64,000 nt of DNA from an uncultured Planktomarina sp. (GTDB lineage Bacteria > Pseudomonadota > Alphaproteobacteria > Rhodobacterales > Rhodobacteraceae). This document shows, one piece after another, positions 1-64,000 of the stretch (the first letter of the stretch is position 1; each line of letters begins with the position of its first letter). The stretch covers positions 372,001 to 436,000 of the forward strand of contig CALSQF010000004.1 of NCBI GenBank assembly GCA_943788425.1, in the 5' to 3' direction. Below the pieces are notes generated by a model. That model searched no databases and was not told the origin of the DNA. It was given only the letters and a program-made list of their open reading frames with translations. The position numbers and the translations under genes were made by a program.

Positions 1-803
1 ATGTCGGGCAAAATCTTTCTGCTGATCTGCATATTTTGACTGTAGAGGAGCGTGCCATACAAAACCTAAACCATTGCGTGAAACGCTGTGATGTTGAGCT
101 GGCGGGCGTGGCCTCCTCGGCCTATGTCTCGGCCCATGCGGCTTTGGTTGAGGATGAGCAAGAGCTTGGTGCGGCCTGTATTGATATGGGTGGCGGGGCG
201 ACGGGCATTTCTGTTTTCTTCAAAAAACACCTGATTTATGCGGACAGCGTGCGGATGGGTGGGGATCATGTCACCAGCGACATCTCCATGGGTCTTCAAA
301 TTCCAACGGCGTCGGCCGAGCGGCTCAAAACCCTTCACGGCGGGGCAATGGCCATGGAGTTGGATGACCGCGAGATGATTGAAACCGGCGGCAATAGCGG
401 CGATTGGGAACATGATCGCCGCCAGGTGAGCCGGTCGGAACTGATCGGAATTATCCGCCCGAGAATTGAGGAAATTCTTGAAGATGTACGCGACCGGCTT
501 GATGCGGCAGGCTTTGACAATCTGCCCGGGAAACAAATCGTTTTGACCGGCGGGGCCAGTCAGCTCCCTGGGCTCGATGGTCTGGCGGCGCGCATTTTGG
601 GCCAAAACGTTCGCCTCGGTCGCCCCATTCGGGTGCAGGGTCTGCCGCAAGCGGCCACTGGACCGGCCTTCTCTGGTGTGGTGGGCTTGGCGGTCAATGC
701 GGCACATCCGCAAGATGAATGGTGGGACTTTGAAGTGCCACAACCCCAATTTGTCGGTCGTCCGCTGCGTCGCGCCCTGCGTTGGTTTCGCGACAATTGG
801 TAA
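1..803 (+). CDS. ftsA: FtsA, cell division actin homologue (5' end cut off by the window)
   Basis: The frame is open from the window edge (first whole codon at base 3), so this is the C-terminal part of a longer gene. FtsA is the actin-like ATPase that tethers FtsZ to the inner membrane and recruits later divisome proteins. The ATP-binding fold shows as IDMGGGATGISVF near the start and LTGGASQLPGLDGLA later, followed by the usual RLGRP and SGVVGLA strands. The end is shortly after LRRALRWFRDNW, which is the expected membrane-binding amphipathic tail. It is followed by ftsZ after a 163-bp gap, the normal dcw-cluster order. Confidence 0.95.
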   Translation, partial: VGQNLSADLHILTVEERAIQNLNHCVKRCDVELAGVASSAYVSAHAALVEDEQELGAACIDMGGGATGISVFFKKHLIYADSVRMGGDHVTSDISMGLQIPTASAERLKTLHGGAMAMELDDREMIETGGNSGDWEHDRRQVSRSELIGIIRPRIEEILEDVRDRLDAAGFDNLPGKQIVLTGGASQLPGLDGLAARILGQNVRLGRPIRVQGLPQAATGPAFSGVVGLAVNAAHPQDEWWDFEVPQPQFVGRPLRRALRWFRDNW

Positions 804-966
804 AAGGCCCTATGGTCAATAGCAAAATTTAGCGTAAATCGGCGTTTTCTATGCTATATTTTGTAAAAATAGAGACTTTTTTCGTGACGCGAGTCAAAAC
901 TGGTGTTACGTTGGTTGCAAATTGGTATGCCGCAGAGCAGTGCGGACAAAGCAGGTGGATAAAATA

Positions 967-2493
967 ATGGCTCTAAACTTAACCATGCCCGAGCAAGATG
1001 ACCTGAAACCCCGTATCACGGTCTTCGGTGTTGGTGGTGCCGGCGGTAATGCTGTTGATAATATGATTGAAAAAGAGCTTGAGGGCGTGGAATTTGTGGT
1101 TGCAAATACTGACGCGCAAGCTTTGCAGCAGTCAAAAGCTCCAGTGAAAATCCAAATGGGCCTGAAAGTTACGGAAGGTCTTGGTGCCGGGGCGAAAGCC
1201 ACCATTGGGGCTGCGGCTGCTGAAGAAAGCATTGAACAAATTGTTGACCAACTTGCCGGCGCGCATATGTGCTTTATCACCGCTGGCATGGGCGGTGGCA
1301 CAGGCACGGGGGCGGCGCCGATCATTGCGCAAGCGGCACGCGAGCTTGGCGTGTTGACGGTAGGTGTTGTGACCAAACCCTTCCAGTTCGAGGGTAGCAA
1401 GCGCATGCGTCAGGCCGAAGAGGGTGTTGAATCCTTGCAAAAGGTTGTTGACACGCTGATTATTATTCCAAACCAAAATCTGTTCCGCCTGGCCAATGAA
1501 AGTACCACATTTACGGATGCCTTCAGTATGGCAGATGATGTTCTTTATCAGGGCGTTAAAGGTGTGACAGACCTGATGGTCCGTCCGGGCCTGATTAACC
1601 TTGATTTTGCCGATGTGCGCGCCGTTATGGACGAAATGGGCAAGGCGATGATGGGAACAGGCGAGGCCGATGGAGAAAACCGCGCTGTTGAAGCGGCGGA
1701 TAAAGCGGTCTCTAATCCTTTACTGGATGAGATTAGCCTGCGTGGCGCCAAAGGAGTCTTGATTAATATCACTGGTGGTGCTGATTTGACCCTGTTTGAG
1801 TTGGACGAAGCCGCCAATCGCATTCGCGAAGAGGTCGATCCCGACGCGAATATTATTGTCGGTTCCACTTTGGACACGACTTTGGAAGGGGTCATGCGCG
1901 TGTCTGTGGTTGCTACGGGCATTGATGCGGAGCAATCCAACCATGCCTCTGCAATGCCGACGCGCCGTGCAGCGGCACAGACGGAAGCCGCGGCACCAGA
2001 AGTTGATCAAATGGCAGAGCAGCAGCCTGTTGCGCTTGAGTTCCCATTTGATACGGAGGCCGAAGAGCCGAGCGTTGCTGCGACAGCTGTAGCCGAAGAT
2101 GATATTCCCGCACCTGCCTATCAGCCGCAAATGGAAGAGCCCGAGCAAATTGTTATGCCTGAGCCAGCGGCCCCGGTGGCTTCTACTCCGGTTGCGCCTG
2201 GAACGCCAACACCGGAAGCAATGGCTCGGTTGCGCGCGGCTGTCGAGCGCGTGCCAGAGACGACTGTACCGCGGATGTCCCGTCCCTTTGGGGAGCCCGA
2301 CGCGCCTGCTAAGGGTAAATTTGGTATTAACTCATTGATAAATAAGATGACAGGGCAGGGCGATTCAGCTGCTTCAGAGCCCCGCGCCTCTGCGCCCTCG
2401 CTGAACCAACAGAGCTTTGAAGCTGATGAGACCGGGAACGAAGCGGATGACAGAATTGAGATACCGGCGTTTTTACGCCGACAGGCCAATTGA
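967..2493 (+). CDS. ftsZ: FtsZ, tubulin-like cell division GTPase
   Basis: FtsZ polymerises with GTP into the cytokinetic ring. The tubulin signature [10 protein letters not shown] lies near residue 109, after an N-terminal [11 protein letters not shown] nucleotide-binding loop. The GTPase core ends near residue 330. A long low-complexity Ala/Pro/Glu linker follows, then the C-terminal peptide EIPAFLRRQ that binds FtsA and other partners. Length is 508 residues, normal for alphaproteobacteria with a long linker. The frame is open further upstream, but ATG 967 is chosen because AGGTGG sits 8 nt before it and [10 protein letters not shown] matches the family start. Confidence 0.97.
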
Positions 2494-2519
2494 TCCAAAG
2501 ATCCTCATGAACTGTAGAG

Positions 2520-2542
2520 AAGGCGCGAGATAGCGCCTTTTT
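2520..2542 (+). terminator. Rho-independent terminator after ftsZ
   Basis: A 7-bp stem (AAGGCGC paired with GCGCCTT) with a 6-nt loop runs straight into a five-T tract. It starts 26 bases after the ftsZ stop codon, so ftsZ transcription probably ends before lpxC, which would then need its own promoter in the AT-rich stretch 2543-2668. Confidence 0.8.
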
Positions 2543-2668
2543 AATACTTTAAATTAATACGTTATTTGTTTCGGCTTTAAAGAACGCGTTTGCTTGCTGA
2601 TCGCTTTTTGAGAATGTTTCAAATGGTTGCAAACTGTGAGTTGCGTCGAACGGGCACACAAACTAGCG

Positions 2669-3625
2669 ATGCAGCAGCAAACTTCTGGAAACTTTGAGGT
2701 CTTTTTGCAAAATACACTGAAATCAGACGTGGTGTTCACGGGCGTTGGTCTGCATTGCGGGCGTGATGTGACGCTGCGTGTTCGGCCAGCGGCCGCGCAA
2801 ACGGGCATTTGGTTTCGGCGCACAGATATCTCTGACACAGACCGATTCATTTCCGCCAATTGGCAATGCGCGGTGCATACAGCGCTTTGCACACGCCTGG
2901 TCAATTCTGATGGTGTGGGCGTATCGACGGTTGAGCATGTCATGGCTGCCATTGCGGGCTGCGGGATTAATAATGCTGTTCTTGAACTCGATGGGCCTGA
3001 GGTGCCGATTATGGACGGCTCCGCATTGGAGTTTGTTCGGGGGTTTTTGAAAGCCGGCGTGATTGAGCAAGCCGCACCCGTCCAGGTGCTGGAAATTTTA
3101 CAAGCGGTTGAAGTTCAGGAAAACGGCGCCTTTGCGGCTTTAATGCCCTTTGGCGGCATTGAGATGGATTTCTCAATCGACTTTCCAGACGCGGCGATTG
3201 GTCAGCAATCTAAAACGCTCAATCTCGCCAATGGAAGTTTTGTGCATGAGCTCTGCGACAGCCGAACTTTTTGCAGAAATTCTGATGTGCAGGTGATGCG
3301 CTCCAATGGTTTGGCCCTTGGTGGCACATTGATGAATGCGGTTGTCATTGAGGGTGCCGATGTTCTAAGCCCAGGCGGCATGCGTCACCCGGATGAACCG
3401 GTGCGTCATAAAATGTTGGATGCTATGGGTGATCTTGCGCTTGCAGGCGGCCCGATTATTGGCCGCTATGTCGGGCGGCGCGCCGGTCATACGCTGACCA
3501 ACAAACTGCTGCGCAAGCTCTTTGCTCAAACGGGTGCGTTTCGCTGGATGGATTGTGATGCTCATATGTCCGAGCGCCTGCCAGGTGCGGGATTGGTCCA
3601 AGAAGACGCGCAAAATTGCGCATAG
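2669..3625 (+). CDS. lpxC: LpxC, UDP-3-O-acyl-N-acetylglucosamine deacetylase
   Basis: LpxC is the zinc-dependent deacetylase that commits UDP-acyl-GlcNAc to lipid A synthesis in the cytoplasm. The N-terminal FTGVGLHCG and the zinc ligands are visible: His90 in VEHVMAAIAG, then His247 and Asp251 in the HKxxD motif (RHKMLDAMGD). Length from ATG 2669 is 318 residues, close to the usual 300-310. A TTG at 2627 would add 14 residues that look unlike the family, so the ATG is preferred, although no strong ribosome-binding site is seen for either. It lies between ftsZ and bamD as in other Rhodobacterales. Confidence 0.95.
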   Translation: MQQQTSGNFEVFLQNTLKSDVVFTGVGLHCGRDVTLRVRPAAAQTGIWFRRTDISDTDRFISANWQCAVHTALCTRLVNSDGVGVSTVEHVMAAIAGCGINNAVLELDGPEVPIMDGSALEFVRGFLKAGVIEQAAPVQVLEILQAVEVQENGAFAALMPFGGIEMDFSIDFPDAAIGQQSKTLNLANGSFVHELCDSRTFCRNSDVQVMRSNGLALGGTLMNAVVIEGADVLSPGGMRHPDEPVRHKMLDAMGDLALAGGPIIGRYVGRRAGHTLTNKLLRKLFAQTGAFRWMDCDAHMSERLPGAGLVQEDAQNCA

Positions 3626-3717
3626 TGGCGCGCTTACGGTAAAAAAATTTCACTCTTTCATTTTGCCACAAATATTTCTGTGCTAACTCTGTCTGTGAAT
3701 TAAGGATGAGGGTTACC

Positions 3718-4548
3718 ATGCGGTCTCACTATGTGATTCTTCTCTGTTTTTTGACAGTTGCGGTTGCAGGGTGCAGCTCGCTGAAAAATGAACCGAACGT
3801 CGATATTGATACCTATTCCGCCCAGGAGATTTACGGTCTGGCTGAGGATATGCTCGAGAAGAAGCGTCCACAGAATGCTGCGAAATATTTTAGCGAGATT
3901 GAACGGCTCTACCCTTATTCTGAATGGGCCAAGCGTGGTCTCATAATGCAGGCCTATAGTTTTCATCAAGATAAAGACTATGAAAACAGCCGCAGCGCAG
4001 CGCAACGCTACATTGATTTCTTTCCTGCCGCTGAAGATGCGGCCTATGCGCAGTATATACTGGCATTGAGCTATTACGATCAAATCTCCGAAGTTGGGCG
4101 AGACCAGGATATGACCATCAAAGCTTTGCAAGAATTGCGTCTTTTGATCGAACGTTACCCTGACAGCAAATACGCGAAAAACTCGACCGAAAAATTTGAT
4201 ATGGCGTTTAGCTTTTTGGCGGCAAAAGAGATGGAAATTGGCCGCTATTACTTGCAGCGCGGATATTACACCTCTGCGGCCAATCGGTTTCGCAAAGTGG
4301 TGCAAGAGTTTCGCACGACTGAACAAACTCCAGAGGCACTATATCGCCTGATAGAATGTTACCTGTCATTGGGTCTAAGGGGTGAGGCGCAATCTGCCGC
4401 TGCGATTTTGCAAGTAAACTACAGCAGCACGCAATGGCACGACGATAGTTTAATTTTGCTCAGTGGCGAGGGTCTGCTTCCTGATGCGGATGGGCAAAAC
4501 TGGCTCTCCACCATCTACCGACAGACGATCAAGGGCCAATGGTTGTAA
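3718..4548 (+). CDS. bamD: BamD, outer-membrane assembly lipoprotein
   Basis: This is the TPR-repeat lipoprotein of the BAM complex, which inserts beta-barrel proteins into the outer membrane. The N-terminus is a lipoprotein signal peptide with lipobox VAGC followed by SS. Tetratricopeptide-like helices follow, with the typical AAKYFSEIERLYPYSEWAKR repeat. Length is 276 residues, normal for the family. ATG 3718 is preferred over the in-frame ATG 3706 because GAGG lies 6 nt upstream of it. It is followed by recN after 16 bases, so the two are probably co-transcribed. Confidence 0.93.
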   Translation: MRSHYVILLCFLTVAVAGCSSLKNEPNVDIDTYSAQEIYGLAEDMLEKKRPQNAAKYFSEIERLYPYSEWAKRGLIMQAYSFHQDKDYENSRSAAQRYIDFFPAAEDAAYAQYILALSYYDQISEVGRDQDMTIKALQELRLLIERYPDSKYAKNSTEKFDMAFSFLAAKEMEIGRYYLQRGYYTSAANRFRKVVQEFRTTEQTPEALYRLIECYLSLGLRGEAQSAAAILQVNYSSTQWHDDSLILLSGEGLLPDADGQNWLSTIYRQTIKGQWL

Positions 4549-4564
4549 CCAAAGCGAGGCGGCG

Positions 4565-6217
4565 ATGCTGCGTGGGTTAAGCGTTCGTGACATATTGATC
4601 ATAGATCACTTGGAGCTGGATTTTCAGCCGGGGCTCAATGTGTTGACCGGGGAAACTGGAGCGGGCAAATCTATTTTGCTCGATTGCCTTGGCTTTGTTT
4701 TGGGATGGCGCGGTCGAGCGGAGCTCGTGCGCCAAGGGGCCGAGCAAGGCGAGGTGGTTGCTTGGTTTGACCTTCCGAGGGACCATCCGGTTAATGATAT
4801 CCTAAGAGACAGCGGGATTGAGCCCGAAGATGAGTTGTTCCTACGCAGGATAAACAGCCGCGATGGGCGCAAGACCGCTTTTGTGAATGATCGAAGGTGC
4901 TCGGGGCAGGTTCTGCGCCAAATTAGTGACACATTATTGGAGCTTCATGGGCAGCATGATGACCGTGGCCTATTGAATGTTAAGGGCCATATGGCGTTGC
5001 TCGATGATTTCGCGCAAGCAGCCCCCTTGCGTGACGAGACGCGCCAGGCTTGGCGTGCGCTTAGCCTGGCTAAGGCGGAACGCACCGCATTGGCTGCAAA
5101 GATTGAGGCTTTGGCGGCGGAGGAAAATTATCTGCGTTACACGGTCGATGAGCTGGAGGCTTTGGCCGTCCAGCATGGTGATGAAGGCCAATTGGATGCC
5201 AAACGTCGTTTGATGCAGGCGGCTTTTAAGATCCGCACCGATGTGACCAAGGCCCGTCAAGCGCTCTCACCCCAGGGTGCCGAGGGGCAAATCAGTGATG
5301 CCAGCCGTTGGCTAGTGGAAGCGGCCGAGCATATGGAGGGGCAATTGGATGCGGCGATCGAGGCTCTGGATGGCGCCTTGAATATGCTTGGGCAGAGCCA
5401 GCAAGAAATTGAGATTGTGTTGCAGGGTTTGAGTTTTAATGCCTTCGAGCTGGAACAAACTGAGGAAAGATTGTTCGCCATTCGGGCTGCGGCCCGCAAA
5501 CACGCGGTATTGTCCGATGAGCTGCCGAGTGTTGCTGCTGATTTGGGCGCGAAGCTACAGACTTTGACTAGTGGCACGGCTGGAGTTGATGCTTTGCAAC
5601 GCGAGGTGGATGCTGCTGAGGTGATTTATCTGCAAGCGGCAGAGCGGTTGCATGAGGCGCGCATGTCCGCAGCCGATGCGCTCGATCGGGCTATGGCCGC
5701 GGAGTTGGCACCGCTTAAGCTGGAGCGTGCGGTGTTTAAGACTGAGATTTCTCCAAACGAAGCGGGGCCAAATGGCACCGATACGGTCGCTTTTACCGTG
5801 GCCACCAATCCTGGCGCGCCAACTGGTGCTTTGGAGAAAATTGCCTCGGGAGGTGAATTGAGCCGCTTTCTTTTGGCACTCAAAGTCTGCTTGTCGGAGC
5901 GCACGCTTCAGCGCACTATGATCTTTGATGAGATTGATCGTGGTGTCGGGGGTGCAACAGCCGATGCGGTTGGGCGGCGTTTGGCGCAATTGGGGGCCGA
6001 CGGGCAAGTCTTGGTCGTGACCCATTCTCCGCAGGTCGCGGCGCTGGGTTCGGCGCATTGGCGCGTTGAAAAACTGGTAGAAGATGACAAAACGCTGTCA
6101 ACGGTTGTAGCTCTAATGCCAGAGGAGCGGGTGGATGAAATTGCCCGCATGTTGGCGGGGGATGTGATCACCGATGAGGCCCGCGGCGCGGCCCGCTCGT
6201 TACTGGGTGCGCTTTAG
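4565..6217 (+). CDS. recN: RecN, SMC-like DNA repair ATPase
   Basis: RecN is an SMC-family ATPase that acts early in double-strand break repair. The Walker A motif GETGAGKS is at residues 29-36, a long coiled-coil-rich middle covers about 150-370, and the C-terminal head has the signature ASGGELSRF and Walker B DEIDRGVGG. Length is 550 residues, as expected. ATG 4565 is chosen over upstream in-frame codons that lie inside bamD because GAGG precedes it and MLRGLSVRDILIIDHL is the family start. The 3' end overlaps the convergent DUF427 gene by 4 bases. Confidence 0.95.
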   Translation: MLRGLSVRDILIIDHLELDFQPGLNVLTGETGAGKSILLDCLGFVLGWRGRAELVRQGAEQGEVVAWFDLPRDHPVNDILRDSGIEPEDELFLRRINSRDGRKTAFVNDRRCSGQVLRQISDTLLELHGQHDDRGLLNVKGHMALLDDFAQAAPLRDETRQAWRALSLAKAERTALAAKIEALAAEENYLRYTVDELEALAVQHGDEGQLDAKRRLMQAAFKIRTDVTKARQALSPQGAEGQISDASRWLVEAAEHMEGQLDAAIEALDGALNMLGQSQQEIEIVLQGLSFNAFELEQTEERLFAIRAAARKHAVLSDELPSVAADLGAKLQTLTSGTAGVDALQREVDAAEVIYLQAAERLHEARMSAADALDRAMAAELAPLKLERAVFKTEISPNEAGPNGTDTVAFTVATNPGAPTGALEKIASGGELSRFLLALKVCLSERTLQRTMIFDEIDRGVGGATADAVGRRLAQLGADGQVLVVTHSPQVAALGSAHWRVEKLVEDDKTLSTVVALMPEERVDEIARMLAGDVITDEARGAARSLLGAL

Positions 6218-6558
6218 ACCTGTTCTATGGTGATTTTATCATTGAGATAAAATGCCAAATGATCCTTGATTCTGACCAAGTCTTTTTTTGGCGCCTCATA
6301 GCTCCAAGCCACGTTTTCAATTGGTCCATTTTTGGTAATGATCGAGAAATAACGAGCATCGCCTTTATGAGGACAATGGAAGATTTTGTCAGTTTGGTCC
6401 AGAAATGCCATGGCGATGTCATCGCGGGGAAAATAGATCACCGGGTCATAGCCCCGCTCTGTAAGCTCCAAAGCTCTGCAGGTTTCGGCGATAACTGCGC
6501 CTGCGGCGCGGATGGACCATTTGCCTGACAAGGCTCCAATTTTTATATATTCTGTCAT
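6214..6558 (-). CDS. DUF427 domain protein
   Basis: A 114-residue single-domain DUF427 protein with the family core RALELTERGYDPVIYFPRDD, CPHKGDARYFS and VAWSYEAP. The fold is a small beta-barrel of unknown biochemical function. An in-frame TTG at 6576 would add six residues; ATG 6558 (MTEYIKIG) is more like the family. It converges on recN with a 4-base overlap and lies 33 bases after the aminopeptidase gene on the same strand, so it may be the last gene of that transcript. Confidence 0.8.
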   Translation of the reverse strand: MTEYIKIGALSGKWSIRAAGAVIAETCRALELTERGYDPVIYFPRDDIAMAFLDQTDKIFHCPHKGDARYFSIITKNGPIENVAWSYEAPKKDLVRIKDHLAFYLNDKITIEQV

Positions 6559-6591
6559 GATGGGTCTTTGTCCCAATCTCTGCGGTCGGTG

Positions 6592-8382
6592 TCAAATGCT
6601 ACGCGTGGCCTGTGCCAACCATTGAACTGTTGGTGGCGCCAGCAGAGGCGCGAGTTTTGCATAGACCTCGTGATGGTAGGCGTTCAGCCAATTTTTCTCG
6701 CTCTTTGTCAGTTCGGACGCCTCAATCAAGCGCAGGTCAATGGGTGCGTAGGTGAGTGTTTCAAAGGCCAGCATGGCGCGATCATCGCCACCTGGCAATG
6801 GCTCTGCTTCAATGACCGTGATGAGGTTTTCGATACGAATGCCAAAGGCATCGGGACGATAGTAACCTGGCTCATTCGACAGGATCATGCCCCGCTGCAA
6901 CGGCACATCACCGGCACGCGACAGCCGTTGCGGCCCCTCGTGAACCGACAGGAAACTGCCAACCCCATGTCCAGTGCCGTGGTCATAATCCTGCCCTGCG
7001 GCCCAGAGGGGTGCGCGGGCAATAGCATCAATATCGCGGCCCGCCAATCCTTTGGGAAAGCGCAGCTGCGATATGGCAATCATGCCCCTCAGTACCCTTG
7101 TGAAGGCTTGCCGCATCTCTCGGCTGGGATTGCCAATTGGCAATGTGCGGGTGATGTCGGTGGTACCATCTTGATATTGCGCACCGCTATCGACCAACAA
7201 AAGGCTGTCAAGATCCAACGGGCGGTTGCTCGCCTCGGTGACCCGATAATGCACCACGGCCCCATGTGGGCCAGATCCGCTGATTGTGTCAAAGCTGATG
7301 TCATGCAACAGATTGGTGGCGGCGCGGTAGCTCTCAAGCTGCTTTACAATGTCAATTTCACTGAGCTTGGAAGGATCGGCACTGTCAAACCAGGCCAGAA
7401 ACCGCACCACCGCCGCGCCATCGCGCAGATGCGCAGCCCGGCAGCCCTCCAGTTCCCTGCGCGTCTTGCAGGCTTTCGGCAGGCTACAGGGATCCACACC
7501 GCATAAAATCTTTGCTGGGCCGGCTGACAGCGCGTCGAAGGCGGCTTGTGGCAAGGAAGCTGGCTCAATCAGAACGGTGCCTGTGAGGTCTTTGAGCTGT
7601 CCGGGAAAGGCGTCCCAAGGGGCAAGCGTGACAGTTTCAGGCAGAATCAAATTTGCAAATTTCATTTCATCGCCAAAGAGTGTTAGCTTGCCATTGGCGC
7701 CTAACAGCCCGAAACACTGGGCAATCGGTGTGCGCGGCACATCACGGCCACGCAGATTGAGCAGCCAACACAAGCTGTCTGGTAGGGTGATCACAGCTGT
7801 TTGCGCAGCTTGCGCTGCAATGGAAGCGCCCAGACGGCGGATTTTAGCTTCAGCGGTCTCGCCGCAAAGATTCGGTGGATGCGCCCAGGCAGGGGCGTTG
7901 GGCGGGGTTGGACGATCCGTCCAAATGGCGTCCACCCCATTCGAGCAGGCCACCAGTGACATGCCGCTGCCTTCCAATCCGGCGCGCAGAGTTTCGATCT
8001 GCTCGACTGTATGCAGCCAAGGATCAAAGCCGATGACCGCGCCCGGAGCAGCGGTGTTCCTAAGCCATTCATGTAAGGGTGTTTCTGGCCAATGTACGGG
8101 CGTGAAATCTTCCGCCACCTGTTCGCATACCTGTAGTCGGTAGCGCCCATCGATAAAGATGCCAGCTGTGGTTTCCAAAATACAGGCAAACCCAGCGGAT
8201 CCAGTAAATCCGGTGAGCCAAGACAGGCGCTCATCGCAGGCGGCCACATATTCGCCTTGGTGGCGGTCGGCCCGTGGAACGATAAAGCCATTCAGCCTAT
8301 TTTGTTCCATCCAACCGCACAATTGGGCCAAGCGCGGCGGGCCCTGCTCGGGGGAGGATGGGGAGTTAAATGTTTGCAACAT
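6592..8382 (-). CDS. pepP: Xaa-Pro aminopeptidase (M24B, eukaryote-type long form)
   Basis: This metallopeptidase removes an N-terminal residue preceding proline. The 596-residue length matches the three-domain XPNPEP1-like form: two N-terminal creatinase-type domains and a C-terminal pita-bread domain. All five dinuclear-metal ligands can be placed: Asp398 and Asp409 (DSGAQYQDGTTDITR), His472 (GHGVGSF), Glu504 (SNEPGYY) and Glu518 (RIENLI), with the extra active-site His481 in HEGP. The ATG at 8382 begins MLQTFNSPSS. It reads away from cobT on the same strand after an 86-bp gap. The symbol is used in the broad sense of the family. Confidence 0.92.
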   Translation of the reverse strand: MLQTFNSPSSPEQGPPRLAQLCGWMEQNRLNGFIVPRADRHQGEYVAACDERLSWLTGFTGSAGFACILETTAGIFIDGRYRLQVCEQVAEDFTPVHWPETPLHEWLRNTAAPGAVIGFDPWLHTVEQIETLRAGLEGSGMSLVACSNGVDAIWTDRPTPPNAPAWAHPPNLCGETAEAKIRRLGASIAAQAAQTAVITLPDSLCWLLNLRGRDVPRTPIAQCFGLLGANGKLTLFGDEMKFANLILPETVTLAPWDAFPGQLKDLTGTVLIEPASLPQAAFDALSAGPAKILCGVDPCSLPKACKTRRELEGCRAAHLRDGAAVVRFLAWFDSADPSKLSEIDIVKQLESYRAATNLLHDISFDTISGSGPHGAVVHYRVTEASNRPLDLDSLLLVDSGAQYQDGTTDITRTLPIGNPSREMRQAFTRVLRGMIAISQLRFPKGLAGRDIDAIARAPLWAAGQDYDHGTGHGVGSFLSVHEGPQRLSRAGDVPLQRGMILSNEPGYYRPDAFGIRIENLITVIEAEPLPGGDDRAMLAFETLTYAPIDLRLIEASELTKSEKNWLNAYHHEVYAKLAPLLAPPTVQWLAQATRSI

Positions 8383-8468
8383 GGAATGGCGCCTTGTTCA
8401 GCAAGAGATAGTGCACGCAGATTGAGCCAAGGCCGGCGCGGCGGCAAGGGAGAATTTGCGTTCTGGAC

Positions 8469-10343
8469 TTATCCGGTCCGTTTGAGGCCCATGACGCGCG
8501 CGCGCGCGCGCGCATCGCTCTCAAACAGGGCGGCGAGCTGTTCGGTCATGGCCCCGGCCAATTGTTCCACATCGGTAATGGTGACTGCACGATCGTAGTA
8601 GCGTGTCACGTCATGGCCAATACCAATCGCCAAGAGCTCAACCTGCTGGCGCTTTTCGACCATAGCAATCACATCTCGAAGGTGTTTTTCTAAGTAATTG
8701 GCAGGATTGACCGAAAGCGTGCTGTCATCGACCGGCGCCCCGTCGGAAATCACCATCAAAATTTTTCGAGACTCATGGCGCACGGCCATGCGGCGATGCG
8801 CCCATTCCAGAGCTTCGCCGTCGATGTTCTCTTTGAGCAACCCCTCTTTCATCATCAGGCCAAGATTTGGCCGGGCGCGGCGCCAGGGGGCATCCGCGCT
8901 TTTGTAAATGATATGGCGCAGATCATTGAGACGGCCTGGACCCTGCGGCCGGCCTTCCGCGAGCCATTCCTCACGGCTTTGCCCGCCTTTCCAGGCGCGG
9001 GTGGTGAAGCCCAAAATTTCTACCTTCACGCTACAGCGCTCTAAGGTGCGGGCCAGCACATCAGCGCAGATGGCTGCAATGGAGATGGGGCGACCGCGCA
9101 TAGAGCCGGAATTGTCGAGCAACAGCGTCACGCAGGTGTCGCGGAATTCGGTGTCTTTTTCGACCTTAAAAGACAGGGGCGTTGTGGGGTTGGCAATCAC
9201 CCGCGCTAAACGCCCCGCGTCTAAAGTGCCCTCTTCAAGATCGAATTCCCAACTGCGGTTTTGCTGTGCCTGCAAGCGGCGCTGTAGCTTGTTGGCCAGG
9301 CGGCTAACGGCCCCTTTCAAAGGTTCAAGCTGTTGATCAAGATAGGCACGTAGGCGTTCCAGCTCTTGCGGCTCCGCCAAATCTTCCGCCCTAATTTCTT
9401 CATCAAATTCCGTACGATAGACCATATATTGCGGATCTGCATCAGAGACGGGTTGCGGTACAGGTGGCTCCAGAGGGGCTTCGCCCTCTGGCAGTTCCAT
9501 TTCTTCACCCATGTCGCTATCGGCCATGTCATCCATGGAGACTTGCGCCGTTGAGGCATCTTGCTGCTTGTCTTGGCTCTGTTCTGGATTGGCGTCATCT
9601 TGTTCTTCAGCATCGTCGTCTTCGCCGGTGCTGTCGGGTTGATCGTCTTGATCTTCATCGGCTTCGGCCTGGTCTTCGGCGTCCTCATCTTCGAAATCGG
9701 GATCGTCACCGAGCTGGTCACCATATCCCAAATCTTGGATGATCTTGCGCGTAAATTTTGCAAATTCCGCTTGATCGGCCAAAATGTCGTCGATCGAGCC
9801 GAGACTGCCGCCGGTTTGTCCTTCAATAAAATCACGCCAAAGATTCATCACATTGGCAGCATCAGGGGGCAGGTCCCGTCCGGTGGCGAGGTGACGCACC
9901 AGATAGCCGGCGGCCGTTGCCAGTGGTGCTTGGCTGGCTTCGCGAATATCGCCAAAGCCCTGACGCAAAGCTTCATTCTCAATCTTTGCATCAATATTGG
10001 TATGGGTGCCGGGCATGGCGCGGGCGCCAACGGCTTCGCAGCGCGCTGTTTCCATCGCATCATAGATGTCACAGGCCATTTGCCCCTGTGGGACATAGCG
10101 GTCGAATGTGCTCGCGTCGTGGAATTTATGGCGCAGAGCCAGAGCGTCAGCTGTGCCGCGAGCCAAACGCACCTCTTGCGCAGTCAACCGTCGGCTGACC
10201 TGTGGCAGTCTGATGGAATCGTTGGTGGAGCCCGGAGGATCCACCGAATAGGTGACCGACAGCTCAGCATCATCGGCCATCACCTTGGTCGCTTCGGCCA
10301 GTGCCTTTTTGAACGGATCGGCAGGATTGTCGTTATTTTGCAT
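8469..10343 (-). CDS. cobT: CobT, aerobic cobaltochelatase subunit
   Basis: CobT is the large VWA-domain subunit which, with CobS, forms the AAA+ motor of the CobNST cobalt chelatase (hydrogenobyrinic acid a,c-diamide to the cobalt form). The protein has an N-terminal helical part, a very acidic middle (about residues 210-290, rich in Asp/Glu/Gln) and a C-terminal VWA domain with the MIDAS motif [11 protein letters not shown]. Length is 624 residues. ATG 10343 is used; the preceding in-frame codon is TTG. cobS lies 35 bases upstream in the same direction, forming an operon. Near its 3' end the gene contains a 19-base pure CG alternation encoding Ala-Arg repeats. Confidence 0.95.
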
Positions 10344-10378
10344 CAATATGATCCACTTGGGGCCCGCTCAATCGGGGC

Positions 10379-11365
10379 TTACGACAGGCTCGCCGATACG
10401 GCCGATTCTGGCAATTCTTCATCAAAGCAGCGCTGGTAAAATTCAGCCACTGTTTGGCGCTCCAGCTCATCGCATTTGTTCAAAAAGCTCAAGCGGAAGG
10501 CGTATCCAACATTGCGGAAAATCTCAGCGTTTTGTGCCCAGGCTATAACCGTGCGCGGAGACATCACAGTCGAGAGATCGCCGTTTTTAAAAGCTGTGCG
10601 CGAGAGATCAGCGACGGTGACCATCTGTTTTATGGTGCGTCGTCCGTCTTGTGTATTATAATGTGGGTTCTTGGCCAGAACGATGGCCGATTCTGCCTCG
10701 ATTGAGAGATAATTTAACGTAGACACCAAACTCCAACGGTCCATTTGCCCTTGGTTGATTTGCTGCGTGCCGTGATAAAGCCCAGTGGTATCGCCAAGCC
10801 CAACGGTGTTGGCTGTGGCAAAGATACGGAAATAGGGATGTGGGTTGATCACTTGGTTCTGATCGAGCAGGGTCAACTTGCCGTCCACTTCCAAAACCCT
10901 TTGGATCACGAACATCACATCCGCGCGCCCGGCATCATATTCATCAAAGACAATCGCAGTGGGATTGCGCAGGGCCCAGGGTAAAATCCCTTCTTGGAAA
11001 TCTGTAACTTGCTTGCCGTCTTTGAGCTTGATAGCGTCTTTACCGATGAGGTCGATACGGCTGATATGGCTGTCGAGATTCACGCGAACAGCAGGCCAGT
11101 TCAACCGGCTGGCGACCTGTTCGATATGGGTTGATTTTCCGGTGCCGTGATAGCCTTGGATCATGACGCGGCGGTTGTAGGCGAAGCCTGCGAGGATGGC
11201 TAAAGTGGTGTCTGGATCAAATTTATAGGTGCTGTCGATATCTGGCACGCGAGACGTGCGATCGGCGAAGCCTTTTACAACCATGTCTGTGTCAATTCCA
11301 AATACTTCGCGGACCGAAATATCTTGTTTTGGATGCGTGTCGATATCTAAACTTGTGTCAGCCAT
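10379..11365 (-). CDS. cobS: CobS, aerobic cobaltochelatase AAA+ subunit
   Basis: CobS is the MoxR-like AAA+ ATPase of the cobaltochelatase complex. Walker [10 protein letters not shown] is at residues 71-79, Walker B is [11 protein letters not shown], and sensor-like [11 protein letters not shown] follows. Length is 328 residues, normal for CobS. The frame is open far upstream, but ATG 11365 has an AGGA site 8 nt before it and [18 protein letters not shown] fits the family N-terminus. It is transcribed ahead of cobT. Confidence 0.95.
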
Positions 11366-11564
11366 AGTCTCATTCCTTTGTACCCCGGCAGTGCGCCGCG
11401 CTTTTCGTGCAACATAATGCGGCAAAGGGCAAGGGAAAGACAAAATCCAAATTGCGCTGCGCCTTGCGCCCCCTGGCCCTATGCTTGTATTAAACCTGGC
11501 CCTATGTTTGGTGGAATTGCGCTCCCAATAGCTGCGTGCTGGCCGCGATAGAGAGGCGTTATGG

Positions 11565-12194
11565 TTATTTGAAGCTGCGGCTGTCTTTGATCTGATCCCA
11601 GGCCCAGACCACTTCACCCAATTGCTCTTCCTGGCTGCGGTCGCCGCCGTTCATATCTGGATGTAGCACCTTGATCAGTGATTTATAGGCCTTGCGAATT
11701 TCAGCCTTGGTCCAGTGATCTTTGGCCTCCAAAATATCCAGCGCACGACGCTCCGACGACGGCAATTTGCGGGTGGCCCCAGTGATCGATTTTCCCGGAT
11801 TTTGTGTCGCATTGGCGCCCAGAACCTGATGCGGGTCATCTACGCCGAGGCGGGCCCAAGCCCGTTGTTCTTCGCTGGACCGCAATGGTTTGGTTTCGCG
11901 CTCCCACACGCGGTCACTGTCCATTTGTTTTTGCAGCTCCTCTTCAGAGTTGCCGTCAAAGAAGTTCCACTTCAGATTGTACTCGCGCACATGTTCTTTG
12001 CAAAACCAAAAGTAATCGTCCAAAATATCTGGCGACTTTGGGGCGCGGTATTTTCCAGATTCCACACAGCTGGCATGTTCACATTTGCGCGTTGAGGTCT
12101 CGAAAGCGCCTGACATGCCCCTGCGACCGCGTGGGTTATTTTTTTTCGCCGTGGATACGGACATATCAAAACCGAAGGGATCATCCTTCTTCAT
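11565..12194 (-). CDS. DnaJ-domain protein
   Basis: A 209-residue protein whose C-terminal 60 residues form a J-domain: [31 protein letters not shown], containing the diagnostic HPD that stimulates Hsp70 ATPase. The N-terminal half carries a CEHASC...CKEH cysteine/histidine cluster that may bind a metal. It is a J-domain co-chaperone-like protein of the kind often found next to cobS in Rhodobacterales; its client is unknown. ATG 12194 is preferred over GTG 12203 because AAAGG lies about 8 nt upstream. It is divergent from bolA. Confidence 0.85.
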
Positions 12195-12260
12195 CGCATT
12201 CACCTTTCCGACTCGGAGATCAGAGTTTAGACCTGAATGAGAAAGATGAAAGGGGTGGAG

Positions 12261-12533
12261 ATGAGAAAACTCGAAAGAACAGTAGATCTTATCGAAAAAA
12301 CTCTGCGGGAGGCGTTTAATCCGCAGGAATTAGAGGTGTCTGACGTGTCAGAGGCCCATCGCGGGCATTCTGGGTTTCCAGAGGGTGGGGAAAGTCATTT
12401 TGAAGTTCGCATCACCGCAACTCATTTTTCCGGCATGAGTCGTATTGCCCAGCACCGAGCAATTCACGCGGCGCTGGGGCGTGACTGTATCGATCGGATC
12501 CACGCATTGGCCTTAACCGTGCGCAGCGCTTAG
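12261..12533 (+). CDS. bolA: BolA-family protein
   Basis: A 90-residue BolA protein with the family core ESHFEVRITATHFSGMSRIAQHRAIHAALG, including the helix-turn-helix-like segment and the conserved RIHAL C-terminal strand. BolA proteins pair with monothiol glutaredoxins in iron-sulfur trafficking or act as regulators. Two upstream in-frame ATGs (12237, 12246) exist; ATG 12261 is chosen because AAAGGGG lies 7-8 nt before it. It is divergent from the DnaJ-domain gene and convergent with gatB. Confidence 0.88.
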   Translation: MRKLERTVDLIEKTLREAFNPQELEVSDVSEAHRGHSGFPEGGESHFEVRITATHFSGMSRIAQHRAIHAALGRDCIDRIHALALTVRSA

Positions 12534-12561
12534 GCACTGGCACGGAACATCAGGACTTAAA

Positions 12562-14073
12562 TCAAAGTGCCAATTTGGCTGCAACAATCTGATTGACCAT
12601 CTGTGGATTGGCCTTGCCGCCCGTGGCTTTGATTACTTGCCCGACAAACCAACCCGCCAATTTTGGATTTTGTTTGGCTTTTTCAACTTGGGCGGGATTG
12701 TCTGCGATGATTTGATCGACAGCGACTTCAATCGCGCCGGTGTCCGTGACTTGTTTCATGCCGCGGCTTTCGACGATTTCGGCCGGGTTGCCGCCGTCTG
12801 TATAGACAATTTCAAACAAGTCCTTAGCGATTTTGCCAGAGATCTCGCCACTTGCAATCAGGTCAATAACACTGCCGAGTTGATAGGGGCTAACCGGGCA
12901 ATTGGCGATTGTGACGTCATCTTTTTTCATCCGGCCGAACAGTTCGTTGATGACCCAATTGGCCGCAACCTTTCCGTCACGGCCCTGAGCCACTTTCTCA
13001 AAATAGCTGGCATTCTGCGTTTCAGCTGTCAAGACGTTGGCGTCATAGTTTGACAATCCAAATTCATTGATAAAGCGATGTTTTTTAGCATCTGGCAGCT
13101 CTGGAAGCTGGGCTGCAAGATCATCGATCCACTCTTGTTCAATCTCTAAAGGCAGCAGGTCGGGGCAGGGGAAATAGCGATAATCATGCGCTTCCTCTTT
13201 GGAGCGCATGGAGCGCGTTTCGTTCTTATCTGCATCATAAAGCCGGGTTTCTTGGATCACCTCTCCGCCATCCTCCAATATCGCAATTTGCCGGCGGGCC
13301 TCATAGTCAATCGCCGCCTGCATGAAGCGCATGGAGTTCATGTTCTTAATCTCGCAGCGCGTGCCGAGGTGGGAGAAATCTTGGGTCGCTTGGTATTTTT
13401 CATAATCCCCAGGCCGGCAGACGGAGACATTGACATCGGCCCGCAGGCTGCCGTTTTGCATATTGCCATCGCAGGTGCCGAGATATTGCATGATTTGGCG
13501 CAGCTTGGTGACATAGGCCGCGGCCTCTTCGGGGCCGCGAATGTCGGGGCGGCTGACGATTTCCATCAGCGCAACGCCGGTGCGGTTGAGATCCACAAAG
13601 GAGTTGTTGGGATCCATATCATGCACCGATTTGCCGGCATCTTGCTCGAGGTGAATGCGTTCAATGCGCACTAAACGCGCTGTTCCATCGCCCAATTCGA
13701 CGAAGACTTCGCCCTCTCCGACAATCGGGTGATACAGCTGGCTGATTTGATAGCCCTGTGGTAAGTCGGGGTAGAAGTAGTTTTTCCGATCAAAGGCTGA
13801 GAATGTGTTGATCTGTGCTTTGAGCCCAAGCCCGGTGCGCACCGCTTGGGCCACGCATTCCTCATTAATAACGGGCAACATGCCGGGCATTCCGGCGTCC
13901 ACAAAGGCGACATTTGAGTTTGGTTCGGCGCCAAATTGGGTGGAGGCCCCGGAAAAGAGCTTGGCTTTTGAGGTCACCTGCGCATGTACCTCAAGGCCGA
14001 TCACCAGTTCCCAATCATGTTTTGCCCCGGCAATCACCTTGGGTTTGGGTGTCTCGAAAGTTTGGTCCAGCAT
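12562..14073 (-). CDS. gatB: GatB, Asp-tRNA(Asn)/Glu-tRNA(Gln) amidotransferase subunit B
   Basis: GatB binds the misacylated tRNA and performs kinase and transamidation chemistry in the GatCAB complex. The signature [22 protein letters not shown] starts at about residue 21, [10 protein letters not shown] and the metal-binding ...[11 protein letters not shown] segments follow, and the C-terminal YqeY-like tail (about 350-503) ends [17 protein letters not shown]. Length is 503 residues, as expected. The start is ATG 14073. gatA and gatC are not in this window. Confidence 0.96.
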
Positions 14074-14161
14074 AGCAGTGCCCCGATAAATCTAAGTGTT
14101 TGCCCGTGTTCTACGGCGAACCGCCCGGCTCGACAAGATGCGCCTGGCCTATCGTGGTGAT

Positions 14162-16712
14162 TTAGGCGTCCAAAAGCCGGGTGACCATCTCCTTTGTGTC
14201 CCGCGACAGATTGGGCTTGGCGGCAAGACGGCTGAGTGCGGCGCGCATGAGAGCTTGACGCGCGCCATCATAGCGTCGCCATGTTTCGAAGACGGTGGTC
14301 ATGCGTGCGCAGAGTTGCGGATTGATATCATCAAGCGCAATCAGCTGATCGGCCACCAGATTATAGGCAGATCCATCCGCTTGGTGAAAAGCCGCAGGCG
14401 TCATGGCCAAGGCCCCAATCAGCGCGCGGAATCGGTTTGGATTTTTCAAATTGAAATCGGGGTGTTTGAGCAAATCGCGCGCCACAGCCACGGCTTTGTT
14501 TGCGGGGCAAGTGGTGACTTGCAAGCTGAACCATTTGTCGATCACCAAACGCTCATGGCGCCATTGCTGGTAAAACTGTGCCACCGCCTCTGTGCCTTGG
14601 CCATGGCGGTTCAGATTGCCAAGCGCTGGAAGTTGCAAGGTCATCGTGTCGGCCCGGGCAAATTGCTTTGCAGCCAATGCGCCGCCATCGACATGGCTGA
14701 TGAGGCGCAAGGCCAGGGCGCTCAGCGCGCGCGCGCCGCAGCTGGCCGCATCTGGCGAAAAGGGCCCGTCGAGCTGGTGGGCGTGATAAAGCGCTTGAAG
14801 CGCCTCAACCTTGACGCGCCAAATGCTCAGACAGCTGATGCACGGCTGCATCAATAGCAACAGGATCAGGGGTCTGGCCTTGCTCTGCGAGGGCTCTGGC
14901 GATTTCATCTTGACCGGGCAGGGCGCAGCACATGGCGCGGAAGGCCGGATCTAGATCTTCATTGACCATCACCTGCAACAGGGCGCCGCAATAGGCATCA
15001 TCGGGCGCCGCTTCTGTCTGAAGCATGGCCAAAAGCGCCGATTTGCCCAGCTCGCGGCTGGCCTCAAAGCGGTTGAACAGATCTGGATCATGGGTCAGCT
15101 GCACCAAATGTTCGGCTTGGCGGGTCTCGCGCTGCATGATCACAGGGGCGGAAAATCCGCGCAATAGGGATGGGATCGGCGCGGCGTGCAGGCCTGAGAA
15201 CCGGAAGCTCTGCTCGGCTTCGGTGAGCACCAGCAGCTGCGTGTCCAGCGCTTCCGTCCCGTCTGGATACAAAAGCCCCAGTGCAACGGGGATCACCAGC
15301 GGTTGTTTGTTTGGCTGGCCGGGCGTGGGCGGCGTGACTTGGGTCAGTGTCAACTCATAGGTGCCATCGGCGAAATGGTCGCGCACGGTCACGATGGGCG
15401 TGCCGGCCTGGCTGTACCAAAGCTTGAATTGGCTGAGATCTTGCCCCGTGACATCGGTGAACACGGCCAACCAATCTTCAATCGTGCAGGCCTGCCCATC
15501 ATGGCGGGCGAAATAGAGGTCCAATGCCTTTTTATAGGCCGCATCGCCGACCAATAGCTTGAGCATACGGATCAATTCTGCGCCTTTTTCATAGACGGTG
15601 GCTGTATAAAAATTATTGATTTCCACAAAGCTCTCGGGCCGGACGGGATGGGCCAGGGGGCCGCTGTCTTCGCGAAATTGTCGTCCACGCAGGGCGGCGA
15701 CATCTTCGATGCGTCGCACCTCTGCGCCCCGCATATCGGCGCTGAATTGTTGGTCGCGAAACACAGTCAGCCCCTCTTTGAGACACAATTGGAACCAGTC
15801 GCGGCAGGTGATACGGTTGCCGGTCCAATTGTGGAAATATTCATGGGCGATGATGGCTTCGATCCGTTCGAAATTGCCGTCCACTGTGGTTTCAGGACTG
15901 GCCAGAACGGCGGAGGAATTAAATATATTCAGGCCTTTGTTTTCCATCGCGCCCATGTTGAAATCATCTACGGCGACGATATTGAAGACAGAAAGGTCAT
16001 ATTCGCGGCCATAAACACGTTCGTCCCAGGCCATACTGGCCTTGAGCGCCTCGAGGGCGAAGGCGCATTTGTCCTGATCGCCATCGCGCACATAGATATT
16101 CAGATCCACAGGCTTGCCTGACGCGGTGGTGAAATGATCGGATACAACTTGGAATTCACCTGCGACCAAGGCGAAGAGATAGGCCGGTTTCGGCCAGGGA
16201 TCTTGCCAGCGGCGGGTTTGGCCCTCATCGCGCATCGGCTCACCATTGGACAGGGCATAGGGCAGGTCGCTATGGATCGTCACATCGAAGGGCGCCATGA
16301 CATCGGGGCGATCGGGGTAGTAGGTGATGCGGCGAAAGCCCTCGGCCTCGCATTGGGTGCAAAACATGCCGTTGGACATATAAAGGCCCGACAATTCAGT
16401 ATTGGCGCTGGGGTTTATCTCCACTTCGCTTTGCCAGATGAAAGGCCCATCCGGCACAGTGCAGCTCAACCCCGCCTCTGTGATCACCGGGGTGACGGCC
16501 GCGCCGTTGATATAGGCCGACAGGAAGGTCAAATTTTCCCCATGCAGAAAGAATTCGGAGCTGCTGCTGTTCGGGTTTGGCCGGAATTTCACCGTGGAGC
16601 GCACCCGCGTGGCGGTGGGGTGCAGGTCAAATTCAAGCGCGAGGTGATCCACCAAATAGGCGGGCGCTTGGTAATCTTTAAGGTAGATCGTTTGCGAGTT
16701 TTCGGCAGTCAT
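14162..16712 (-). pseudogene. pepN: Aminopeptidase N (PepN), interrupted by a single-base frameshift
   Basis: M1 zinc aminopeptidase. The first frame (from ATG 16712) gives 635 residues with GAMEN at 254-258, the zinc motif HEYFHNWTGNR (His290, Glu291, His294) and the third ligand Glu313. It ends at a TGA at 14805-14807 just after HLSEHLARQG. The next frame continues without a break as VEALQALYHAHQLDGPFSPDAASCGARAL and runs to 14162, giving the normal PepN C-terminal helical domain. Removing one base near 14808 restores about 849 residues, the usual length. Catalytic parts are intact but the product would lack the last quarter. No slippery site for programmed shifting is obvious. Confidence 0.9.
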
Positions 16713-16820
16713 GGCGCGGCTCCTAATATGGGTGTGTGATACCTAGCGACCTTCGGGGTCAGTTGGAATAAGCGCGGCAAGAAAACTTCACGCAGGGAGT
16801 GGAATTTGTCCCCGAAAGGA

Positions 16821-16847
16821 AAATTGGTACAAAATAGTAACCAATTT
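16821..16847. promoter_or_regulatory. Inverted repeat upstream of glcB, possible operator
   Basis: Two exact 8-base arms, AAATTGGT and ACCAATTT, are separated by 11 bases and lie 84 bases before the malate synthase start, in the divergent gap between pepN and glcB. The position suits a regulator of glyoxylate metabolism, but no regulator gene is adjacent and the motif is not one I can assign. Confidence 0.35.
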
Positions 16848-16930
16848 GCCTTGAAATTCACAGGTGAGCTGGGTAACCAGACCCAAAGTGATCCGCATTT
16901 TAGGATCACACAATTCTGGAGATTGCGACT

Positions 16931-19069
16931 ATGCCCAAATATATCCAAGTTTCAGGCCTCTCGGTGGCCGAAGAGTTACATAAGTTCATCGAGTCTGAAG
17001 CTTTGGTCGGTTTGCCGGTCAGCGCCGCTCAGTTTTGGGATGGCCTGTCAGAATTGGCACATGAGCTGGGTCCAAAAAACCGGGCTCTTCTGGCGCAACG
17101 TTCAGATATCCAGGGCAAAATTGACGCCTGGCACATCGCGCGCCGTGGTCAGGCGCATGACGCTGCCGCCTATCAAGAGTTTTTGAAAGAGATCGGCTAC
17201 TTGGTGCCGGAACCGGCGGATTTTTCGGTGACGACTCAAAATGTAGACCCCGAAATTGCGTCAACGCCCGGCCCGCAACTTGTGGTCCCGATCATGAATG
17301 CGCGCTATGCGTTGAACGCAGCCAATGCCCGTTGGGGCAGCCTCTATGATGCGCTTTACGGCACGGATGCTATGGGTGACTTGCCAAGCGGTCGTGGCTA
17401 TGATGCGGCGCGCGGTGCGCGCGTGATCGACTGGGCCAAAGCCTATTTGGATCAAGTCGCGCCCTTGGCCTCTGGTTCGCATGTGGATGTGACAGCCTAT
17501 GAGGTTGTGGGGGATGCTCTGGTTCCCGCTCTTGCGGATCCATCGCAATATATTGGGATGAACCGGGACGATAGCGGTGCGTTGGTGGAAGTGGTTTTGC
17601 AGAAAAACGGTCTGCATATTGCCATTCAAATTGACCCAAAGGGCAATATAGGCAGCGGGGATAAAGCGCATGTGGACGATATCCTGCTGGAAAGCGCGAT
17701 TTCGGCCATTATGGATTGTGAAGATTCCGTCGCCGCGGTGGATGGCGCGGATAAGGTTCTGGCCTATCGCAATTGGCTTGGACTGATGCGCGGTGATCTG
17801 CGTGAGACGGTGAGTAAGGGCGGCAAATCCTTTGACCGGGTCTTGAACGCAGATCGCAGCTATCTAAATGCGGGTGAGACCCATACACTCAAAGGCCGCG
17901 CGCTCATGTTGGTGCGCAATGTTGGGCATTTGATGACCAACCCGGCGGTCATTGATCGTGATGGGCTGGAAATCGGCGAAGGCCTGTTGGACGCTCTGTG
18001 CACGACGCTGATCGCGATGCATGATTTACAGCGCTCAGGTGGCAACTCGCTGCATGGCTCGGTTTATGTGGTCAAACCCAAGATGCATGGCCCCGATGAG
18101 GTGGCATTTGCAGATGAAATCTTCACCAGGGTTGAGCGCATTTTGGGCTTGCCGCAAAATACCGTAAAGCTTGGCATCATGGATGAGGAACGCCGCACAA
18201 GCGCCAACCTCAAAGCCTGCATCAAAGCGGCCGAGGCGCGGGTGGCCTTTATCAACACTGGCTTCCTGGATCGCACGGGCGATGAAATTCACACCTCTAT
18301 GGAAGCGGGGCCCATGATTCCAAAAGGGCAGATGAAAGTCACCCCTTGGATCAACGCCTATGAAGATCGCAACGTAGACATCGGTCTGGCCTGTGGGTTG
18401 GAGGGCAAGGCGCAGATTGGCAAAGGCATGTGGGCCATGCCAGATTTAATGGGCGATATGTTGGCACAAAAAATTGGCCACCCGAAAGCTGGGGCGACCT
18501 GCGCTTGGGTTCCAAGTCCAACGGCCGCGACCCTGCATGCAACCCATTATCATCAGGTTGATGTGATGGCGGTGCAAGCCGAGCTGAAAGCAAAAGGTCC
18601 GCGCCGCGGCATCGATGATCTTTTGGCCATTCCGGTGGCTGCCGGTAGCAATTGGTCGCCCGATGAGTTGGCGCAAGAGATTGAGAACAATGCGCAGGGG
18701 ATCTTGGGCTATGTGGTGCGCTGGGTGGACAGTGGGGTTGGCTGTTCGAAAGTGCCAGACATTCACAATGTGGGGTTGATGGAAGATCGGGCGACTTGCC
18801 GCATTTCTTCGCAGGCCTTGGCAAATTGGTTGCACCATGATGTTATCGACGGTGACATGGTGATGGCTGCCATGAAGAAAATGGCCGCTGTGGTTGATGG
18901 GCAAAATGCGGGTGACGCAGAGTATACGCCCATGGCGCCCGATTTTGACGGGATCGCTTTCAAAGCGGCCTGCGATCTTGTGTTTGAGGGTCGGGTGCAG
19001 CCTTCAGGTTATACGGAACCTGTCTTGCACCGCCGGAGATTGGAATTGAAAGCCGCGCAGGCGCAGTAA
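16931..19069 (+). CDS. glcB: Malate synthase G
   Basis: Condenses glyoxylate with acetyl-CoA to malate in the glyoxylate/glycolate pathway. The 712-residue length fits the monomeric G form. Landmarks include [24 protein letters not shown], the active-site [12 protein letters not shown] (acidic magnesium ligands) and the C-terminal [18 protein letters not shown], which carries the catalytic Asp region just after. The start is ATG 16931 with TGGAG about 9 nt upstream. It is followed closely by a GlcG-like gene. Confidence 0.96.
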
Positions 19070-19130
19070 CGTCTGCATGTCACTTTTACTTACGCCCGCG
19101 ATCACACGGGTTTCAATCGAAAGAATACTA

Positions 19131-19559
19131 ATGCCTGATATTAATCTTAGAAAAGCAAAGTCTATAATCCGTGGCACCTTGGCAAAGGGCAAAGAGCTTG
19201 AGCTAAAACCGCTCTCCGTGGTGGTGCTGGATGCCGGCGGGCATGTGATTGCCTTTGAGCGCGAAGATGGGGCGGCGCCTGGCCGATTTTCTATCGCACA
19301 AGCTAAGGCCTTTGGGTCAATCATGCTGGGCATGGGCGGCACAGCTCAAATGGCGCGCGCAGAGCAGCAGGCCTATTTTATGACTGCGGTGAACGTCCTT
19401 TATGGTGGCAAAGTGATCCCAGTCCCCGGGGGTGTTTTGCTGCGCGACAAAAAAGGCAGCGTGGTCGGTGCTGTTGGTGTGACGGGCGACAGCTCTGACA
19501 ACGACTTGATTGCGGCCGTGGCGGGTATTGAGGCCACTGGCTTGATCGGCGAAGGGTAA
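19131..19559 (+). CDS. GlcG/HbpS-family protein
   Basis: A 142-residue heme-binding-like (GlcG/HbpS) domain protein. The family core is clear: PLSVVVLDAGGHVIAFEREDGAAPGRFSIAQAKA, ...GGKVIPVPGGVLLRD and GVTGDSSDNDLIAAVAGI. Family members are found beside glycolate or malate synthase genes and bind small ligands; the exact role is not established. ATG 19131 begins right at the conserved domain. An in-frame ATG at 19077, only 7 bases after glcB, would add 18 residues and cannot be ruled out. It is probably in one transcript with glcB. Confidence 0.85.
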   Translation: MPDINLRKAKSIIRGTLAKGKELELKPLSVVVLDAGGHVIAFEREDGAAPGRFSIAQAKAFGSIMLGMGGTAQMARAEQQAYFMTAVNVLYGGKVIPVPGGVLLRDKKGSVVGAVGVTGDSSDNDLIAAVAGIEATGLIGEG

Positions 19560-19617
19560 ACCTGGCCGGGGCCAGGCGCCCCCCTGAGCACCACCGGTAC
19601 AAGTGACACTGACCTAT

Positions 19618-19644
19618 AAAAGAGCGCGTGAGTGGTGCTTTTTT
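19618..19644 (+). terminator. Probable terminator of the glcB-glcG transcript
   Basis: A 10-bp stem (AAAAGAGCGC with GTGCTTTTTT, two G-T wobble pairs) with a 7-nt loop ends in six T. It lies 58 bases after the GlcG-like stop codon. A shorter GC-rich hairpin without a T tract precedes it at 19561-19576. Confidence 0.55.
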
Positions 19645-19990
19645 GCGCTGGTGCGATTGTTTCTTATGCGGGTCGCCCTTAAGCGATTGCAGAGCGATGG
19701 CGTAAAACACCGTGCACGGCCGCGGCCTTGCTGTGTGCTCGCCGTCTGCGCCCGGTGGTGGCATTAAAAGATTATATAACTGATATCATGCAATATACTG
19801 TGATGATCGTCTCTAAATTATCGCCCACCCCAACCGCGTGTTATGGCCGGTGACTGCCTTGCTAAGTGCCATTTGGGGTGTGTTGGCTACAATTGCCGCC
19901 GCGCTTTTTCGCAAACAGCTTTTTGCTTGAGGGCTTTCCCGCTGGCGCTGGACATTCTATGCTTGATCAAATTTCGCATAAGGTGTGACT
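19645..19990. other. Intergenic region; one weak small ORF
   Basis: No conserved gene is seen. A GTG-started frame at 19838-19930 would encode a 30-residue peptide with one hydrophobic stretch (VTALLSAIWGVLATIAAALF) and a basic tail, but it has no clear ribosome-binding site. It could be a small membrane protein or the remnant of a larger gene's last helix. The part just before 19991 should hold the promoter of the following hydrolase gene. Confidence 0.3.
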
Positions 19991-20755
19991 ATGGCGCGTC
20001 CCGTTATTGGCATTATTGGAAATCCCCATCTGATCAATTCAGAATATTTGGTGCATGGGGCGGGTGAGATGAATTCTCGGGCAGTGCGCGAGATTTGCAA
20101 CGCTTTGCCTGTCATCGTGCCGCCTGACGCGCTGCTTGCCCCGATTGAGGAGCTGATGGAGGCCTGCGATGGCTTTGTTTTCACTGGCGGGCGACCTAAC
20201 GTGCATCCCAAAGAATATGGTGAAGACCTGACGGAAGGTCATGGGGACATTGATGAGAAACGAGATGGTCTGGCATTGCCGTTGATCCGCGCCCTCGCGA
20301 CGCGTGGTCAACCCTATTTGGCGATTTGTCGTGGGTTTCAAGAGATGAATGTCGCAATGGGGGGCAGTCTTCACCCGGAGATCCGTGATTTGCCTGGGCG
20401 TGATAATCATCGCATGCCGCCTGATGGCACTTTGGAAGAAAAATTTGCGCTGCGCCATGATGTACGCTTCACGCCATGCGGGGTCTTTGCGCAGATGTTG
20501 GGGGCCGAGGTTGTGCGCACCAATACGCTGCACGGTCAGGGGATCAAAGAGCCCGGCCCGCGTGTGGTGGTTGATGGCTATGCGCCCGATGGCACGCCCG
20601 AGGCGATTTATATCAAAGATGCCAAAGGTTTCGGCTTGGGCGTTCAATGGCATCCGGAATATAACGCGGCGCAAGATCCTGTCTCTCAACCGCTCTTTTC
20701 GGCTTTTGGGGCGGCGGTCCATAAATGGCGCGCCGCGCGCAGGGCGCCAGCTTAG
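19991..20755 (+). CDS. Peptidase C26 / gamma-glutamyl-GABA hydrolase-like glutamine amidotransferase
   Basis: A class-I glutamine-amidotransferase fold hydrolase of the PuuD type, which cleaves gamma-glutamyl amides. The nucleophile is Cys113 in YLAICRGFQEMNVAMGGSL and the catalytic His is in VQWHPEYN. Length is 254 residues, typical for the family. Start ATG 19991 is used (MARPVIGIIGNP); a GTG lies two codons earlier. The 3' end overlaps the convergent SDR gene by 4 bases. No puu operon is around it, so the true substrate is open. Confidence 0.88.
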   Translation: MARPVIGIIGNPHLINSEYLVHGAGEMNSRAVREICNALPVIVPPDALLAPIEELMEACDGFVFTGGRPNVHPKEYGEDLTEGHGDIDEKRDGLALPLIRALATRGQPYLAICRGFQEMNVAMGGSLHPEIRDLPGRDNHRMPPDGTLEEKFALRHDVRFTPCGVFAQMLGAEVVRTNTLHGQGIKEPGPRVVVDGYAPDGTPEAIYIKDAKGFGLGVQWHPEYNAAQDPVSQPLFSAFGAAVHKWRAARRAPA

Positions 20756-21507
20756 GGTTGGCCGCCCGAAATTTCCATCGCCTGCCCGTCAAAACTGTCT
20801 GAGCCGGGACCACAAATCCAGAGCGCGGCGGAGGCGACCTCATCGGCGGTGATCAATCTCCCATGCGGATTGAGATCGACCATCAAGGCGCGGGCTTCCT
20901 CTTGGCTAATATGCGCCCGCTCAGAGATACTTTGTGTATTGCGGTCAATGATATCAGTGTCGACATAGCCAGGACAGATCGCATTAAATGTAACAGGCAA
21001 TTTTGCATGATCGGCACAAAGCGAGCGGATCATCCCGATGACGCCATGTTTTGATGCGCTATAAGCATGCGCCCCTTTCAATCCGCGCACTCCGGCGATT
21101 GAGGAAACTGCCAAGACCCGGCCCCACTCTTGCACCGGCATATGGCGCAGAGATTCGCGGATGGTCAAATAGGCGCCATCCAGATTTATCGCCATGATCT
21201 TGCGCCAAAAATCAAAGCTGGAATTGCGGATATTTTGCCCCTCTGCGATGCCGGCATTGGCGACGCAAATATCAATGCTTCCAAAGTAATCCGCGATGGA
21301 TTGCATGCCGGTGACCACTGACGCCTCATCTGAAACATCCATTTTTACCGCGTGGCCTCCAAAAGATTTGGCGGCCTCTTCCAACACATTCAATCGCCGC
21401 CCCGTGACGGCGACATTGCAGCCTTGCTCAGCCAATGTGCGTGCGATTGACAGTCCGATGCCTGTGCCCCCGCCGGTGATGACTGCATTTCTTCCTGTCA
21501 GTAGCAA
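20752..21507 (-). CDS. Short-chain dehydrogenase/reductase (SDR)
   Basis: A classical SDR of 251 residues. The NAD(P) motif TGGGTGIG is at 11-18, NAG is at about 84-86, and the catalytic Ser136, Tyr149 and Lys153 (SSIAG...YSASK) are present. The sequence resembles 3-hydroxybutyrate dehydrogenase or 3-oxoacyl-ACP reductase-like enzymes, but the substrate cannot be told. The start is probably a TTG at 21507, because GAGGGG lies a few bases before it and MLLTGRNAVITGG fits the family; another TTG at 21522 would put the Shine-Dalgarno inside the coding region. It is divergent from pntA. Confidence 0.88.
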   Translation of the reverse strand: MLLTGRNAVITGGGTGIGLSIARTLAEQGCNVAVTGRRLNVLEEAAKSFGGHAVKMDVSDEASVVTGMQSIADYFGSIDICVANAGIAEGQNIRNSSFDFWRKIMAINLDGAYLTIRESLRHMPVQEWGRVLAVSSIAGVRGLKGAHAYSASKHGVIGMIRSLCADHAKLPVTFNAICPGYVDTDIIDRNTQSISERAHISQEEARALMVDLNPHGRLITADEVASAALWICGPGSDSFDGQAMEISGGQP

Positions 21508-21665
21508 AATTATTCCCCTCAATCTCTGTATGCAGAAATATACTCACATTTTGCGGCGAAAAGCCACGCTAGATCAGTTGCGCAATATTGTTGCGCGCGT
21601 TACCCATTCGCCATTCGAAAGGTTTCGAGGCCGGTGAAAGACCGCGTCATGAAAGGACGAAAATT

Positions 21666-23237
21666 ATGAAAATTGGAGCTCTCAAAGAGATTTCTACCGG
21701 TGAACAGCGCGTCGCCTTAACACCAGAAAGCGCACTTCAGTTACAAAAGCTTGGTCATGACTGTGTCGTCCAAAAAGGGGCTGGGGTTGCAGCCGGCTTT
21801 AGCGATGCGCAGTACAAAGCCGTTGGCGTCGAAGTTGCGGCGACCGCTGCCGCATTGACCAAAGCCTGCGACGTTATTGTCAAGGTTCGCCCGCCAAGTG
21901 AGGTGGAACTTAAACGCCTCTCTCCAGAAAAAACACTGATTTCATTTTTTTATCCTGGAGCCAATGCGGATCTCATGGAGCTGGCCAAATCCAAAGGTGC
22001 CAGCGTGATCGCAATGGATATGGTGCCGCGTATCAGCCGCGCCCAGAAAATGGACGCGCTGTCATCTATGGCCAATATCGCGGGCTATCGGGCCGTGATC
22101 GAGGCTGGTAATAATTTTGGTCGGTTTTTTACAGGCCAAGTCACCGCCGCTGGCAAAGTGCCCCCTGCGAAGGTCTTGGTGGTTGGCGCTGGCGTGGCAG
22201 GACTTGCAGCGATCGGAACCTCGACCTCACTCGGGGCCATCACCTACGCATTTGACGTGCGCCCGGAGGTGGCCGAGCAAGTCGAATCGATGGGTGCGGA
22301 ATTTGTTTTCTTGGACTTTTCCGAGGAGCAGGCCGATGGTGCGGCCACGGGTGGCTATGCTGCGGTGTCATCACCGGAGTTTGCAGCCGCGCAATTAGCC
22401 AAATTCCGCGAGATTGCACCAGATATGGACATCGTGATCACCACAGCCTTGATCCCCAACAGAGAGGCGCCTGAGCTCTGGACCGCTGATATGGTTGCCA
22501 GCATGAAGCCTGGCTCTGTGATCATTGATTTGGCTGCAGAGAAAGGCGGCAATTGTAAATTGACGGTCATGGACGAGCGGATCGTGACGGATAATGGTGT
22601 TATCATCATCGGTTATACAGATTTCCCAAGCCGGATGGCGGCGCAGGCCAGCACGCTCTATGCCAATAATATCCGCCATATGCTATTTGACCTTACTCCT
22701 GAGAAAGATGGGGTGGTCGTGCATGATATGGAAGATGACGTGATCCGCGGGGCCACGATCGCCCATGCTGGAGAGATCACATTTCCGCCACCACCACCCA
22801 AAATTCAGGCCATTGCGGCCAAGCCAAAAGAAAAAGTGCCAGAGAAAACAGCGGAGGAAAAACGCGCCGAAGAGGTGCAGGCTTTTAAAAAGCAAACCCA
22901 GAACCAGTTCGCGCTTTTGGCCATTGGTGGGGCTCTGCTGTTTTTGGTCGGTAGCTACGCACCGGCGAGCTTTATGCAGCACTTTATTGTGTTTGTGCTC
23001 TCTGTATTTGTCGGGTTCCAAGTCATTTGGAATGTCAGCCATGCTTTGCATACGCCGCTGATGGCGGTCACCAATGCGATTTCCTCGATCATTATTTTGG
23101 GCGCGGTGCTGCAAGTTGGATCGACCAGCCTGCTTGTTATTATACTCGCGGGAATTGCGGTGTTCTTCGCTGGCATCAACATTTTTGGTGGCTTTCTCGT
23201 AACTCGGCGCATGCTTGCCATGTTCCAGAAATCTTAA
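21666..23237 (+). CDS. pntA: PntA, proton-translocating transhydrogenase subunit alpha
   Basis: The alpha subunit holds the NAD(H)-binding domain I (residues 1 to about 380) and the first membrane segments of domain II (about 430-523). [37 protein letters not shown] and [17 protein letters not shown] are typical. A charged Lys/Glu linker ([18 protein letters not shown]) joins the parts. Length is 523 residues, the single-chain alpha form. Start ATG 21666 follows AAGGA by about 10 nt. pntB follows after 13 bases. The enzyme uses the proton gradient to make NADPH. Confidence 0.95.
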
Positions 23238-23250
23238 GGAGGTCGAGACT

Positions 23251-24684
23251 ATGGAAATGGGCTTTACCACGGCCGTCTACGTTGTTGCGGCTATTCTTTT
23301 CATTTTGTCCCTAGGGGGCTTGTCGGGCCAAGAGAGCGCCAAGCGAGCAGTATGGTATGGCATTGTGGGCATGGCGCTGGCGGTGACAGCCACATTGTTT
23401 GGACCAGGGTTTGGTCTTTGGGGGCTATCTTTGGTTTTGATCGCCGCCGGTGGGGTGATCGGTTATCAATTGGCGTCAAAAGTTGAAATGACCCAAATGC
23501 CAGAGCTGGTGGCCGGCATGCATGCCCTTGTGGGGTTGGCCGCCGTTTTTGTTGGGTTCAATACGCATTTCGAGCTGGTCAATGTTGCGGCCATGGATGA
23601 GAGCGCGCGCAAATCCCTTGAAGGATTTGCGGCCCTTTTGGCGAAAAAGACATCTGTCGAGATCAATATATTGCGGGTCGAAACGTCGCTCGGGATTTGG
23701 ATCGGGGCGGTCACCTTCACTGGATCCGTGATCGCTTACGGAAAATTGGCCGGCAAAGTGAACTCTGCAGCCACAAAGCTGCCCGGTGGGCATGTGCTCA
23801 ACGCTGTGGCGGCATTGGTCTCGCTGGGCGCGTTGATCTGGTATTTGAACACCGGTGCATTGACGCCGATGATGATCTTGACCCTTATGGCCTTGTTCAT
23901 CGGCTATCATTTGATCATGGGAATCGGTGGGGCGGATATGCCAGTGGTGGTCTCCATGCTCAACTCCTACTCGGGCTGGGCAGCTGCAGCGATTGGCTTT
24001 AGCCTCGGCAATGATCTGTTGATTGTGGTCGGCGCTTTGGTTGGATCGTCAGGTGCGATTTTGTCTTACATCATGTGTAAAGCGATGAACCGCTCTTTTG
24101 TCAGCGTGATCCTTGGCGGCTTTGGCGGGACAGCTGGACCGCAAATGGCGGTGGAAGGCGAGCAAATCGCGATTGAGGCAGATGGGGTTGCGACAGCTTT
24201 GAATGAAGCGGACAGCGTAATCATCATTCCGGGCTACGGCATGGCCGTCGCCCAGGCGCAGCAGTCGGTTTCAGAGCTCGTGCGCAAACTGCGGGCTAAG
24301 GGCAAGAATGTGCGTTTCGCCATCCACCCCGTTGCGGGCCGGTTGCCAGGTCACATGAATGTGCTTCTGGCAGAAGCGAAAGTGCCTTATGATATTGTCA
24401 TGGAGATGGATGAAATCAACGATGATTTCCCTGACACAGATGTGGCGATTGTCATTGGATCTAATGACATCGTGAACCCAGCCGCCCAAGATGATCCCAA
24501 TAGTCCGATCGCCGGGATGCCAGTCTTGGAATGTTGGAAGGCGAAACAGGTGTTTGTGTCCAAACGGGGGCAGGGCACCGGCTATTCGGGAATAGAAAAC
24601 CCGCTGTTTTTCAAGGAAAACACGCGGATGTTCTATGGTGATGCAAAAGCCTCTTTGGACAAGTTGCTTCCAATGATAGAGTAA
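23251..24684 (+). CDS. pntB: PntB, proton-translocating transhydrogenase subunit beta
   Basis: The beta subunit carries most of the membrane domain (several hydrophobic helices, residues 1 to about 280) and the NADP(H)-binding domain III (from about 300) with the [10 protein letters not shown] fingerprint and [25 protein letters not shown]. Length is 477 residues. The AAGGAGG ribosome-binding site overlaps the pntA stop codon and lies 8 nt before ATG 23251, indicating coupled expression with pntA. Confidence 0.96.
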
Positions 24685-24692
24685 TGAAACAT

Positions 24693-24729
24693 AGCGTCGC
24701 TAGATTGCGCTCTGGCGACGCTGCTTTTT
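24693..24729 (+). terminator. Rho-independent terminator after pntB
   Basis: A perfect 8-bp stem (AGCGTCGC with GCGACGCT), a 14-nt loop, then GC and five T. It starts 8 bases after the pntB stop codon and ends the pntAB transcript before the DUF3422 gene. Confidence 0.85.
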
Positions 24730-24751
24730 GAGTCCAAGGTAAGGCCGTTTT

Positions 24752-26035
24752 ATGGCACAGTTGATCGATCACCCTTTGCGTCAAGCCACGGCATCTGAGC
24801 TACATGCGCGGCCATTTCCTCATATTTCGGCCCCCGCGCGTGCTGCGTTTTTTGCATATACCTCGGCGCAGAATGATTCTGGGCGCCGCGAGGCGGCAGA
24901 TCGGGAACATTTCTTGCGCCTTCTTGATCATTATGGTGTGGGCCATCCCGCTGACACGGAGTCGCATTTCTTTGGCCAGTTGGGTGAGGTTTGGATCAAA
25001 TGGGAATGCCACACGGAATTTGTAACCTACACGGCCTTTGTCGATGATCTGAGCGACCGTGCCTTTGATGGTAGTGAATTTTCCATCTTTCCCGCCGCTT
25101 GGCAGGCCGCTCTGCCCGGTACAACGCTCAGTTCCACTTCGATACGGGTCGAGGAAGATCAAGATACCCAAAGCATTAAGAACAAGCTTGAGGACTGGTT
25201 TGTCTCTGAAAGCTTGGCGGCCAGCCGGGTTTTGGACAGTGCGGCCGTTATCGCCGGCGATTACCGCATGGATGATAATGGCAATATGCGCTTTGCGGTC
25301 TTTGTGCCGGCTTCCACGGGCCGGCGTCGCGTGGGGCGGATCGTTCAGCGTCTCAATGAGATAGAAGTGTATAAGACCATGTCGATGCTGGGCCTCATGC
25401 GCGCGCGCGCCCTGTCGGTAGAATTGAATTCAGTGGACACGAACCTGTCGGCGTTGGTGGCTGATTTGGCGGATGATAAAGTCCCGGCGGAAGATAATCT
25501 AAACGGATTGCTCAAACTTTCAGCCGATCTTGAGGGGCATTCGGCCGCGGTGGCGTATCGGTTTTCTGCCAGCAAAGCCTATGCGGCGATTGTCGCACAA
25601 CGGATCGAAGTTCTACGAGAGACGCAATTCGAAGGGCGTCAGACCTTTCGCGAGTTTATGATGCGCCGGTTTGATCCTGCGATGAGGACGGTACAAGCGC
25701 TGGACAGCCGGCTTCAAGATCTCATTTCTCGGGCCATTCGCACGGGTGATTTGCTGCGGACGCGGGTAGATGTGGAGCGGCAAACGCAAAACCAAGAGCT
25801 TTTGAGCAGTATGAACCGCCGCGCAGATGCGCAGCTGCGGTTGCAAAGAACCGTGGAGGGCCTGTCGGTCGTGGCCATCAGCTATTACGCCACTGGCCTG
25901 TCGCTTTATGTTTTGGCGCCTTTTTCGGGTCTTATCGGCTTATCAGAAGGTGTTCTGACCGCCGCTGTGGTGCCTTTCGTCGTGGGTTCGGTCTATCTCG
26001 CTCTGCGCCTGATACGCAAGCGTATCGCGCATTGA
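24752..26035 (+). CDS. DUF3422 family membrane protein
   Basis: A 427-residue DUF3422 protein starting MAQLIDHPLRQATASELHARPFP, which is the family's conserved N-terminus. The long soluble part has helical, coiled-coil-like character (about 290-370), and two hydrophobic segments near the C-terminus (ISYYATGLSLYVLAPF and VLTAAVVPFVVGSVYLAL) anchor it in the membrane with a short basic tail. The topology resembles CorA-like proteins, but no GMN-type motif is visible and the function is unknown. AAGG lies 7-8 nt before ATG 24752. Confidence 0.85.
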   Translation: MAQLIDHPLRQATASELHARPFPHISAPARAAFFAYTSAQNDSGRREAADREHFLRLLDHYGVGHPADTESHFFGQLGEVWIKWECHTEFVTYTAFVDDLSDRAFDGSEFSIFPAAWQAALPGTTLSSTSIRVEEDQDTQSIKNKLEDWFVSESLAASRVLDSAAVIAGDYRMDDNGNMRFAVFVPASTGRRRVGRIVQRLNEIEVYKTMSMLGLMRARALSVELNSVDTNLSALVADLADDKVPAEDNLNGLLKLSADLEGHSAAVAYRFSASKAYAAIVAQRIEVLRETQFEGRQTFREFMMRRFDPAMRTVQALDSRLQDLISRAIRTGDLLRTRVDVERQTQNQELLSSMNRRADAQLRLQRTVEGLSVVAISYYATGLSLYVLAPFSGLIGLSEGVLTAAVVPFVVGSVYLALRLIRKRIAH

Positions 26036-26082
26036 GGCAAATGCCTCTTGACCTGTGCAAAAATGCAGGTCCAATGGCCTGC

Positions 26083-27245
26083 ATGACAGATATATTGAGT
26101 GCCCGCCAATTGTTAGACCATTTGGTCTCGTTCCCAACGGTCAGTTCGGATACGAATTTGCCGCTTATTCACTTTGTGCGGGACTATTTCGCACAGCATG
26201 GCATTGAGAGCGTGGTCTATCCCAATGAGGACGGCAACAAAGCCGGATTGGTGGCGCAGGTTGGGCCGAATGTGGCCGGCGGCGTGGCGCTCTCTGGCCA
26301 TTCTGATGTTGTGCCCGTGGAAGGGCAGGACTGGAGCACAGATCCTTGGCAGGTGGTTGAAAACGATGGCCGCCTCTATGGCCGCGGCACCTGCGATATG
26401 AAGGGATTTGTGGCCTTGGCTATCGAGGCCATGGTGAAAGCAAAATCTCTGGACCTTAAACGCCCGCTGCAATTTGCCTGTCGCGCGATGAGGAGGTTGG
26501 GCTACTTGGCGCGCCAGATGTGGCGCGGGGCTTGCTGGAAAACTATGCCAAGGCTGAGGCCGTGATTGTTGGCGAGCCGACTGAAATGCAGGTGGTGACT
26601 GGCCATAAGAGCTGTGATGATTTGCAATTTCATGTACGCGGCAAAGAGGTGCACTCCTCACGCCTGCATGAAGGGGTTTCGGCCGTGATGTGCGCTGCGC
26701 GTTTCGTCGAATGGGTTCGACAGCAAAATATTGAAAGCCAAGCCAAAACTCCGACGGCTACGGCGGCGCTTTATGATCCTCCTTTCACGACCTTGCATGT
26801 CGGTGTGATGAATGGCGGCACGGCACATAATATCACCGCGAAGGATTGTTATTTCTCAATTGACTTGCGCTGTGTGGGCGATGATCGTACCGAGGATCTG
26901 CTGGAAAAAATTCAAACCCAAATTGACATGATTGAGGCGGAGATGAAGGCTGTAGATCCCAGCAGTTTCTTCGATTTGCACGTGATGCGCGGCCCAGCTG
27001 TTGTTCCCGAGGTTGAAGGCAAAGCAGAGGCTCTGGCGCGGCGTTTAACCGGGGACAATGGAACCCATACGGTCGCCTATGGCACCGATGGTGGACATTT
27101 CCAGGCCAAAGGTTTTTCGGTCGTGGTATGTGGACCAGGTTCCATCGCACAGGCCCATCAACCGGACGAGTATATTGAAGTGGTTGAATTCCAAGCGGGA
27201 GAGACGATGCTGACGCGTTTATTGGACAGCTTGCAGACTGCTTAA
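26083..27245 (+). pseudogene. argE: Acetylornithine deacetylase (ArgE/M20), interrupted by a one-base deletion
   Basis: An M20 zinc amidohydrolase of arginine biosynthesis. The first frame encodes LSGHSDVVPVEGQDW and RGTCDMKGF (zinc ligands His and Asp), then drifts out of frame after RPLQFA. The second frame starts near 26480 and carries on as DEEVGLLGAPDVARGLLENY, the catalytic glutamate region, to the normal end [13 protein letters not shown]. Adding one T at about 26479 restores FALSRDEEVGLLG and a protein of about 387 residues, the family length. ATG 26083 is the likely start; ATG 26074 is possible. The 3' end overlaps convergent moaA by 4 bases. Confidence 0.88.
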
Positions 27246-28246
27246 CCGCCTGTGTGGCTCATATGGCGGGACATCTTGCCGCCTTCATCGCCGCGGGAGT
27301 AATCGAAATCATGGCCCTTAGGTTTTGAACCAATGGCCGCTCTTATGGCCTGTTCCAAAACAAGATTGCCTTCAGAGGCGCGCAGTGGTCCTCTGAGATC
27401 TGCACTGCCCTCCTGACCAAGGCAGGTATAGATTTCACCTGTGCAGGTGATCCGCACACGATTGCAGCTTTCACAGAAATTATGAGTTAAAGGGGTGATC
27501 AGCCCGATGCGCTGTCCGGTCTCTTCAAGGCGAATATAACGGGCCGGCCCCCCAGTGCGGTCGGGCAGCTCGGTCAGGGTAAAGCGCTGGGCCAATTGAG
27601 TTTGTAGATCGCTTAAGGCCCAATATTGGCCCACACGATCCTCTGCGCCTAGATCGCCCATGGGCATCACTTCGATGAAGGTGAGATCCATGCCGCGTGC
27701 GGCGCAGAAGGCGGTGAGATCAAACAGTTCGTTTTCGTTGAAATCTTTCAGTGCTACGGCGTTGAGCTTAACCTTTAGGCCTGCTGCAAGAGCCGCATCA
27801 ATACCGCGCAGCACGTTTTGTAATTTGCCCCAGCGGGTAATTTTAGCAAATTTATCGGCATCGAGCGTATCGATGGAGATATTGATCCGCCGTACACCAG
27901 CCCGATAAAGCTCAGCGGCAAAGCGGTGCAGCTGGCTGCCATTGGTGGTTAAGGTCAGCTCATCTAAGGCACCACTTTGCAGATGGCGGGAAATAGCGTG
28001 GAAAAATGACATGATATCGCGCCGCACTAAAGGCTCACCGCCTGTGATCCGCAATTTGCGAACACCCAACCCGATAAAACTAGTGCAAAGCCGATCAAGC
28101 TCTTCAAGCGTCAAAAGATCTTTTTTGGGCAAAAACGTCATATTTTCTGGCATGCAATATACGCAGCGAAAATCGCATCGGTCGGTGACCGATAGGCGCA
28201 AATAGGTGATGGCGCGGGCAAATGGATCAATCAACGGGGCTGTCAT
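27242..28246 (-). CDS. moaA: MoaA, GTP 3',8-cyclase
   Basis: A radical SAM enzyme that opens molybdenum cofactor synthesis. The SAM-cluster motif is in [17 protein letters not shown], and the C-terminal cluster that binds GTP is in [21 protein letters not shown]. Length is 334 residues. The start is ATG 28246 ([19 protein letters not shown]); further upstream codons are open but unlike the family. moaC is not adjacent. The 3' end overlaps argE by 4 bases. Confidence 0.95.
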
Positions 28247-28274
28247 TGGTGGACGGTAGCCTTGGGCTAGACAG

Positions 28275-28288
28275 ATCACAAGTGTGAT
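28275..28288. promoter_or_regulatory. Short palindrome upstream of moaA
   Basis: The arms ATCACA and TGTGAT around a 2-base spacer lie 29-42 bases upstream of the moaA start, where an operator would overlap a promoter. No regulator is assigned. A 6-bp arm length can occur by chance. Confidence 0.25.
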
Positions 28289-28445
28289 TTTGGTTGAAGC
28301 AAAGCAAGCGCGGACCTAAGCTGCTTTATGACAGCAGGGTGCGGCGCAGGTGGCCTTGGGACTGCTGCGATTTTTGGAGGCACTCTATGTTTCATTCGCA
28401 AAACTGGTCATTTTTGTGTCCTGCCAATGCGAGTGGTGGCTTACT

Positions 28446-30093
28446 GTGAGTGCCCGTGATCGGCGCCACGACTACCAAGTAGAAAACGGACGTCTCCCTC
28501 GCGAAAGCCCTGTGTGCGTGCCAGAATTTTTCAATATCGCAGAGGCCTGTTTAATGAGCCATGCGCGCGCGTTTCCTAAGGCGGTCGCTTTGATGGATTT
28601 GAGTCGTGACGCGCGAATTTGGACTTATGCGGAGATGGCGCAGGCAGCGGAGCGTTTGGCGGCGGTTTGGCAAGCGCAAGGGCTGCGGCCCGGTGAGCGG
28701 GTGGCGATTTTATTGCCACAATGTGCAGAGGCTTTGATTGCGCATTTCGCAGCGCATTTGATCGGCGCGGTGTCCTTGCCGCTTTTTGTGCTATTTGGAC
28801 CGGAGGCCTTGCGCTTTCGGCTGAAGGACAGCGGCGCAAAACTGCTGGTCAGTGATCAAGCGCAATATCCAAAAATTTGTGAAATTCAGCCAGATCTTCC
28901 TGATTTACAGAAGGTTTATCTGCGCGAAGGGGCCAGAGGCGCCGCCGAAGGGCTGTGGAGCGCTATTGAGGCGCAAGATGCCCCATATCGGCCACTGCAG
29001 ACCCTGGCGGAAGACCCTGCCATGATGATCTATACCTCTGGCACGACTGGAAATCCAAAAGGCGTTTTGCATGCGCATCGGTTCCTCTTGGGTCATTTGC
29101 CCTGCTTGGAGCTGTCATTTGTAGATTTTCCCAATGGGGCGGATGTGGGTTGGACGCCGGCAGATTGGGCTTGGATTGGCGGCTTGATGGATATGGCGAT
29201 CCCTTGTTTTTATTTCCGCGTGCCGCTTGTGGCCAAACGTTTCGAGCGCTTCACCGCTGAGGCGGCCTTATGATTTGATCCGCGATGCTCAGGTCACGCG
29301 GGCGTTTTTGCCGCCTACGGCTTTGAAAATGATGCGCCAAGCCGAGGTACCCAGCACAGTGCGGCTGCGATCCATTTCATCAGGGGGCGAGCCGCTTTCG
29401 GCCGATCTGATTGATTGGGCGAAACGGGCCTTAGGTGCGGAGGTGAACGAGCTTTATGGGCAAACTGAATGCAACCTCAGTGCCGGATCGGCCCGCAGCT
29501 GGGGTGCTGCGCAGACCGGGTGGATTGGCCAGGCCTTTCCGGGGTTCGATATGCGTATATTAGATGAAAAAGGCACGGCGGTTGAGGATGGGCAGATTGG
29601 TCAAATCTGCGTCCACCGTGATACGCCGACCATGTTTCTGCGCTATTGGAACCAACCACAAAAAACTGCTGAACGGTTTTTGGGCGACTATCTGATCACT
29701 GGGGATCTGGGGCGTATGGATGCGCTGGGATATGTGCAATTCATGGCCCGTGATGATGATGTCATCACGTCAAGCGGGTATCGGATTGGCCCTACGGAAA
29801 TTGAGGCTGTTTTGGCCCGCGCGCCGCAAGTGGTCATGGCCGCTGTTGTGGCGGCGCCCGATGCGACACGCGGCCATGTGATTGGCGCCTATGTCACAGT
29901 CAATGGCATGCCTGAGCCGGAATTCGAAGCGGATTTAATTGCGCAGGTGGCTGGGCAACTTTCACCGCATATGGCGCCGAAATGGGTGCGGGTGTTGGAG
30001 GAGATGCCGATGACTGCCACAGGCAAAATTCGCCGCCTGGATCTTAGGGAAATGGCCGCCCAAGCGCTTGAGACAGAACAAACAGGCGGATAG
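28446..30093 (+). pseudogene. AMP-dependent acyl-CoA ligase, interrupted by a one-base insertion
   Basis: An ANL-superfamily acyl-CoA synthetase (acetyl/medium-chain type). The first frame has the P-loop-like MIYTSGTTGNPKGVLHAHR and WTPADWAWIGGLMD, and ends at a TGA right after FERFTAEAAL. The second frame continues as YDLIRDAQVTRAFLPPTALKMM, then ISSGGEPL, NELYGQTECN, the Asp of TGDLGRMD and the catalytic Lys of TATGKIRR. One extra T near 29271 explains the break; without it the product is about 548 residues. GTG 28446 is a reasonable start; ATG 28350 adds a hydrophobic stretch not usual in the family. The 3' end overlaps the convergent RHH gene by 50 bases. Confidence 0.87.
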
Positions 30094-30273
30094 CAGAGGC
30101 CAGCCCGACCTCAACCCCGCGCGCATGGTCAATCTCTCAACGGCCAAAGCGTTGATCGCCTTGCCCTGCTCCTGGGCTATTCTCAGAAACTCCAGCCAAA
30201 ACTCATCCTCCAGCGAGACGCTGGTGCGATGACCGTTCAGGGTGAGGGAGCGTTTCTTGGGCCGGTGCATCAT
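30044..30273 (-). pseudogene. Ribbon-helix-helix domain protein, frameshifted
   Basis: The first 50 residues read KKRSLTLNGHRTSVSLEDEFW and LRIAQEQGKAINALAVE, a conserved RHH-type DNA-binding-like domain common beside fumC in Rhodobacterales. The frame then departs from the family. If two bases of the GAGAGA run at about 30133-30138 are removed, it continues EIDHARGVEVGLASAIRLF and ends at 30044 after about 75 residues, the usual size. The start ATG overlaps the DUF4169 stop codon (ATGA). In its present form the C-terminal helix would be replaced by an unrelated tail of about 50 residues. Confidence 0.75.
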
Positions 30274-30446
30274 GGATCACGCTTGTGTTGATCCAAATGC
30301 TGCACCTGCGCTGCATTTAAGGTCTTTTGCAGTCGTTTTTGGGCTTTGTTGCGGCCAAATTTCACAGCGTTTTGTGCCGCTCGGACCGGTTTTTCGGCCC
30401 GAGCTTTGGCTTTTCGAAACTTGTTGAGATTCATCGGTTCGCTCAT
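30270..30446 (-). CDS. DUF4169 family small protein
   Basis: A 58-residue basic protein beginning [19 protein letters not shown] and continuing [18 protein letters not shown], which matches DUF4169, a short helical Lys/Arg-rich family of unknown function. The start overlaps the fumC stop by 4 bases (ATGA) and the stop overlaps the RHH start by 4 bases, so translation of the three genes is probably coupled. It is too short for many gene finders. Confidence 0.82.
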
Positions 30447-31834
30447 TTAGGCCCAATCATCAATTCAGGACGTACGACCTTGTCGAAAGTTGCCTCATCA
30501 ACAAAGCCAAGGGCGATGGCCTCTTGCTTCAAAGTGGTGCCGTTCTTATGGGCAGTTTTAGCCACGGTGGTGGCATTGTCATAGCCAATTTCCGGCGCCA
30601 AAGCGGTGACCAGCATCAGGCTTTCGCGCATCAACTTGTCAATTTGATCCCGGTTGGCGGTGATGCCATTGACGCAATTATCGGTAAAGGCTTGTGCAGC
30701 ATCGCCGAGCAGTTGCATGGATTGCAGCACGTTATAGGCCATCATCGGCTTGTATACGTTCAGCTCAAAGTGGCCTTGACTGCCGGCAAATCCCACGGCC
30801 GCATCATTGCCGAGCACATGGACGCAAACCTGCGTCAGAGCTTCGCATTGGGTTGGGTTGACCTTGCCGGGCATGATCGAACTGCCGGGTTCATTTTCCG
30901 GCAACATCAATTCCCCCAATCCACAGCGCGGACCGGAGCCGAGTAAACGGATGTCATTGGCGATTTTGAACAGGCTGACAGCAGCTGTTTTCAGGGCGCC
31001 GGACATCTCGACCATCGCATCATGAGCGGCGAGGGCTTCAAATTTGTTCGGCGCGGTTACAAAGGGCAAGCCAGTAATTTGCGCCATATTTTGCGCAACC
31101 ATCTCTCCCCAGCCGACGGGGGTGTTGAGTCCTGTACCCACGGCCGTGCCGCCCTGTGCAAGCTCATAGATGCGCGGTAGGGCGCCTTCGATGCGTGCGA
31201 TGGCCATGGCCACTTGATGGGTATAGCCTGAAAACTCTTGTGCCAGTGTCAGGGGGGTGGCATCCATCGTATGGGTGCGGCCAATCTTGATGATGCCCGC
31301 AAACGCGTCGGTTTTTGCCTGCAAAGCTGCGTGCAAGGCGCGTAGGCCGGGCAGGGTGACATCTCTTGCGGTGATCGCTGTGGCAATATGCATCGCAGTT
31401 GGGAAGGTATCATTGGACGACTGGCCCATGTTGCAATGATCATTGGGATGCACAGGATCTTTCGAGCCAATCACCCCGCCCATCATTTCAATTGCGCGGT
31501 TGGCAATCACCTCATTGGCGTTCATGTTGGACTGCGTACCAGAGCCGGTTTGCCAGACCACCAGCGGAAAGTGATCATCCAGCAGGCCATTCGCGACCTC
31601 GCTTGCAGCCGCTTGTATAGCCTTGCCCTTGTCAGCATCCAATTTGCCGAGGTCTGTATTGGCCATCGCACAGCCCTGTTTGATGGCCCCAAGCGCACGG
31701 ACGATAGCGATGGGTTGTTTCTCCCAACCTATCGGGAAGTTGATCAGCGATCTTTGGGTTTGTGCACCCCAATATTTCTCACAAGGAACGTCTAATGGGC
31801 CGAAGCTGTCGGTCTCTACTCGTGTTTTGGTCAT
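30443..31834 (-). CDS. fumC: Fumarate hydratase class II
   Basis: Interconverts fumarate and malate in the TCA cycle without an iron-sulfur cluster. The superfamily signature [15 protein letters not shown] is present, with [14 protein letters not shown] and the [20 protein letters not shown] active-site segment. Length is 463 residues, as expected. Start ATG 31834 has AAAGGG 7 nt upstream. It sits after sspB in the same direction and overlaps the start of the DUF4169 gene. Confidence 0.96.
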
Positions 31835-31910
31835 GGGATACCCTTTTGTTATTTGCACAAAGGTTTACCCATGCAGCGCTGCGGGTGCAATGCGCTCTGT
31901 CGTGCGAGGC

Positions 31911-32369
31911 TTACTGTTTTCGGAAACTGTCTAGGCTCACAACCTGCGCATCTCCTCTGATGGCGTCATCGGGCTCGGCATTTTCATGCATAGGCGCCTC
32001 TGAGTTTTCTGGCTCATCCTCTTCAATGTGCTCAAAACGCAAGCCGAATTCAACGGAAGGGTCAACAAAGGTGCGAAGCGCCAAAAACGGAATATAGAGC
32101 GGCTCGGGAGAATCGCCGAAGTTCAGGGTGATTGAGAACCCCTCATCGGTAACGTTGAGATTTTCAAACCAATGTTGCACGACGATTGTCATTTCGTCGG
32201 GGTAGCGATCAAGCAGCCAATCTGGGATCAGCACGCCGGGGTAGATCGTATCGAAGGTGATAAAAAAATGATGATCGCCGGGCAATTTCCCCGCATCCGC
32301 AATATCTTGCAACAAACGCTTGATTAATCCGCGCATTGCATCATGCATCATGCTGCCATAGTCGATCAT
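31911..32369 (-). CDS. sspB: SspB-family ClpXP adaptor
   Basis: An alphaproteobacterial SspB of 152 residues. MIDYGSMMHDAMRGLIKRLLQDI, GDHHFFITFDTIYPGVLIPDWL and EMTIVVQHWFENL define the folded domain that binds ssrA-tagged substrates. An acidic linker (EEDEPENSEAP) leads to a C-terminal QVVSLDSFRKQ tail of the sort that docks ClpX. ATG 32369 is the first ATG; an upstream TTG is less likely. The tmRNA that makes SspB's substrates is encoded about 4 kb away. Confidence 0.88.
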   Translation of the reverse strand: MIDYGSMMHDAMRGLIKRLLQDIADAGKLPGDHHFFITFDTIYPGVLIPDWLLDRYPDEMTIVVQHWFENLNVTDEGFSITLNFGDSPEPLYIPFLALRTFVDPSVEFGLRFEHIEEDEPENSEAPMHENAEPDDAIRGDAQVVSLDSFRKQ

Positions 32370-32446
32370 TCTTTTCCCCAATCGTCCAAACTTGATAGAG
32401 GTATATTCTAAGGTATTTTGTCAGAAACGGAAGGGCTGTTGGGCGC

Positions 32447-33715
32447 TTAAAAGGCGGAAACTCCGAGGGCCACAAGCGCCATAAGGGGCAAAGTCCAAAG
32501 AATATCCCATTTCCGCCATAGCAAAAGCAGGGCTGATAGGGCGGAAAAACTGAGTGACAGCGGGTCAAACGAGCCGAGATCAGGCAGGGACAGACGTAGC
32601 GGACCAATGCTCTGCTCAACGTGGCTCGAAAACCAGATTTGCCCTGCAAACCATATGGAAAGACTGGCGATCACCCCGACCACCGCGGCTGTGATGCCAG
32701 CAAGCGCGCGCGCCAGCCAAGTGATCGACATCAGCTTTTCAAGATGCGGGGCAAAGAGAAAAATCCACAAAAAACAGGGAAGGAAAGTCACCCAAAGCGT
32801 CAGGAGGCCGGCGATAAAGGCCAACGAGAGCCCGCCGGCCTGAAACCCTGCGAGAAATCCCACAAATTGTGTGACCAAAATCAGTGGCCCCGGCGTGGTT
32901 TCCGCAAGCCCCAAGGCATCGATCATCTGTGGTGCTGAAAGCCAGTTAAGATTGGTTACGGCTGTTTGCGCCAGATACCCCAAAACCGCATAGGCCCCAC
33001 CGAAGGTCACCACGGCCAGGGTTGAAAAGAGCAGGGCGATTTTGGTCAGGAATACCTGTTTAATGCTCCAAAGGATAGCAATGGGCAGCGCCCATAGGGC
33101 GGCAAGGCCGCTGGAGGCGACCAGAGTGGTTTGCTTGGGTGTAGGGGTGTGGTTGCTTGGATATGCCGATGCGCGTAGCCCAGCCATACCCCAAAGCGCT
33201 GCTACCAAAATCACCCAAGGATAGGGCAGGTCGAATAGTGCAATGGCGGAAAAGCTGCTGGCGGCAATCGCCCAGGCCATGGGTAGGATCAAAGCGCGGG
33301 CACAAATTTTGAGCAAGGCTTGCAGAACAATGACGATTACACACGCTTTGATGCCAGTGAATGCGGCCTGGCTCCAGCCGGTGTGCCCAAAATGCACATA
33401 GGCCCAAGCCAAGGCAAAAATAACACATGCGCCGGGAAGCATGAACAAGGTGCCGCCGATAAATCCACCGCGCAGCCCATGCAGCCGCCAACCAAGGTAG
33501 GTTGCCAATTGCATCGCCTCCGGGCCGGGCAGTAACATGCAAAATGACAGCGCTCTAAGGAAATCTTGCTGTGAGATCCACCCGCGTTTGTCGACCAGCT
33601 CGTCTTGCATTAAGGCGATTTGCGCCGCTGGCCCGCCAAAAGATAACAGACCGATTTTCCCAGCAACAGCTGAGAATTGCGCCAAAGAGACGTGGGATGT
33701 GGCCTGATTTTGCAC
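32447..33715 (-). CDS. chrA: Chromate transporter, CHR family (long form)
   Basis: A 422-residue membrane protein with two homologous halves, as in long-chain CHR proteins. The N-terminal half has KIGLLSFGGPAAQIALMQDELV and MLLPGPEAMQLATYLGW; the second half repeats the pattern as LLFSTLAVVTFGGAYAVLGYLAQ and LGLAETTPGPLILVTQFVGF. About ten or more hydrophobic segments are visible. ChrA-type proteins export chromate, and in marine bacteria may handle sulfate-like anions. It is divergent from the hydantoinase gene. Confidence 0.9.
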   Translation of the reverse strand: MQNQATSHVSLAQFSAVAGKIGLLSFGGPAAQIALMQDELVDKRGWISQQDFLRALSFCMLLPGPEAMQLATYLGWRLHGLRGGFIGGTLFMLPGACVIFALAWAYVHFGHTGWSQAAFTGIKACVIVIVLQALLKICARALILPMAWAIAASSFSAIALFDLPYPWVILVAALWGMAGLRASAYPSNHTPTPKQTTLVASSGLAALWALPIAILWSIKQVFLTKIALLFSTLAVVTFGGAYAVLGYLAQTAVTNLNWLSAPQMIDALGLAETTPGPLILVTQFVGFLAGFQAGGLSLAFIAGLLTLWVTFLPCFLWIFLFAPHLEKLMSITWLARALAGITAAVVGVIASLSIWFAGQIWFSSHVEQSIGPLRLSLPDLGSFDPLSLSFSALSALLLLWRKWDILWTLPLMALVALGVSAF

Positions 33716-33878
33716 GGGTGAATGCTCCTGTCTAGCTTAGGTGAAAATGCCGCAAGAGCGGGGGCGGTACAAGTTGCAAGAAGACAGGCTCGGTTTTCGG
33801 CTGCTCAGATGTCGCAAAATGGCGTGACCTGGCGCGAAAATGGGTTACACCGAGCCGAAGTTTGCGGGAGATAAGCTG

Positions 33879-35891
33879 ATGACGATATTGTTGGGCGTTG
33901 ATACGGGCGGCACCTATACGGATGCAGTGCTGATCCAAGATGACACCCATGTGATGGCCAGCGCAAAGTCTTTGACCACACGCGCGGATTTGGCGCTGGG
34001 CATTGGCTCTGCGGTCCGGGCCGTTTTGGGGCAGGCCGATGTGGCGCCTGGTGAGATTGCCTTAGCCTCTTTGTCCACAACTTTGGCCACCAATGCGCTG
34101 GTTGAGGGTCAAGGTGGCCGCGTGGGTTTGGTCTATATCGGATTTGAAGCGCGGGACTTGGACAGCCACGGGCTGAGGGAGGTGCTGAAGGCGGATCCTG
34201 TGATCACGCTGAGCGGCGGGCATGATCATGCGGGCGGGCAGGCTGCTCCGCTGGATGAAGCTGCGCTGCGGGAGTGGTTGGCGCAAAACCAAGGCGTATC
34301 GGCCTATGCGGTGGCCGCGCAATTTGCCACACGCAATGCCGCCCATGAGCTGCGCGCCGCCGAGGTGATTGGGCAGATCACCGGGCGTCCTGTCAGCGCG
34401 TCGCATCACCTCTCCTCAAAGCTGAACGGACCCAAACGGGCTTTAACGGCTGTGTTGAATGCCCGATTGATCGGAATGACCCATAAGCTCATCGGCCGGG
34501 CGGAAGATATTTTGCGTGAAATTGGCCTGTCTGCGCCTCTGATGGTGGTCCGCGGTGACGGGGCGTTGATTTCCGCGCAAAAGGCAAAAGAGCGGCCCAT
34601 AGAAACTATTTTGAGCGGCCCCGCCGCGTCCATTGTCGGCGCTCGCTGGATGACAGGACGCGATCATGCCTTGGTATCGGACATTGGCGGAACCACGACA
34701 GATATTGCCCTGTTGCGCGATGGGCAACCGCAGATCGACCCGGCCGGGGCGCAGGTTGGCCCTTATCGTACGATGGTCGAGGCGGTAGCCATACGCACAA
34801 CGGGTTTGGGTGGGGATAGTGAGGTGCATATGCGCTCCGAGGGTCTCGCGGGCGGCGTGACTTTGGGCCCCCGCCGGGTGCTGCCGATTTCTCTGATCGC
34901 CCATGAGGCGCCAGAGGTGGTTTTACCTGCCCTTGATCGGCAGCTGCGCGCCGTCATGCCTGGCGACTATGACGGGCAATTTGCGCGTGCGGTGCCGGGC
35001 GGCGATACCGCCGGTCTTAGCGCTCGAGACCAGGCTGTATTTGCCCGCATGGGCGCGCAGACCCATCCTCTCGACCAGCTTTTGTCCACGCGGGTTGAGT
35101 ATCTGTCTCTGCAACGTCTGGTGGCGCGTGGCCTTGTTCAGCGCAGCGGCGTCACCCCCTCAGATGCAAGCCATGTCTTAGGCCTGTTGAGGGCTTGGAG
35201 CCATGAAGCGGCTGCGATTGCCCTAGCTTTAATGGGGCGCAGGCGCAGCGGGGCAGGCGAGCCTATGGCACGAACTCCTGAGGACATGGCGAGACTTATT
35301 ATTGATCAACTCACCGCTCAAACTTCAAAGGCCCTGCTCACGGCGGCCTTTGAAGAGGAGAGCGATCCTTTTGGCGAGGCGCCAGCAGATTTGGCCGGCC
35401 ATGAGCTGTTGCAGCGCGGATTGCGGCATGCGCCGGGATTGGTGAAGATCGAGGCCCGTCTGGATGTGGATGTGATCGGACTTGGTGCCTCGGCGGCGAC
35501 CTATTACCCGGCGGTTGGCAGGGCGCTCAATTGCGATGTTATCTTGCCCGAGCATGCCGCCGTGGCCAATGCCATTGGCGCGGTGGTTGGACGCATCACT
35601 GTGCGCCGTTCGGGCACGATCACCGCCCCGTCTGAAGGAGTCTTTCGGGTGCATTTTGCCGAGGGGCCGCAGGATTTCCACAGCGAGGATGATGCCTTAG
35701 TCACGCTGGAGACTTGGCTGTGCGACACAGCGCGCGCGGAAGTGGAGGACAGCGGCAGCGACACTGTACAGGTCTCAAGCCATCGTGATATTAAACGGGC
35801 GCGCAGCGAGGCGCGTGAGCTATTTATTGAGGCTGTGATTTCAGTTGAGGCGACCGGCCGGCCTCGTGTCGCGCGGGAGCATCAAGCCTGA
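33879..35891 (+). CDS. Hydantoinase/oxoprolinase family protein (A-subunit-like)
   Basis: A 670-residue HyuA-type protein of the ASKHA-like fold. ATP-binding strands are LLGVDTGGTYTDAVL at the N-terminus and VSDIGGTTTDIALL near residue 268, and the middle carries ETILSGPAASIVGARW. Family members hydrolyse cyclic amides such as hydantoins or 5-oxoproline with ATP, usually with a B subunit. No HyuB gene is next to it here, so the substrate is uncertain. ATG 33879 is chosen because GGGAG lies 8 nt before it. Confidence 0.86.
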   Translation: MTILLGVDTGGTYTDAVLIQDDTHVMASAKSLTTRADLALGIGSAVRAVLGQADVAPGEIALASLSTTLATNALVEGQGGRVGLVYIGFEARDLDSHGLREVLKADPVITLSGGHDHAGGQAAPLDEAALREWLAQNQGVSAYAVAAQFATRNAAHELRAAEVIGQITGRPVSASHHLSSKLNGPKRALTAVLNARLIGMTHKLIGRAEDILREIGLSAPLMVVRGDGALISAQKAKERPIETILSGPAASIVGARWMTGRDHALVSDIGGTTTDIALLRDGQPQIDPAGAQVGPYRTMVEAVAIRTTGLGGDSEVHMRSEGLAGGVTLGPRRVLPISLIAHEAPEVVLPALDRQLRAVMPGDYDGQFARAVPGGDTAGLSARDQAVFARMGAQTHPLDQLLSTRVEYLSLQRLVARGLVQRSGVTPSDASHVLGLLRAWSHEAAAIALALMGRRRSGAGEPMARTPEDMARLIIDQLTAQTSKALLTAAFEEESDPFGEAPADLAGHELLQRGLRHAPGLVKIEARLDVDVIGLGASAATYYPAVGRALNCDVILPEHAAVANAIGAVVGRITVRRSGTITAPSEGVFRVHFAEGPQDFHSEDDALVTLETWLCDTARAEVEDSGSDTVQVSSHRDIKRARSEARELFIEAVISVEATGRPRVAREHQA

Positions 35892-35977
35892 CCGGCGGAT
35901 GCGCCTTGTTTGCGGGTTAGTAATTATAGGCTGTCTTTTTATAAAAAAATTTTGACGAAAGTATTGGAAGGAAAATA

Positions 35978-36376
35978 TTGAAATTGCTTACGTGTCGGGG
36001 GATCTCTTTGGCGTTTGGACTGTGGTGTTGTCTACCCGTGGCTGGAGTGGCCCATGAGGGCGTCAAATGTTCCGAGCGCAATTTGGATCAAGCCATTAAG
36101 GCTTTGAGATCCCGCAAGAGCGTCGAAACCTATTTCACCCCCTATATTACACTCACAAAAAAGGATGTGTTTTGGGCGCGCAGTGAAAACCGCATTTTGG
36201 GAATAACTGAAAATGAGAGCAGATCTGAAGTTCATGCTAAAACGCTCTGGAACGGGCTTAATATGACATTGATGTACCACGAGGCAGACCAGATGCTTTG
36301 GGTCGCAATGGAGCCGCCGCGCAAAGGCAGGGTTGTCCCGACGGTGGTCCATAGCAAATGCGCAATGTTGGATTGA
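35978..36376 (+). CDS. Secreted protein of unknown function
   Basis: A 132-residue protein with a clear Sec signal peptide: MKLLTCRG, a hydrophobic core around ISLAFGLWCCLPVAG, and a likely cleavage after VAHA-like AGVAH. The mature part contains two cysteines (one near its start, one near its end) that could form a disulfide. I do not recognise a domain. The start is a TTG at 35978 with an unusually strong GGAAGGA site about 6 nt upstream. It reads towards ssrA, whose 3' end lies about 30 bases beyond its stop. Confidence 0.65.
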   Translation: MKLLTCRGISLAFGLWCCLPVAGVAHEGVKCSERNLDQAIKALRSRKSVETYFTPYITLTKKDVFWARSENRILGITENESRSEVHAKTLWNGLNMTLMYHEADQMLWVAMEPPRKGRVVPTVVHSKCAMLD

Positions 36377-36404
36377 TTTTGAGGCGCTTTGAAGGAGGCG
36401 GGAA

Positions 36405-36718
36405 GGTGCAGGTTTCTGTTGCCAGGTACCTGCGGACCCCGCCTGACGCTGCAAGGCGACAGGGCTTAAGGTTTCAATGTTTCGGACTGCTTACGCAGCC
36501 AGAGCCATTGGAGCTTTGTTGTCATTTGCAACTAGCTTAAATGAACCGATAACGGTGGTATCTCACCGAGCCAAAGCTAACCCCTTTAGACGTCCGTCGA
36601 TCCTATTTCAGCCCCATCTGTCCCCAAATGAGGGAGGTTTGGTGGAGCTGCCGGGTACCGCCCCCGGGTCCGATCCGTTTATTACGAGCGCGTTTATGAC
36701 CATAGTCCCGAGGGACAT
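36405..36718 (-). ncRNA. ssrA: tmRNA, two-piece circularly permuted form
   Basis: Rescues stalled ribosomes. Read on the minus strand, the acceptor piece comes first: a GTCC-CTCG-GGAC hairpin near the 5' end, a T-arm (CCGGG, loop, CCCGG) and the 3' end CAGCTCCACCA with CCA at 36640-36642. A 24-nt intervening segment (36616-36639) follows, then the coding piece opening GGGGCTGAAATAGGATCG at 36615. The 5' GGGGCTG pairs with CAGCTCC over 7 bp (one G-U). The tag reading frame at 36529-36491 encodes ANDNKAPMALAA followed by TAA, a typical alphaproteobacterial tag. The outer ends are estimated from hairpins; the 3' one (GCAGGT/ACCTGC) ends at 36408. Confidence 0.95.
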
Positions 36719-36863
36719 TTTATATGTAATGTGCTTTGCGTAGAAAATAAAGGGGCGCGGGAGGCTAAATTCAGCAACAGGCGGATAAGTTTTCGCGCTG
36801 GCCCCTGGCACTTGGGTGCGATTGGCGCTAGCAGGAGAGGTCTGTACAATCTTGGAGATCCCT

Positions 36864-37850
36864 ATGTTTAACGCCTTAGTTGTTGAGAAAACGGAATCCG
36901 GCACCCAAGCCGATCTGCGGCAAATTTCATATGACGATTTACCCGCGGGCGATGTGACGGTTGCGGTCGACTATTCCACGGTGAATTATAAAGACGGGCT
37001 GTGCATCGGGCCGGGCGGTGGTTTGGTCCGCGTTTATCCTCACGTGCCAGGAATAGATTTTGCCGGCACTGTCGAAAGTTCGGATGATCCGCGTTATCAG
37101 CCGGGGGATAAAGTTATTTTGACAGGCTGGCGCGTGGGTGAGACCCATTGGGGCGGCTATGCGCAAAAGGCGCGGGTCAAGGCCGATTTTCTGGTTCCGC
37201 TGCCGCAGGGTTTAACCTGCCGGCAGGCTATGGCGGTGGGCACCGCCGGCCTCACGGCCATATTGGCAGTTACGGCGCTTGAAAATCATGGGCTTAAACC
37301 CGGCACGGCACCTGTTTTGGTCACCGGTGCGGCTGGCGGTGTCGGCTCTGTGGCCACGGCGCTCTTGGCCAATTTGGGCTATGAGGTGGCTGCGGTCACT
37401 GGGCGGCCCGAGACAGCAGATTATCTGAAGTCCTTGGGAGCGACACAGATTGTCGCGCGCGATGACATCAACGAGCTGACAAAAAGACCCCTTGAGGCAG
37501 AGACTTGGGCGGGCTGTGTCGATGCCGTGGGGGGCGACATGCTGGCCCGCGTCTTGGGGCAGATGTGCTATGGTGCCTCTGTGGCGGCTGTGGGCCTGGC
37601 TGGCGGGGCGAAACTGCCGGCAACTGTCATTCCCTTTTTGCTGCGGGGTGTGAACCTGTTGGGCATCGATAGCGTGATGCAACCTTTTGAAAGCCGGCAA
37701 AAGGCTTGGGCGCGGGTCGCGAAAGATCTGCCACTCGACAAGCTTGAAGGCATGATTGTTCCGGCCGTTTTGTCTGATCTGCCACGCTTGGGCAAAGAGA
37801 TCCTCAAAGGCCAAGTGCAGGGACGCGTGGTGGTTGACGTGAACGCCTAA
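36864..37850 (+). CDS. acuI: AcuI/YhdH-type NADPH-dependent acryloyl-CoA reductase (MDR family)
   Basis: A 328-residue zinc-independent MDR protein. MFNALVVEK, TVNYKDGLCIGPGG, VPGIDFAGTVE and the cofactor loop VLVTGAAGGVGSVA match the YhdH/AcuI group. AcuI reduces acryloyl-CoA to propionyl-CoA, which in roseobacters detoxifies acrylate derived from DMSP. No ddd or dmd genes lie beside it here, so the DMSP link is only by family. Start ATG 36864 has GGAG about 7 nt upstream; the frame is open earlier without a better start. It is divergent from ssrA. Confidence 0.85.
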   Translation: MFNALVVEKTESGTQADLRQISYDDLPAGDVTVAVDYSTVNYKDGLCIGPGGGLVRVYPHVPGIDFAGTVESSDDPRYQPGDKVILTGWRVGETHWGGYAQKARVKADFLVPLPQGLTCRQAMAVGTAGLTAILAVTALENHGLKPGTAPVLVTGAAGGVGSVATALLANLGYEVAAVTGRPETADYLKSLGATQIVARDDINELTKRPLEAETWAGCVDAVGGDMLARVLGQMCYGASVAAVGLAGGAKLPATVIPFLLRGVNLLGIDSVMQPFESRQKAWARVAKDLPLDKLEGMIVPAVLSDLPRLGKEILKGQVQGRVVVDVNA

Positions 37851-37951
37851 GGGCCGCAAGTTGTGGCCACAGTGGGCCGCAACTCATAGCGGCTCGCCTT
37901 CCTGTTTTTCTTTGGGCGCGCCCGAGGAGCCATCTTCTAAGGACCAACACC

Positions 37952-39175
37952 ATGCAGCTTGATTTAGAGTTTATCCGCCAAAATTTCCCTGCCTTTGACG
38001 TACCCTCTTTGCATGGGCAATCGTTTTTTGAAAATGCTGGTGGCTCCTACACCTGTTCGCAAGTTCAGGACCGTCTGGCCCGGTTCTATCGGGAGCGCAA
38101 AGTACAGCCTTATGCGCCGTATCAGGCATCGCGCTTAGGCGGGGCGGAAATGGACGAGGCGCGTGCGCGCTTGGCCGCTATGCTGGGTGTGGAGAGTGAT
38201 GAGCTGAGTTTTGGACCCTCCACCACCCAGAATACCTATGTTTTGGCGCAAGCGGTCGGGCAATGGCTGGAACCGGGGCAGTCCATCATTGTGACCAATC
38301 AAGACCATGAGGCCAATTCGGGCCCCTGGCGCCGCTTGACCGAACGTGGGATTGAGGTCAAAGAATGGTGCATTGATCCGCAGACCGGTCTGCTGGATCC
38401 TCAAGATTTGCAAGCTCTGCTTGATGGGTCTGTGCGGATGGTGTGTTTTCCGCATTGTTCCAATGTGATTGCTGCGGTGAACCCCGTGGCGGAAATCACG
38501 GCATTGATCCGTGCCGCTGGTGCTTATTCTTGTGTTGATGGGGTGAGCTATGCGCCGCATGGCTTTGTGAATGTTTCAGAGTTGGGTGCCGATATCTACC
38601 TGTTTTCCGCCTATAAAACTTATGGGCCGCATCAAGGGCTGATGGTGATCCGGCGTGATCTTGGAATGCGCCTGCCCAATCAAGGGCATTATTTTAACGA
38701 AGATAGCCTGTATAAGCGGTTTACCCCCGCCGGTCCTGATCACGCTCAGGTGGCAGCCTGTGCGGGTATGGCCGATTATATGGATGCGGTTTATGCGCAT
38801 CACTTTTCAGCTGAAGCGACGCCGGCAGAGCGGGCGGCAAAGGTCCATGATCTGTTTCGAGATCATGAGGCTCGGTTGGCGCAACCAATTTTGGACTATC
38901 TAGGCTCAAAAAATTCTGTGCATTTGATTGGCCCGGCTCAGGCGGAAAACCGTGCACCAACGATTGCCGTGCACCTGCCTATGCCAGGTGAGGCGGCAGC
39001 GGAGAAGCTTGCCCCTTTCGGCGTCATGGCCGGCGGTGGGGACTTTTACGCAGTGCGCCCATTATCTGCCCTCGGCATTGCACCAGAGCATGGGGTGCTG
39101 CGCCTGTCATTTGTGCATTATACCGGTGCCGATGACGTTGACCGGCTGCTAAATGCCCTAGATCGAGTGATCTAG
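37952..39175 (+). CDS. Cysteine desulfurase-like aminotransferase class V protein
   Basis: A 407-residue fold-type I PLP enzyme. The N-terminus (FPAFDVPSLHGQSFFENAGGSYT) and SFGPSTTQNTY bind the phosphate, and the PLP lysine is Lys222 in YLFSAYKTYGPHQG. It belongs to the cysteine-desulfurase-like subgroup seen near sugar or redox genes rather than to IscS/SufS proper: no suf or isc genes are adjacent and no clear catalytic cysteine loop is evident. The real reaction is unknown. It ends 20 bases before the photolyase gene and could share its transcript. Confidence 0.85.
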   Translation: MQLDLEFIRQNFPAFDVPSLHGQSFFENAGGSYTCSQVQDRLARFYRERKVQPYAPYQASRLGGAEMDEARARLAAMLGVESDELSFGPSTTQNTYVLAQAVGQWLEPGQSIIVTNQDHEANSGPWRRLTERGIEVKEWCIDPQTGLLDPQDLQALLDGSVRMVCFPHCSNVIAAVNPVAEITALIRAAGAYSCVDGVSYAPHGFVNVSELGADIYLFSAYKTYGPHQGLMVIRRDLGMRLPNQGHYFNEDSLYKRFTPAGPDHAQVAACAGMADYMDAVYAHHFSAEATPAERAAKVHDLFRDHEARLAQPILDYLGSKNSVHLIGPAQAENRAPTIAVHLPMPGEAAAEKLAPFGVMAGGGDFYAVRPLSALGIAPEHGVLRLSFVHYTGADDVDRLLNALDRVI

Positions 39176-39195
39176 CGGTTTGTGAAGGGCCCGAT

Positions 39196-40608
39196 ATGAC
39201 TCCAACTTTACTGTGGTTCCGGCGCGACTTGCGTCTGCAGGACCACGCGGGGCTGACGGCGGCGCTGTCCCGCGGTGGCCCAGTGATTGCTGTGTTCATC
39301 TGCGATGCGCAGGTTGAGACCTTGGGATCAGCGCCGAGATGGCGACTGGAGCAGGGTGTTGCTGCCCTGCAAAAGGATTTGAAAGACAAGGGGAACCAAC
39401 TGATTTTGCGCCGCGGCGCTGCCATAGATGTGATCCCGCTGCTGGTCGAAGAAACGGGCGCAACCGCGGTCTACTGGCAGCGAGCCTATGATCCAGCCAG
39501 TCAGGCACGAGATGCCCAGGTCAAGGCTTGCCTCTCTGGCATGGGTCTTGAGGCCAAAAGCTTCAAAGGTCATCTCTTGTTCGAACCTTGGACCGTGCAA
39601 ACCAAGCTGGGAGGATTTTACAAAGTTTACACGCCGCTTTGGAAGGCTGTGCGCGGCCGTGAGGTGCCTGCGCCCTTGCCCGAGCCCGGGCGGATCCCTG
39701 CGCCTGAGGCCTATCCAAGCTCTGAGGCGCTGGGCGCATGGGGTTTGGGGCGCGACATGCAACGCGGTGCTGCAACCGTGGCACAATATGCGCGGGTCGG
39801 CGCGGATTTGGCCCAGCAGCGCTTGGCAGAATTCACCAGTGGTGGGTTATGGAACTATGGCGAGGGGCGAGATGTTCCCGGTGAAGATGGCACGTCAAAA
39901 TTGGCGGAAAATTTGTCTCTGGGGGAAATTTCCCCCGCGCAGTGCTGGCACGCGGGGCAGGCTGAATTGGACCGTGGCAATCCGGGCGCGGAAACCTTTC
40001 TGAAAGAATTGGTGTGGCGCGAGTTTGCCTATCACCTGCTGCACCATACACCGCAGATATTGACGCAAAACTGGAAACCGGCTTGGGATGCCTTTCCCTG
40101 GAGTGAGGATGCCACCAGCGCCAAGTTCACCGCGTGGAAAACTGGGCGCACCGGTCTTGAGTTTATTGATGCGGCGATGCGCGAGCTTTATGTCACTGGC
40201 ACCATGCACAATCGTGGGCGGATGATTGTGGCTTCATATTTGACCAAACATCTGATGACCCATTGGCGGCTCGGGCAGGCTTGGTTTGAAGATTGCCTCA
40301 TAGATTGGGATCCCGCCAGCAATGCGATGGGATGGCAATGGGCGGCGGGCAGCGGCCCGGATGCGGCGCCCTATTTCCGCGTATTTAACCCTGAAACCCA
40401 GATCGAGAAATTTGATCCAGATCGGCGCTATCGCAAGATGTGGATTGCCGAAAGCCAGGCCGATCCGCCACCGAGCGCGCTGCAATATTTCGACGCCGTC
40501 CCGCCGTCTTGGGGTCTGTCGGCGCAGAGCGGATATCCCGTGCCCATTGTCTCAGCCAAAGACGGGCGCGAAATTGCCCTATCGTCTTATAAAGCGCGCG
40601 ACTTCTAA
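39196..40608 (+). CDS. phrB: Deoxyribodipyrimidine photolyase (class I)
   Basis: A blue-light flavoenzyme that splits cyclobutane pyrimidine dimers. The N-terminal antenna domain starts MTPTLLWFRRDLRLQDHAGL. The FAD domain has GLWNYGEGRD, KELVWREFAYHLL, TGRTGLEFIDAAMREL, TGTMHNRGRMIVASYLTKHL and the FRVFNPETQIEKFDP end. The Trp-rich electron path is retained (WQWAAGSGPDAAPYF). Length is 470 residues. It is followed by cfa after 74 bases; the photolyase-cfa pairing is known in Rhodobacter, where both belong to a singlet-oxygen response. Confidence 0.94.
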   Translation: MTPTLLWFRRDLRLQDHAGLTAALSRGGPVIAVFICDAQVETLGSAPRWRLEQGVAALQKDLKDKGNQLILRRGAAIDVIPLLVEETGATAVYWQRAYDPASQARDAQVKACLSGMGLEAKSFKGHLLFEPWTVQTKLGGFYKVYTPLWKAVRGREVPAPLPEPGRIPAPEAYPSSEALGAWGLGRDMQRGAATVAQYARVGADLAQQRLAEFTSGGLWNYGEGRDVPGEDGTSKLAENLSLGEISPAQCWHAGQAELDRGNPGAETFLKELVWREFAYHLLHHTPQILTQNWKPAWDAFPWSEDATSAKFTAWKTGRTGLEFIDAAMRELYVTGTMHNRGRMIVASYLTKHLMTHWRLGQAWFEDCLIDWDPASNAMGWQWAAGSGPDAAPYFRVFNPETQIEKFDPDRRYRKMWIAESQADPPPSALQYFDAVPPSWGLSAQSGYPVPIVSAKDGREIALSSYKARDF

Positions 40609-40682
40609 TCACTGCGAGGCTTGCTTCTTACGCCTGCTCCGTTAATTTACCAAAAATTCCAATCGATAAGGGAGACGCCTAT

Positions 40683-41891
40683 ATGATCCTGAACACCACC
40701 GACGGGCAGAAAAATTTGCCACGTTATTTTGCCACGGCTTTTAGCGTTGCGCAAAAAGGACAAAATGGGCGCATAGACTTTGTTTTTGAGGATGGCCGCA
40801 TCTTTCGGGCGGAAGGTCCGGGCGCGGGGCCGGTCTGCGAGCTTCGTATTCACGACAATGAAATATTCGAGCGGTTGCTGCGTGAAGGGCAGCTGGGGTT
40901 TTGTGACGCCTATTTGGATGGCCAATGGAGCACGCCGGATTTGCAGGCTTTCATGGACTATATCCATGCGGATAATGAAGAGGTATTTGACAGTTTCCCA
41001 GGGCAAAAGCTGGTGCAGCTTTACGAGAAATTCCGCTTCTGGATGCAGGGTAACTCCAAGGGTCAGGCGCGCAAGAATATCAGCTATCACTATGATTTAG
41101 GTAATGATTTTTATGGTCTGTGGCTCGATAAGACCATGACCTATTCATCGGCGATTTTTGCCAGTGGGCATGGAACTCTTGAGGAGGCTCAGACAGCAAA
41201 ATATGCCAGCATGGTTGATCAAATGGGAGTAAAACCCGGCGATCATGTGTTGGAAATCGGTTGTGGTTGGGGCGGCTTTGCCGAATATGCTGCAAAAGAG
41301 CGCGGCTTGAAGGTGACCTGTCTGACCATCAGCCAAGAGCAGTTTAAATATGCCAAAGATCGGATTGCCGCTGCGGGTTTGCAAGATATGGTGACGTTCA
41401 AATTGCAAGATTATCGCGATGAGACTGGGGTATATGACGGCATCGCCAGCATTGAGATGTTTGAGGCCGTTGGAGAAAAATATTGGCCCTCCTATTTCAG
41501 TACGGTTTTTGGGCGTCTCAAAAAAGGTGGGCAGGCCACGCTGCAAATCATCACAGTGCGAGATGATCGCTTCGAAGGCTACCGAAAATCTGTTGATTTT
41601 ATTCAAAAATATATTTTTCCGGGTGGTATGCTCCCCTCACCGGAAGTGCTGCGCCGGGAAGCAGATAAAGCCGGTTTGGCTTTTGTGAAATCAATCGAAT
41701 TTGGCGAAAGCTATAGCAAAACACTCCGGCTTTGGCATGAGCGGTTCAATGACCAATGGGATCAGGTGGCGGCGATGGGATTTGATGATCGTTTCCGCCG
41801 GATGTGGAATTTCTACCTGACGTCTTGCGCTGCGACCTTCCATTACGCCAATTGCGATGTGACGCAAATTACCCTCTGCAAGCAAGCCTAG
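40683..41891 (+). CDS. cfa: Cyclopropane-fatty-acyl-phospholipid synthase
   Basis: A 402-residue SAM-dependent methyltransferase acting on membrane phospholipid unsaturated chains. The N-terminal lipid-binding part includes LGFCDAYLDGQWSTPDL. Then come NISYHYDLGNDFYGLWLD, the SAM loop VLEIGCGWGGFAEYAA, LTISQEQFKYA, SIEMFEAVGEKYW and the C-terminal FNDQW region. The start ATG 40683 follows GGGAGACGCCTAT. The next gene begins 7 bases after its stop, so the two are probably co-transcribed. Confidence 0.93.
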   Translation: MILNTTDGQKNLPRYFATAFSVAQKGQNGRIDFVFEDGRIFRAEGPGAGPVCELRIHDNEIFERLLREGQLGFCDAYLDGQWSTPDLQAFMDYIHADNEEVFDSFPGQKLVQLYEKFRFWMQGNSKGQARKNISYHYDLGNDFYGLWLDKTMTYSSAIFASGHGTLEEAQTAKYASMVDQMGVKPGDHVLEIGCGWGGFAEYAAKERGLKVTCLTISQEQFKYAKDRIAAAGLQDMVTFKLQDYRDETGVYDGIASIEMFEAVGEKYWPSYFSTVFGRLKKGGQATLQIITVRDDRFEGYRKSVDFIQKYIFPGGMLPSPEVLRREADKAGLAFVKSIEFGESYSKTLRLWHERFNDQWDQVAAMGFDDRFRRMWNFYLTSCAATFHYANCDVTQITLCKQA

Positions 41892-41898
41892 TGCGATT

Positions 41899-43017
41899 AT
41901 GACCAATGTATTTTTATTCGGCACGCTATGCTGGCCCGAGCTTCTGCGCCTTGTGGCTGGGGCAACTTGCCCTTCAGGTATGGCGGCGGAATTGCCGGGC
42001 TATCATGTCAGCTGGGCCAAGGGGCAAGCTTTCCCGGCCATCCATGCCAAAGCGGGCTCTCGAGCGCCGGGCATTTTGCTGCGGGGGTGTGATGCGCAGG
42101 TTTTGGCGCGTATGGATCACTATGAAAGTGGCTTTGGCTATAAGCTCGACCCGGTGTCGGTCATGGTTGCGGGGCGCAGCGTACAAGCGCAAGTTTACCT
42201 GCCTCCAGACGGCCTAGCAGCGGGATCAGAGTGGTCTTTGGCAGATTGGCAAAAGGCTTATGGGGCTCTGGCTTTGGAAGCGGCTTGGGAGGTTATGGCC
42301 GTGATGGGGCAGATGTCACCGGCACAACTGGCGCGGGCCTATCCCATGATGCGCGTGCGTGCGGATGCTCGGCTCAAGGCGCGCTCAGATCCGGCGCCGC
42401 AGTCGCCCTCTGGTTTGAGCCGCAGCGATGTGGTGGTGCATGAACACAGCCAGCCTTACACAAAATTTTTCGCCTTGCAGCAGGCCGACTTATGCGTGCC
42501 GCGTTTTGATGGGGCAGGGAGCGAGTGCGTGGAGCGGGTGGCCTTTATTGGCACAGATGCCGCCATCGTTCTGCCCTATGATCCCAAAACGGATCGGGTC
42601 TTATTGATTGAGCAGTTTCGCTTTGGCCCCTTTGCGCGCGCCGATGCCCATCCGTGGCTGATGGAGCCAGTTGCTGGGCGTATTGATGCGGGTGAGACAG
42701 CCCAAGCGGCCGCAATCCGTGAAAGCTTTGAAGAGGCGGGGTTGCAGATCACGGATCTTCACAAGGTGCATAGCGGCTATAGCTCACCGGGATGTAGCAG
42801 TGAATATTTTCACATTTTTGTTGGCCTGGCAGATATTGGTGATGGGGCGGCGATCTTGAGCGGAGTGCCCGAAGAATCTGAGGATATCCAAGGGCATGTT
42901 CTGAGCTTTGACGACTTTTACCATCGTTTGACGACCCATCAATTGCCTGTGGTGCCATTGGCTTTGGCAGGCTATTGGCTGGCACAAAATCGAGACAGCT
43001 TGCGGAAGAATTCTTGA
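41899..43017 (+). CDS. Gamma-glutamylcyclotransferase-like / NUDIX fusion (ADP-ribose pyrophosphatase-like)
   Basis: A 372-residue two-domain protein. Residues 1 to about 150 form a GGCT/AIG2-like domain with the FLFGTL opening and the APGILLRG...MDHYESGFGYK segment. Residues from about 185 are a NUDIX hydrolase with the box G-x5-E-x7-RE-x2-EE-x-GL (AGRIDAGETAQAAAIRESFE then EAGL) and a long ADP-ribose-type insert. One position of the box is Ser instead of the usual aliphatic residue. The NUDIX half resembles NudF, which hydrolyses ADP-ribose to AMP and ribose 5-phosphate. What the fused GGCT part contributes is unknown. It closely follows cfa. Confidence 0.82.
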   Translation: MTNVFLFGTLCWPELLRLVAGATCPSGMAAELPGYHVSWAKGQAFPAIHAKAGSRAPGILLRGCDAQVLARMDHYESGFGYKLDPVSVMVAGRSVQAQVYLPPDGLAAGSEWSLADWQKAYGALALEAAWEVMAVMGQMSPAQLARAYPMMRVRADARLKARSDPAPQSPSGLSRSDVVVHEHSQPYTKFFALQQADLCVPRFDGAGSECVERVAFIGTDAAIVLPYDPKTDRVLLIEQFRFGPFARADAHPWLMEPVAGRIDAGETAQAAAIRESFEEAGLQITDLHKVHSGYSSPGCSSEYFHIFVGLADIGDGAAILSGVPEESEDIQGHVLSFDDFYHRLTTHQLPVVPLALAGYWLAQNRDSLRKNS

Positions 43018-43065
43018 GCTTCTGCCCTATGCGGCTTAGTAAGAATAAAAGATAAAGGGTTTGTG

Positions 43066-44100
43066 ATGTCGACTATCTATACCGACTTGGCTGCGGCCGT
43101 TGGCAATACGCCATTGATCCGGCTCAATGCCACGAGTGAGGCCACGGGCTGTGAGATTCTTGGAAAGGCGGAATTTATGAACCCAGGGCAATCGGTTAAG
43201 GACCGCGCGGCATTGTATATCATCAAAGCCGCCGCGGCCTCTGGTGACTTAAGGCCGGGGGGGACGATCGTTGAAGGCACTGCGGGCAACACCGGGATTG
43301 GCTTGGCCCTGGTGGGTGCCTCCATGGGCTATCGCACAGTGATCGTCATACCTGAAACGCAAAGCCAAGAGAAAAAGGATATGTTGCGACTTGCCGGTGC
43401 AGAGCTTGTCGAAGTTCCCGCCGCCCCCTATAAAAATCCCAATAACTATGTGCGCTACTCGGGGCGTTTGGCCCAAGAATTGGCCAAAATAGAGCCCAAT
43501 GGCGCCATATGGGCCAATCAATTTGACAACACAGCCAATCGCCAAGCGCATATCGAGACCACCGGGCCGGAGATCTGGGCGCAAACGCAGGGCAAGCTCG
43601 ATGGCTTCATTTGTGCGGCAGGTTCGGGCGGAACCGTGGCGGGCATGGGAATGTATTTGCAACCCAAGGGCGTCAAAGTGGGCCTTGCTGATCCCGATGG
43701 TGCGGCCTTGCACAGTTTTTACACCACCGGGGTTTTGGCCTCTGATGGTGGCTCGATCAGCGAAGGCATCGGTCAGGGCCGGATCACCAAGAACCTAGAG
43801 GGCTTTACGCCGGATATGTCCTATAACATCCCCGATGCAGAGGCTTTGCCCTACGTGTTCGATCTGCTGCGCAATGAGGGCTTAGTTCTGGGAGGCTCTT
43901 CGGGAATTAACATTGCGGGCGCCGTGCGCATGGCACATGACCTTGGCCCCGGCCATAGAATCGTTACTATTCTTTGTGACTATGGTACGCGCTATCAATC
44001 AAAACTCTTTAACCCAGATTTCTTGCGCTCAAAAGGACTTGCGGTGCCAGAATGGATGGAGACCAGCCGTGATATCCAAACTGTTTTCGAACCTGTCTAG
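43066..44100 (+). CDS. cysK: Cysteine synthase A
   Basis: An O-acetylserine sulfhydrylase, fold-type II PLP enzyme. The PLP lysine is Lys45 (NPGQSVKDRAAL), the substrate loop is EGTAGNTGIGLA, AAGSGGTVAGMGMYL binds the phosphate, and GGSSGINIAGAVR contacts the ring nitrogen. Length is 344 residues, longer than E. coli CysK by an extra C-terminal stretch, as in other Rhodobacterales. ATG 43066 is preferred over GTG 43063; AAAGGG is 6 nt upstream. Its 3' end overlaps the channel gene by 32 bases in another frame. Confidence 0.93.
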   Translation: MSTIYTDLAAAVGNTPLIRLNATSEATGCEILGKAEFMNPGQSVKDRAALYIIKAAAASGDLRPGGTIVEGTAGNTGIGLALVGASMGYRTVIVIPETQSQEKKDMLRLAGAELVEVPAAPYKNPNNYVRYSGRLAQELAKIEPNGAIWANQFDNTANRQAHIETTGPEIWAQTQGKLDGFICAAGSGGTVAGMGMYLQPKGVKVGLADPDGAALHSFYTTGVLASDGGSISEGIGQGRITKNLEGFTPDMSYNIPDAEALPYVFDLLRNEGLVLGGSSGINIAGAVRMAHDLGPGHRIVTILCDYGTRYQSKLFNPDFLRSKGLAVPEWMETSRDIQTVFEPV

Positions 44101-46411
44101 ATTTTTTCTGATCCTGTTCTTGGGGCTTTGGGCTGCGCTCGCGAGCGCGCAAACTTCGGCGCAAACCAGCCCAGATTATAGCCGATGGGACGCGACAGCG
44201 AATATGGCGCAAGATACGCTAGAAACCGGCACGGCAAATGAAGCTTTTTTGATCAAACTGCGGGCGCAATTGGCGCTGCGGCGTTCTGAATTCTCCGAAG
44301 CGCAAAACTCTTTTCCGGCGCGATTGGCCATTTTGGAGGAGCAGCTGGCCGCCCTTGGCCCCGCGCCAGAAAGCGGCACCGAACCGGCAGAAATAGCGGA
44401 ACGTCGCGCGAGTTTGACCCAGAATATTGAAGCCATAAATGCGCCGCGCATTCGGGCCCGAGAAGCTTATAAACAGGCCGATGGCTTGATCCGTGAGATT
44501 GATGCCGCGTTATCGGCGAAACAAACTGAAAATCTGCTGAAATTGGGGCCGTCGCCCATTGATCTTCGTCTCTGGCCCGCGGCGGTTTTGCAAATTACGG
44601 AAAAATCCCAATCCCTTGCGGGCAGCGTAGCCACTGCCTGGAACACTCCTGTTGTGCGCGATAAAGCGCGCGATCAATTGCCGCTTATCGTGACGCTGCT
44701 TTTGGCAGCTGGCCTGTTGCTGACGCAAGGCCGCCGCTCGCTGGCCCGCGCCCTGCGCCGTCTGTCGCGCTCTGAACATGCCTATGGTGTCGATCTGGCC
44801 GGGTATTTGCTTGCCTTGGGACAGTTGGTGATTGTGATGCTCTGCGTATTCTTGGTGTCGCGCGCTTGGGCTGTCTCACGGCTGCATGATCTTGATTTGA
44901 GCCTTTTGTTGCAAGGCGCAACTTGGATTTGCGCGCCGCTTTTTATCAGCCGTTGGTTGGCCACTCAACTTTGCCCCGTTGATGAGGCGACAAGAAGCGC
45001 TCTTGCACTGCCCAGCGGTTCAGGCGCGCAGGCCCGTTTCTTGATCCGTTGGCTAGGTGTGGTGATTTCTACGATGATCTTGATGGATTATCTGGGCGAA
45101 ATGGGCGATTTTTCGAGTGGGACAGCGGCAGTAAATGTCTTTGCTTTGGTGACCGTCGCCGGAATTGGCAGCTTTCGGTTTGGCGGATTGCTTTGGCGCC
45201 AAGGCCGTGGATCACAAGCCTCCAAGACCGGCCAAATGCCCCATAGGTTTGTCGTGCGACTTGGCCGGGCTTTGGCCGTTGTTTCGGGGGTATCTATCGC
45301 CCTTGCGGTGATCGGCTATTCAGATTTGGCCCTGGAGTTGTTGCGCGCAGCCATTCTGTCGACCGGGCTTTTTGGCATCCTCTTCGTGACATTTGAGGCC
45401 GTACGTAATGCATCTGCAATGCTCTCCACTGATCGCAGCGCCGGGCATGATAGCCTGGCTGCGGTCGTGGTAAATGCGGGTTTGATTGTGGTGTCCTTAC
45501 CGATCTTTGCTCTGATCTGGGGGGTGCGCACATCAGAGCTGACGGAGCTGTGGGCGACCTTTAAATCTGGCGTCACACTTGGAGAGGTTCAGCTGTCACC
45601 TGGCGTTGTTTTGCAGCTGATCGTTATCTTTGTCATTGGTCTGTTACTCACACGCCTGATCCAACGGACTTTAAAAACCCGCATCTTGGCCAAAACCAAA
45701 ATCGATGCTGGCGGGCAAAACGCCATTGTTTCGGGTATCGGATATTTAGGGATTTTCTTGGCGGCGGTCGTGGCGATTACTTCCGCGGGGCTTGATCTGT
45801 CTTCACTCGCAATTGTTGCTGGTGCGCTCTCGGTCGGGATCGGATTTGGCTTGCAAAATATTGTATCCAATTTCGTGTCTGGCATCATCTTATTGATCGA
45901 GAGGCCCATCAGCGTTGGGGATTGGATCGAAGTGGGCGGCAATATGGGGATTGTGAGAAAAATTTCCGTGCGTTCCACGAGCATTCAGACCTTTGATCGC
46001 ACGGATGTGATCGTGCCCAATGCGGATCTGGTGTCGGGAACGGTGACCAATTACACCCATGGCAGCTCTGTGGGCCGTGTCATCGTACCTGTCGGCGTGG
46101 CGTATGGTAATGACACGCGTAAGATTGAAGAACTCTTGTTGCCGCTTGCGGAAAATCATCCTCTGGTGCTGAAAGATCCGGCGCCTTCAGTGGTCTTCCA
46201 GGGGTTTGGTGCAGATTCTTTGAACTTTGAAATCCGCGCATTGCTCGGTGATATCAATTATGGGCTGACAGTGCGCTCTGAACTGAACCATCAAATTTAT
46301 GAGGTGCTGTCCGCCAATGGGATAGAAATTCCGTTTGGGCAGCGCGATATTTGGATCCGTAATCCAGAGGCCCTGTCAGCTGCACGCTCCGAGCCCTCCG
46401 AACCCACATGA
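44069..46411 (+). CDS. MscS-family mechanosensitive channel with N-terminal DUF3772 domain
   Basis: A 780-residue inner-membrane channel. It starts with a signal peptide (about residues 1-28, FFLILFLGLWAALASA then QTSAQ), a periplasmic helical DUF3772 region (about 30-200), about ten membrane segments and the C-terminal MscS module: pore-lining GALSVGIGFGLQNIVSNFV, then LLIERPISVGDWIEV and FDRTDVIVPNADLVSGTV. It releases solutes during hypo-osmotic shock. The start is most likely GTG 44069, inside the end of cysK, because GGAG lies 7 nt before it and this places the signal peptide at the N-terminus. Confidence 0.88.
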   Translation: MISKLFSNLSRFFLILFLGLWAALASAQTSAQTSPDYSRWDATANMAQDTLETGTANEAFLIKLRAQLALRRSEFSEAQNSFPARLAILEEQLAALGPAPESGTEPAEIAERRASLTQNIEAINAPRIRAREAYKQADGLIREIDAALSAKQTENLLKLGPSPIDLRLWPAAVLQITEKSQSLAGSVATAWNTPVVRDKARDQLPLIVTLLLAAGLLLTQGRRSLARALRRLSRSEHAYGVDLAGYLLALGQLVIVMLCVFLVSRAWAVSRLHDLDLSLLLQGATWICAPLFISRWLATQLCPVDEATRSALALPSGSGAQARFLIRWLGVVISTMILMDYLGEMGDFSSGTAAVNVFALVTVAGIGSFRFGGLLWRQGRGSQASKTGQMPHRFVVRLGRALAVVSGVSIALAVIGYSDLALELLRAAILSTGLFGILFVTFEAVRNASAMLSTDRSAGHDSLAAVVVNAGLIVVSLPIFALIWGVRTSELTELWATFKSGVTLGEVQLSPGVVLQLIVIFVIGLLLTRLIQRTLKTRILAKTKIDAGGQNAIVSGIGYLGIFLAAVVAITSAGLDLSSLAIVAGALSVGIGFGLQNIVSNFVSGIILLIERPISVGDWIEVGGNMGIVRKISVRSTSIQTFDRTDVIVPNADLVSGTVTNYTHGSSVGRVIVPVGVAYGNDTRKIEELLLPLAENHPLVLKDPAPSVVFQGFGADSLNFEIRALLGDINYGLTVRSELNHQIYEVLSANGIEIPFGQRDIWIRNPEALSAARSEPSEPT

Positions 46412-46500
46412 GCCGCGGATCAAATTTTTTGGACTATGAGGTGGGAAATCGATTTCTGGCCCTTGAAAACCGTGCGCCAGTCTCATAGACCACGCACAAC

Positions 46501-46590
46501 GGACAGGTGGCCGAGTGGTCGAAGGCGCACGCCTGGAAAGTGTGTAGGCGGGAGACCGTCTCCAGGGTTCGAATCCCTGTCTGTCCGCCA
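46501..46590 (+). tRNA. tRNA-Ser (anticodon GGA)
   Basis: The acceptor stem GGACAGG pairs with the terminal TCTGTCC, followed by discriminator G and encoded CCA. The anticodon stem CACGC/GTGTG holds loop CTGGAAA with anticodon GGA (decodes UCC/UCU). A long class-II variable arm and the T-arm CAGGGTTCGAATCCCTG confirm a serine tRNA. Its last 15 bases are the attachment core of the accessory region that follows. Confidence 0.97.
46576..46590 (+). other. Left attachment core (tRNA-Ser 3' end)
   Basis: The sequence cctgtctgtccgcca covers the 3' half of the T-stem, the acceptor strand and CCA of the tRNA. It is repeated exactly at 61279-61293, as expected for a tyrosine-recombinase attachment site at a tRNA gene. 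Confidence 0.75.
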
Positions 46591-46835
46591 AATATAGGCA
46601 TTAATTAATCTGATTTAATGTAATTATAATATTAATTTATATCTCTACCCACAACGCTACCCACAATGAAACATCAGATCAAAACAGAGTGTATCAGGGG
46701 TTACTGTACCCAATCGCTACAATTGAGCCGCAGGACCTAGGAACGGGGACCCGCATTTTAGGGCCCCGCGTCTCGGACCACGGGCCTTTAGTATTGGGAG
46801 CGTAAATTCATTGGGGGTAATTTTGTTTGGTAACG
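46591..46835 (+). repeat. Island-end repeat, copy A
   Basis: This non-coding stretch matches 61294-61540 along its length with many substitutions and small gaps. Conserved blocks include an AT-rich part (tataattataatatta-like), a doubled ctacccacaacg/ctacccacaatg word, catcagatcaaaacagag, aggggttactgt and ctcggaccacgggccttt. It is probably the attP-side end carried by each of two related elements. I see no gene in it. Confidence 0.75.
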
Positions 46836-46845
46836 CCATCTCTAT

Positions 46846-47010
46846 TCACGCACCAATTTCAAGCTAAACCGTGCTGCTGCTCTCGCTGAGTGGCGCCAAT
46901 TATTGAGCGCATAGATTCAGGCTGCGCCAGCAATCCGATGCGAGTTACTAGTTGTTTGACAGCACCTCCGCCAGCAATCCGATGCGAGCTCTCATTTGTC
47001 TGACGGAACC
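46846..47010 (+). mobile_element. IS6-type transposase remnant (C-terminal end and right termini)
   Basis: One frame reads NFKLNRAAALAEWRQLLSA then a stop, the C-terminus of an IS6-family DDE transposase, matching 48800-48864. After it the word cagcaatccgatgcgag occurs twice (about 46929 and 46974), each followed by a terminus-like ttgtttgacagcacc or tttgtctgacggaacc. This looks like two nested or duplicated right ends. The second terminus overlaps the last codons of the MFS gene. Confidence 0.65.
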
Positions 47011-48185
47011 GATGCGGCTTTTGTCGTACCTTTGGTTGACTTTGACCCAAGCGCCCCGGACAGAGCAAAGCTGAGCACGATCAGCGGCAGCCCGATCCCG
47101 AAGGTCCAGCGCAGACCGAAGTGTTCTGCAATGAACCCAAGAAGGGGCGGCGCCAGCAGAAAAGTCACAAAGCTGAATTGCGCCAAAGCCGCGACGTTGA
47201 TGGCTGCGGGCCGGTCGGTCCGTTGCGCCGCTGCAGACATGGCAAGCGGGAACATCATCGCGTTGCCTGCCCCGATCAGGGCGAACCCAATTAAAGCGAC
47301 CAAGGGGTCAGGCGCAAAAAAGACGGTGATAACGCCCAGTGCCATGACCGTTTGCATCCCACGGGCGACACGGGTTGGTGCGAAGTGATCGACAAACCGG
47401 TCTCCAAAATATCGCACCATGCCTTGCGACAGGGCTGCGGTTGCGACGCCGATAGCACCCATCTCTGGAATCGCTACAAAGACACTGTCCATGTAGATCG
47501 CTGTCCAATCGATAGAGGCTCCTTCGAGCAGCATTGATGACAGTGTCACCCCAACAAGGACCATAATCGCGAATGTTGGCTTTGCAACGATCGGTGGTTT
47601 GTCGTGACTATCGGTGGCGCGGATGGTGGCCGGTTGAAAGGCCTGCAGGCATAGCCACGTCAGAAGGATGCAAATCGGAATGCTTGCCATCAGCTGGGTC
47701 TGAGGTGTGATCCCGAATTTGACCATGATTGCGCTGTAGGCAGCCGCCCCGAAGAACCCAAGGCTCCAGAATGCGTGTGCGCGACCCATGATGCGGCGGT
47801 CCATGCCTGCTTCGACCCTGTCGGCTTCAACGTTGATGATAATTTCAACCGCTCCAATACACAGGCCCGCTGGAACCAAAAGAAAGAAAAAGGCCAAGGG
47901 GTCATTTGCGAAAGAGGCAATTGCGAAGAACAGCGCCATTGCTGGAACAAGTGCGAGCATTGCAATCCGATGGCCAATCTTAGTCACAAGCGCCGTGCTG
48001 AGCGTGAGCGCTGTGATCGTTCCGACCGAAATCCCCATCAGCGCCAGACCCAAAGCGCCTTCTTCGATTCCCATTGCGAATTTGATATCTGGAAGGCGCG
48101 GGAAGATTTGACCCAGGCCAAACGCATAAATCGCGAAGACCGCGAAGACGCGGTGATGTGGTTGGAGGCGGGCAGAGAGAGACAT
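46992..48185 (-). CDS. MFS transporter
   Basis: A 397-residue major-facilitator protein with about twelve hydrophobic segments. It resembles the FucP/YbjJ-like branch of small-molecule transporters (FGLGQIFPRLPDIKFAMGIEEGALGLALMG near the N-terminus, GRAHAFWSLGFFGAA in the loop between segments 4 and 5). The substrate is not predictable. ATG 48185 is chosen; upstream in-frame TTG codons give a hydrophilic extension. The last few codons (SVPSDK, stop) lie within the inverted terminus of the IS6-type remnant, so the natural C-terminus may have been replaced by an insertion. Confidence 0.82.
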   Translation of the reverse strand: MSLSARLQPHHRVFAVFAIYAFGLGQIFPRLPDIKFAMGIEEGALGLALMGISVGTITALTLSTALVTKIGHRIAMLALVPAMALFFAIASFANDPLAFFFLLVPAGLCIGAVEIIINVEADRVEAGMDRRIMGRAHAFWSLGFFGAAAYSAIMVKFGITPQTQLMASIPICILLTWLCLQAFQPATIRATDSHDKPPIVAKPTFAIMVLVGVTLSSMLLEGASIDWTAIYMDSVFVAIPEMGAIGVATAALSQGMVRYFGDRFVDHFAPTRVARGMQTVMALGVITVFFAPDPLVALIGFALIGAGNAMMFPLAMSAAAQRTDRPAAINVAALAQFSFVTFLLAPPLLGFIAEHFGLRWTFGIGLPLIVLSFALSGALGSKSTKGTTKAASVPSDK

Positions 48186-48364
48186 GGGGGTAGCTTTCAA
48201 AAAAATACACACAAGCGTGTACAAGTACGCGAATGTGGCCAAATTTTCGGACAATTGTAAATATTGAAATTAGGCAACCTTCTCATAACCTTACATTAAC
48301 TGGTAAGATGCGGACCAACCAGCCGTTCAGGATCCAAAATCTAAAGACTGCTTCCCACTTTCGG

Positions 48365-48490
48365 TCATCTACCTATGCTCTGCATATACCAGGTTTTGAT
48401 CAGTCTTGGTAGCGCCTCTTCCCAGTCCATGGCTCCATACTGCCCGACAAGGTCGTTCTCGAACCGAGAGTGTCGCCCTACTAGGTTGTT
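48365..48490 (-). pseudogene. Possible gene remnant cut off by the IS6-type end
   Basis: On the minus strand a frame ending in TGA at 48365 reads RFENDLVGQYGAMDWEEALP followed by RLIKTWYMQSIGR. The composition is protein-like, but no start and no recognisable domain are present, and the reading begins at the border of the IS remnant. It is probably the 3' scrap of a gene destroyed by the insertion; chance cannot be excluded. The rest of 48186-48490 shows nothing further apart from the likely MFS promoter. Confidence 0.3.
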
Positions 48491-48493
48491 GGG

Positions 48494-48900
48494 CATTATC
48501 AGACAAAACTAACTTGAGCCGTGCAGGGCGGTTCCGTAGCCTCGCCGTATGACAAAACACTCCCCATTCAGGTACTTTAAAACGAGCCCCGAGATCATCC
48601 GCTTGGCTGTGATGCTGTATGTTCGTTTTCCGCTCTCACTCCGTAACGTGGAAGATCTTCTGCACGAACGAGGCATTGAGATCAGCCATGAAACAGTTCG
48701 GTTTTGGTGGAACAGATTTGGTCCGATGTCTGCAGAAGTTCGCTGCAGTCCACTCTTCAGTCCACAACCATTTCAATCAGGAACGCCACTTCTGCTCACG
48801 AGACAATTTCAAGCTCAATCGAACCGCCGCTCTTACTGAGTGGCGCCAACTATTGAGCGCATAGATTTAGGCTGCGCCAGCAATTAGATGCGAGTTCTCA
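48494..48900 (+). mobile_element. IS6-family element remnant with internally deleted transposase
   Basis: From ATG 48549 the first 60 codons read MTKHSPFRYFKTSPEIIRL... VEDLLHERGIEISHETVRFWW, the N-terminal domain of IS6-family transposases. Soon after NRFGPM the sequence jumps, in another frame, to SVHNHFNQERHFCSRDNFKL and TEWRQLLSA with stop at 48864, the normal C-terminus. The DDE catalytic core is therefore missing and the copy is dead. The left end is ggcattatcagacaaaact at about 48495. A related left end occurs at about 59030. Confidence 0.8.
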
Positions 48901-48918
48901 ATAATAGGGCCGCACAAA

Positions 48919-49797
48919 TCAATCTCCGATTGGTTTAGGTCCGGGGTCTTTGGTCAATGGCAACAGCGATGTTCGGATGCGCCGCAGGTTCTCTTTGACT
49001 CGTTCTGGCCGCTTTCTCGCAGCACCGGCGGCCAGGACATCGACAATCGCAATGTAGACAAGACGCGAGGCTGAGGGTTTGTAAATGTCTTGATCTTCAG
49101 GAATATCGATTTGGATTGAAATGTCCGTTAGCAGTGCAAGGTCTGAGCCGGTTTTGGTTAAGCTGATCGTAGTTGCGCCATATTGTTTGGCGATTGCAAT
49201 GCTATCCAAAAGTTCAGCAGGTTGACCACTTGATGAAATTGCGACCAGCACATCACCTTCGATCAGGGTCGAGGATAGCATGCGCTGGAGATAACCGTCG
49301 GCATGCGCCTCTGCGGGAATACCAAGCCGAAAAAACCTGTTGGCCCCCTCACGAGCAACATTGGCAGAGCCCCCGCCAACACCAAGAAAGGCTATGCGGC
49401 GGGCATCGGCAAGTTTGTCTGTTGCTTGTTCAATCGCCTCACTATCCAGTTGCCCACGAACCAGCGTCAGAGTGTCGACCAATGTACTGAACACCTGTGT
49501 TACCAATTGCCCGGTTTCAGATTGATCTCCGCTTGCCCCCCCAAGGTATTGCAAACTGACCGCCACGTTTTGCGCAAGTCTGATTTGAAAGTCGCGGAAC
49601 CCTTCGCAGCCGATTGTTGTACAGAATCGATTCACTGTCGCGACAGAAACCTCGGTTGCCGCTGCAATCTCGTGCTGCGAAAGAAAAGAGATTCCCTCAA
49701 GGTTTGCCAGCACAAAATCAGCAACCAGTTGCTCGCGCTTGGGGAAAGCTCCGTTCAGAGTGCGCACATGCGAGATGAGATCGATAACTTCGAGCAT
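48919..49797 (-). CDS. RpiR-family transcriptional regulator
   Basis: A 292-residue regulator with an N-terminal HTH_6 domain (about residues 15-75, SQHEIAAATEVSVATVNRFC as the recognition helices) and a C-terminal SIS sugar-phosphate-binding domain (about 120-250, GVGGGSANVAREGANRF and VAISSSGQPAELLDS). RpiR/MurR/HexR proteins respond to phosphosugars or related acids. It is transcribed after ridA with a 16-base gap and away from the ABC operon, which it most likely controls through two palindromes at 50227 and 50299. Confidence 0.93.
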   Translation of the reverse strand: MLEVIDLISHVRTLNGAFPKREQLVADFVLANLEGISFLSQHEIAAATEVSVATVNRFCTTIGCEGFRDFQIRLAQNVAVSLQYLGGASGDQSETGQLVTQVFSTLVDTLTLVRGQLDSEAIEQATDKLADARRIAFLGVGGGSANVAREGANRFFRLGIPAEAHADGYLQRMLSSTLIEGDVLVAISSSGQPAELLDSIAIAKQYGATTISLTKTGSDLALLTDISIQIDIPEDQDIYKPSASRLVYIAIVDVLAAGAARKRPERVKENLRRIRTSLLPLTKDPGPKPIGD

Positions 49798-49813
49798 TGT
49801 CTTGGTGTGCCTC

Positions 49814-50212
49814 TCATACGGGCTTATATGCCACTACATCCATTTCAACCTTGGCGTCTACCATTAGCGCACTTTGCACTGTGGCCCGCGCGGGTGGATG
49901 TGCGGCGAAATATTTAGCAAAGACCGAATTGAAACTGGTGAAATCCCGTGGATCGTCCAGCCAAACGCCGACTTGTACCACATGCGCCAAGCTGCAATCT
50001 GCAAGTTTTAGAACGGCGATGATATTGGCTATAACAGCTTCTGACTGTGCGATGATCCCCCCTGTGACAACTTCGCCGTCAACTGTCGGGACTTGCCCGG
50101 ATACATAGATAAAATCCCCCGCACGCACGGCTTTAGAAAAGGGGCGCGGCGTGCCGCCAGCAGCAGCGTCTGCGCCGTCAAAGCGGATGATTTTTTGTGG
50201 AGTAGTTTGCAT
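49814..50212 (-). CDS. ridA: RidA-family enamine/imine deaminase
   Basis: A 132-residue RidA/YjgF protein with FIYVSGQVPTVDGEVV, and the active-site Arg109 and Glu123 in PPARATVQSALMVDAKVEMD. RidA hydrolyses reactive 2-aminoacrylate-type enamines released by PLP-dependent dehydratases. The presence of a D-serine-dehydratase-like enzyme in the divergent operon gives it a direct job here. It is co-transcribed with the RpiR gene and divergent from the ABC operon. Confidence 0.92.
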   Translation of the reverse strand: MQTTPQKIIRFDGADAAAGGTPRPFSKAVRAGDFIYVSGQVPTVDGEVVTGGIIAQSEAVIANIIAVLKLADCSLAHVVQVGVWLDDPRDFTSFNSVFAKYFAAHPPARATVQSALMVDAKVEMDVVAYKPV

Positions 50213-50226
50213 ATTGGTAACCTTTA

Positions 50227-50241
50227 TGTAAGTTATTTACA
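50227..50241. promoter_or_regulatory. Candidate RpiR operator, site 1
   Basis: The perfect palindrome TGTAA-GTTAT-TTACA (extended by one more pair to ATGTAA/TTACAT) lies just upstream of ridA. The same arms and spacing recur at 50299. The form resembles known RpiR-family boxes such as HexR (TGTAAT...ATTACA). Confidence 0.65.
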
Positions 50242-50298
50242 TTTTATACTCGGTTTAGCTGACTTTTCCAAATAATATTTGACTATTATTGGCTAAAT

Positions 50299-50313
50299 TG
50301 TAAGATATTTACA
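50299..50313. promoter_or_regulatory. Candidate RpiR operator, site 2
   Basis: TGTAA-GATAT-TTACA, identical to site 1 except for one base of the spacer, 72 bases from it and 45 bases before the start codon of the solute-binding protein gene. Two matching sites in a divergent gap next to an RpiR gene suit repression of both arms. Confidence 0.65.
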
Positions 50314-50357
50314 TCTAAATAAAATTAACTTGAAACATCATAACGAAGGAGATTGAG

Positions 50358-51899
50358 ATGAAACTGAAAATTTGGATGAAATCTGCGCTGGCAGTGGGGG
50401 CTTTGATGACCCTGACAAGCGGGGCATATGCCGATGGCATGTTGCGCTATGCTACCGTGGGCGAACCTCCCAGCCTTGATCAACAGGTTGTTACCTCTGA
50501 TCTGGCAACCACCATTGCGCATCATATGTTTGAAGGTTTGTACACCTTTAATGCGTCCAATGCGCCAGTACCGCTGCTAGCATCTGGCGAAACTGTGTCC
50601 GCAGATGGCAAAACAATTGTAATTGCGCTGCGCGAGGGTGTTAAGTTTCATAATGGTCAGGCTATGACATCTGCCGACGTCCTGGCATCACTTCAGCGTT
50701 GGGGCGAATTTGGCTCACGTGGCAGCCTGATTTTTGATCACGTCGACAGTGTTGAGGCGAGTGGAGATTATGAGATCACCATAAATCTTAAAGAGCCCTT
50801 CGGCCCTTGGAAAAATCTAATGGCCTTTATAAACGGTGGTCCCGCGATCTATCCAGCTAGCGTTATGGAAGGCGCTACAAAGGAACCAATCTCTCCTGAT
50901 CAGTACATTGGGACAGGTCCATACAAGTTCAACGAATGGGAGGCCAATCGCTATGTAGAGTTGGTGCGCTTTGACGGTTACATTTCGCCCGAGGGAGCGG
51001 CCGACGGATACGGCGGTGAACGAGCGACTAATTTTGATACACTCCGTTTTATCCCAGTGTCTGATGTGGGTACTCGGGTCGCCGGGGTTCGCGCTGGAGA
51101 CTACGACTATGCCGAAAGCATTCCGGGTGATTTGTTTGCAGATTTGGATGCAGATACGGGCGTGAAAACCATGCTTAATGGCGGGCCAATTTTTGGTTTG
51201 GTCTTTCTAAACTCCAGCGATGGTCCATTGAAAGAAAACTTTGCGCTGCGTCGCGCCATTCAGACGGCCATCGACAAAACACCCGCCTTGCAAGTTGCTA
51301 TTGGGCCTGAAGGTCTGTGGCGCGCCAATGGCTCTTTTGCTCCAGAGGGCAGTGTTTGGGCTACTAAAGCAGGCACCGAAAACTATAGTCGTGGAGACGC
51401 AGAAGCGGCAAAAGCTATGGCGGCAGAGGCCGGCTACGACGGTCAACCGATCAAGTTCATGGTCTCGACCAACTATCCGTTCCATTATGACAGTGCGATC
51501 GTTTATACTAAGCAGTTGGCGCAGGCGGGGTTCAATATTGACCTTCAAGTCTATGACTGGGCGACACTGATCGAAAAGCGCGCGCAGCCTGACCAGTGGG
51601 ATTTGTTCTTTACACACCATGGTTTTGTGCCGGATCCAATCTTGATCTCTGTGATGAACGACAATTACCCCGGTTGGTGGGCAACTCCTGAAAAGAAAGC
51701 TTTGAAAGATCGTTTCACAGCGTCCTCAGACCCGAGTGAGCGTCAGAAAATTTGGGCGGAGCTTCAGGCCTTGATCTACGAGCAGGTGCCAACAATGAAG
51801 ACCGGCGACGTTTATACCTACAACATTGCCTCTCCAAAACTGAAAGGCCTTGGCAAACAGACTTTGATTTGGCCAAGCTTCTGGAACGTTTCCAAGTAA
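50358..51899 (+). CDS. ABC transporter substrate-binding protein, family 5 (peptide type)
   Basis: A 513-residue periplasmic protein with a Sec signal peptide (cleavage after GAYA, before DGMLRYA) and the SBP_bac_5 fold: YATVGEPPSLDQQVV, KFHNGQAMTSADVLASL and YIGTGPYKFNEW. Family members bind di- and oligopeptides, amino-acid derivatives or opines. It is the first gene of the operon with a strong GAAGGAGA site. Downstream lies a hairpin, then the permease and ATPase genes. Confidence 0.93.
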   Translation: MKLKIWMKSALAVGALMTLTSGAYADGMLRYATVGEPPSLDQQVVTSDLATTIAHHMFEGLYTFNASNAPVPLLASGETVSADGKTIVIALREGVKFHNGQAMTSADVLASLQRWGEFGSRGSLIFDHVDSVEASGDYEITINLKEPFGPWKNLMAFINGGPAIYPASVMEGATKEPISPDQYIGTGPYKFNEWEANRYVELVRFDGYISPEGAADGYGGERATNFDTLRFIPVSDVGTRVAGVRAGDYDYAESIPGDLFADLDADTGVKTMLNGGPIFGLVFLNSSDGPLKENFALRRAIQTAIDKTPALQVAIGPEGLWRANGSFAPEGSVWATKAGTENYSRGDAEAAKAMAAEAGYDGQPIKFMVSTNYPFHYDSAIVYTKQLAQAGFNIDLQVYDWATLIEKRAQPDQWDLFFTHHGFVPDPILISVMNDNYPGWWATPEKKALKDRFTASSDPSERQKIWAELQALIYEQVPTMKTGDVYTYNIASPKLKGLGKQTLIWPSFWNVSK

Positions 51900-51909
51900 G
51901 GTTCTTCCC

Positions 51910-51939
51910 AGCCCCCTGCTAAACTTAAAGCGGGGGGCT
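51910..51939 (+). terminator. Strong intercistronic hairpin without T tract
   Basis: An 11-bp stem (AGCCCCCTGCT with AGCGGGGGGCT, one G-T pair) around an 8-base loop, between the binding-protein and permease genes. Without a T run it is more likely a partial terminator or mRNA 3'-end protector that keeps the binding-protein message more abundant than the rest, as is common in ABC operons. Confidence 0.6.
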
Positions 51940-51970
51940 AACTCACCCATTCCAGTCAATTGAGGTTAAT

Positions 51971-52918
51971 ATGCTAGCGTATACTGCAAAACGCCTTTTG
52001 ACTCTTATCCCAACGCTTCTGGCAGCATCTATTTTGGTGTTTCTTTTTGTGCACCTAATCCCTGGGGATCCTGCTGCAATCCTGTTGGGCGACACGGCGA
52101 CGCCTGAAGAGGTGGCACAACTTTCTGCTGAAATGGGCTTTGACCGTCCCCTCTATGTCCAATATTTTATTTGGCTGGGTAATGTCTTGCAAGGCGATCT
52201 CGGCACTTCAATTTTCTTTCGCCAACCGGTCTTATCGGTCATCGGCAGTGGGGCTGAGACGTCGATCTTGCTCGCAAGTATGACAATGATTTGGATCATC
52301 CTCATTGGCTTACCAATTGGCATTTTATCTGCTACCAAACAAGGAACCTGGATTGATCAGATTACTTCAAGCGGGGCGATGTTGGCTGCGTCCATCCCGA
52401 CCTTCTGGCTTGGCCTTTACCTGATCATGATCTTTTCTGTGACACTGGGATGGTTCCCGAGTTCTGGCTTTCCGTCGCTGTCGGATCACGGCGGTATAAC
52501 AAACTTACGCTATCTGCTGCTTCCAAGCCTGACCTTAGCCGCGCCAAACGCAGCTTTGATTGTTCGGTTGGTCCGCGCCTCTATGCTGGATGTCTCGCGC
52601 GAGGATCATGTCCGCACCGCCCGGGCGAAAGGGCTGCATCCGACGCGGGTAGCCATCAAGCACATATTCCGCAATGCTTTGATCGCTGTTGCTGCAGCGT
52701 TCGGATTTACTTTTGCTGCCCTGATATCTGAGGCGGTTGTGACTGAAACTGTGTTCTCGCTCCCTGGAATTGGACGACTTGTCGTTCAATCTATCTTGCG
52801 CCGGGATTATCCGGTCATACAAGGAGTCATCCTTGTGATTGTTGTTCTATACATGGTTGTCAACTTGGCCGTGGACCTCGCCTATGCGCGGTTAGATCCA
52901 AGGGTATCTCTAAAATGA
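51971..52918 (+). CDS. ABC transporter permease, DppB-like
   Basis: A 315-residue inner-membrane permease with an N-terminal signal-anchor (LLTLIPTLLAASILVFLFVH), the LIPGDPA loop and about six membrane helices. The cytoplasmic EAA loop that contacts the ATPase reads RTARAKGLHPTRVAIKHIFR. GAGG lies 9 nt before ATG 51971. The stop overlaps the start of the next permease by 4 bases (ATGA). Confidence 0.94.
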   Translation: MLAYTAKRLLTLIPTLLAASILVFLFVHLIPGDPAAILLGDTATPEEVAQLSAEMGFDRPLYVQYFIWLGNVLQGDLGTSIFFRQPVLSVIGSGAETSILLASMTMIWIILIGLPIGILSATKQGTWIDQITSSGAMLAASIPTFWLGLYLIMIFSVTLGWFPSSGFPSLSDHGGITNLRYLLLPSLTLAAPNAALIVRLVRASMLDVSREDHVRTARAKGLHPTRVAIKHIFRNALIAVAAAFGFTFAALISEAVVTETVFSLPGIGRLVVQSILRRDYPVIQGVILVIVVLYMVVNLAVDLAYARLDPRVSLK

Positions 52919-53766
52919 ACACTTTGATTTTCTTCCAAACTGCATTTGCCGGCCGCAGGCTTGCCACATTAGGTTTTCTCTGGCTCGTCATGATTACAGT
53001 AGCGGCATTGGCGGCACCGCTCATTGCTCCCTTTGATCCGCTTGAGATTGACCCGGTGGGCCGATTGGCAGAACCGGGATGGCCAAATCTCTTTGGCACA
53101 GACCACTTTGGCCGTGATACGTTCTCGCGCGCGGTATATGGCGCCCGCATGACGGTGATCATTGGGACGGGCAGCGTCGCTGTTGCTCTTTTAGCAGGTG
53201 GCTTGATTGGTATGATCTCAGCCTATTTTACCCGATTGGGCCATTTTCTTATGCGCTGTGTGGATGTCCTGATGGCTTTCCCCGCTTTACTGATGGCGCT
53301 TGCCTTGATCACGCTGCTGGAGCGAAGTGTATTCAACACGATCCTTGTGATCGGTATTGTCTACGCCACCACCACCGCCCGGATCCTATATGGTATGACA
53401 TTGAAATTGAGGGGCGAAGTGTTCGTTGATGCTGCTGTCTGCTCTGGCGCTGGACACTTTTCCATTCTCTTTCGTCACATTCTGCCGAATCTCGTCTCAC
53501 CTTTGCTGGTGCAAGCCAGCTTCATATTTGCCTTTGCGCAGTTACAGGCCGCTGCACTTGATTTTCTCGGTCTTGGCCTGCCACCCGAAGTGCCAAGTTG
53601 GGGCAATATGCTGTCCGAAGAACGCATCTATGTCACCCGCGCCCCATGGCTTCTGATCTATCCCGGCATGCTGATTGTGTTGTCAGTTTTTTCTATGAAC
53701 CTAGTGGGGGACGCGCTGCGTGACAGCATCGATCCGCGCTTTAAAGACGATATTGCGGGGGTCTGA
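52915..53766 (+). CDS. ABC transporter permease, DppC-like
   Basis: A 283-residue permease. The N-terminal helix is followed by the conserved periplasmic LFGTDHFGRDTFSRAVYGAR. About six membrane segments and an EAA-like loop (VFVDAAVCSGAGHFSILFRHI) are seen, then the FLGLGLPPEVPSWGNMLSE end typical of DppC/OppC. It forms the channel heterodimer with the preceding gene, which it overlaps by 4 bases. Confidence 0.94.
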   Translation: MNTLIFFQTAFAGRRLATLGFLWLVMITVAALAAPLIAPFDPLEIDPVGRLAEPGWPNLFGTDHFGRDTFSRAVYGARMTVIIGTGSVAVALLAGGLIGMISAYFTRLGHFLMRCVDVLMAFPALLMALALITLLERSVFNTILVIGIVYATTTARILYGMTLKLRGEVFVDAAVCSGAGHFSILFRHILPNLVSPLLVQASFIFAFAQLQAAALDFLGLGLPPEVPSWGNMLSEERIYVTRAPWLLIYPGMLIVLSVFSMNLVGDALRDSIDPRFKDDIAGV

Positions 53767-53770
53767 TCAC

Positions 53771-54745
53771 ATGGCATTGCTGGAGGTTCAAGATCTTGAG
53801 ATAGCCGTCAGGACAAAGGGCAAGCTTTTGCCAGTTGTTCAAGGCGTGTCCTTTGACGTTGATGACAATGAAACTCTGGGCATCGTTGGTGAAAGTGGTT
53901 GTGGCAAAAGTCTTACTGCGCTGGCGATTATGGGACTTTTGGGGGGCACCACCGTGCGGATCACTGGCGGGAATATCCGCTTTGATGGTATGGATTTGTT
54001 GACGCTTTCTGACGGTGAACGGCGCAGCATCATGGGCAACCGGATGGCGATGATTTTCCAAGAACCGATGACGAGTCTCAACCCTGTCTACCGCATTGGT
54101 GACCAAATCATCGAAAACATTCGCCAGCATCAAAAAATGACCAATGCACAGGCGCGCGACCGCGCGGTTGAATTGCTGAGCCTTGTGCGGATCCCAAACC
54201 CGTCTGAACGTGTAGACAGTTTTCCCCATCAAATGTCTGGTGGACAACGTCAGAGAGTCATGATCGCAATGGCTTTATCTTGTGATCCTAAACTGCTGAT
54301 CGCAGACGAGCCCACGACTGCGTTGGATGTGACAGTGCAGAAAGAAGTTCTCGATTTGATGGCGGACCTTCAGACCCGTATGGGGACAGCTATCGTTCTG
54401 ATCAGCCATGATCTAGGGGTGATTTCGGAGACCTGCGATAAGGTCGCGGTTATGTATCGCGGCCGCGTGGTCGAGGCCGCTGCAACAGAAAATCTGTTCA
54501 CAGAATTGGCCCATCCTTATACGCGCGGATTGTTGAACTCAATTCCGGTGGTAGATAGCGATGTTGATTGGCTTGAGGCGATACCCGGCCGAGTGCCGAC
54601 ATTGGAAGAAGAGTTAACCGGCTGTGCGTTCCACCCGCGTTGTGCTTTGGTGACAAAGTTATGCGCCACCACCGTGCCTCAAGAGATTGAGTACAAACCT
54701 GGCCATTCTGTCCGGTGCCATTTTTCTGGAAAGGTCGCACCATGA
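53771..54745 (+). CDS. ABC transporter ATP-binding protein, DppD-like
   Basis: A 324-residue ATPase. Walker A GESGCGKS is at 40-47, the signature is [12 protein letters not shown], Walker B is [13 protein letters not shown], and the switch His is in LISHDLGV. The C-terminal oligopeptide-type extension with the cysteine-containing [18 protein letters not shown] segment, which can hold an Fe-S cluster in this family, is present. ATG 53771 starts 5 bases after the permease stop. It overlaps the second ATPase by 4 bases. Confidence 0.94.
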
Positions 54746-55554
54746 CTGAACCTTTACTTCGTGTAATTGACCTTAAGACACATTTTCGCATCAAAGCTTC
54801 ATGGATGTTTGGCGAGAAGCAGTTGATTAAGGCTGTTGATGGGGTTTCTTTCGACATTGCTCCAGGGGAAGTGCTTAGCCTTGTTGGTGAATCTGGGTGT
54901 GGAAAATCCACAGTGGGGCGTACACTTACCCATCTGGATCAAGCTACATCTGGGCGGGCGTTGTTTGAAGGCCAAGATTTTTTAGTGATGTCACCCATTG
55001 AATTCCGTCCCTTACGACGCGAAATTCAAATGATATTTCAAGACCCTTTTGCCTCCCTCAACCCGCGCCTCAAGATTGAACAGACTTTAGGAGAGCCGCT
55101 TTTTATCCACGGGTTATGCAAGACTTGGGACGAGGCGCGCGCCAAAATAGCGGTGATGCTGGAAACTGTTGGAATGGACCCACTGGTTATGAAACGCCAT
55201 CCGCATGAGTTTTCGGGCGGCCAGCGCCAACGCATCGGGATTGCACGTGTTATGATCCTGAAACCCAAACTGGTGATCGCCGATGAGGCCGTATCGGCGT
55301 TGGACGTGTCTATTCAGGCGCAGGTTCTGAACCTTCTCAAAAAACTGCAACAGGATAGTGGTGTATCGATGCTGTTCATCAGTCATGATCTGGGTGTTGT
55401 GCGCCACATCAGCGATCAGGTAGCGGTCATGCATGAGGGAAAAATCGTGGAAATTGGCCGGAAACGCCAGATATTTGAGGCTCCCCAGCACGAATATACT
55501 CGTAAACTTCTCGAGTCTATCCCGAGGGTCAAAATCGGAAAGGAGGTTGCGTGA
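54742..55554 (+). CDS. ABC transporter ATP-binding protein, DppF-like
   Basis: A 270-residue ATPase. Walker A GESGCGKS is at 49-56, QMIFQDPFASLNPRL is the Q-loop, FSGGQRQRIGIARVM the signature and VIADEAVSALDVS Walker B. The usual Pro in the Walker B ADEP is Ala here (ADEAVSALD), a common variant. It lacks the long C-terminal cysteine region of its partner and ends right after LLESIPRV, which is short for DppF. The stop overlaps the metallopeptidase start by one base. Confidence 0.93.
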   Translation: MTEPLLRVIDLKTHFRIKASWMFGEKQLIKAVDGVSFDIAPGEVLSLVGESGCGKSTVGRTLTHLDQATSGRALFEGQDFLVMSPIEFRPLRREIQMIFQDPFASLNPRLKIEQTLGEPLFIHGLCKTWDEARAKIAVMLETVGMDPLVMKRHPHEFSGGQRQRIGIARVMILKPKLVIADEAVSALDVSIQAQVLNLLKKLQQDSGVSMLFISHDLGVVRHISDQVAVMHEGKIVEIGRKRQIFEAPQHEYTRKLLESIPRVKIGKEVA

Positions 55555-57020
55555 TGCAAAGTTCCAAGCGTGTTTTCCTAGGGTCAATTGCGACAGAGAC
55601 TAACACGTTTTCGCCGCTGAGGACAGATATTCAGGATTTTAAGGAAAGCTTCTATGCCCCCCCAGGAGGACACCCGAAGACGCCGACTTTGTGTAGTGCC
55701 GTCTATCCGGTAGCCCGCGCTCGAGCAGCCGAATTTAACTGGCAAATTGTTGAGGGAACCGCGTCTTGGGCAGAGCCCGGTGGGATTGTAAATCAGCACA
55801 CGTGGGAATTTCTACGTGATCAGCTATTGGCCGAACTCAGAGCAGCAATGCCTGTTGATATCGTACTTCTTGGCCTGCATGGTGCCATGGTTTCGCAAGG
55901 CTGTCTGGACTGTGAGGGGGAATTACTCGCCGCAGTGCGTGAGATTGTTGGCACATCGGCGATTATTGGTGCGACCTTTGATCCGCACAGTCATCTTTCC
56001 GAACGCCGGATGGAAAATGCAAATTTGATTACGGTATTTAAAGAATTCCCGCATACCGACTTCGTTGAAGTGGCTGAGAGCTTGGTGACCTTGGTGCAGC
56101 GCGCATCACTGGGTGATGTAAGTCCTGTGATCAGTAGCTTTGATTGTAAAATGATCGAAATTTTTCCAACTAGCCGAGAACCGATGCGCGGGTTTGTAGA
56201 CAAGATTAAAGCACTTGAAGGGCAGGGTTCAGTTCTAACCATCTCAGTCATTCACGGATTTATGGCTGGTGATGTACCTGATCTTGGATCGCGGATCGTG
56301 GTAGTCACAGACAATGACCGAAGCGGTGGTGACCGACTTGCCGCAGAGCTAGGGGCCGAATTGTTCTCAATGCGTGGTAAGACGCGGCCCGAATTTTTAA
56401 CGTTACAAGCTGCTTTTGATAAAGCTGAGGCTACCAGAGCAATGCCTGTGGTTGTCGCTGATGTGTGGGACAATCCCGGTGGTGGCGTCCCGGGCGATTC
56501 CACGATATTTTTGCGCGAAATGTTGCGTCGCAGAATTAAGAACGCTGCTTTTGCTACGATCTGGGATCCAATTGCTGTCCGCACTTGTTTTTCCGCTGGA
56601 GAGGGTGCTGCGTTTCGACTGCGGTTTGGTGCCAAAATGTCGGAGTATGCTGGTGAGCCACTGGACGCGCAGGTCATCGTCCGACGAGCTATGCGCGATG
56701 CAGTCCAGAGCTTTGGGCAAAGTGTTGTCCCATTAGGTGACGCAGTATGGATTGAGGTAGGTGGGATCGACGTCATATTGAACTCGGTACGGAGTCAGGT
56801 GTTCAACCCTGACGTTTTTTCCAATTTTGGAATTGATCCTAAGCGAAAGAAAACTCTCATCGTTAAGTCGACGAACCATTTTCAAGATGCATTCTCTCGA
56901 ATTTCGCAAGATATCCTATATGTTGCTGTGGACGGTCCCTATCCCAACAATCCCGAAACAAACGTCTATAAAAATCTGACTAGAGACATCTGGCCTCGTG
57001 TGGAGAACCCTCATGGATGA
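55554..57020 (+). CDS. M81 family metallopeptidase (MlrC-like)
   Basis: A 488-residue protein of the MlrC family, named after microcystinase C, which cleaves the linear tetrapeptide left from microcystin. The N-terminus is LGSIATETNTFSPLRTDI. Likely zinc ligands are Asp143 and His145 in ATFDPHSHLS and His167 in FKEFPHTDF. The MlrC C-terminal domain includes VADVWDNPGGGVPGDST. Most M81 members sit next to ABC importers and act on unknown amide bonds, often with D-residues. AAGGAGG lies 7 nt before ATG 55554. It overlaps the next gene by 8 bases. Confidence 0.92.
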   Translation: MQSSKRVFLGSIATETNTFSPLRTDIQDFKESFYAPPGGHPKTPTLCSAVYPVARARAAEFNWQIVEGTASWAEPGGIVNQHTWEFLRDQLLAELRAAMPVDIVLLGLHGAMVSQGCLDCEGELLAAVREIVGTSAIIGATFDPHSHLSERRMENANLITVFKEFPHTDFVEVAESLVTLVQRASLGDVSPVISSFDCKMIEIFPTSREPMRGFVDKIKALEGQGSVLTISVIHGFMAGDVPDLGSRIVVVTDNDRSGGDRLAAELGAELFSMRGKTRPEFLTLQAAFDKAEATRAMPVVVADVWDNPGGGVPGDSTIFLREMLRRRIKNAAFATIWDPIAVRTCFSAGEGAAFRLRFGAKMSEYAGEPLDAQVIVRRAMRDAVQSFGQSVVPLGDAVWIEVGGIDVILNSVRSQVFNPDVFSNFGIDPKRKKTLIVKSTNHFQDAFSRISQDILYVAVDGPYPNNPETNVYKNLTRDIWPRVENPHG

Positions 57021-58077
57021 CAACATAAACTCGATCCACACTCCTGCTTTCATCGTGAATGAAGCTGTCGCGCTGCACAATATAATAGCGTTCCAAGGCC
57101 ATTGCGACGATGTTGGTCTTGCCCTCCGCCCTCATATCAAAACCCACAAGTCCATCCGTTTTGCCAAAGCTCAAGTGGCGGCGGGCGCAATCGGCATCAC
57201 ATGCCAAAAAATCAGTGAAGCTGAAGCGATGGTCGATACCGGAATTGATGATATTTTGATCACCTTTAACCTTATTGGCGCTGAAAAACTGGACCGCCTG
57301 CGTGTCCTATCGAGCCGTCTTTCAGCTCTTTCGGTTGTGGCGGACAACGCGGAAGTAATCCAGGGATTGGGACAGGCCTTTGAAGGGGCCCAGCGCCCGC
57401 TGAGCATTTTGGTTGAATGTGACACGGGAGCTGGGCGTTGCGGAGTGCAAACCCCAAGGGCAGCATTGGAATTGGCTGAAAAAATTTCCCACACATCTAG
57501 CCTAATCTTCGGCGGCTTGATGACCTATCCGGCGGCAAATGGCGCCAAGAATGCAGCCCATTTCATGCGCGAGACAAAACGGCTTTTGGACGCAAAAGGA
57601 ATAGCGTGCCCGGCCATCTCATCAGGTGGCTCACCAGATATGTGGACTGCGACTACAAGTGGCATCATTACCGAATACCGCATTGGAACCTACATCTACA
57701 ATGACCGTTCACTGGTCCAGCGTGGGACTTGTACCTGGAATGACTGTGCTGGCCATGTGCTCGCCACAGTTGTCAGCATGCCCACCCCTAGCCGCGCGAT
57801 CATTGACGCTGGATCAAAAGTACTCACCTCTGATCTATTGGGATTCTCCGATTATGGCCATGTCCTTGGTCACCCAGAAATAAAAATAGTTGGGCTTAGC
57901 GAAGAGCATGGCATCTTGGCGGTTACCGGAGAAAGCCAACTGGTCATTGGAGCGCGCATCAGGATCGTTCCAAACCATGTATGTGTGGTATCCAACATGT
58001 TCGATGATATTTGGATTGAAAATGAAAACGGAAGTCTCACACAATTAAAAATTGATGCTCGAGGTTGTGTGATTTAG
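57013..58077 (+). CDS. DSD1-type PLP enzyme (D-serine dehydratase / D-threonine aldolase-like)
   Basis: A 354-residue fold-type III (alanine-racemase-like) PLP enzyme. The PLP lysine is Lys43 in LRPHIKTHKS; ECDTGAGRCGV and ISSGGSPD bind the cofactor. Near the C-terminus His322 and Cys324 (NHVCVV) form the metal site. In characterised relatives His-x-Cys with zinc is found in D-serine dehydratase, while D-threonine aldolases have His-x-Asp, so a dehydratase is more likely. Such a reaction releases an enamine, the substrate of the RidA encoded in the divergent arm. Confidence 0.88.
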   Translation: MDDNINSIHTPAFIVNEAVALHNIIAFQGHCDDVGLALRPHIKTHKSIRFAKAQVAAGAIGITCQKISEAEAMVDTGIDDILITFNLIGAEKLDRLRVLSSRLSALSVVADNAEVIQGLGQAFEGAQRPLSILVECDTGAGRCGVQTPRAALELAEKISHTSSLIFGGLMTYPAANGAKNAAHFMRETKRLLDAKGIACPAISSGGSPDMWTATTSGIITEYRIGTYIYNDRSLVQRGTCTWNDCAGHVLATVVSMPTPSRAIIDAGSKVLTSDLLGFSDYGHVLGHPEIKIVGLSEEHGILAVTGESQLVIGARIRIVPNHVCVVSNMFDDIWIENENGSLTQLKIDARGCVI

Positions 58078-58080
58078 AAG

Positions 58081-58974
58081 ATGGAAACTAAAATGAAGCG
58101 GGTTGCCTGTGTCGGTGAGGCCATGATCGAACTGTCCATGATGGGCGATGATGTACAAATGAACGTGGCTGGTGATACACTTAACACCGCAATCTATCTG
58201 CATCGCACAGCGCCACAAGTGTCGGTGGATTATATCACCTGCCTGGGAAACGATACGTTTTCAGACCGCATTTTTGCCTTTATAGCGAATCACGGTGTTG
58301 GAAATTCGAAGATCAAACGGATCGTTGATGAAACGCCTGGACTTTATGCCATCACCACATCACCAGAGGGTGAGCGTAACTTCACGTATTGGCGCAGCAA
58401 CTCGGCAGCTCGGCATTTATTTTCAGACGGTGATTTCACCATTTTGGAGGCCTATGACGCAGTCTATTTATCCGGAATTTCAATCGCAATTTTGCCTCAT
58501 GCCGTCCGGCTTTCTTTGCTTACGTGGTTGGATAAATATTCAATTTGTTTGATTTTTGATAGCAACTACAGGCCGCATCTTTGGGAAAGTCTAGAATCTG
58601 CTCAGCAGATGACATCGGCCTTTTGGGCGCGGGCTGATATTCTATTGCCGTCAATAGACGATGAAATGAGCCTGTTTGACGAAACCGAAGATCAAGTGGC
58701 CTTTCGCTTTTTCTCTACGGCTAAGTCCGGCGCCTTAAAACGTGGGGCGCATGGACCGTTATCTTTGGGCATTGATGTGCATGCAAGCTATCTATCATCG
58801 TCGAAAGTAGTGGATACCACAGCAGCTGGCGATAGTTTCAATGGTGGCTATTTGGGGGCCCTTTTTGGTGGAAAAAGCCAAGAGCAGGCTTTGAAAATAG
58901 GTCATGACCTTGCGACTCGAGTGATTCAATACCGCGGTGCAATAATCCCAAAACGGACCGTGACACAAAACTAA
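58081..58974 (+). CDS. PfkB-family sugar kinase (2-keto-3-deoxygluconate kinase-like)
   Basis: A 297-residue ribokinase-fold kinase. CVGEAMIEL opens the fold, AGDTLNTAIYL lines the substrate site, and the catalytic base is Asp251 in DTTAAGDSFNGGYLG. The pattern of the substrate loop is closest to KdgK. The segment before LKRGAHG is shorter than usual. A KDG-like kinase in an operon ruled by a SIS-domain regulator suggests that the pathway makes a keto-sugar acid whose phosphate is the inducer. ATG 58093 is an alternative start. It is the last gene of the operon. Confidence 0.88.
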   Translation: METKMKRVACVGEAMIELSMMGDDVQMNVAGDTLNTAIYLHRTAPQVSVDYITCLGNDTFSDRIFAFIANHGVGNSKIKRIVDETPGLYAITTSPEGERNFTYWRSNSAARHLFSDGDFTILEAYDAVYLSGISIAILPHAVRLSLLTWLDKYSICLIFDSNYRPHLWESLESAQQMTSAFWARADILLPSIDDEMSLFDETEDQVAFRFFSTAKSGALKRGAHGPLSLGIDVHASYLSSSKVVDTTAAGDSFNGGYLGALFGGKSQEQALKIGHDLATRVIQYRGAIIPKRTVTQN

Positions 58975-59019
58975 TTAAGATTGGTAGGTCGACTTGGTAA
59001 TGTGCTTGGATAACAAAAC

Positions 59020-59118
59020 ACTCCCAACGGCAGTGTCAGACAAAACTACTTGAGATCGGACGAGCTAATTTGTAGCGTCTTCTAATGACAAAACCTTCTC
59101 CATTCCGCTACATGAAAC
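59020..59118 (+). mobile_element. IS6-type left-end remnant
   Basis: The segment ggcagtgtcagacaaaacta at about 59030 matches the left end at 48495. ATG 59086 begins MTKPSPFRYMK, the N-terminus of the same transposase family, before the sequence changes abruptly to a GGACC-rich stretch near 59119. Only the first 33 coding bases remain. Confidence 0.65.
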
Positions 59119-59351
59119 CTGGCCCGGGGTTCCTGGACCATCGTGCCCAGGCCCGTGGACCGGGAACCAAGAACCAAGGGCCCCGGACAATAGAGTAGCC
59201 AGCTGCGTCATGCCTATCGTGTTGCCCAGGCTCAATTAGCGCCGGATAGTTTTTCTCGGGCTGCGGTCCGTGGACCAAGACACGCATGCCTAGCAAAGCC
59301 ATCCAAGATGGGGTATAATAAAACCCCATAAACCGATGATAGTTGAGCACA
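59119..59351. repeat. GGACC-rich repeat region
   Basis: No gene is supported. The stretch is crowded with short palindrome-like words such as GGACCATCG, CGTGGACCGGG, GGGCCCCGGA and GGTCCGTGGACC, related to those at 46731-46785, 59648, 59809-59826 and 61431-61487. Minus-strand open frames here have the odd Pro/Arg/Trp composition expected from such repeats and are not believed. Confidence 0.5.
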
Positions 59352-59697
59352 ATGAAAGCTAATCCCAAACCATGGCTCTACGGCCCGAACTGGCAGGGTA
59401 GTTCGGTGCGAAGCCCGGACGCGCAGGGGTACGCCATGCCAGCGCCCCGCCAGACTCCCTGTGGGCCGCTGTAAGCTCCATGGAGGGGCTTCCACTGGGC
59501 CTCGTACCAAGGACGGCCTTGCGCGACTCAGAGAGTCTAAAATCAAGCATGGCAAGTTCACCAAAGAGAAGCGCGCAGAAGCGAGGCGCTTTGCCGAGCA
59601 AGGGCGTCAGATGCGCGGAGAATTGAAGGAGCTGGAGGCTTGGTTCGTGGACCACGGTCATCTGTCCAAGGACTGGCGCAAAGATTGGGAACTCTGA
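59352..59697 (+). pseudogene. HGG-motif small phage-type protein, probably frameshifted near its start
   Basis: The frame ending at 59697 reads VRCEARTRRGTPCQRP from 59401, then GRCKLHGGASTGPRTKDGLA and a basic, helical C-terminus ending WFVDHGHLSKDWRKDWEL. This Cys-x(n)-Cys/HGG-x-TGP pattern is common in small phage and island genes of unknown role. In that frame no start codon exists upstream before a stop at 59353, apart from GTG 59461 after the first half of the motif. ATG 59352 in the other frame gives MKANPKPWLYGPNWQGSS and would join at about 59400 if one base were changed. So the gene is likely broken, or starts at GTG 59461. Confidence 0.55.
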
Positions 59698-59945
59698 TAC
59701 GATGATAGCAGACCATTGGCATTGGACCAATTGCCTTGGGGGTTACTGCGGCCTTTCTTTTGGGCGAGCAGGGATGCCGCAAGGTGGTACCCACTAAGCT
59801 TGGGCCGCGGTCCGTGGACCATGGGCCTATAATGTTGGTGCCGCAAATTCATTGGGGCGCAATTTCATTTAGTGATCGTAGTGACTCGATTTTCCGCAAA
59901 CATTCATAATCTGAATTGTCTAGTGTGATGCTAAATTGGAAAAGT
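59698..59945. other. Non-coding gap with island-tail repeat and a long-range inverted repeat
   Basis: The part 59809-59870 (ggtccgtggaccatgggcc, then an aaattcattgggg tail) is a third diverged copy of the end of the island repeat. An exact 11-base inverted repeat, TAGTGACTCGA at 59879-59889 and TCGAGTCACTA at 59964-59974, brackets the 3' end of the helicase gene. No protein gene is seen. Confidence 0.5.
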
Positions 59946-61265
59946 CTACGAATTTCCAGTCATTCGAGTCACTAGATTAGACCTTTGAATTTTCTTCCCG
60001 TCTGAATGTCGAACCTCTTCCCAACTTGGATCATTGGCGATGAATTCTCTTATTTTAGAGTTAAATCTTGGTAATCCAGGGATATATTTGATACCCACCT
60101 CGTCCATGTCTTTTCTGAAGTAGATATATACTTCATTGAAAAGCTTTGCGTCGCGTTTTGGTACAGCTCTTCTTAAACCACCATCTTCTAGCCAGTTTCT
60201 CACGGTGTCCGCTTCTTTCATCCACTGGGTGGTTGCCTCTTGGCAAGAGGCTGGAACCGAGTAGTGGCCGTTTTTAAAGACTATTGCCGCTTCGCGGATG
60301 GCCTCTGAAATCAAAATGTCTCCCTGCTCTTTCATTAACTTTGTTTCAAAGTCTGAGATCCGCTCTTCAACAGGTATTGTTCGACTGAAGGGTATCACCA
60401 GCAGTCGGCGCTCGATCCCCGCATCTATGCCGCCTTTAAAACTTGGCAGTACATTAGTCGACAAAATATGCATAGCTCTGGGTTTGAACTCCACTGGCTC
60501 TTTGTAGATGATCTTTGCGGTAACAGGGTCTCCCGTAATTACAGCTTTGAATTTGTCCGATGAGATAGCTGCAGCGTTTGATAACTCATCAGACAGATTT
60601 GCTGACGCCCCGATTAACTTGGCCAGATATTGTTCTTTATCCATGTCACCTGGCGATATGCTACAAATGACACCATGCGGAAGTATACGCCTCAGCACCT
60701 CTTGAATGGTGGATTTACCATTCGCTGCAGATTGCCCATAAAGGATGAATGCTTTCGGTTCTTTTAACCGCGTCCCAACCCCACAGATAGAAGCGCCATA
60801 CATTTGTAAGATTAAAGAGCCATACTCTTCGGACTCTGCACCAAAACACCCAGTGAATAATGTGTCTAAGAGACCTGAGTGAGCTGCGGTCACTCTTGGT
60901 CTATAGCTATATTGAAGGCAGAACCTCTGCCTTAGGTCAGCGTGATGTTGAAGTAGTTCAACGATACCGTCTTCTGAAATTTTAACAAAACCATTCAGCA
61001 TGTTAACGCCCTTGGCAGCATTTTCGAAAAATCTGTTGCTGTTGAGCATTACTGAAAGTTCGTTAATGACGCCGTCGATAAATGCCTTGCTCAGTTTCAG
61101 CTTTGCTTTTTTAACTTTTGCGCCATCAAATTTGTGAATGGTTCGCCGAATTTCTATAGGAATGATCTCTTGCCAGGCGATTGTATTATAACCCCAAAAG
61201 CGGCCTTCATCAAAAATAACATTCTCAAATTGTTCTTTGAGTAGAGGTATAGTTTCTTTGGCCAC
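59946..61265 (-). CDS. SF3 / D5-type phage or plasmid primase-helicase, probably lacking its N-terminal part
   Basis: A 439-residue helicase of the P4/D5 type. The D5_N-like region spans about residues 60-160, Walker A is GQSAANGKSTIQ, Walker B lies in LSDELSNAAA, and sensor HILSTNVLPSFKGG with arginine finger region GIERRLLVIPF follows. A winged-helix tail ends the protein. P4-family proteins are usually much longer with an N-terminal primase, absent here. The start is a GTG at 61265, only 14 bases from the attachment core, with a weak AGGA upstream. Codon use is more AT-rich than that of neighbouring genes. It is a replication or excision module of a phage-satellite-like element. Confidence 0.8.
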   Translation of the reverse strand: MAKETIPLLKEQFENVIFDEGRFWGYNTIAWQEIIPIEIRRTIHKFDGAKVKKAKLKLSKAFIDGVINELSVMLNSNRFFENAAKGVNMLNGFVKISEDGIVELLQHHADLRQRFCLQYSYRPRVTAAHSGLLDTLFTGCFGAESEEYGSLILQMYGASICGVGTRLKEPKAFILYGQSAANGKSTIQEVLRRILPHGVICSISPGDMDKEQYLAKLIGASANLSDELSNAAAISSDKFKAVITGDPVTAKIIYKEPVEFKPRAMHILSTNVLPSFKGGIDAGIERRLLVIPFSRTIPVEERISDFETKLMKEQGDILISEAIREAAIVFKNGHYSVPASCQEATTQWMKEADTVRNWLEDGGLRRAVPKRDAKLFNEVYIYFRKDMDEVGIKYIPGLPRFNSKIREFIANDPSWEEVRHSDGKKIQRSNLVTRMTGNS

Positions 61266-61278
61266 TTCTATTTGGCTT

Positions 61279-61293
61279 CCTGTCTGTCCGCCA
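61279..61293 (+). other. Right attachment core
   Basis: An exact copy of the last 15 bases of the tRNA-Ser gene (cctgtctgtccgcca), without the rest of the tRNA. The adjacent bases differ from the tRNA copy on the left side, defining the crossover segment. Confidence 0.75.
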
Positions 61294-61540
61294 TGTATAC
61301 CAATTAAGTATCTGATTTAATATAATTATAATATTAAAACAAATATCTACCCACAACGCTACCCACAATGAAACATCAGATCAAAACAGAGTTAATCAGG
61401 GGTTACTGTGCCTAATCGCTACAGTTCACCCGCAGGACCACGGACCGGGCCCCCCTATCATAGGGCCCCACGTCTCGGACCACGGGCCTTTAGTATTAGC
61501 GTTGTAGATTCATTGGGTGGGGGTTTTGTTTACTGCCATT
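61294..61540 (+). repeat. Island-end repeat, copy B
   Basis: The diverged partner of 46591-46835, starting right after the right core. It keeps the AT-rich block, the doubled ctacccacaa word, catcagatcaaaacagag, aggggttactgt and ctcggaccacgggccttt in the same order. As it lies outside the inner element, it marks the beginning of a second, related element. No gene is seen in it or in the following 250 bases, apart from the promoter area of the next gene. Confidence 0.75.
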
Positions 61541-61795
61541 AACTGAAGAAGCAGACATTGCCCTATCCAAGCACTAACGGCTGCTATGTGGACAAAGTGT
61601 GAATTCGCTGCAAATGCTCCAATGGCCGCTTCTGTCGAGAAGCTTTAGGATTAGAGGATCGGGATGTAAGCCTTCGGTGCGAAAGCGACGAATAGTTCTG
61701 CAGAGACGTCGGTAACTTATGATGGCAATACTACACCCTTGCTATGATGGTTGGACCAAACCAGCTTACCTCGCTTTATGATTGGAAGACATTTG

Positions 61796-62890
61796 ATGCG
61801 ACCAGATACAATGCATGCGGTTTTATTGACTGGTCACGGCGGCCTGGAAAAATTGGATTACCGAACTGATGTGCTCATACCGCAGCCAAAGCCTGGTGAG
61901 TTACTGATCCAGATTGCTGCGGCAGGTATCAACAACACCGATATCAATACTCGTATTGGTTGGTATTCGAAGGCGGTTAACGAGGGCACTGATACCGGTG
62001 GCGCAACTGGCTTTGACAGTGTGGACGATGATGACGCTAGCTGGTCAGGCACGCCGCTGACCTTCCCGCGCATCCAAGGTGCCGATGTCTGCGGTTATAT
62101 CGTGGCTGTTGGTGACGGGGTCAGCGACGCGCGTATCGGAGAACGGGTCTTGGTCCGTAATATGTTGCGCACTTACGTTGATTTTCGCCCCTATGAATGT
62201 TGGACGATTGGCAGTGAATGTGACGGAGGCTTCGCTCAATTTGTTGTAGCACCGGCCCGCGAAACCCACCGTGTCGACTGCGATTGGACCGACGCAGAGC
62301 TTGCTTCGATCCCTTGCGCTTATTCAACAGCAGAGAACATGTTGCATCGCGCAGGCGTTGGTGCGGAACGGGTCTTGATCTCAGGCGCGTCAGGAGGAGT
62401 TGGCTCAGCCGCTGTGCAACTCGCAAAGCGACGTGGAGCTGAGGTCATCGCGCTGTCGTCAGTGGCCAAGGCAGAAGAGGTAAGAGCTTTGGGCGCAGAT
62501 CAGGTTCTCGACCGGAACGTCGATCTGGTGGCGGAATTGGGCACGGGCTCGATTGATGTGGTGATTGATCTTGTTGCCGGGGAACAATGGCCCTCTTTTC
62601 TTGATGTCTTGCGGCGCGGTGGGCGGTACGCAACCGCTGGTGCCATTGCTGGGCCAATCGCGCAGATTGACGTGCGGACGCTGTACCTCAAGGATCTCAC
62701 CCTCATGGGCTGCACCTTTCAGGAAGATGAAGTGTTTGCCAATCTGATCAGCTATATCGAAGCCGGAGAAATTCGCCCTGTTGTTGCCAAAACGTACCCG
62801 TTGCGTGACATCGCGCAGGCGCAAGAGGATTTCCTGGTAAAGAAGCATACGGGAAAACTGGTCCTGATCCCGCCGGAGGTATCTTCGTGA
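61796..62890 (+). CDS. MDR-family zinc-type alcohol dehydrogenase
   Basis: A 364-residue medium-chain dehydrogenase/reductase. The catalytic domain has [31 protein letters not shown] and [10 protein letters not shown]. The nucleotide domain has [28 protein letters not shown], a quinone-oxidoreductase-like loop. The substrate is unknown. ATG 61796 is chosen from several in-frame starts because GGAAGA lies 6 nt upstream. The stop overlaps the start of the next gene (GTGA), so the two are translated together. It is cargo of the second island element. Confidence 0.85.
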
Positions 62891-63990
62891 AAATCGCTCA
62901 CCTGAATATCTACCAATATGATTTACCGGTCAAAAATGGCCCATACACAATGTCATATGGTGAGATATTCTCGCTGGACACGACGCTGGTGAAACTGGTC
63001 ACAGACACTGGCGTTGTCGGCTGGGGCGAAACATGCCCGCTGGGGCCGGTTTATGCCGAAGCCCACGCCAAAGGGGCGCGCGCAGCCCTATTGGAGATGG
63101 CTCCGGGATTGATCGGTACGGAGGTCTTGCCGCTTAGCGTGCACCGACAGATGGATCATCTGCTCCATGGCCATAACTATGCGAAAGCTGCGATCGACAT
63201 TGCCGTCTTTGACGCGTTGGGCAAATCCCTTGGACTTCGTGTTGCAGATCTGTTGGGTGGGGCCGCGATGGACCGCGTTCCTTCGTATTACGCGATCGGG
63301 ATCGAAACGCCAGACAACGCTGGGCGGATAGCAGCTGCAAAACGCGCAGAAGGCTACCCGCGACTGCAATTGAAGGTCGGCGCACATTCACCAGAAGTCG
63401 ACGTTGAGGTGATCCGCAAGGTTTGGGAGGCCATCAAAGGCAGTGGCATGCGTCTTGCCATTGATGCCAACAGAGGCTGGAGCACCCGCGATGCCATGTA
63501 CATCAGCCGTTCATGCGCCGATATTCCGTTCGTTCTGGAGCAACCATGCAGCACAAATGACGAACTGCGCCAACTGCGGCCATTGCTTCACCACCCACTT
63601 TACATCGACGAGAGTTCTTATGATGTGAACACAGTGATTAGCGCTGCTGGCTCAGGGTTGGTTGATGGCTTTGGGCTGAAACTTACCAGGCTGGGCGGGT
63701 TGCAGCCGATGACGACGGTGCGCGACATTTGCGCGGCGCGGAATTTGCCGCACTCATGTGACGACGCATGGGGTGGCGATATCCTTGCAGCGGCTTGCAC
63801 CCATTTAGGGGCAACAGTGCGCCCAGACTTGTTGGAAGGTGTTTGGTTGGCAGCGCCCTATATCGACGGCCACTATTGCGGTGAAAGTGGCCTGGAGGTT
63901 GTAGGCGGTCATATTGATCTTCCGAAGGGCCCAGGCCTGGGCATCACGCCAGATGAGGCACTCTTTGGCGACCCCGTTGCCGCGTTTTAA
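62887..63990 (+). CDS. Enolase-superfamily enzyme (MR/MLE), possibly cis-3-hydroxyproline dehydratase-like
   Basis: A 367-residue mandelate racemase/muconate lactonizing family protein. Active-site residues of the two-lysine subgroup can be placed: Lys163 (QLKVG), metal ligands Asp193 (DANRGW), Glu218 (LEQP) and Asp241 (DES), and Lys265 (LKLTRLGG). The capping domain with [14 protein letters not shown] is intact. The overall pattern recalls dipeptide epimerases and cis-3-hydroxy-L-proline dehydratases; sequence alone does not decide. The start is GTG 62887 with GGAGGT 7 nt upstream, overlapping the dehydrogenase stop. The gene is complete 10 bases before the window ends. Confidence 0.87.
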
Positions 63991-64000
63991 ATCACGCTAG

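Follow-up and report, generated by a model that had tools for sequence, protein, structure and literature searches.

The closest described system is the ong pathway of Pseudoalteromonas prydzensis ACAM 620. The excerpts of its description considered here list an RpiR regulator, RidA, an N-deacetylase, a fold-III PLP deaminase and KdgK, and give a route for C1-oxidised chitin sugars from N-acetyl-D-glucosaminate (GlcNAc1A) via D-glucosaminate (GlcN1A) and 2-keto-3-deoxygluconate (KDG) to KDPG (PMC9537276). According to the same excerpts, a survey that required ong together with lpmo traced the full pathway to Gammaproteobacteria and a single Betaproteobacterium (PMC9537276). The closest described regulators are HexR and RccR. 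Extracts from the respective papers give TGTAATTAAATTACA as the HexR motif (PMC11906056) and a distance of 68 bp for the operator pair of RccR (PMC5489143).

The window, the whole stretch of 64,000 nucleotides analysed from an uncultured Planktomarina sp., carries a ten-gene cassette. With a probability of about 0.6, the cassette serves the uptake and breakdown of an N-acylated 2-amino-2-deoxy-aldonate, with GlcNAc1A as the likeliest substrate. The proposal is based on gene content, intact frames, a zinc site, an HxC motif, operator-like sites, co-occurrence and the swapping of genes.

Layout and integrity of the cassette

Ten open, tightly packed ORFs span 48919-58974. An operon encodes a Dpp-type ABC transporter, an M81 hydrolase, a fold-III PLP enzyme and a KDG-type kinase; rpiR and ridA are divergent. 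Gene order and strands were checked and Pfam agreed with each gene, confirming the first-pass annotation of ten intact genes in this order with a divergent rpiR-ridA pair. The features are:

48499-48870, + strand: degraded IS6-family transposase remnant, left edge (three-frame reading, NCBIfam transpos_IS6)
48919-49797, - strand: rpiR, RpiR/SIS regulator, nearest HexR (Pfam HTH_6 and SIS)
49814-50212, - strand: ridA, RidA enamine/imine deaminase (Pfam Ribonuc_L-PSP, 9.4e-27)
50227-50241, + strand: operator-like palindrome TGTAAN5TTACA, site 1; similar sites lie upstream of rpiR in relatives
50299-50313, + strand: operator-like palindrome TGTAAN5TTACA, site 2, 72 bp from site 1
50358-51899, + strand: periplasmic solute-binding protein, family 5 (Pfam SBP_bac_5, 2.5e-65)
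51971-52918, + strand: dppB, DppB-type permease (Pfam BPD_transp_1)
52915-53766, + strand: dppC, DppC-type permease (Pfam BPD_transp_1, OppC_N)
53720-54745, + strand: dppD, DppD-type ATPase (Pfam ABC_tran, oligo_HPY; GTG start listed, later ATG possible)
54715-55554, + strand: dppF, DppF-type ATPase (Pfam ABC_tran, oligo_HPY; GTG start listed, later ATG possible)
55551-57020, + strand: M81 zinc hydrolase, proposed 2-acylamino-2-deoxy-aldonate N-deacylase (Pfam DUF1485, 1.2e-74; MlrC_C, 1.3e-49)
56998-58077, + strand: fold-III PLP enzyme with HxC metal motif, proposed D-glucosaminate deaminase (Pfam D-ser_dehydrat, Ala_racemase_N)
58081-58974, + strand: PfkB kinase, KDG kinase type (NCBIfam KdgK, 2e-79, below cut-off)
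59946-61265: DUF5906/VapE-like gene

The cassette is under purifying selection, since positions 48829-58082 align without gaps to locus L003 of a Tateyamaria MAG (9254 bp, 84.9% identity) and pN/pS over nine genes is 0.108. The homologous Tateyamaria stretch ends with the PLP gene, which makes the kinase a variable part and calls for a correction of the earlier description as self-contained. For four proteins (kinase, regulator, PLP enzyme and M81), the best NCBIfam model was matched below its cut-off.

The surroundings are decayed, as noted before, with the IS6 remnant on the left and the DUF5906/VapE-like gene on the right. NCBIfam transpos_IS6 matched 48540-48836 (1.2e-15, 57.8 bits, below the cut-off of 125), and Pfam gave no score for the pieces of the remnant. 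The genome contains at least three cassette copies, whole or partial, and their homology begins within this remnant, at 48724 and 48796. A 254-bp direct repeat (46576-46828 and 61279-61531) adjoins tRNA-Ser and resembled att sites of an island integrated at the tRNA. This origin was ruled out because 46576-46946 has 36 matches across the genome and belongs to a dispersed repeat family; the island of the first-pass annotation is a putative one. The F14 protein of about 160 amino acids had no match in the Pfam search.

Recurrent module and predicted route

The ABC transporter would take up GlcNAc1A, the sugar that terminates chitin fragments oxidised at C1. The M81 zinc hydrolase may strip the N-acyl group to yield GlcN1A; N-deacylation of a 2-acylamino-2-deoxy-aldonate is the best reading of its sequence. 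Elimination of the beta-hydroxyl by the metal/PLP enzyme and loss of the amine would produce KDG and NH3, with RidA accelerating imine loss. The PfkB kinase is predicted to phosphorylate KDG to KDPG, which a KDPG aldolase (two matches in the genome) could cleave into pyruvate and glyceraldehyde 3-phosphate. We infer all reactions, the regulator ligand and the transporter substrate from sequence. The earlier order of steps (import, amide hydrolysis, PLP enzyme, RidA, kinase, phosphate sensing) gains support from the comparison. The D-configured or beta-hydroxy amino compound named then was close; the likely compound, N-acyl-D-glucosaminate, is also a sugar acid.

The amino-sugar-acid reading is favoured because the cassette follows the same logic as ong, GH20, nagA and KdgK recur at related loci, the PLP enzyme is swapped and M81 alternates with an amidohydrolase. 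The survey covered 85 PLP loci (68 close, 17 distant); the genome_contigs scan returned a single locus. M81 and PLP recur together as a module: all 37 M81-positive stretches contain rpiR, and RidA and KdgK are often present. A GH20 beta-N-acetylhexosaminidase accompanies 14 of 37 M81-positive loci, compared to 0/31 M81-negative close and 0/17 distant loci (Fisher 1.6e-6; the test was prompted by L170, itself one of the 14, and the loci share ancestry). The nagA gene adjoins PLP in six M81 loci, reaching equivalog level in L170 (TIGR00221, 242.3 bits, cut-off 225.65). One M81-negative locus has nagA as well, and enrichment with M81 is weak for nagA (Fisher 0.04) and ROK (0.07). KdgK is encoded within 7 kb of PLP in 15/68 close and 0/17 distant loci. 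Within the stretches examined, KdgK was not found in the nearest Dpp-type relatives L003 and L150, nor PLP in L188. RpiR, RidA, M81 and KdgK were not found in the PLP stretches L195-L197 from three genomes (family f135).

Within 7 kb of PLP, 36 of the 68 close loci encode M81 (at least 40% identity) and 11 a dihydroorotase-like amidohydrolase, never both. The amidohydrolase also has the same transporters as neighbours, Dpp-type in L161 and L182 and TRAP in L160. The exception is L149, with the amidohydrolase and an M81 protein of 25-29% identity, below the 40% line. The PLP replacement was seen in a PAAT-RidA-IclR-KdgK gene set. Here, the window-type PLP of L044 occupies the place of the OngC-type PLP of L219. 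The gene sets are the same in partly different order; IclR, RidA, four transporter genes and KdgK are 37-72% identical, the PLP enzymes 23%. The swap leaves the substrate unfixed, since OngC is also active on D-Ser and D-Thr in the excerpts considered (PMC9537276).

The kinase has KdgK as best NCBIfam model (267.1 bits, cut-off 400) and the ketodeoxygluconokinase 3lhx as best solved relative (5.9e-59). In comparison with MlrC (7ylq), the M81 protein keeps E39, N41, H133, D167, H169, H191, D332, D341 and K464. The MlrC paper gives both H196 and H191; H191 was used, as the printed chain has a glutamate at 196. The zinc and catalytic residues E39, H133, D167, H169, H191 and D332 are kept in 38/38 M81 copies. 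In all 38, W59, F67, E70, F96 and Q468 of MlrC are replaced by A, T, L, W and H, and S392, S485 and R492 are replaced in nearly all. M81 enzymes are known chiefly from toxin degradation, and we know of none that acts on amino-sugar acids. Literature searches in open-licence papers yielded no link of M81 to amino-sugar acids among the titles and abstracts listed.

The HexR-like RpiR repressor probably binds the two palindromes of the divergent promoter and would be released by a phosphorylated product, probably KDPG. NCBIfam scores were 210.8 bits for HexR (cut-off 296) and 63.9 bits for MurR. TGTAAN5TTACA occurs twice in the window and in none of 100 shuffles. Matches of at least 9/10 lie upstream of rpiR in 20/38 M81 loci, compared to 10/2357 background windows; at this level, the operator was absent from the sugar-transporter form of the module and from the ong-type clusters L214-L217. 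The exact palindrome is confined to the cassette copies in the genome, so RpiR looks like a local regulator.

Alternative substrates and roles

As the first-pass annotation implied, the operon could instead serve a generic catabolism of N-acyl-D-amino acids or of peptides with D-beta-hydroxy amino acids (D-Ser, D-Thr, 3-hydroxy-D-Asp). M81 would then hydrolyse peptides or N-acyl-D-amino acids, and the kinase would act on a side product. The solved relatives of the PLP enzyme (D-threonine aldolase, D-3-hydroxyaspartate aldolase and dehydratase, D-serine dehydratase) are in line with this, a Dpp-type importer suits peptides, and L208-L210 combine RpiR, D-aminoacylase, RidA and PLP genes without a KdgK match. 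We consider it rather unlikely: the recurrent KDG-type kinase (within 7 kb of PLP at close loci and at none of the 17 distant ones), GH20, nagA and the sugar importers would be left unexplained. The peptide substrate proposed earlier is not needed because TRAP, Dpp-type and sugar-type importers serve the module, and amino-acid-type importers where M81 is absent. Phaeobacter gallaeciensis DSM 26640 carries a TRAP version on pGal_C110. L064 and L208-L210 were rejected as ong clusters; they had no KdgK or GH20 match and look like N-acyl-D-amino-acid clusters.

Quite improbable is an amino-sugar-acid catabolism in which M81 opens, for example, a lactone or a non-N-acetyl amide and deacetylation occurs elsewhere. 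In several loci, PLP or rpiR has a short-chain dehydrogenase as neighbour (PF00106 in L149 and L170) that could form a C1 lactone, and leucine replaces E70, the proposed base of MlrC, throughout. The operon has no other candidate deacylase, and the enzyme alternating with M81 belongs to the amidohydrolase superfamily, which both argue for N-deacylation. M81 is absent near PLP in loci with an amino-acid importer and IclR, which is compatible with either role.

Scavenging of a muropeptide or MurNAc-derived substrate under a MurR-like RpiR would suit GH20, nagA and ROK genes and the murein-peptide binders among family-5 binding proteins, but is most improbable given the far higher score of RpiR for HexR than for MurR, the lack of a MurNAc etherase among the ten genes (Pfam) and a KdgK left without a role.

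Comparison with known systems

The predicted GlcNAc1A cassette resembles the KDPG-responsive HexR and RccR in its RpiR family regulator and its 15-bp operator-like palindromes, and RccR also in that these form a pair. In the HexR extract, the motif is close to TGTAAN5TTACA (PMC11906056), although the cassette RpiR stays below the HexR cut-off. M81 has the zinc site in common with the microcystinase MlrC, but residues binding linear microcystin are mostly gone except N41 and D341, and it scores 370 against an NCBIfam cut-off of 999.

D-serine dehydratase, D-threo-3-hydroxyaspartate dehydratase and the window PLP enzyme all have fold III, a metal site and HxC. HxC is present in 66/66 close PLP proteins, including that of the window; the distant set has 6 HxC and 11 HxD. 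D-threonine aldolase (4v15) is overall nearest, but has HxD, and the window PLP represents a separate subfamily. The BhcC equivalog (3-hydroxy-D-aspartate aldolase) gave 186 bits, below its cut-off of 690. An OngC orthologue was expected and dropped at 22-25% identity to the PLPs of ong-type clusters (listed relatives 24-29%). The tree separated the window type from the OngC-type branch with 100/100 support, P. prydzensis OngC being represented in both comparisons by ong-type clusters of other genomes.

Such clusters, found in four genomes, encode RpiR - OngC-type PLP, D-aminoacylase - RidA - SSS - KdgK - KDPG aldolase - GH20. RpiR and RidA are also present in the window. The candidate N-deacylating hydrolase is M81 in place of the OngB amidohydrolase; an OngB-type D-aminoacylase was not among the ten genes (Pfam). 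ABC or TRAP importers replace SSS, and the KDG-type kinase, scoring below the KdgK cut-off, is a candidate counterpart of KdgK, with KDPG as predicted product. GH20 is near 14/37 M81-PLP loci of the survey; in the window's genome (92.97% complete), GH20 and AA10 LPMO had no matches, so the organism could only scavenge. By orthology, the cassette is not an ong member: it would follow the logic of the known route with M81 and PLP as non-orthologues. The earlier statement that no characterised pathway has this set was too strong in view of ong as excerpted (PMC9537276), while the exact combination of M81 and PLP subfamily does differ.

A broader proposal is tentative, its chances just short of even. 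The M81 'microcystinase-like' subfamily would be an amino-sugar-acid N-deacetylase and form, with a metal/PLP enzyme outside the OngC subfamily, a second route for C1-oxidised chitin sugars that was assembled independently and is widespread in Alphaproteobacteria, located on plasmids and, in this genome, in several copies next to IS6 remnants. If true, a large group of 'metallopeptidases' would be renamed by a sugar-acid role, and two enzymes of the route would have been replaced by non-orthologues. The close loci belong to the class of the window, and the salvage of oxidised chitin sugars would extend to roseobacters and rhizobia, outside the groups named in the excerpts of the ong survey (PMC9537276).

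Layout, copies and nearest relative of the cassette

The ten-gene layout proposed in the first-pass annotation was borne out, with all ten genes intact and Pfam and NCBIfam concordant on their identities. The features in and beside the cassette are as follows.

46576-46946, 48499-48918 and 61279-61531: dispersed repeat family
48919-58974, the ten cassette genes: on the minus strand rpiR and ridA; on the plus strand a solute-binding protein of family 5, two permeases, two ATPases, M81 (MlrC-family) zinc hydrolase, fold-III PLP enzyme and PfkB kinase (KdgK type)
59946-61265, minus strand, right of the cassette: DUF5906/VapE-like gene, perhaps a phage or satellite remnant

The one named chromosomal relative found is a locus in an uncultured Tateyamaria sp. 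MAG (L003), aligned gap-free over 9254 bp at 84.9% identity, with a pN/pS of 0.108 for nine genes. Since the homologous stretch ends together with the PLP gene, the kinase is a variable neighbour.

The window is G000:C4:372001-436000 in the numbering used here. Its source genome (2.54 Mb, 19 contigs, 92.97% complete) holds at least three copies of the 5' part of the cassette (window 48724-55913), 97.8-98.8% identical, two of them cut by contig edges. The second copy (G000:C13:1-7118) shares 98.8% over 7118 bp and is cut within M81; the third, at the end of contig C6 (L226 7347-10606), shares 97.8% over 3261 bp. Homology to both begins within an IS6 remnant. Mismatches with the C13 copy come in patches, being absent over 48877-51169 and crowded over 51170-52687, which suggests gene conversion or mosaic assembly. 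The dispersed repeat has 36 genome matches of 46576-46946, and part of the family looks like the end of a degraded IS6-family transposase. Another fold-III PLP gene of the genome (G000:C2:43600-44649, L059; 42% identity) has short dispersed-repeat pieces on both sides and solute-binding-protein genes nearby.

We read the cassette as a genuine, conserved operon that probably works. It is predicted to encode a new version of the oxidised-amino-sugar route in which two of the enzymes are non-orthologous, and we give this reading as a whole a probability of about 0.6. M81 would deacylate a 2-acylamino-2-deoxy-aldonate and the PLP enzyme would deaminate D-glucosaminate.

Gene neighbourhoods of the PLP enzyme

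The survey comprised 85 loci in which a PLP homologue was found: the window and L003, five loci on plasmids, 39 phylum-search stretches and the 39 order-search places not already included. Six plasmid loci had been selected from the matches listed; L006 has M81 without a PLP match, so five were counted. The phylum-search stretches were the second PLP of the window's genome and 38 hand-picked among the matches listed, passing over several strong matches in two genera and taking in some weak ones. The order search of 390 genomes found PLP in 38 (at 1e-60) and M81 in 51 (at 1e-100). Close loci, with a PLP identity of at least 42%, numbered 68, and the other 17 were distant. Gene labels came from tblastn searches with proteins of the window or the survey and from home-made HMMs seeded from the survey itself; family names lacking Pfam, NCBIfam or PDB support denote similarity to a labelled protein. 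The survey amidohydrolase, which we take to be 'cog3964', had as best PDB match 2ogj, called dihydroorotase.

The module occurs with three transporters. Most frequent within the window's family is TRAP - M81 - PLP - (KdgK) - RidA with rpiR on the divergent side, also plasmid-borne in Paracoccus sp. SCSIO 75233 and Phaeobacter gallaeciensis. The Dpp-type form is found in the window, L003, L150 and L188; tblastn labelling detected no PLP in the L188 stretch. In the third form, a sugar ABC transporter accompanies a small protein, M81 and PLP, with RpiR divergent to them; it is carried by Rhizobium brockwellii (L009) and by further genomes in the same class, several of which belong to the same family. 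Here nagA directly follows PLP in six loci, with a ROK kinase next in three (L171, L172, L181), and GH20 lies across rpiR from the module in eight (L047, L166, L170-L172, L175, L176, L181). A second M81 protein (L170 1968-3296 and relatives), 27-28% identical to the window's, adjoins GH20 in this form; its pocket residues differ, with N41 replaced by S in 8/9.

Within 7 kb of PLP, M81 (at least 40% identity) was present in 36 of the 68 close loci and the amidohydrolase in 11, never both, and 21 had neither; one amidohydrolase locus (L149) additionally carries an M81 protein of 25-29% identity. RidA accompanied 48/68 close versus 1/17 distant loci, KdgK 15/68 versus 0/17, and RpiR 32 of the 36 M81 loci. 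A protein of about 160 amino acids without a Pfam match (F14; L042 8845-9339) occurred in 15 of these 36 and may be a missing pathway part. HMM labelling, covering whole stretches, gave for 37 M81-positive, 31 M81-negative close and 17 distant stretches, respectively, RpiR in 37, 7 and 1, RidA in 30, 16 and 3, and KdgK in 14, 5 and 0.

GH20 was found by HMM in 14/37 M81-positive stretches versus 0/48 others (Fisher 1.6e-6); the test was prompted by L170, itself among the 14 (13/36 without it). This P value is too small since the loci share ancestry, but the 14 include the TRAP-type L151, L169 and L173. NagA and ROK alone were weakly enriched with M81 (Fisher 0.04 and 0.07), and occurred at one and four M81-negative loci. 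NagA of L170 reached equivalog level (TIGR00221, 242.3 bits; cut-off 225.65); the others share 58-74% identity with it.

Several points speak against the amino-sugar-acid reading. No KdgK was seen by tblastn labelling in the stretches of the nearest Dpp-type relatives, L003 and L150, or in that of L188. For RpiR, M81, PLP and the kinase of the cassette, the score to the best NCBIfam model is under the cut-off of that model. Neither GH20 nor an AA10 LPMO was matched in the window's genome at its 92.97% completeness, so the organism could only scavenge.

Regulation and comparison with known systems

Two TGTAAN5TTACA palindromes lie at a spacing of 72 bp in the divergent spacer of 145 bp. Exact copies occur at six places in the genome, two per cassette copy. 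Sites matching at least 9/10 positions lie upstream of rpiR in 20/38 M81 loci (L006 and L188 included; L163, without a tblastn RpiR match, left out) versus 10/2357 background windows; the 20 belong to the 24 TRAP- or Dpp-type loci, against 0/14 others. For Vibrio parahaemolyticus HexR, the predicted motif is TGTAATTAAATTACA (PMC11906056). RccR, also an RpiR protein, binds 15-bp palindromes at a distance of 68 bp and responds to KDPG (PMC5489143). We infer KDPG as ligand of the cassette RpiR.

M81 was compared with MlrC in 38 uninterrupted copies of at least 48% identity, the fragment L163 left out. The zinc ligands E39, D167, H169 and H191 are invariant in 38/38, as are N41, H133, D332, D341 and K464. 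Among the MlrC residues linked to linear microcystin (PMC9982164), W59, F67, E70, F96 and Q468 are replaced in each of the 38 copies, by A, T, L, W and H respectively. Judged by these residues, M81 should be active on a substrate other than that of MlrC. With E70, the proposed MlrC base, lost, another residue must take over this role. That the residues are identical in all three transporter forms speaks for a single substrate. The predicted deacylase function rests on gene position, swapping and the lack of another candidate in the operon. The swapping is visible on the PLP tree, with hydrolases labelled within 9 kb and M81 taking precedence: the M81 label required eight changes, of which supported branches force five or more, while that of the amidohydrolase required ten for 12 rows, scarcely below chance. 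Hydrolases were thus swapped repeatedly.

In the Pseudoalteromonas prydzensis pathway (PMC9537276), OngB deacetylates GlcNAc1A, OngC deaminates GlcN1A to KDG and KdgK phosphorylates KDG. Cells cannot grow on GlcNAc1A without RidA (OngD); the repressor OngR belongs to the RpiR family, and OngA is a beta-hexosaminidase. OngC also accepts D-Ser and D-Thr, a further point against the amino-sugar-acid reading. Clusters of ong make-up in four genomes (L214-L217) served as stand-ins for the P. prydzensis sequences. Their PLP proteins, 22-25% identical to the window's, form with L218 and L219 one branch (100/100) apart from the window's type. The HxC metal motif is common to both types (66/66 close, two of 68 rows with interrupted reading left out; 6/6 OngC-type); the distant set has 11 HxD and 6 HxC.

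L219 encodes an OngC-type PLP, KdgK, IclR, RidA and four amino-acid-type (PAAT) transporter genes, and L218 the first part of this set, up to the end of its contig. The set recurs in L044 with a window-type PLP, at identities to L219 of 54% (IclR), 60% (RidA), 61-72% (transporter), 37% (KdgK) and 23% (PLP); the gene order in L044 is partly unlike, with PLP and KdgK across the transporter on the opposite side. KdgK was not found in L007, which otherwise has the set, and the kinases of L177-L179 share just 26-29% identity with that of L044. The set, partly present in L218, L007 and L177-L179, perhaps serves free D-glucosaminate. Its occurrence with either PLP type is the strongest sign that the window-type and OngC-type enzymes would do the same job.
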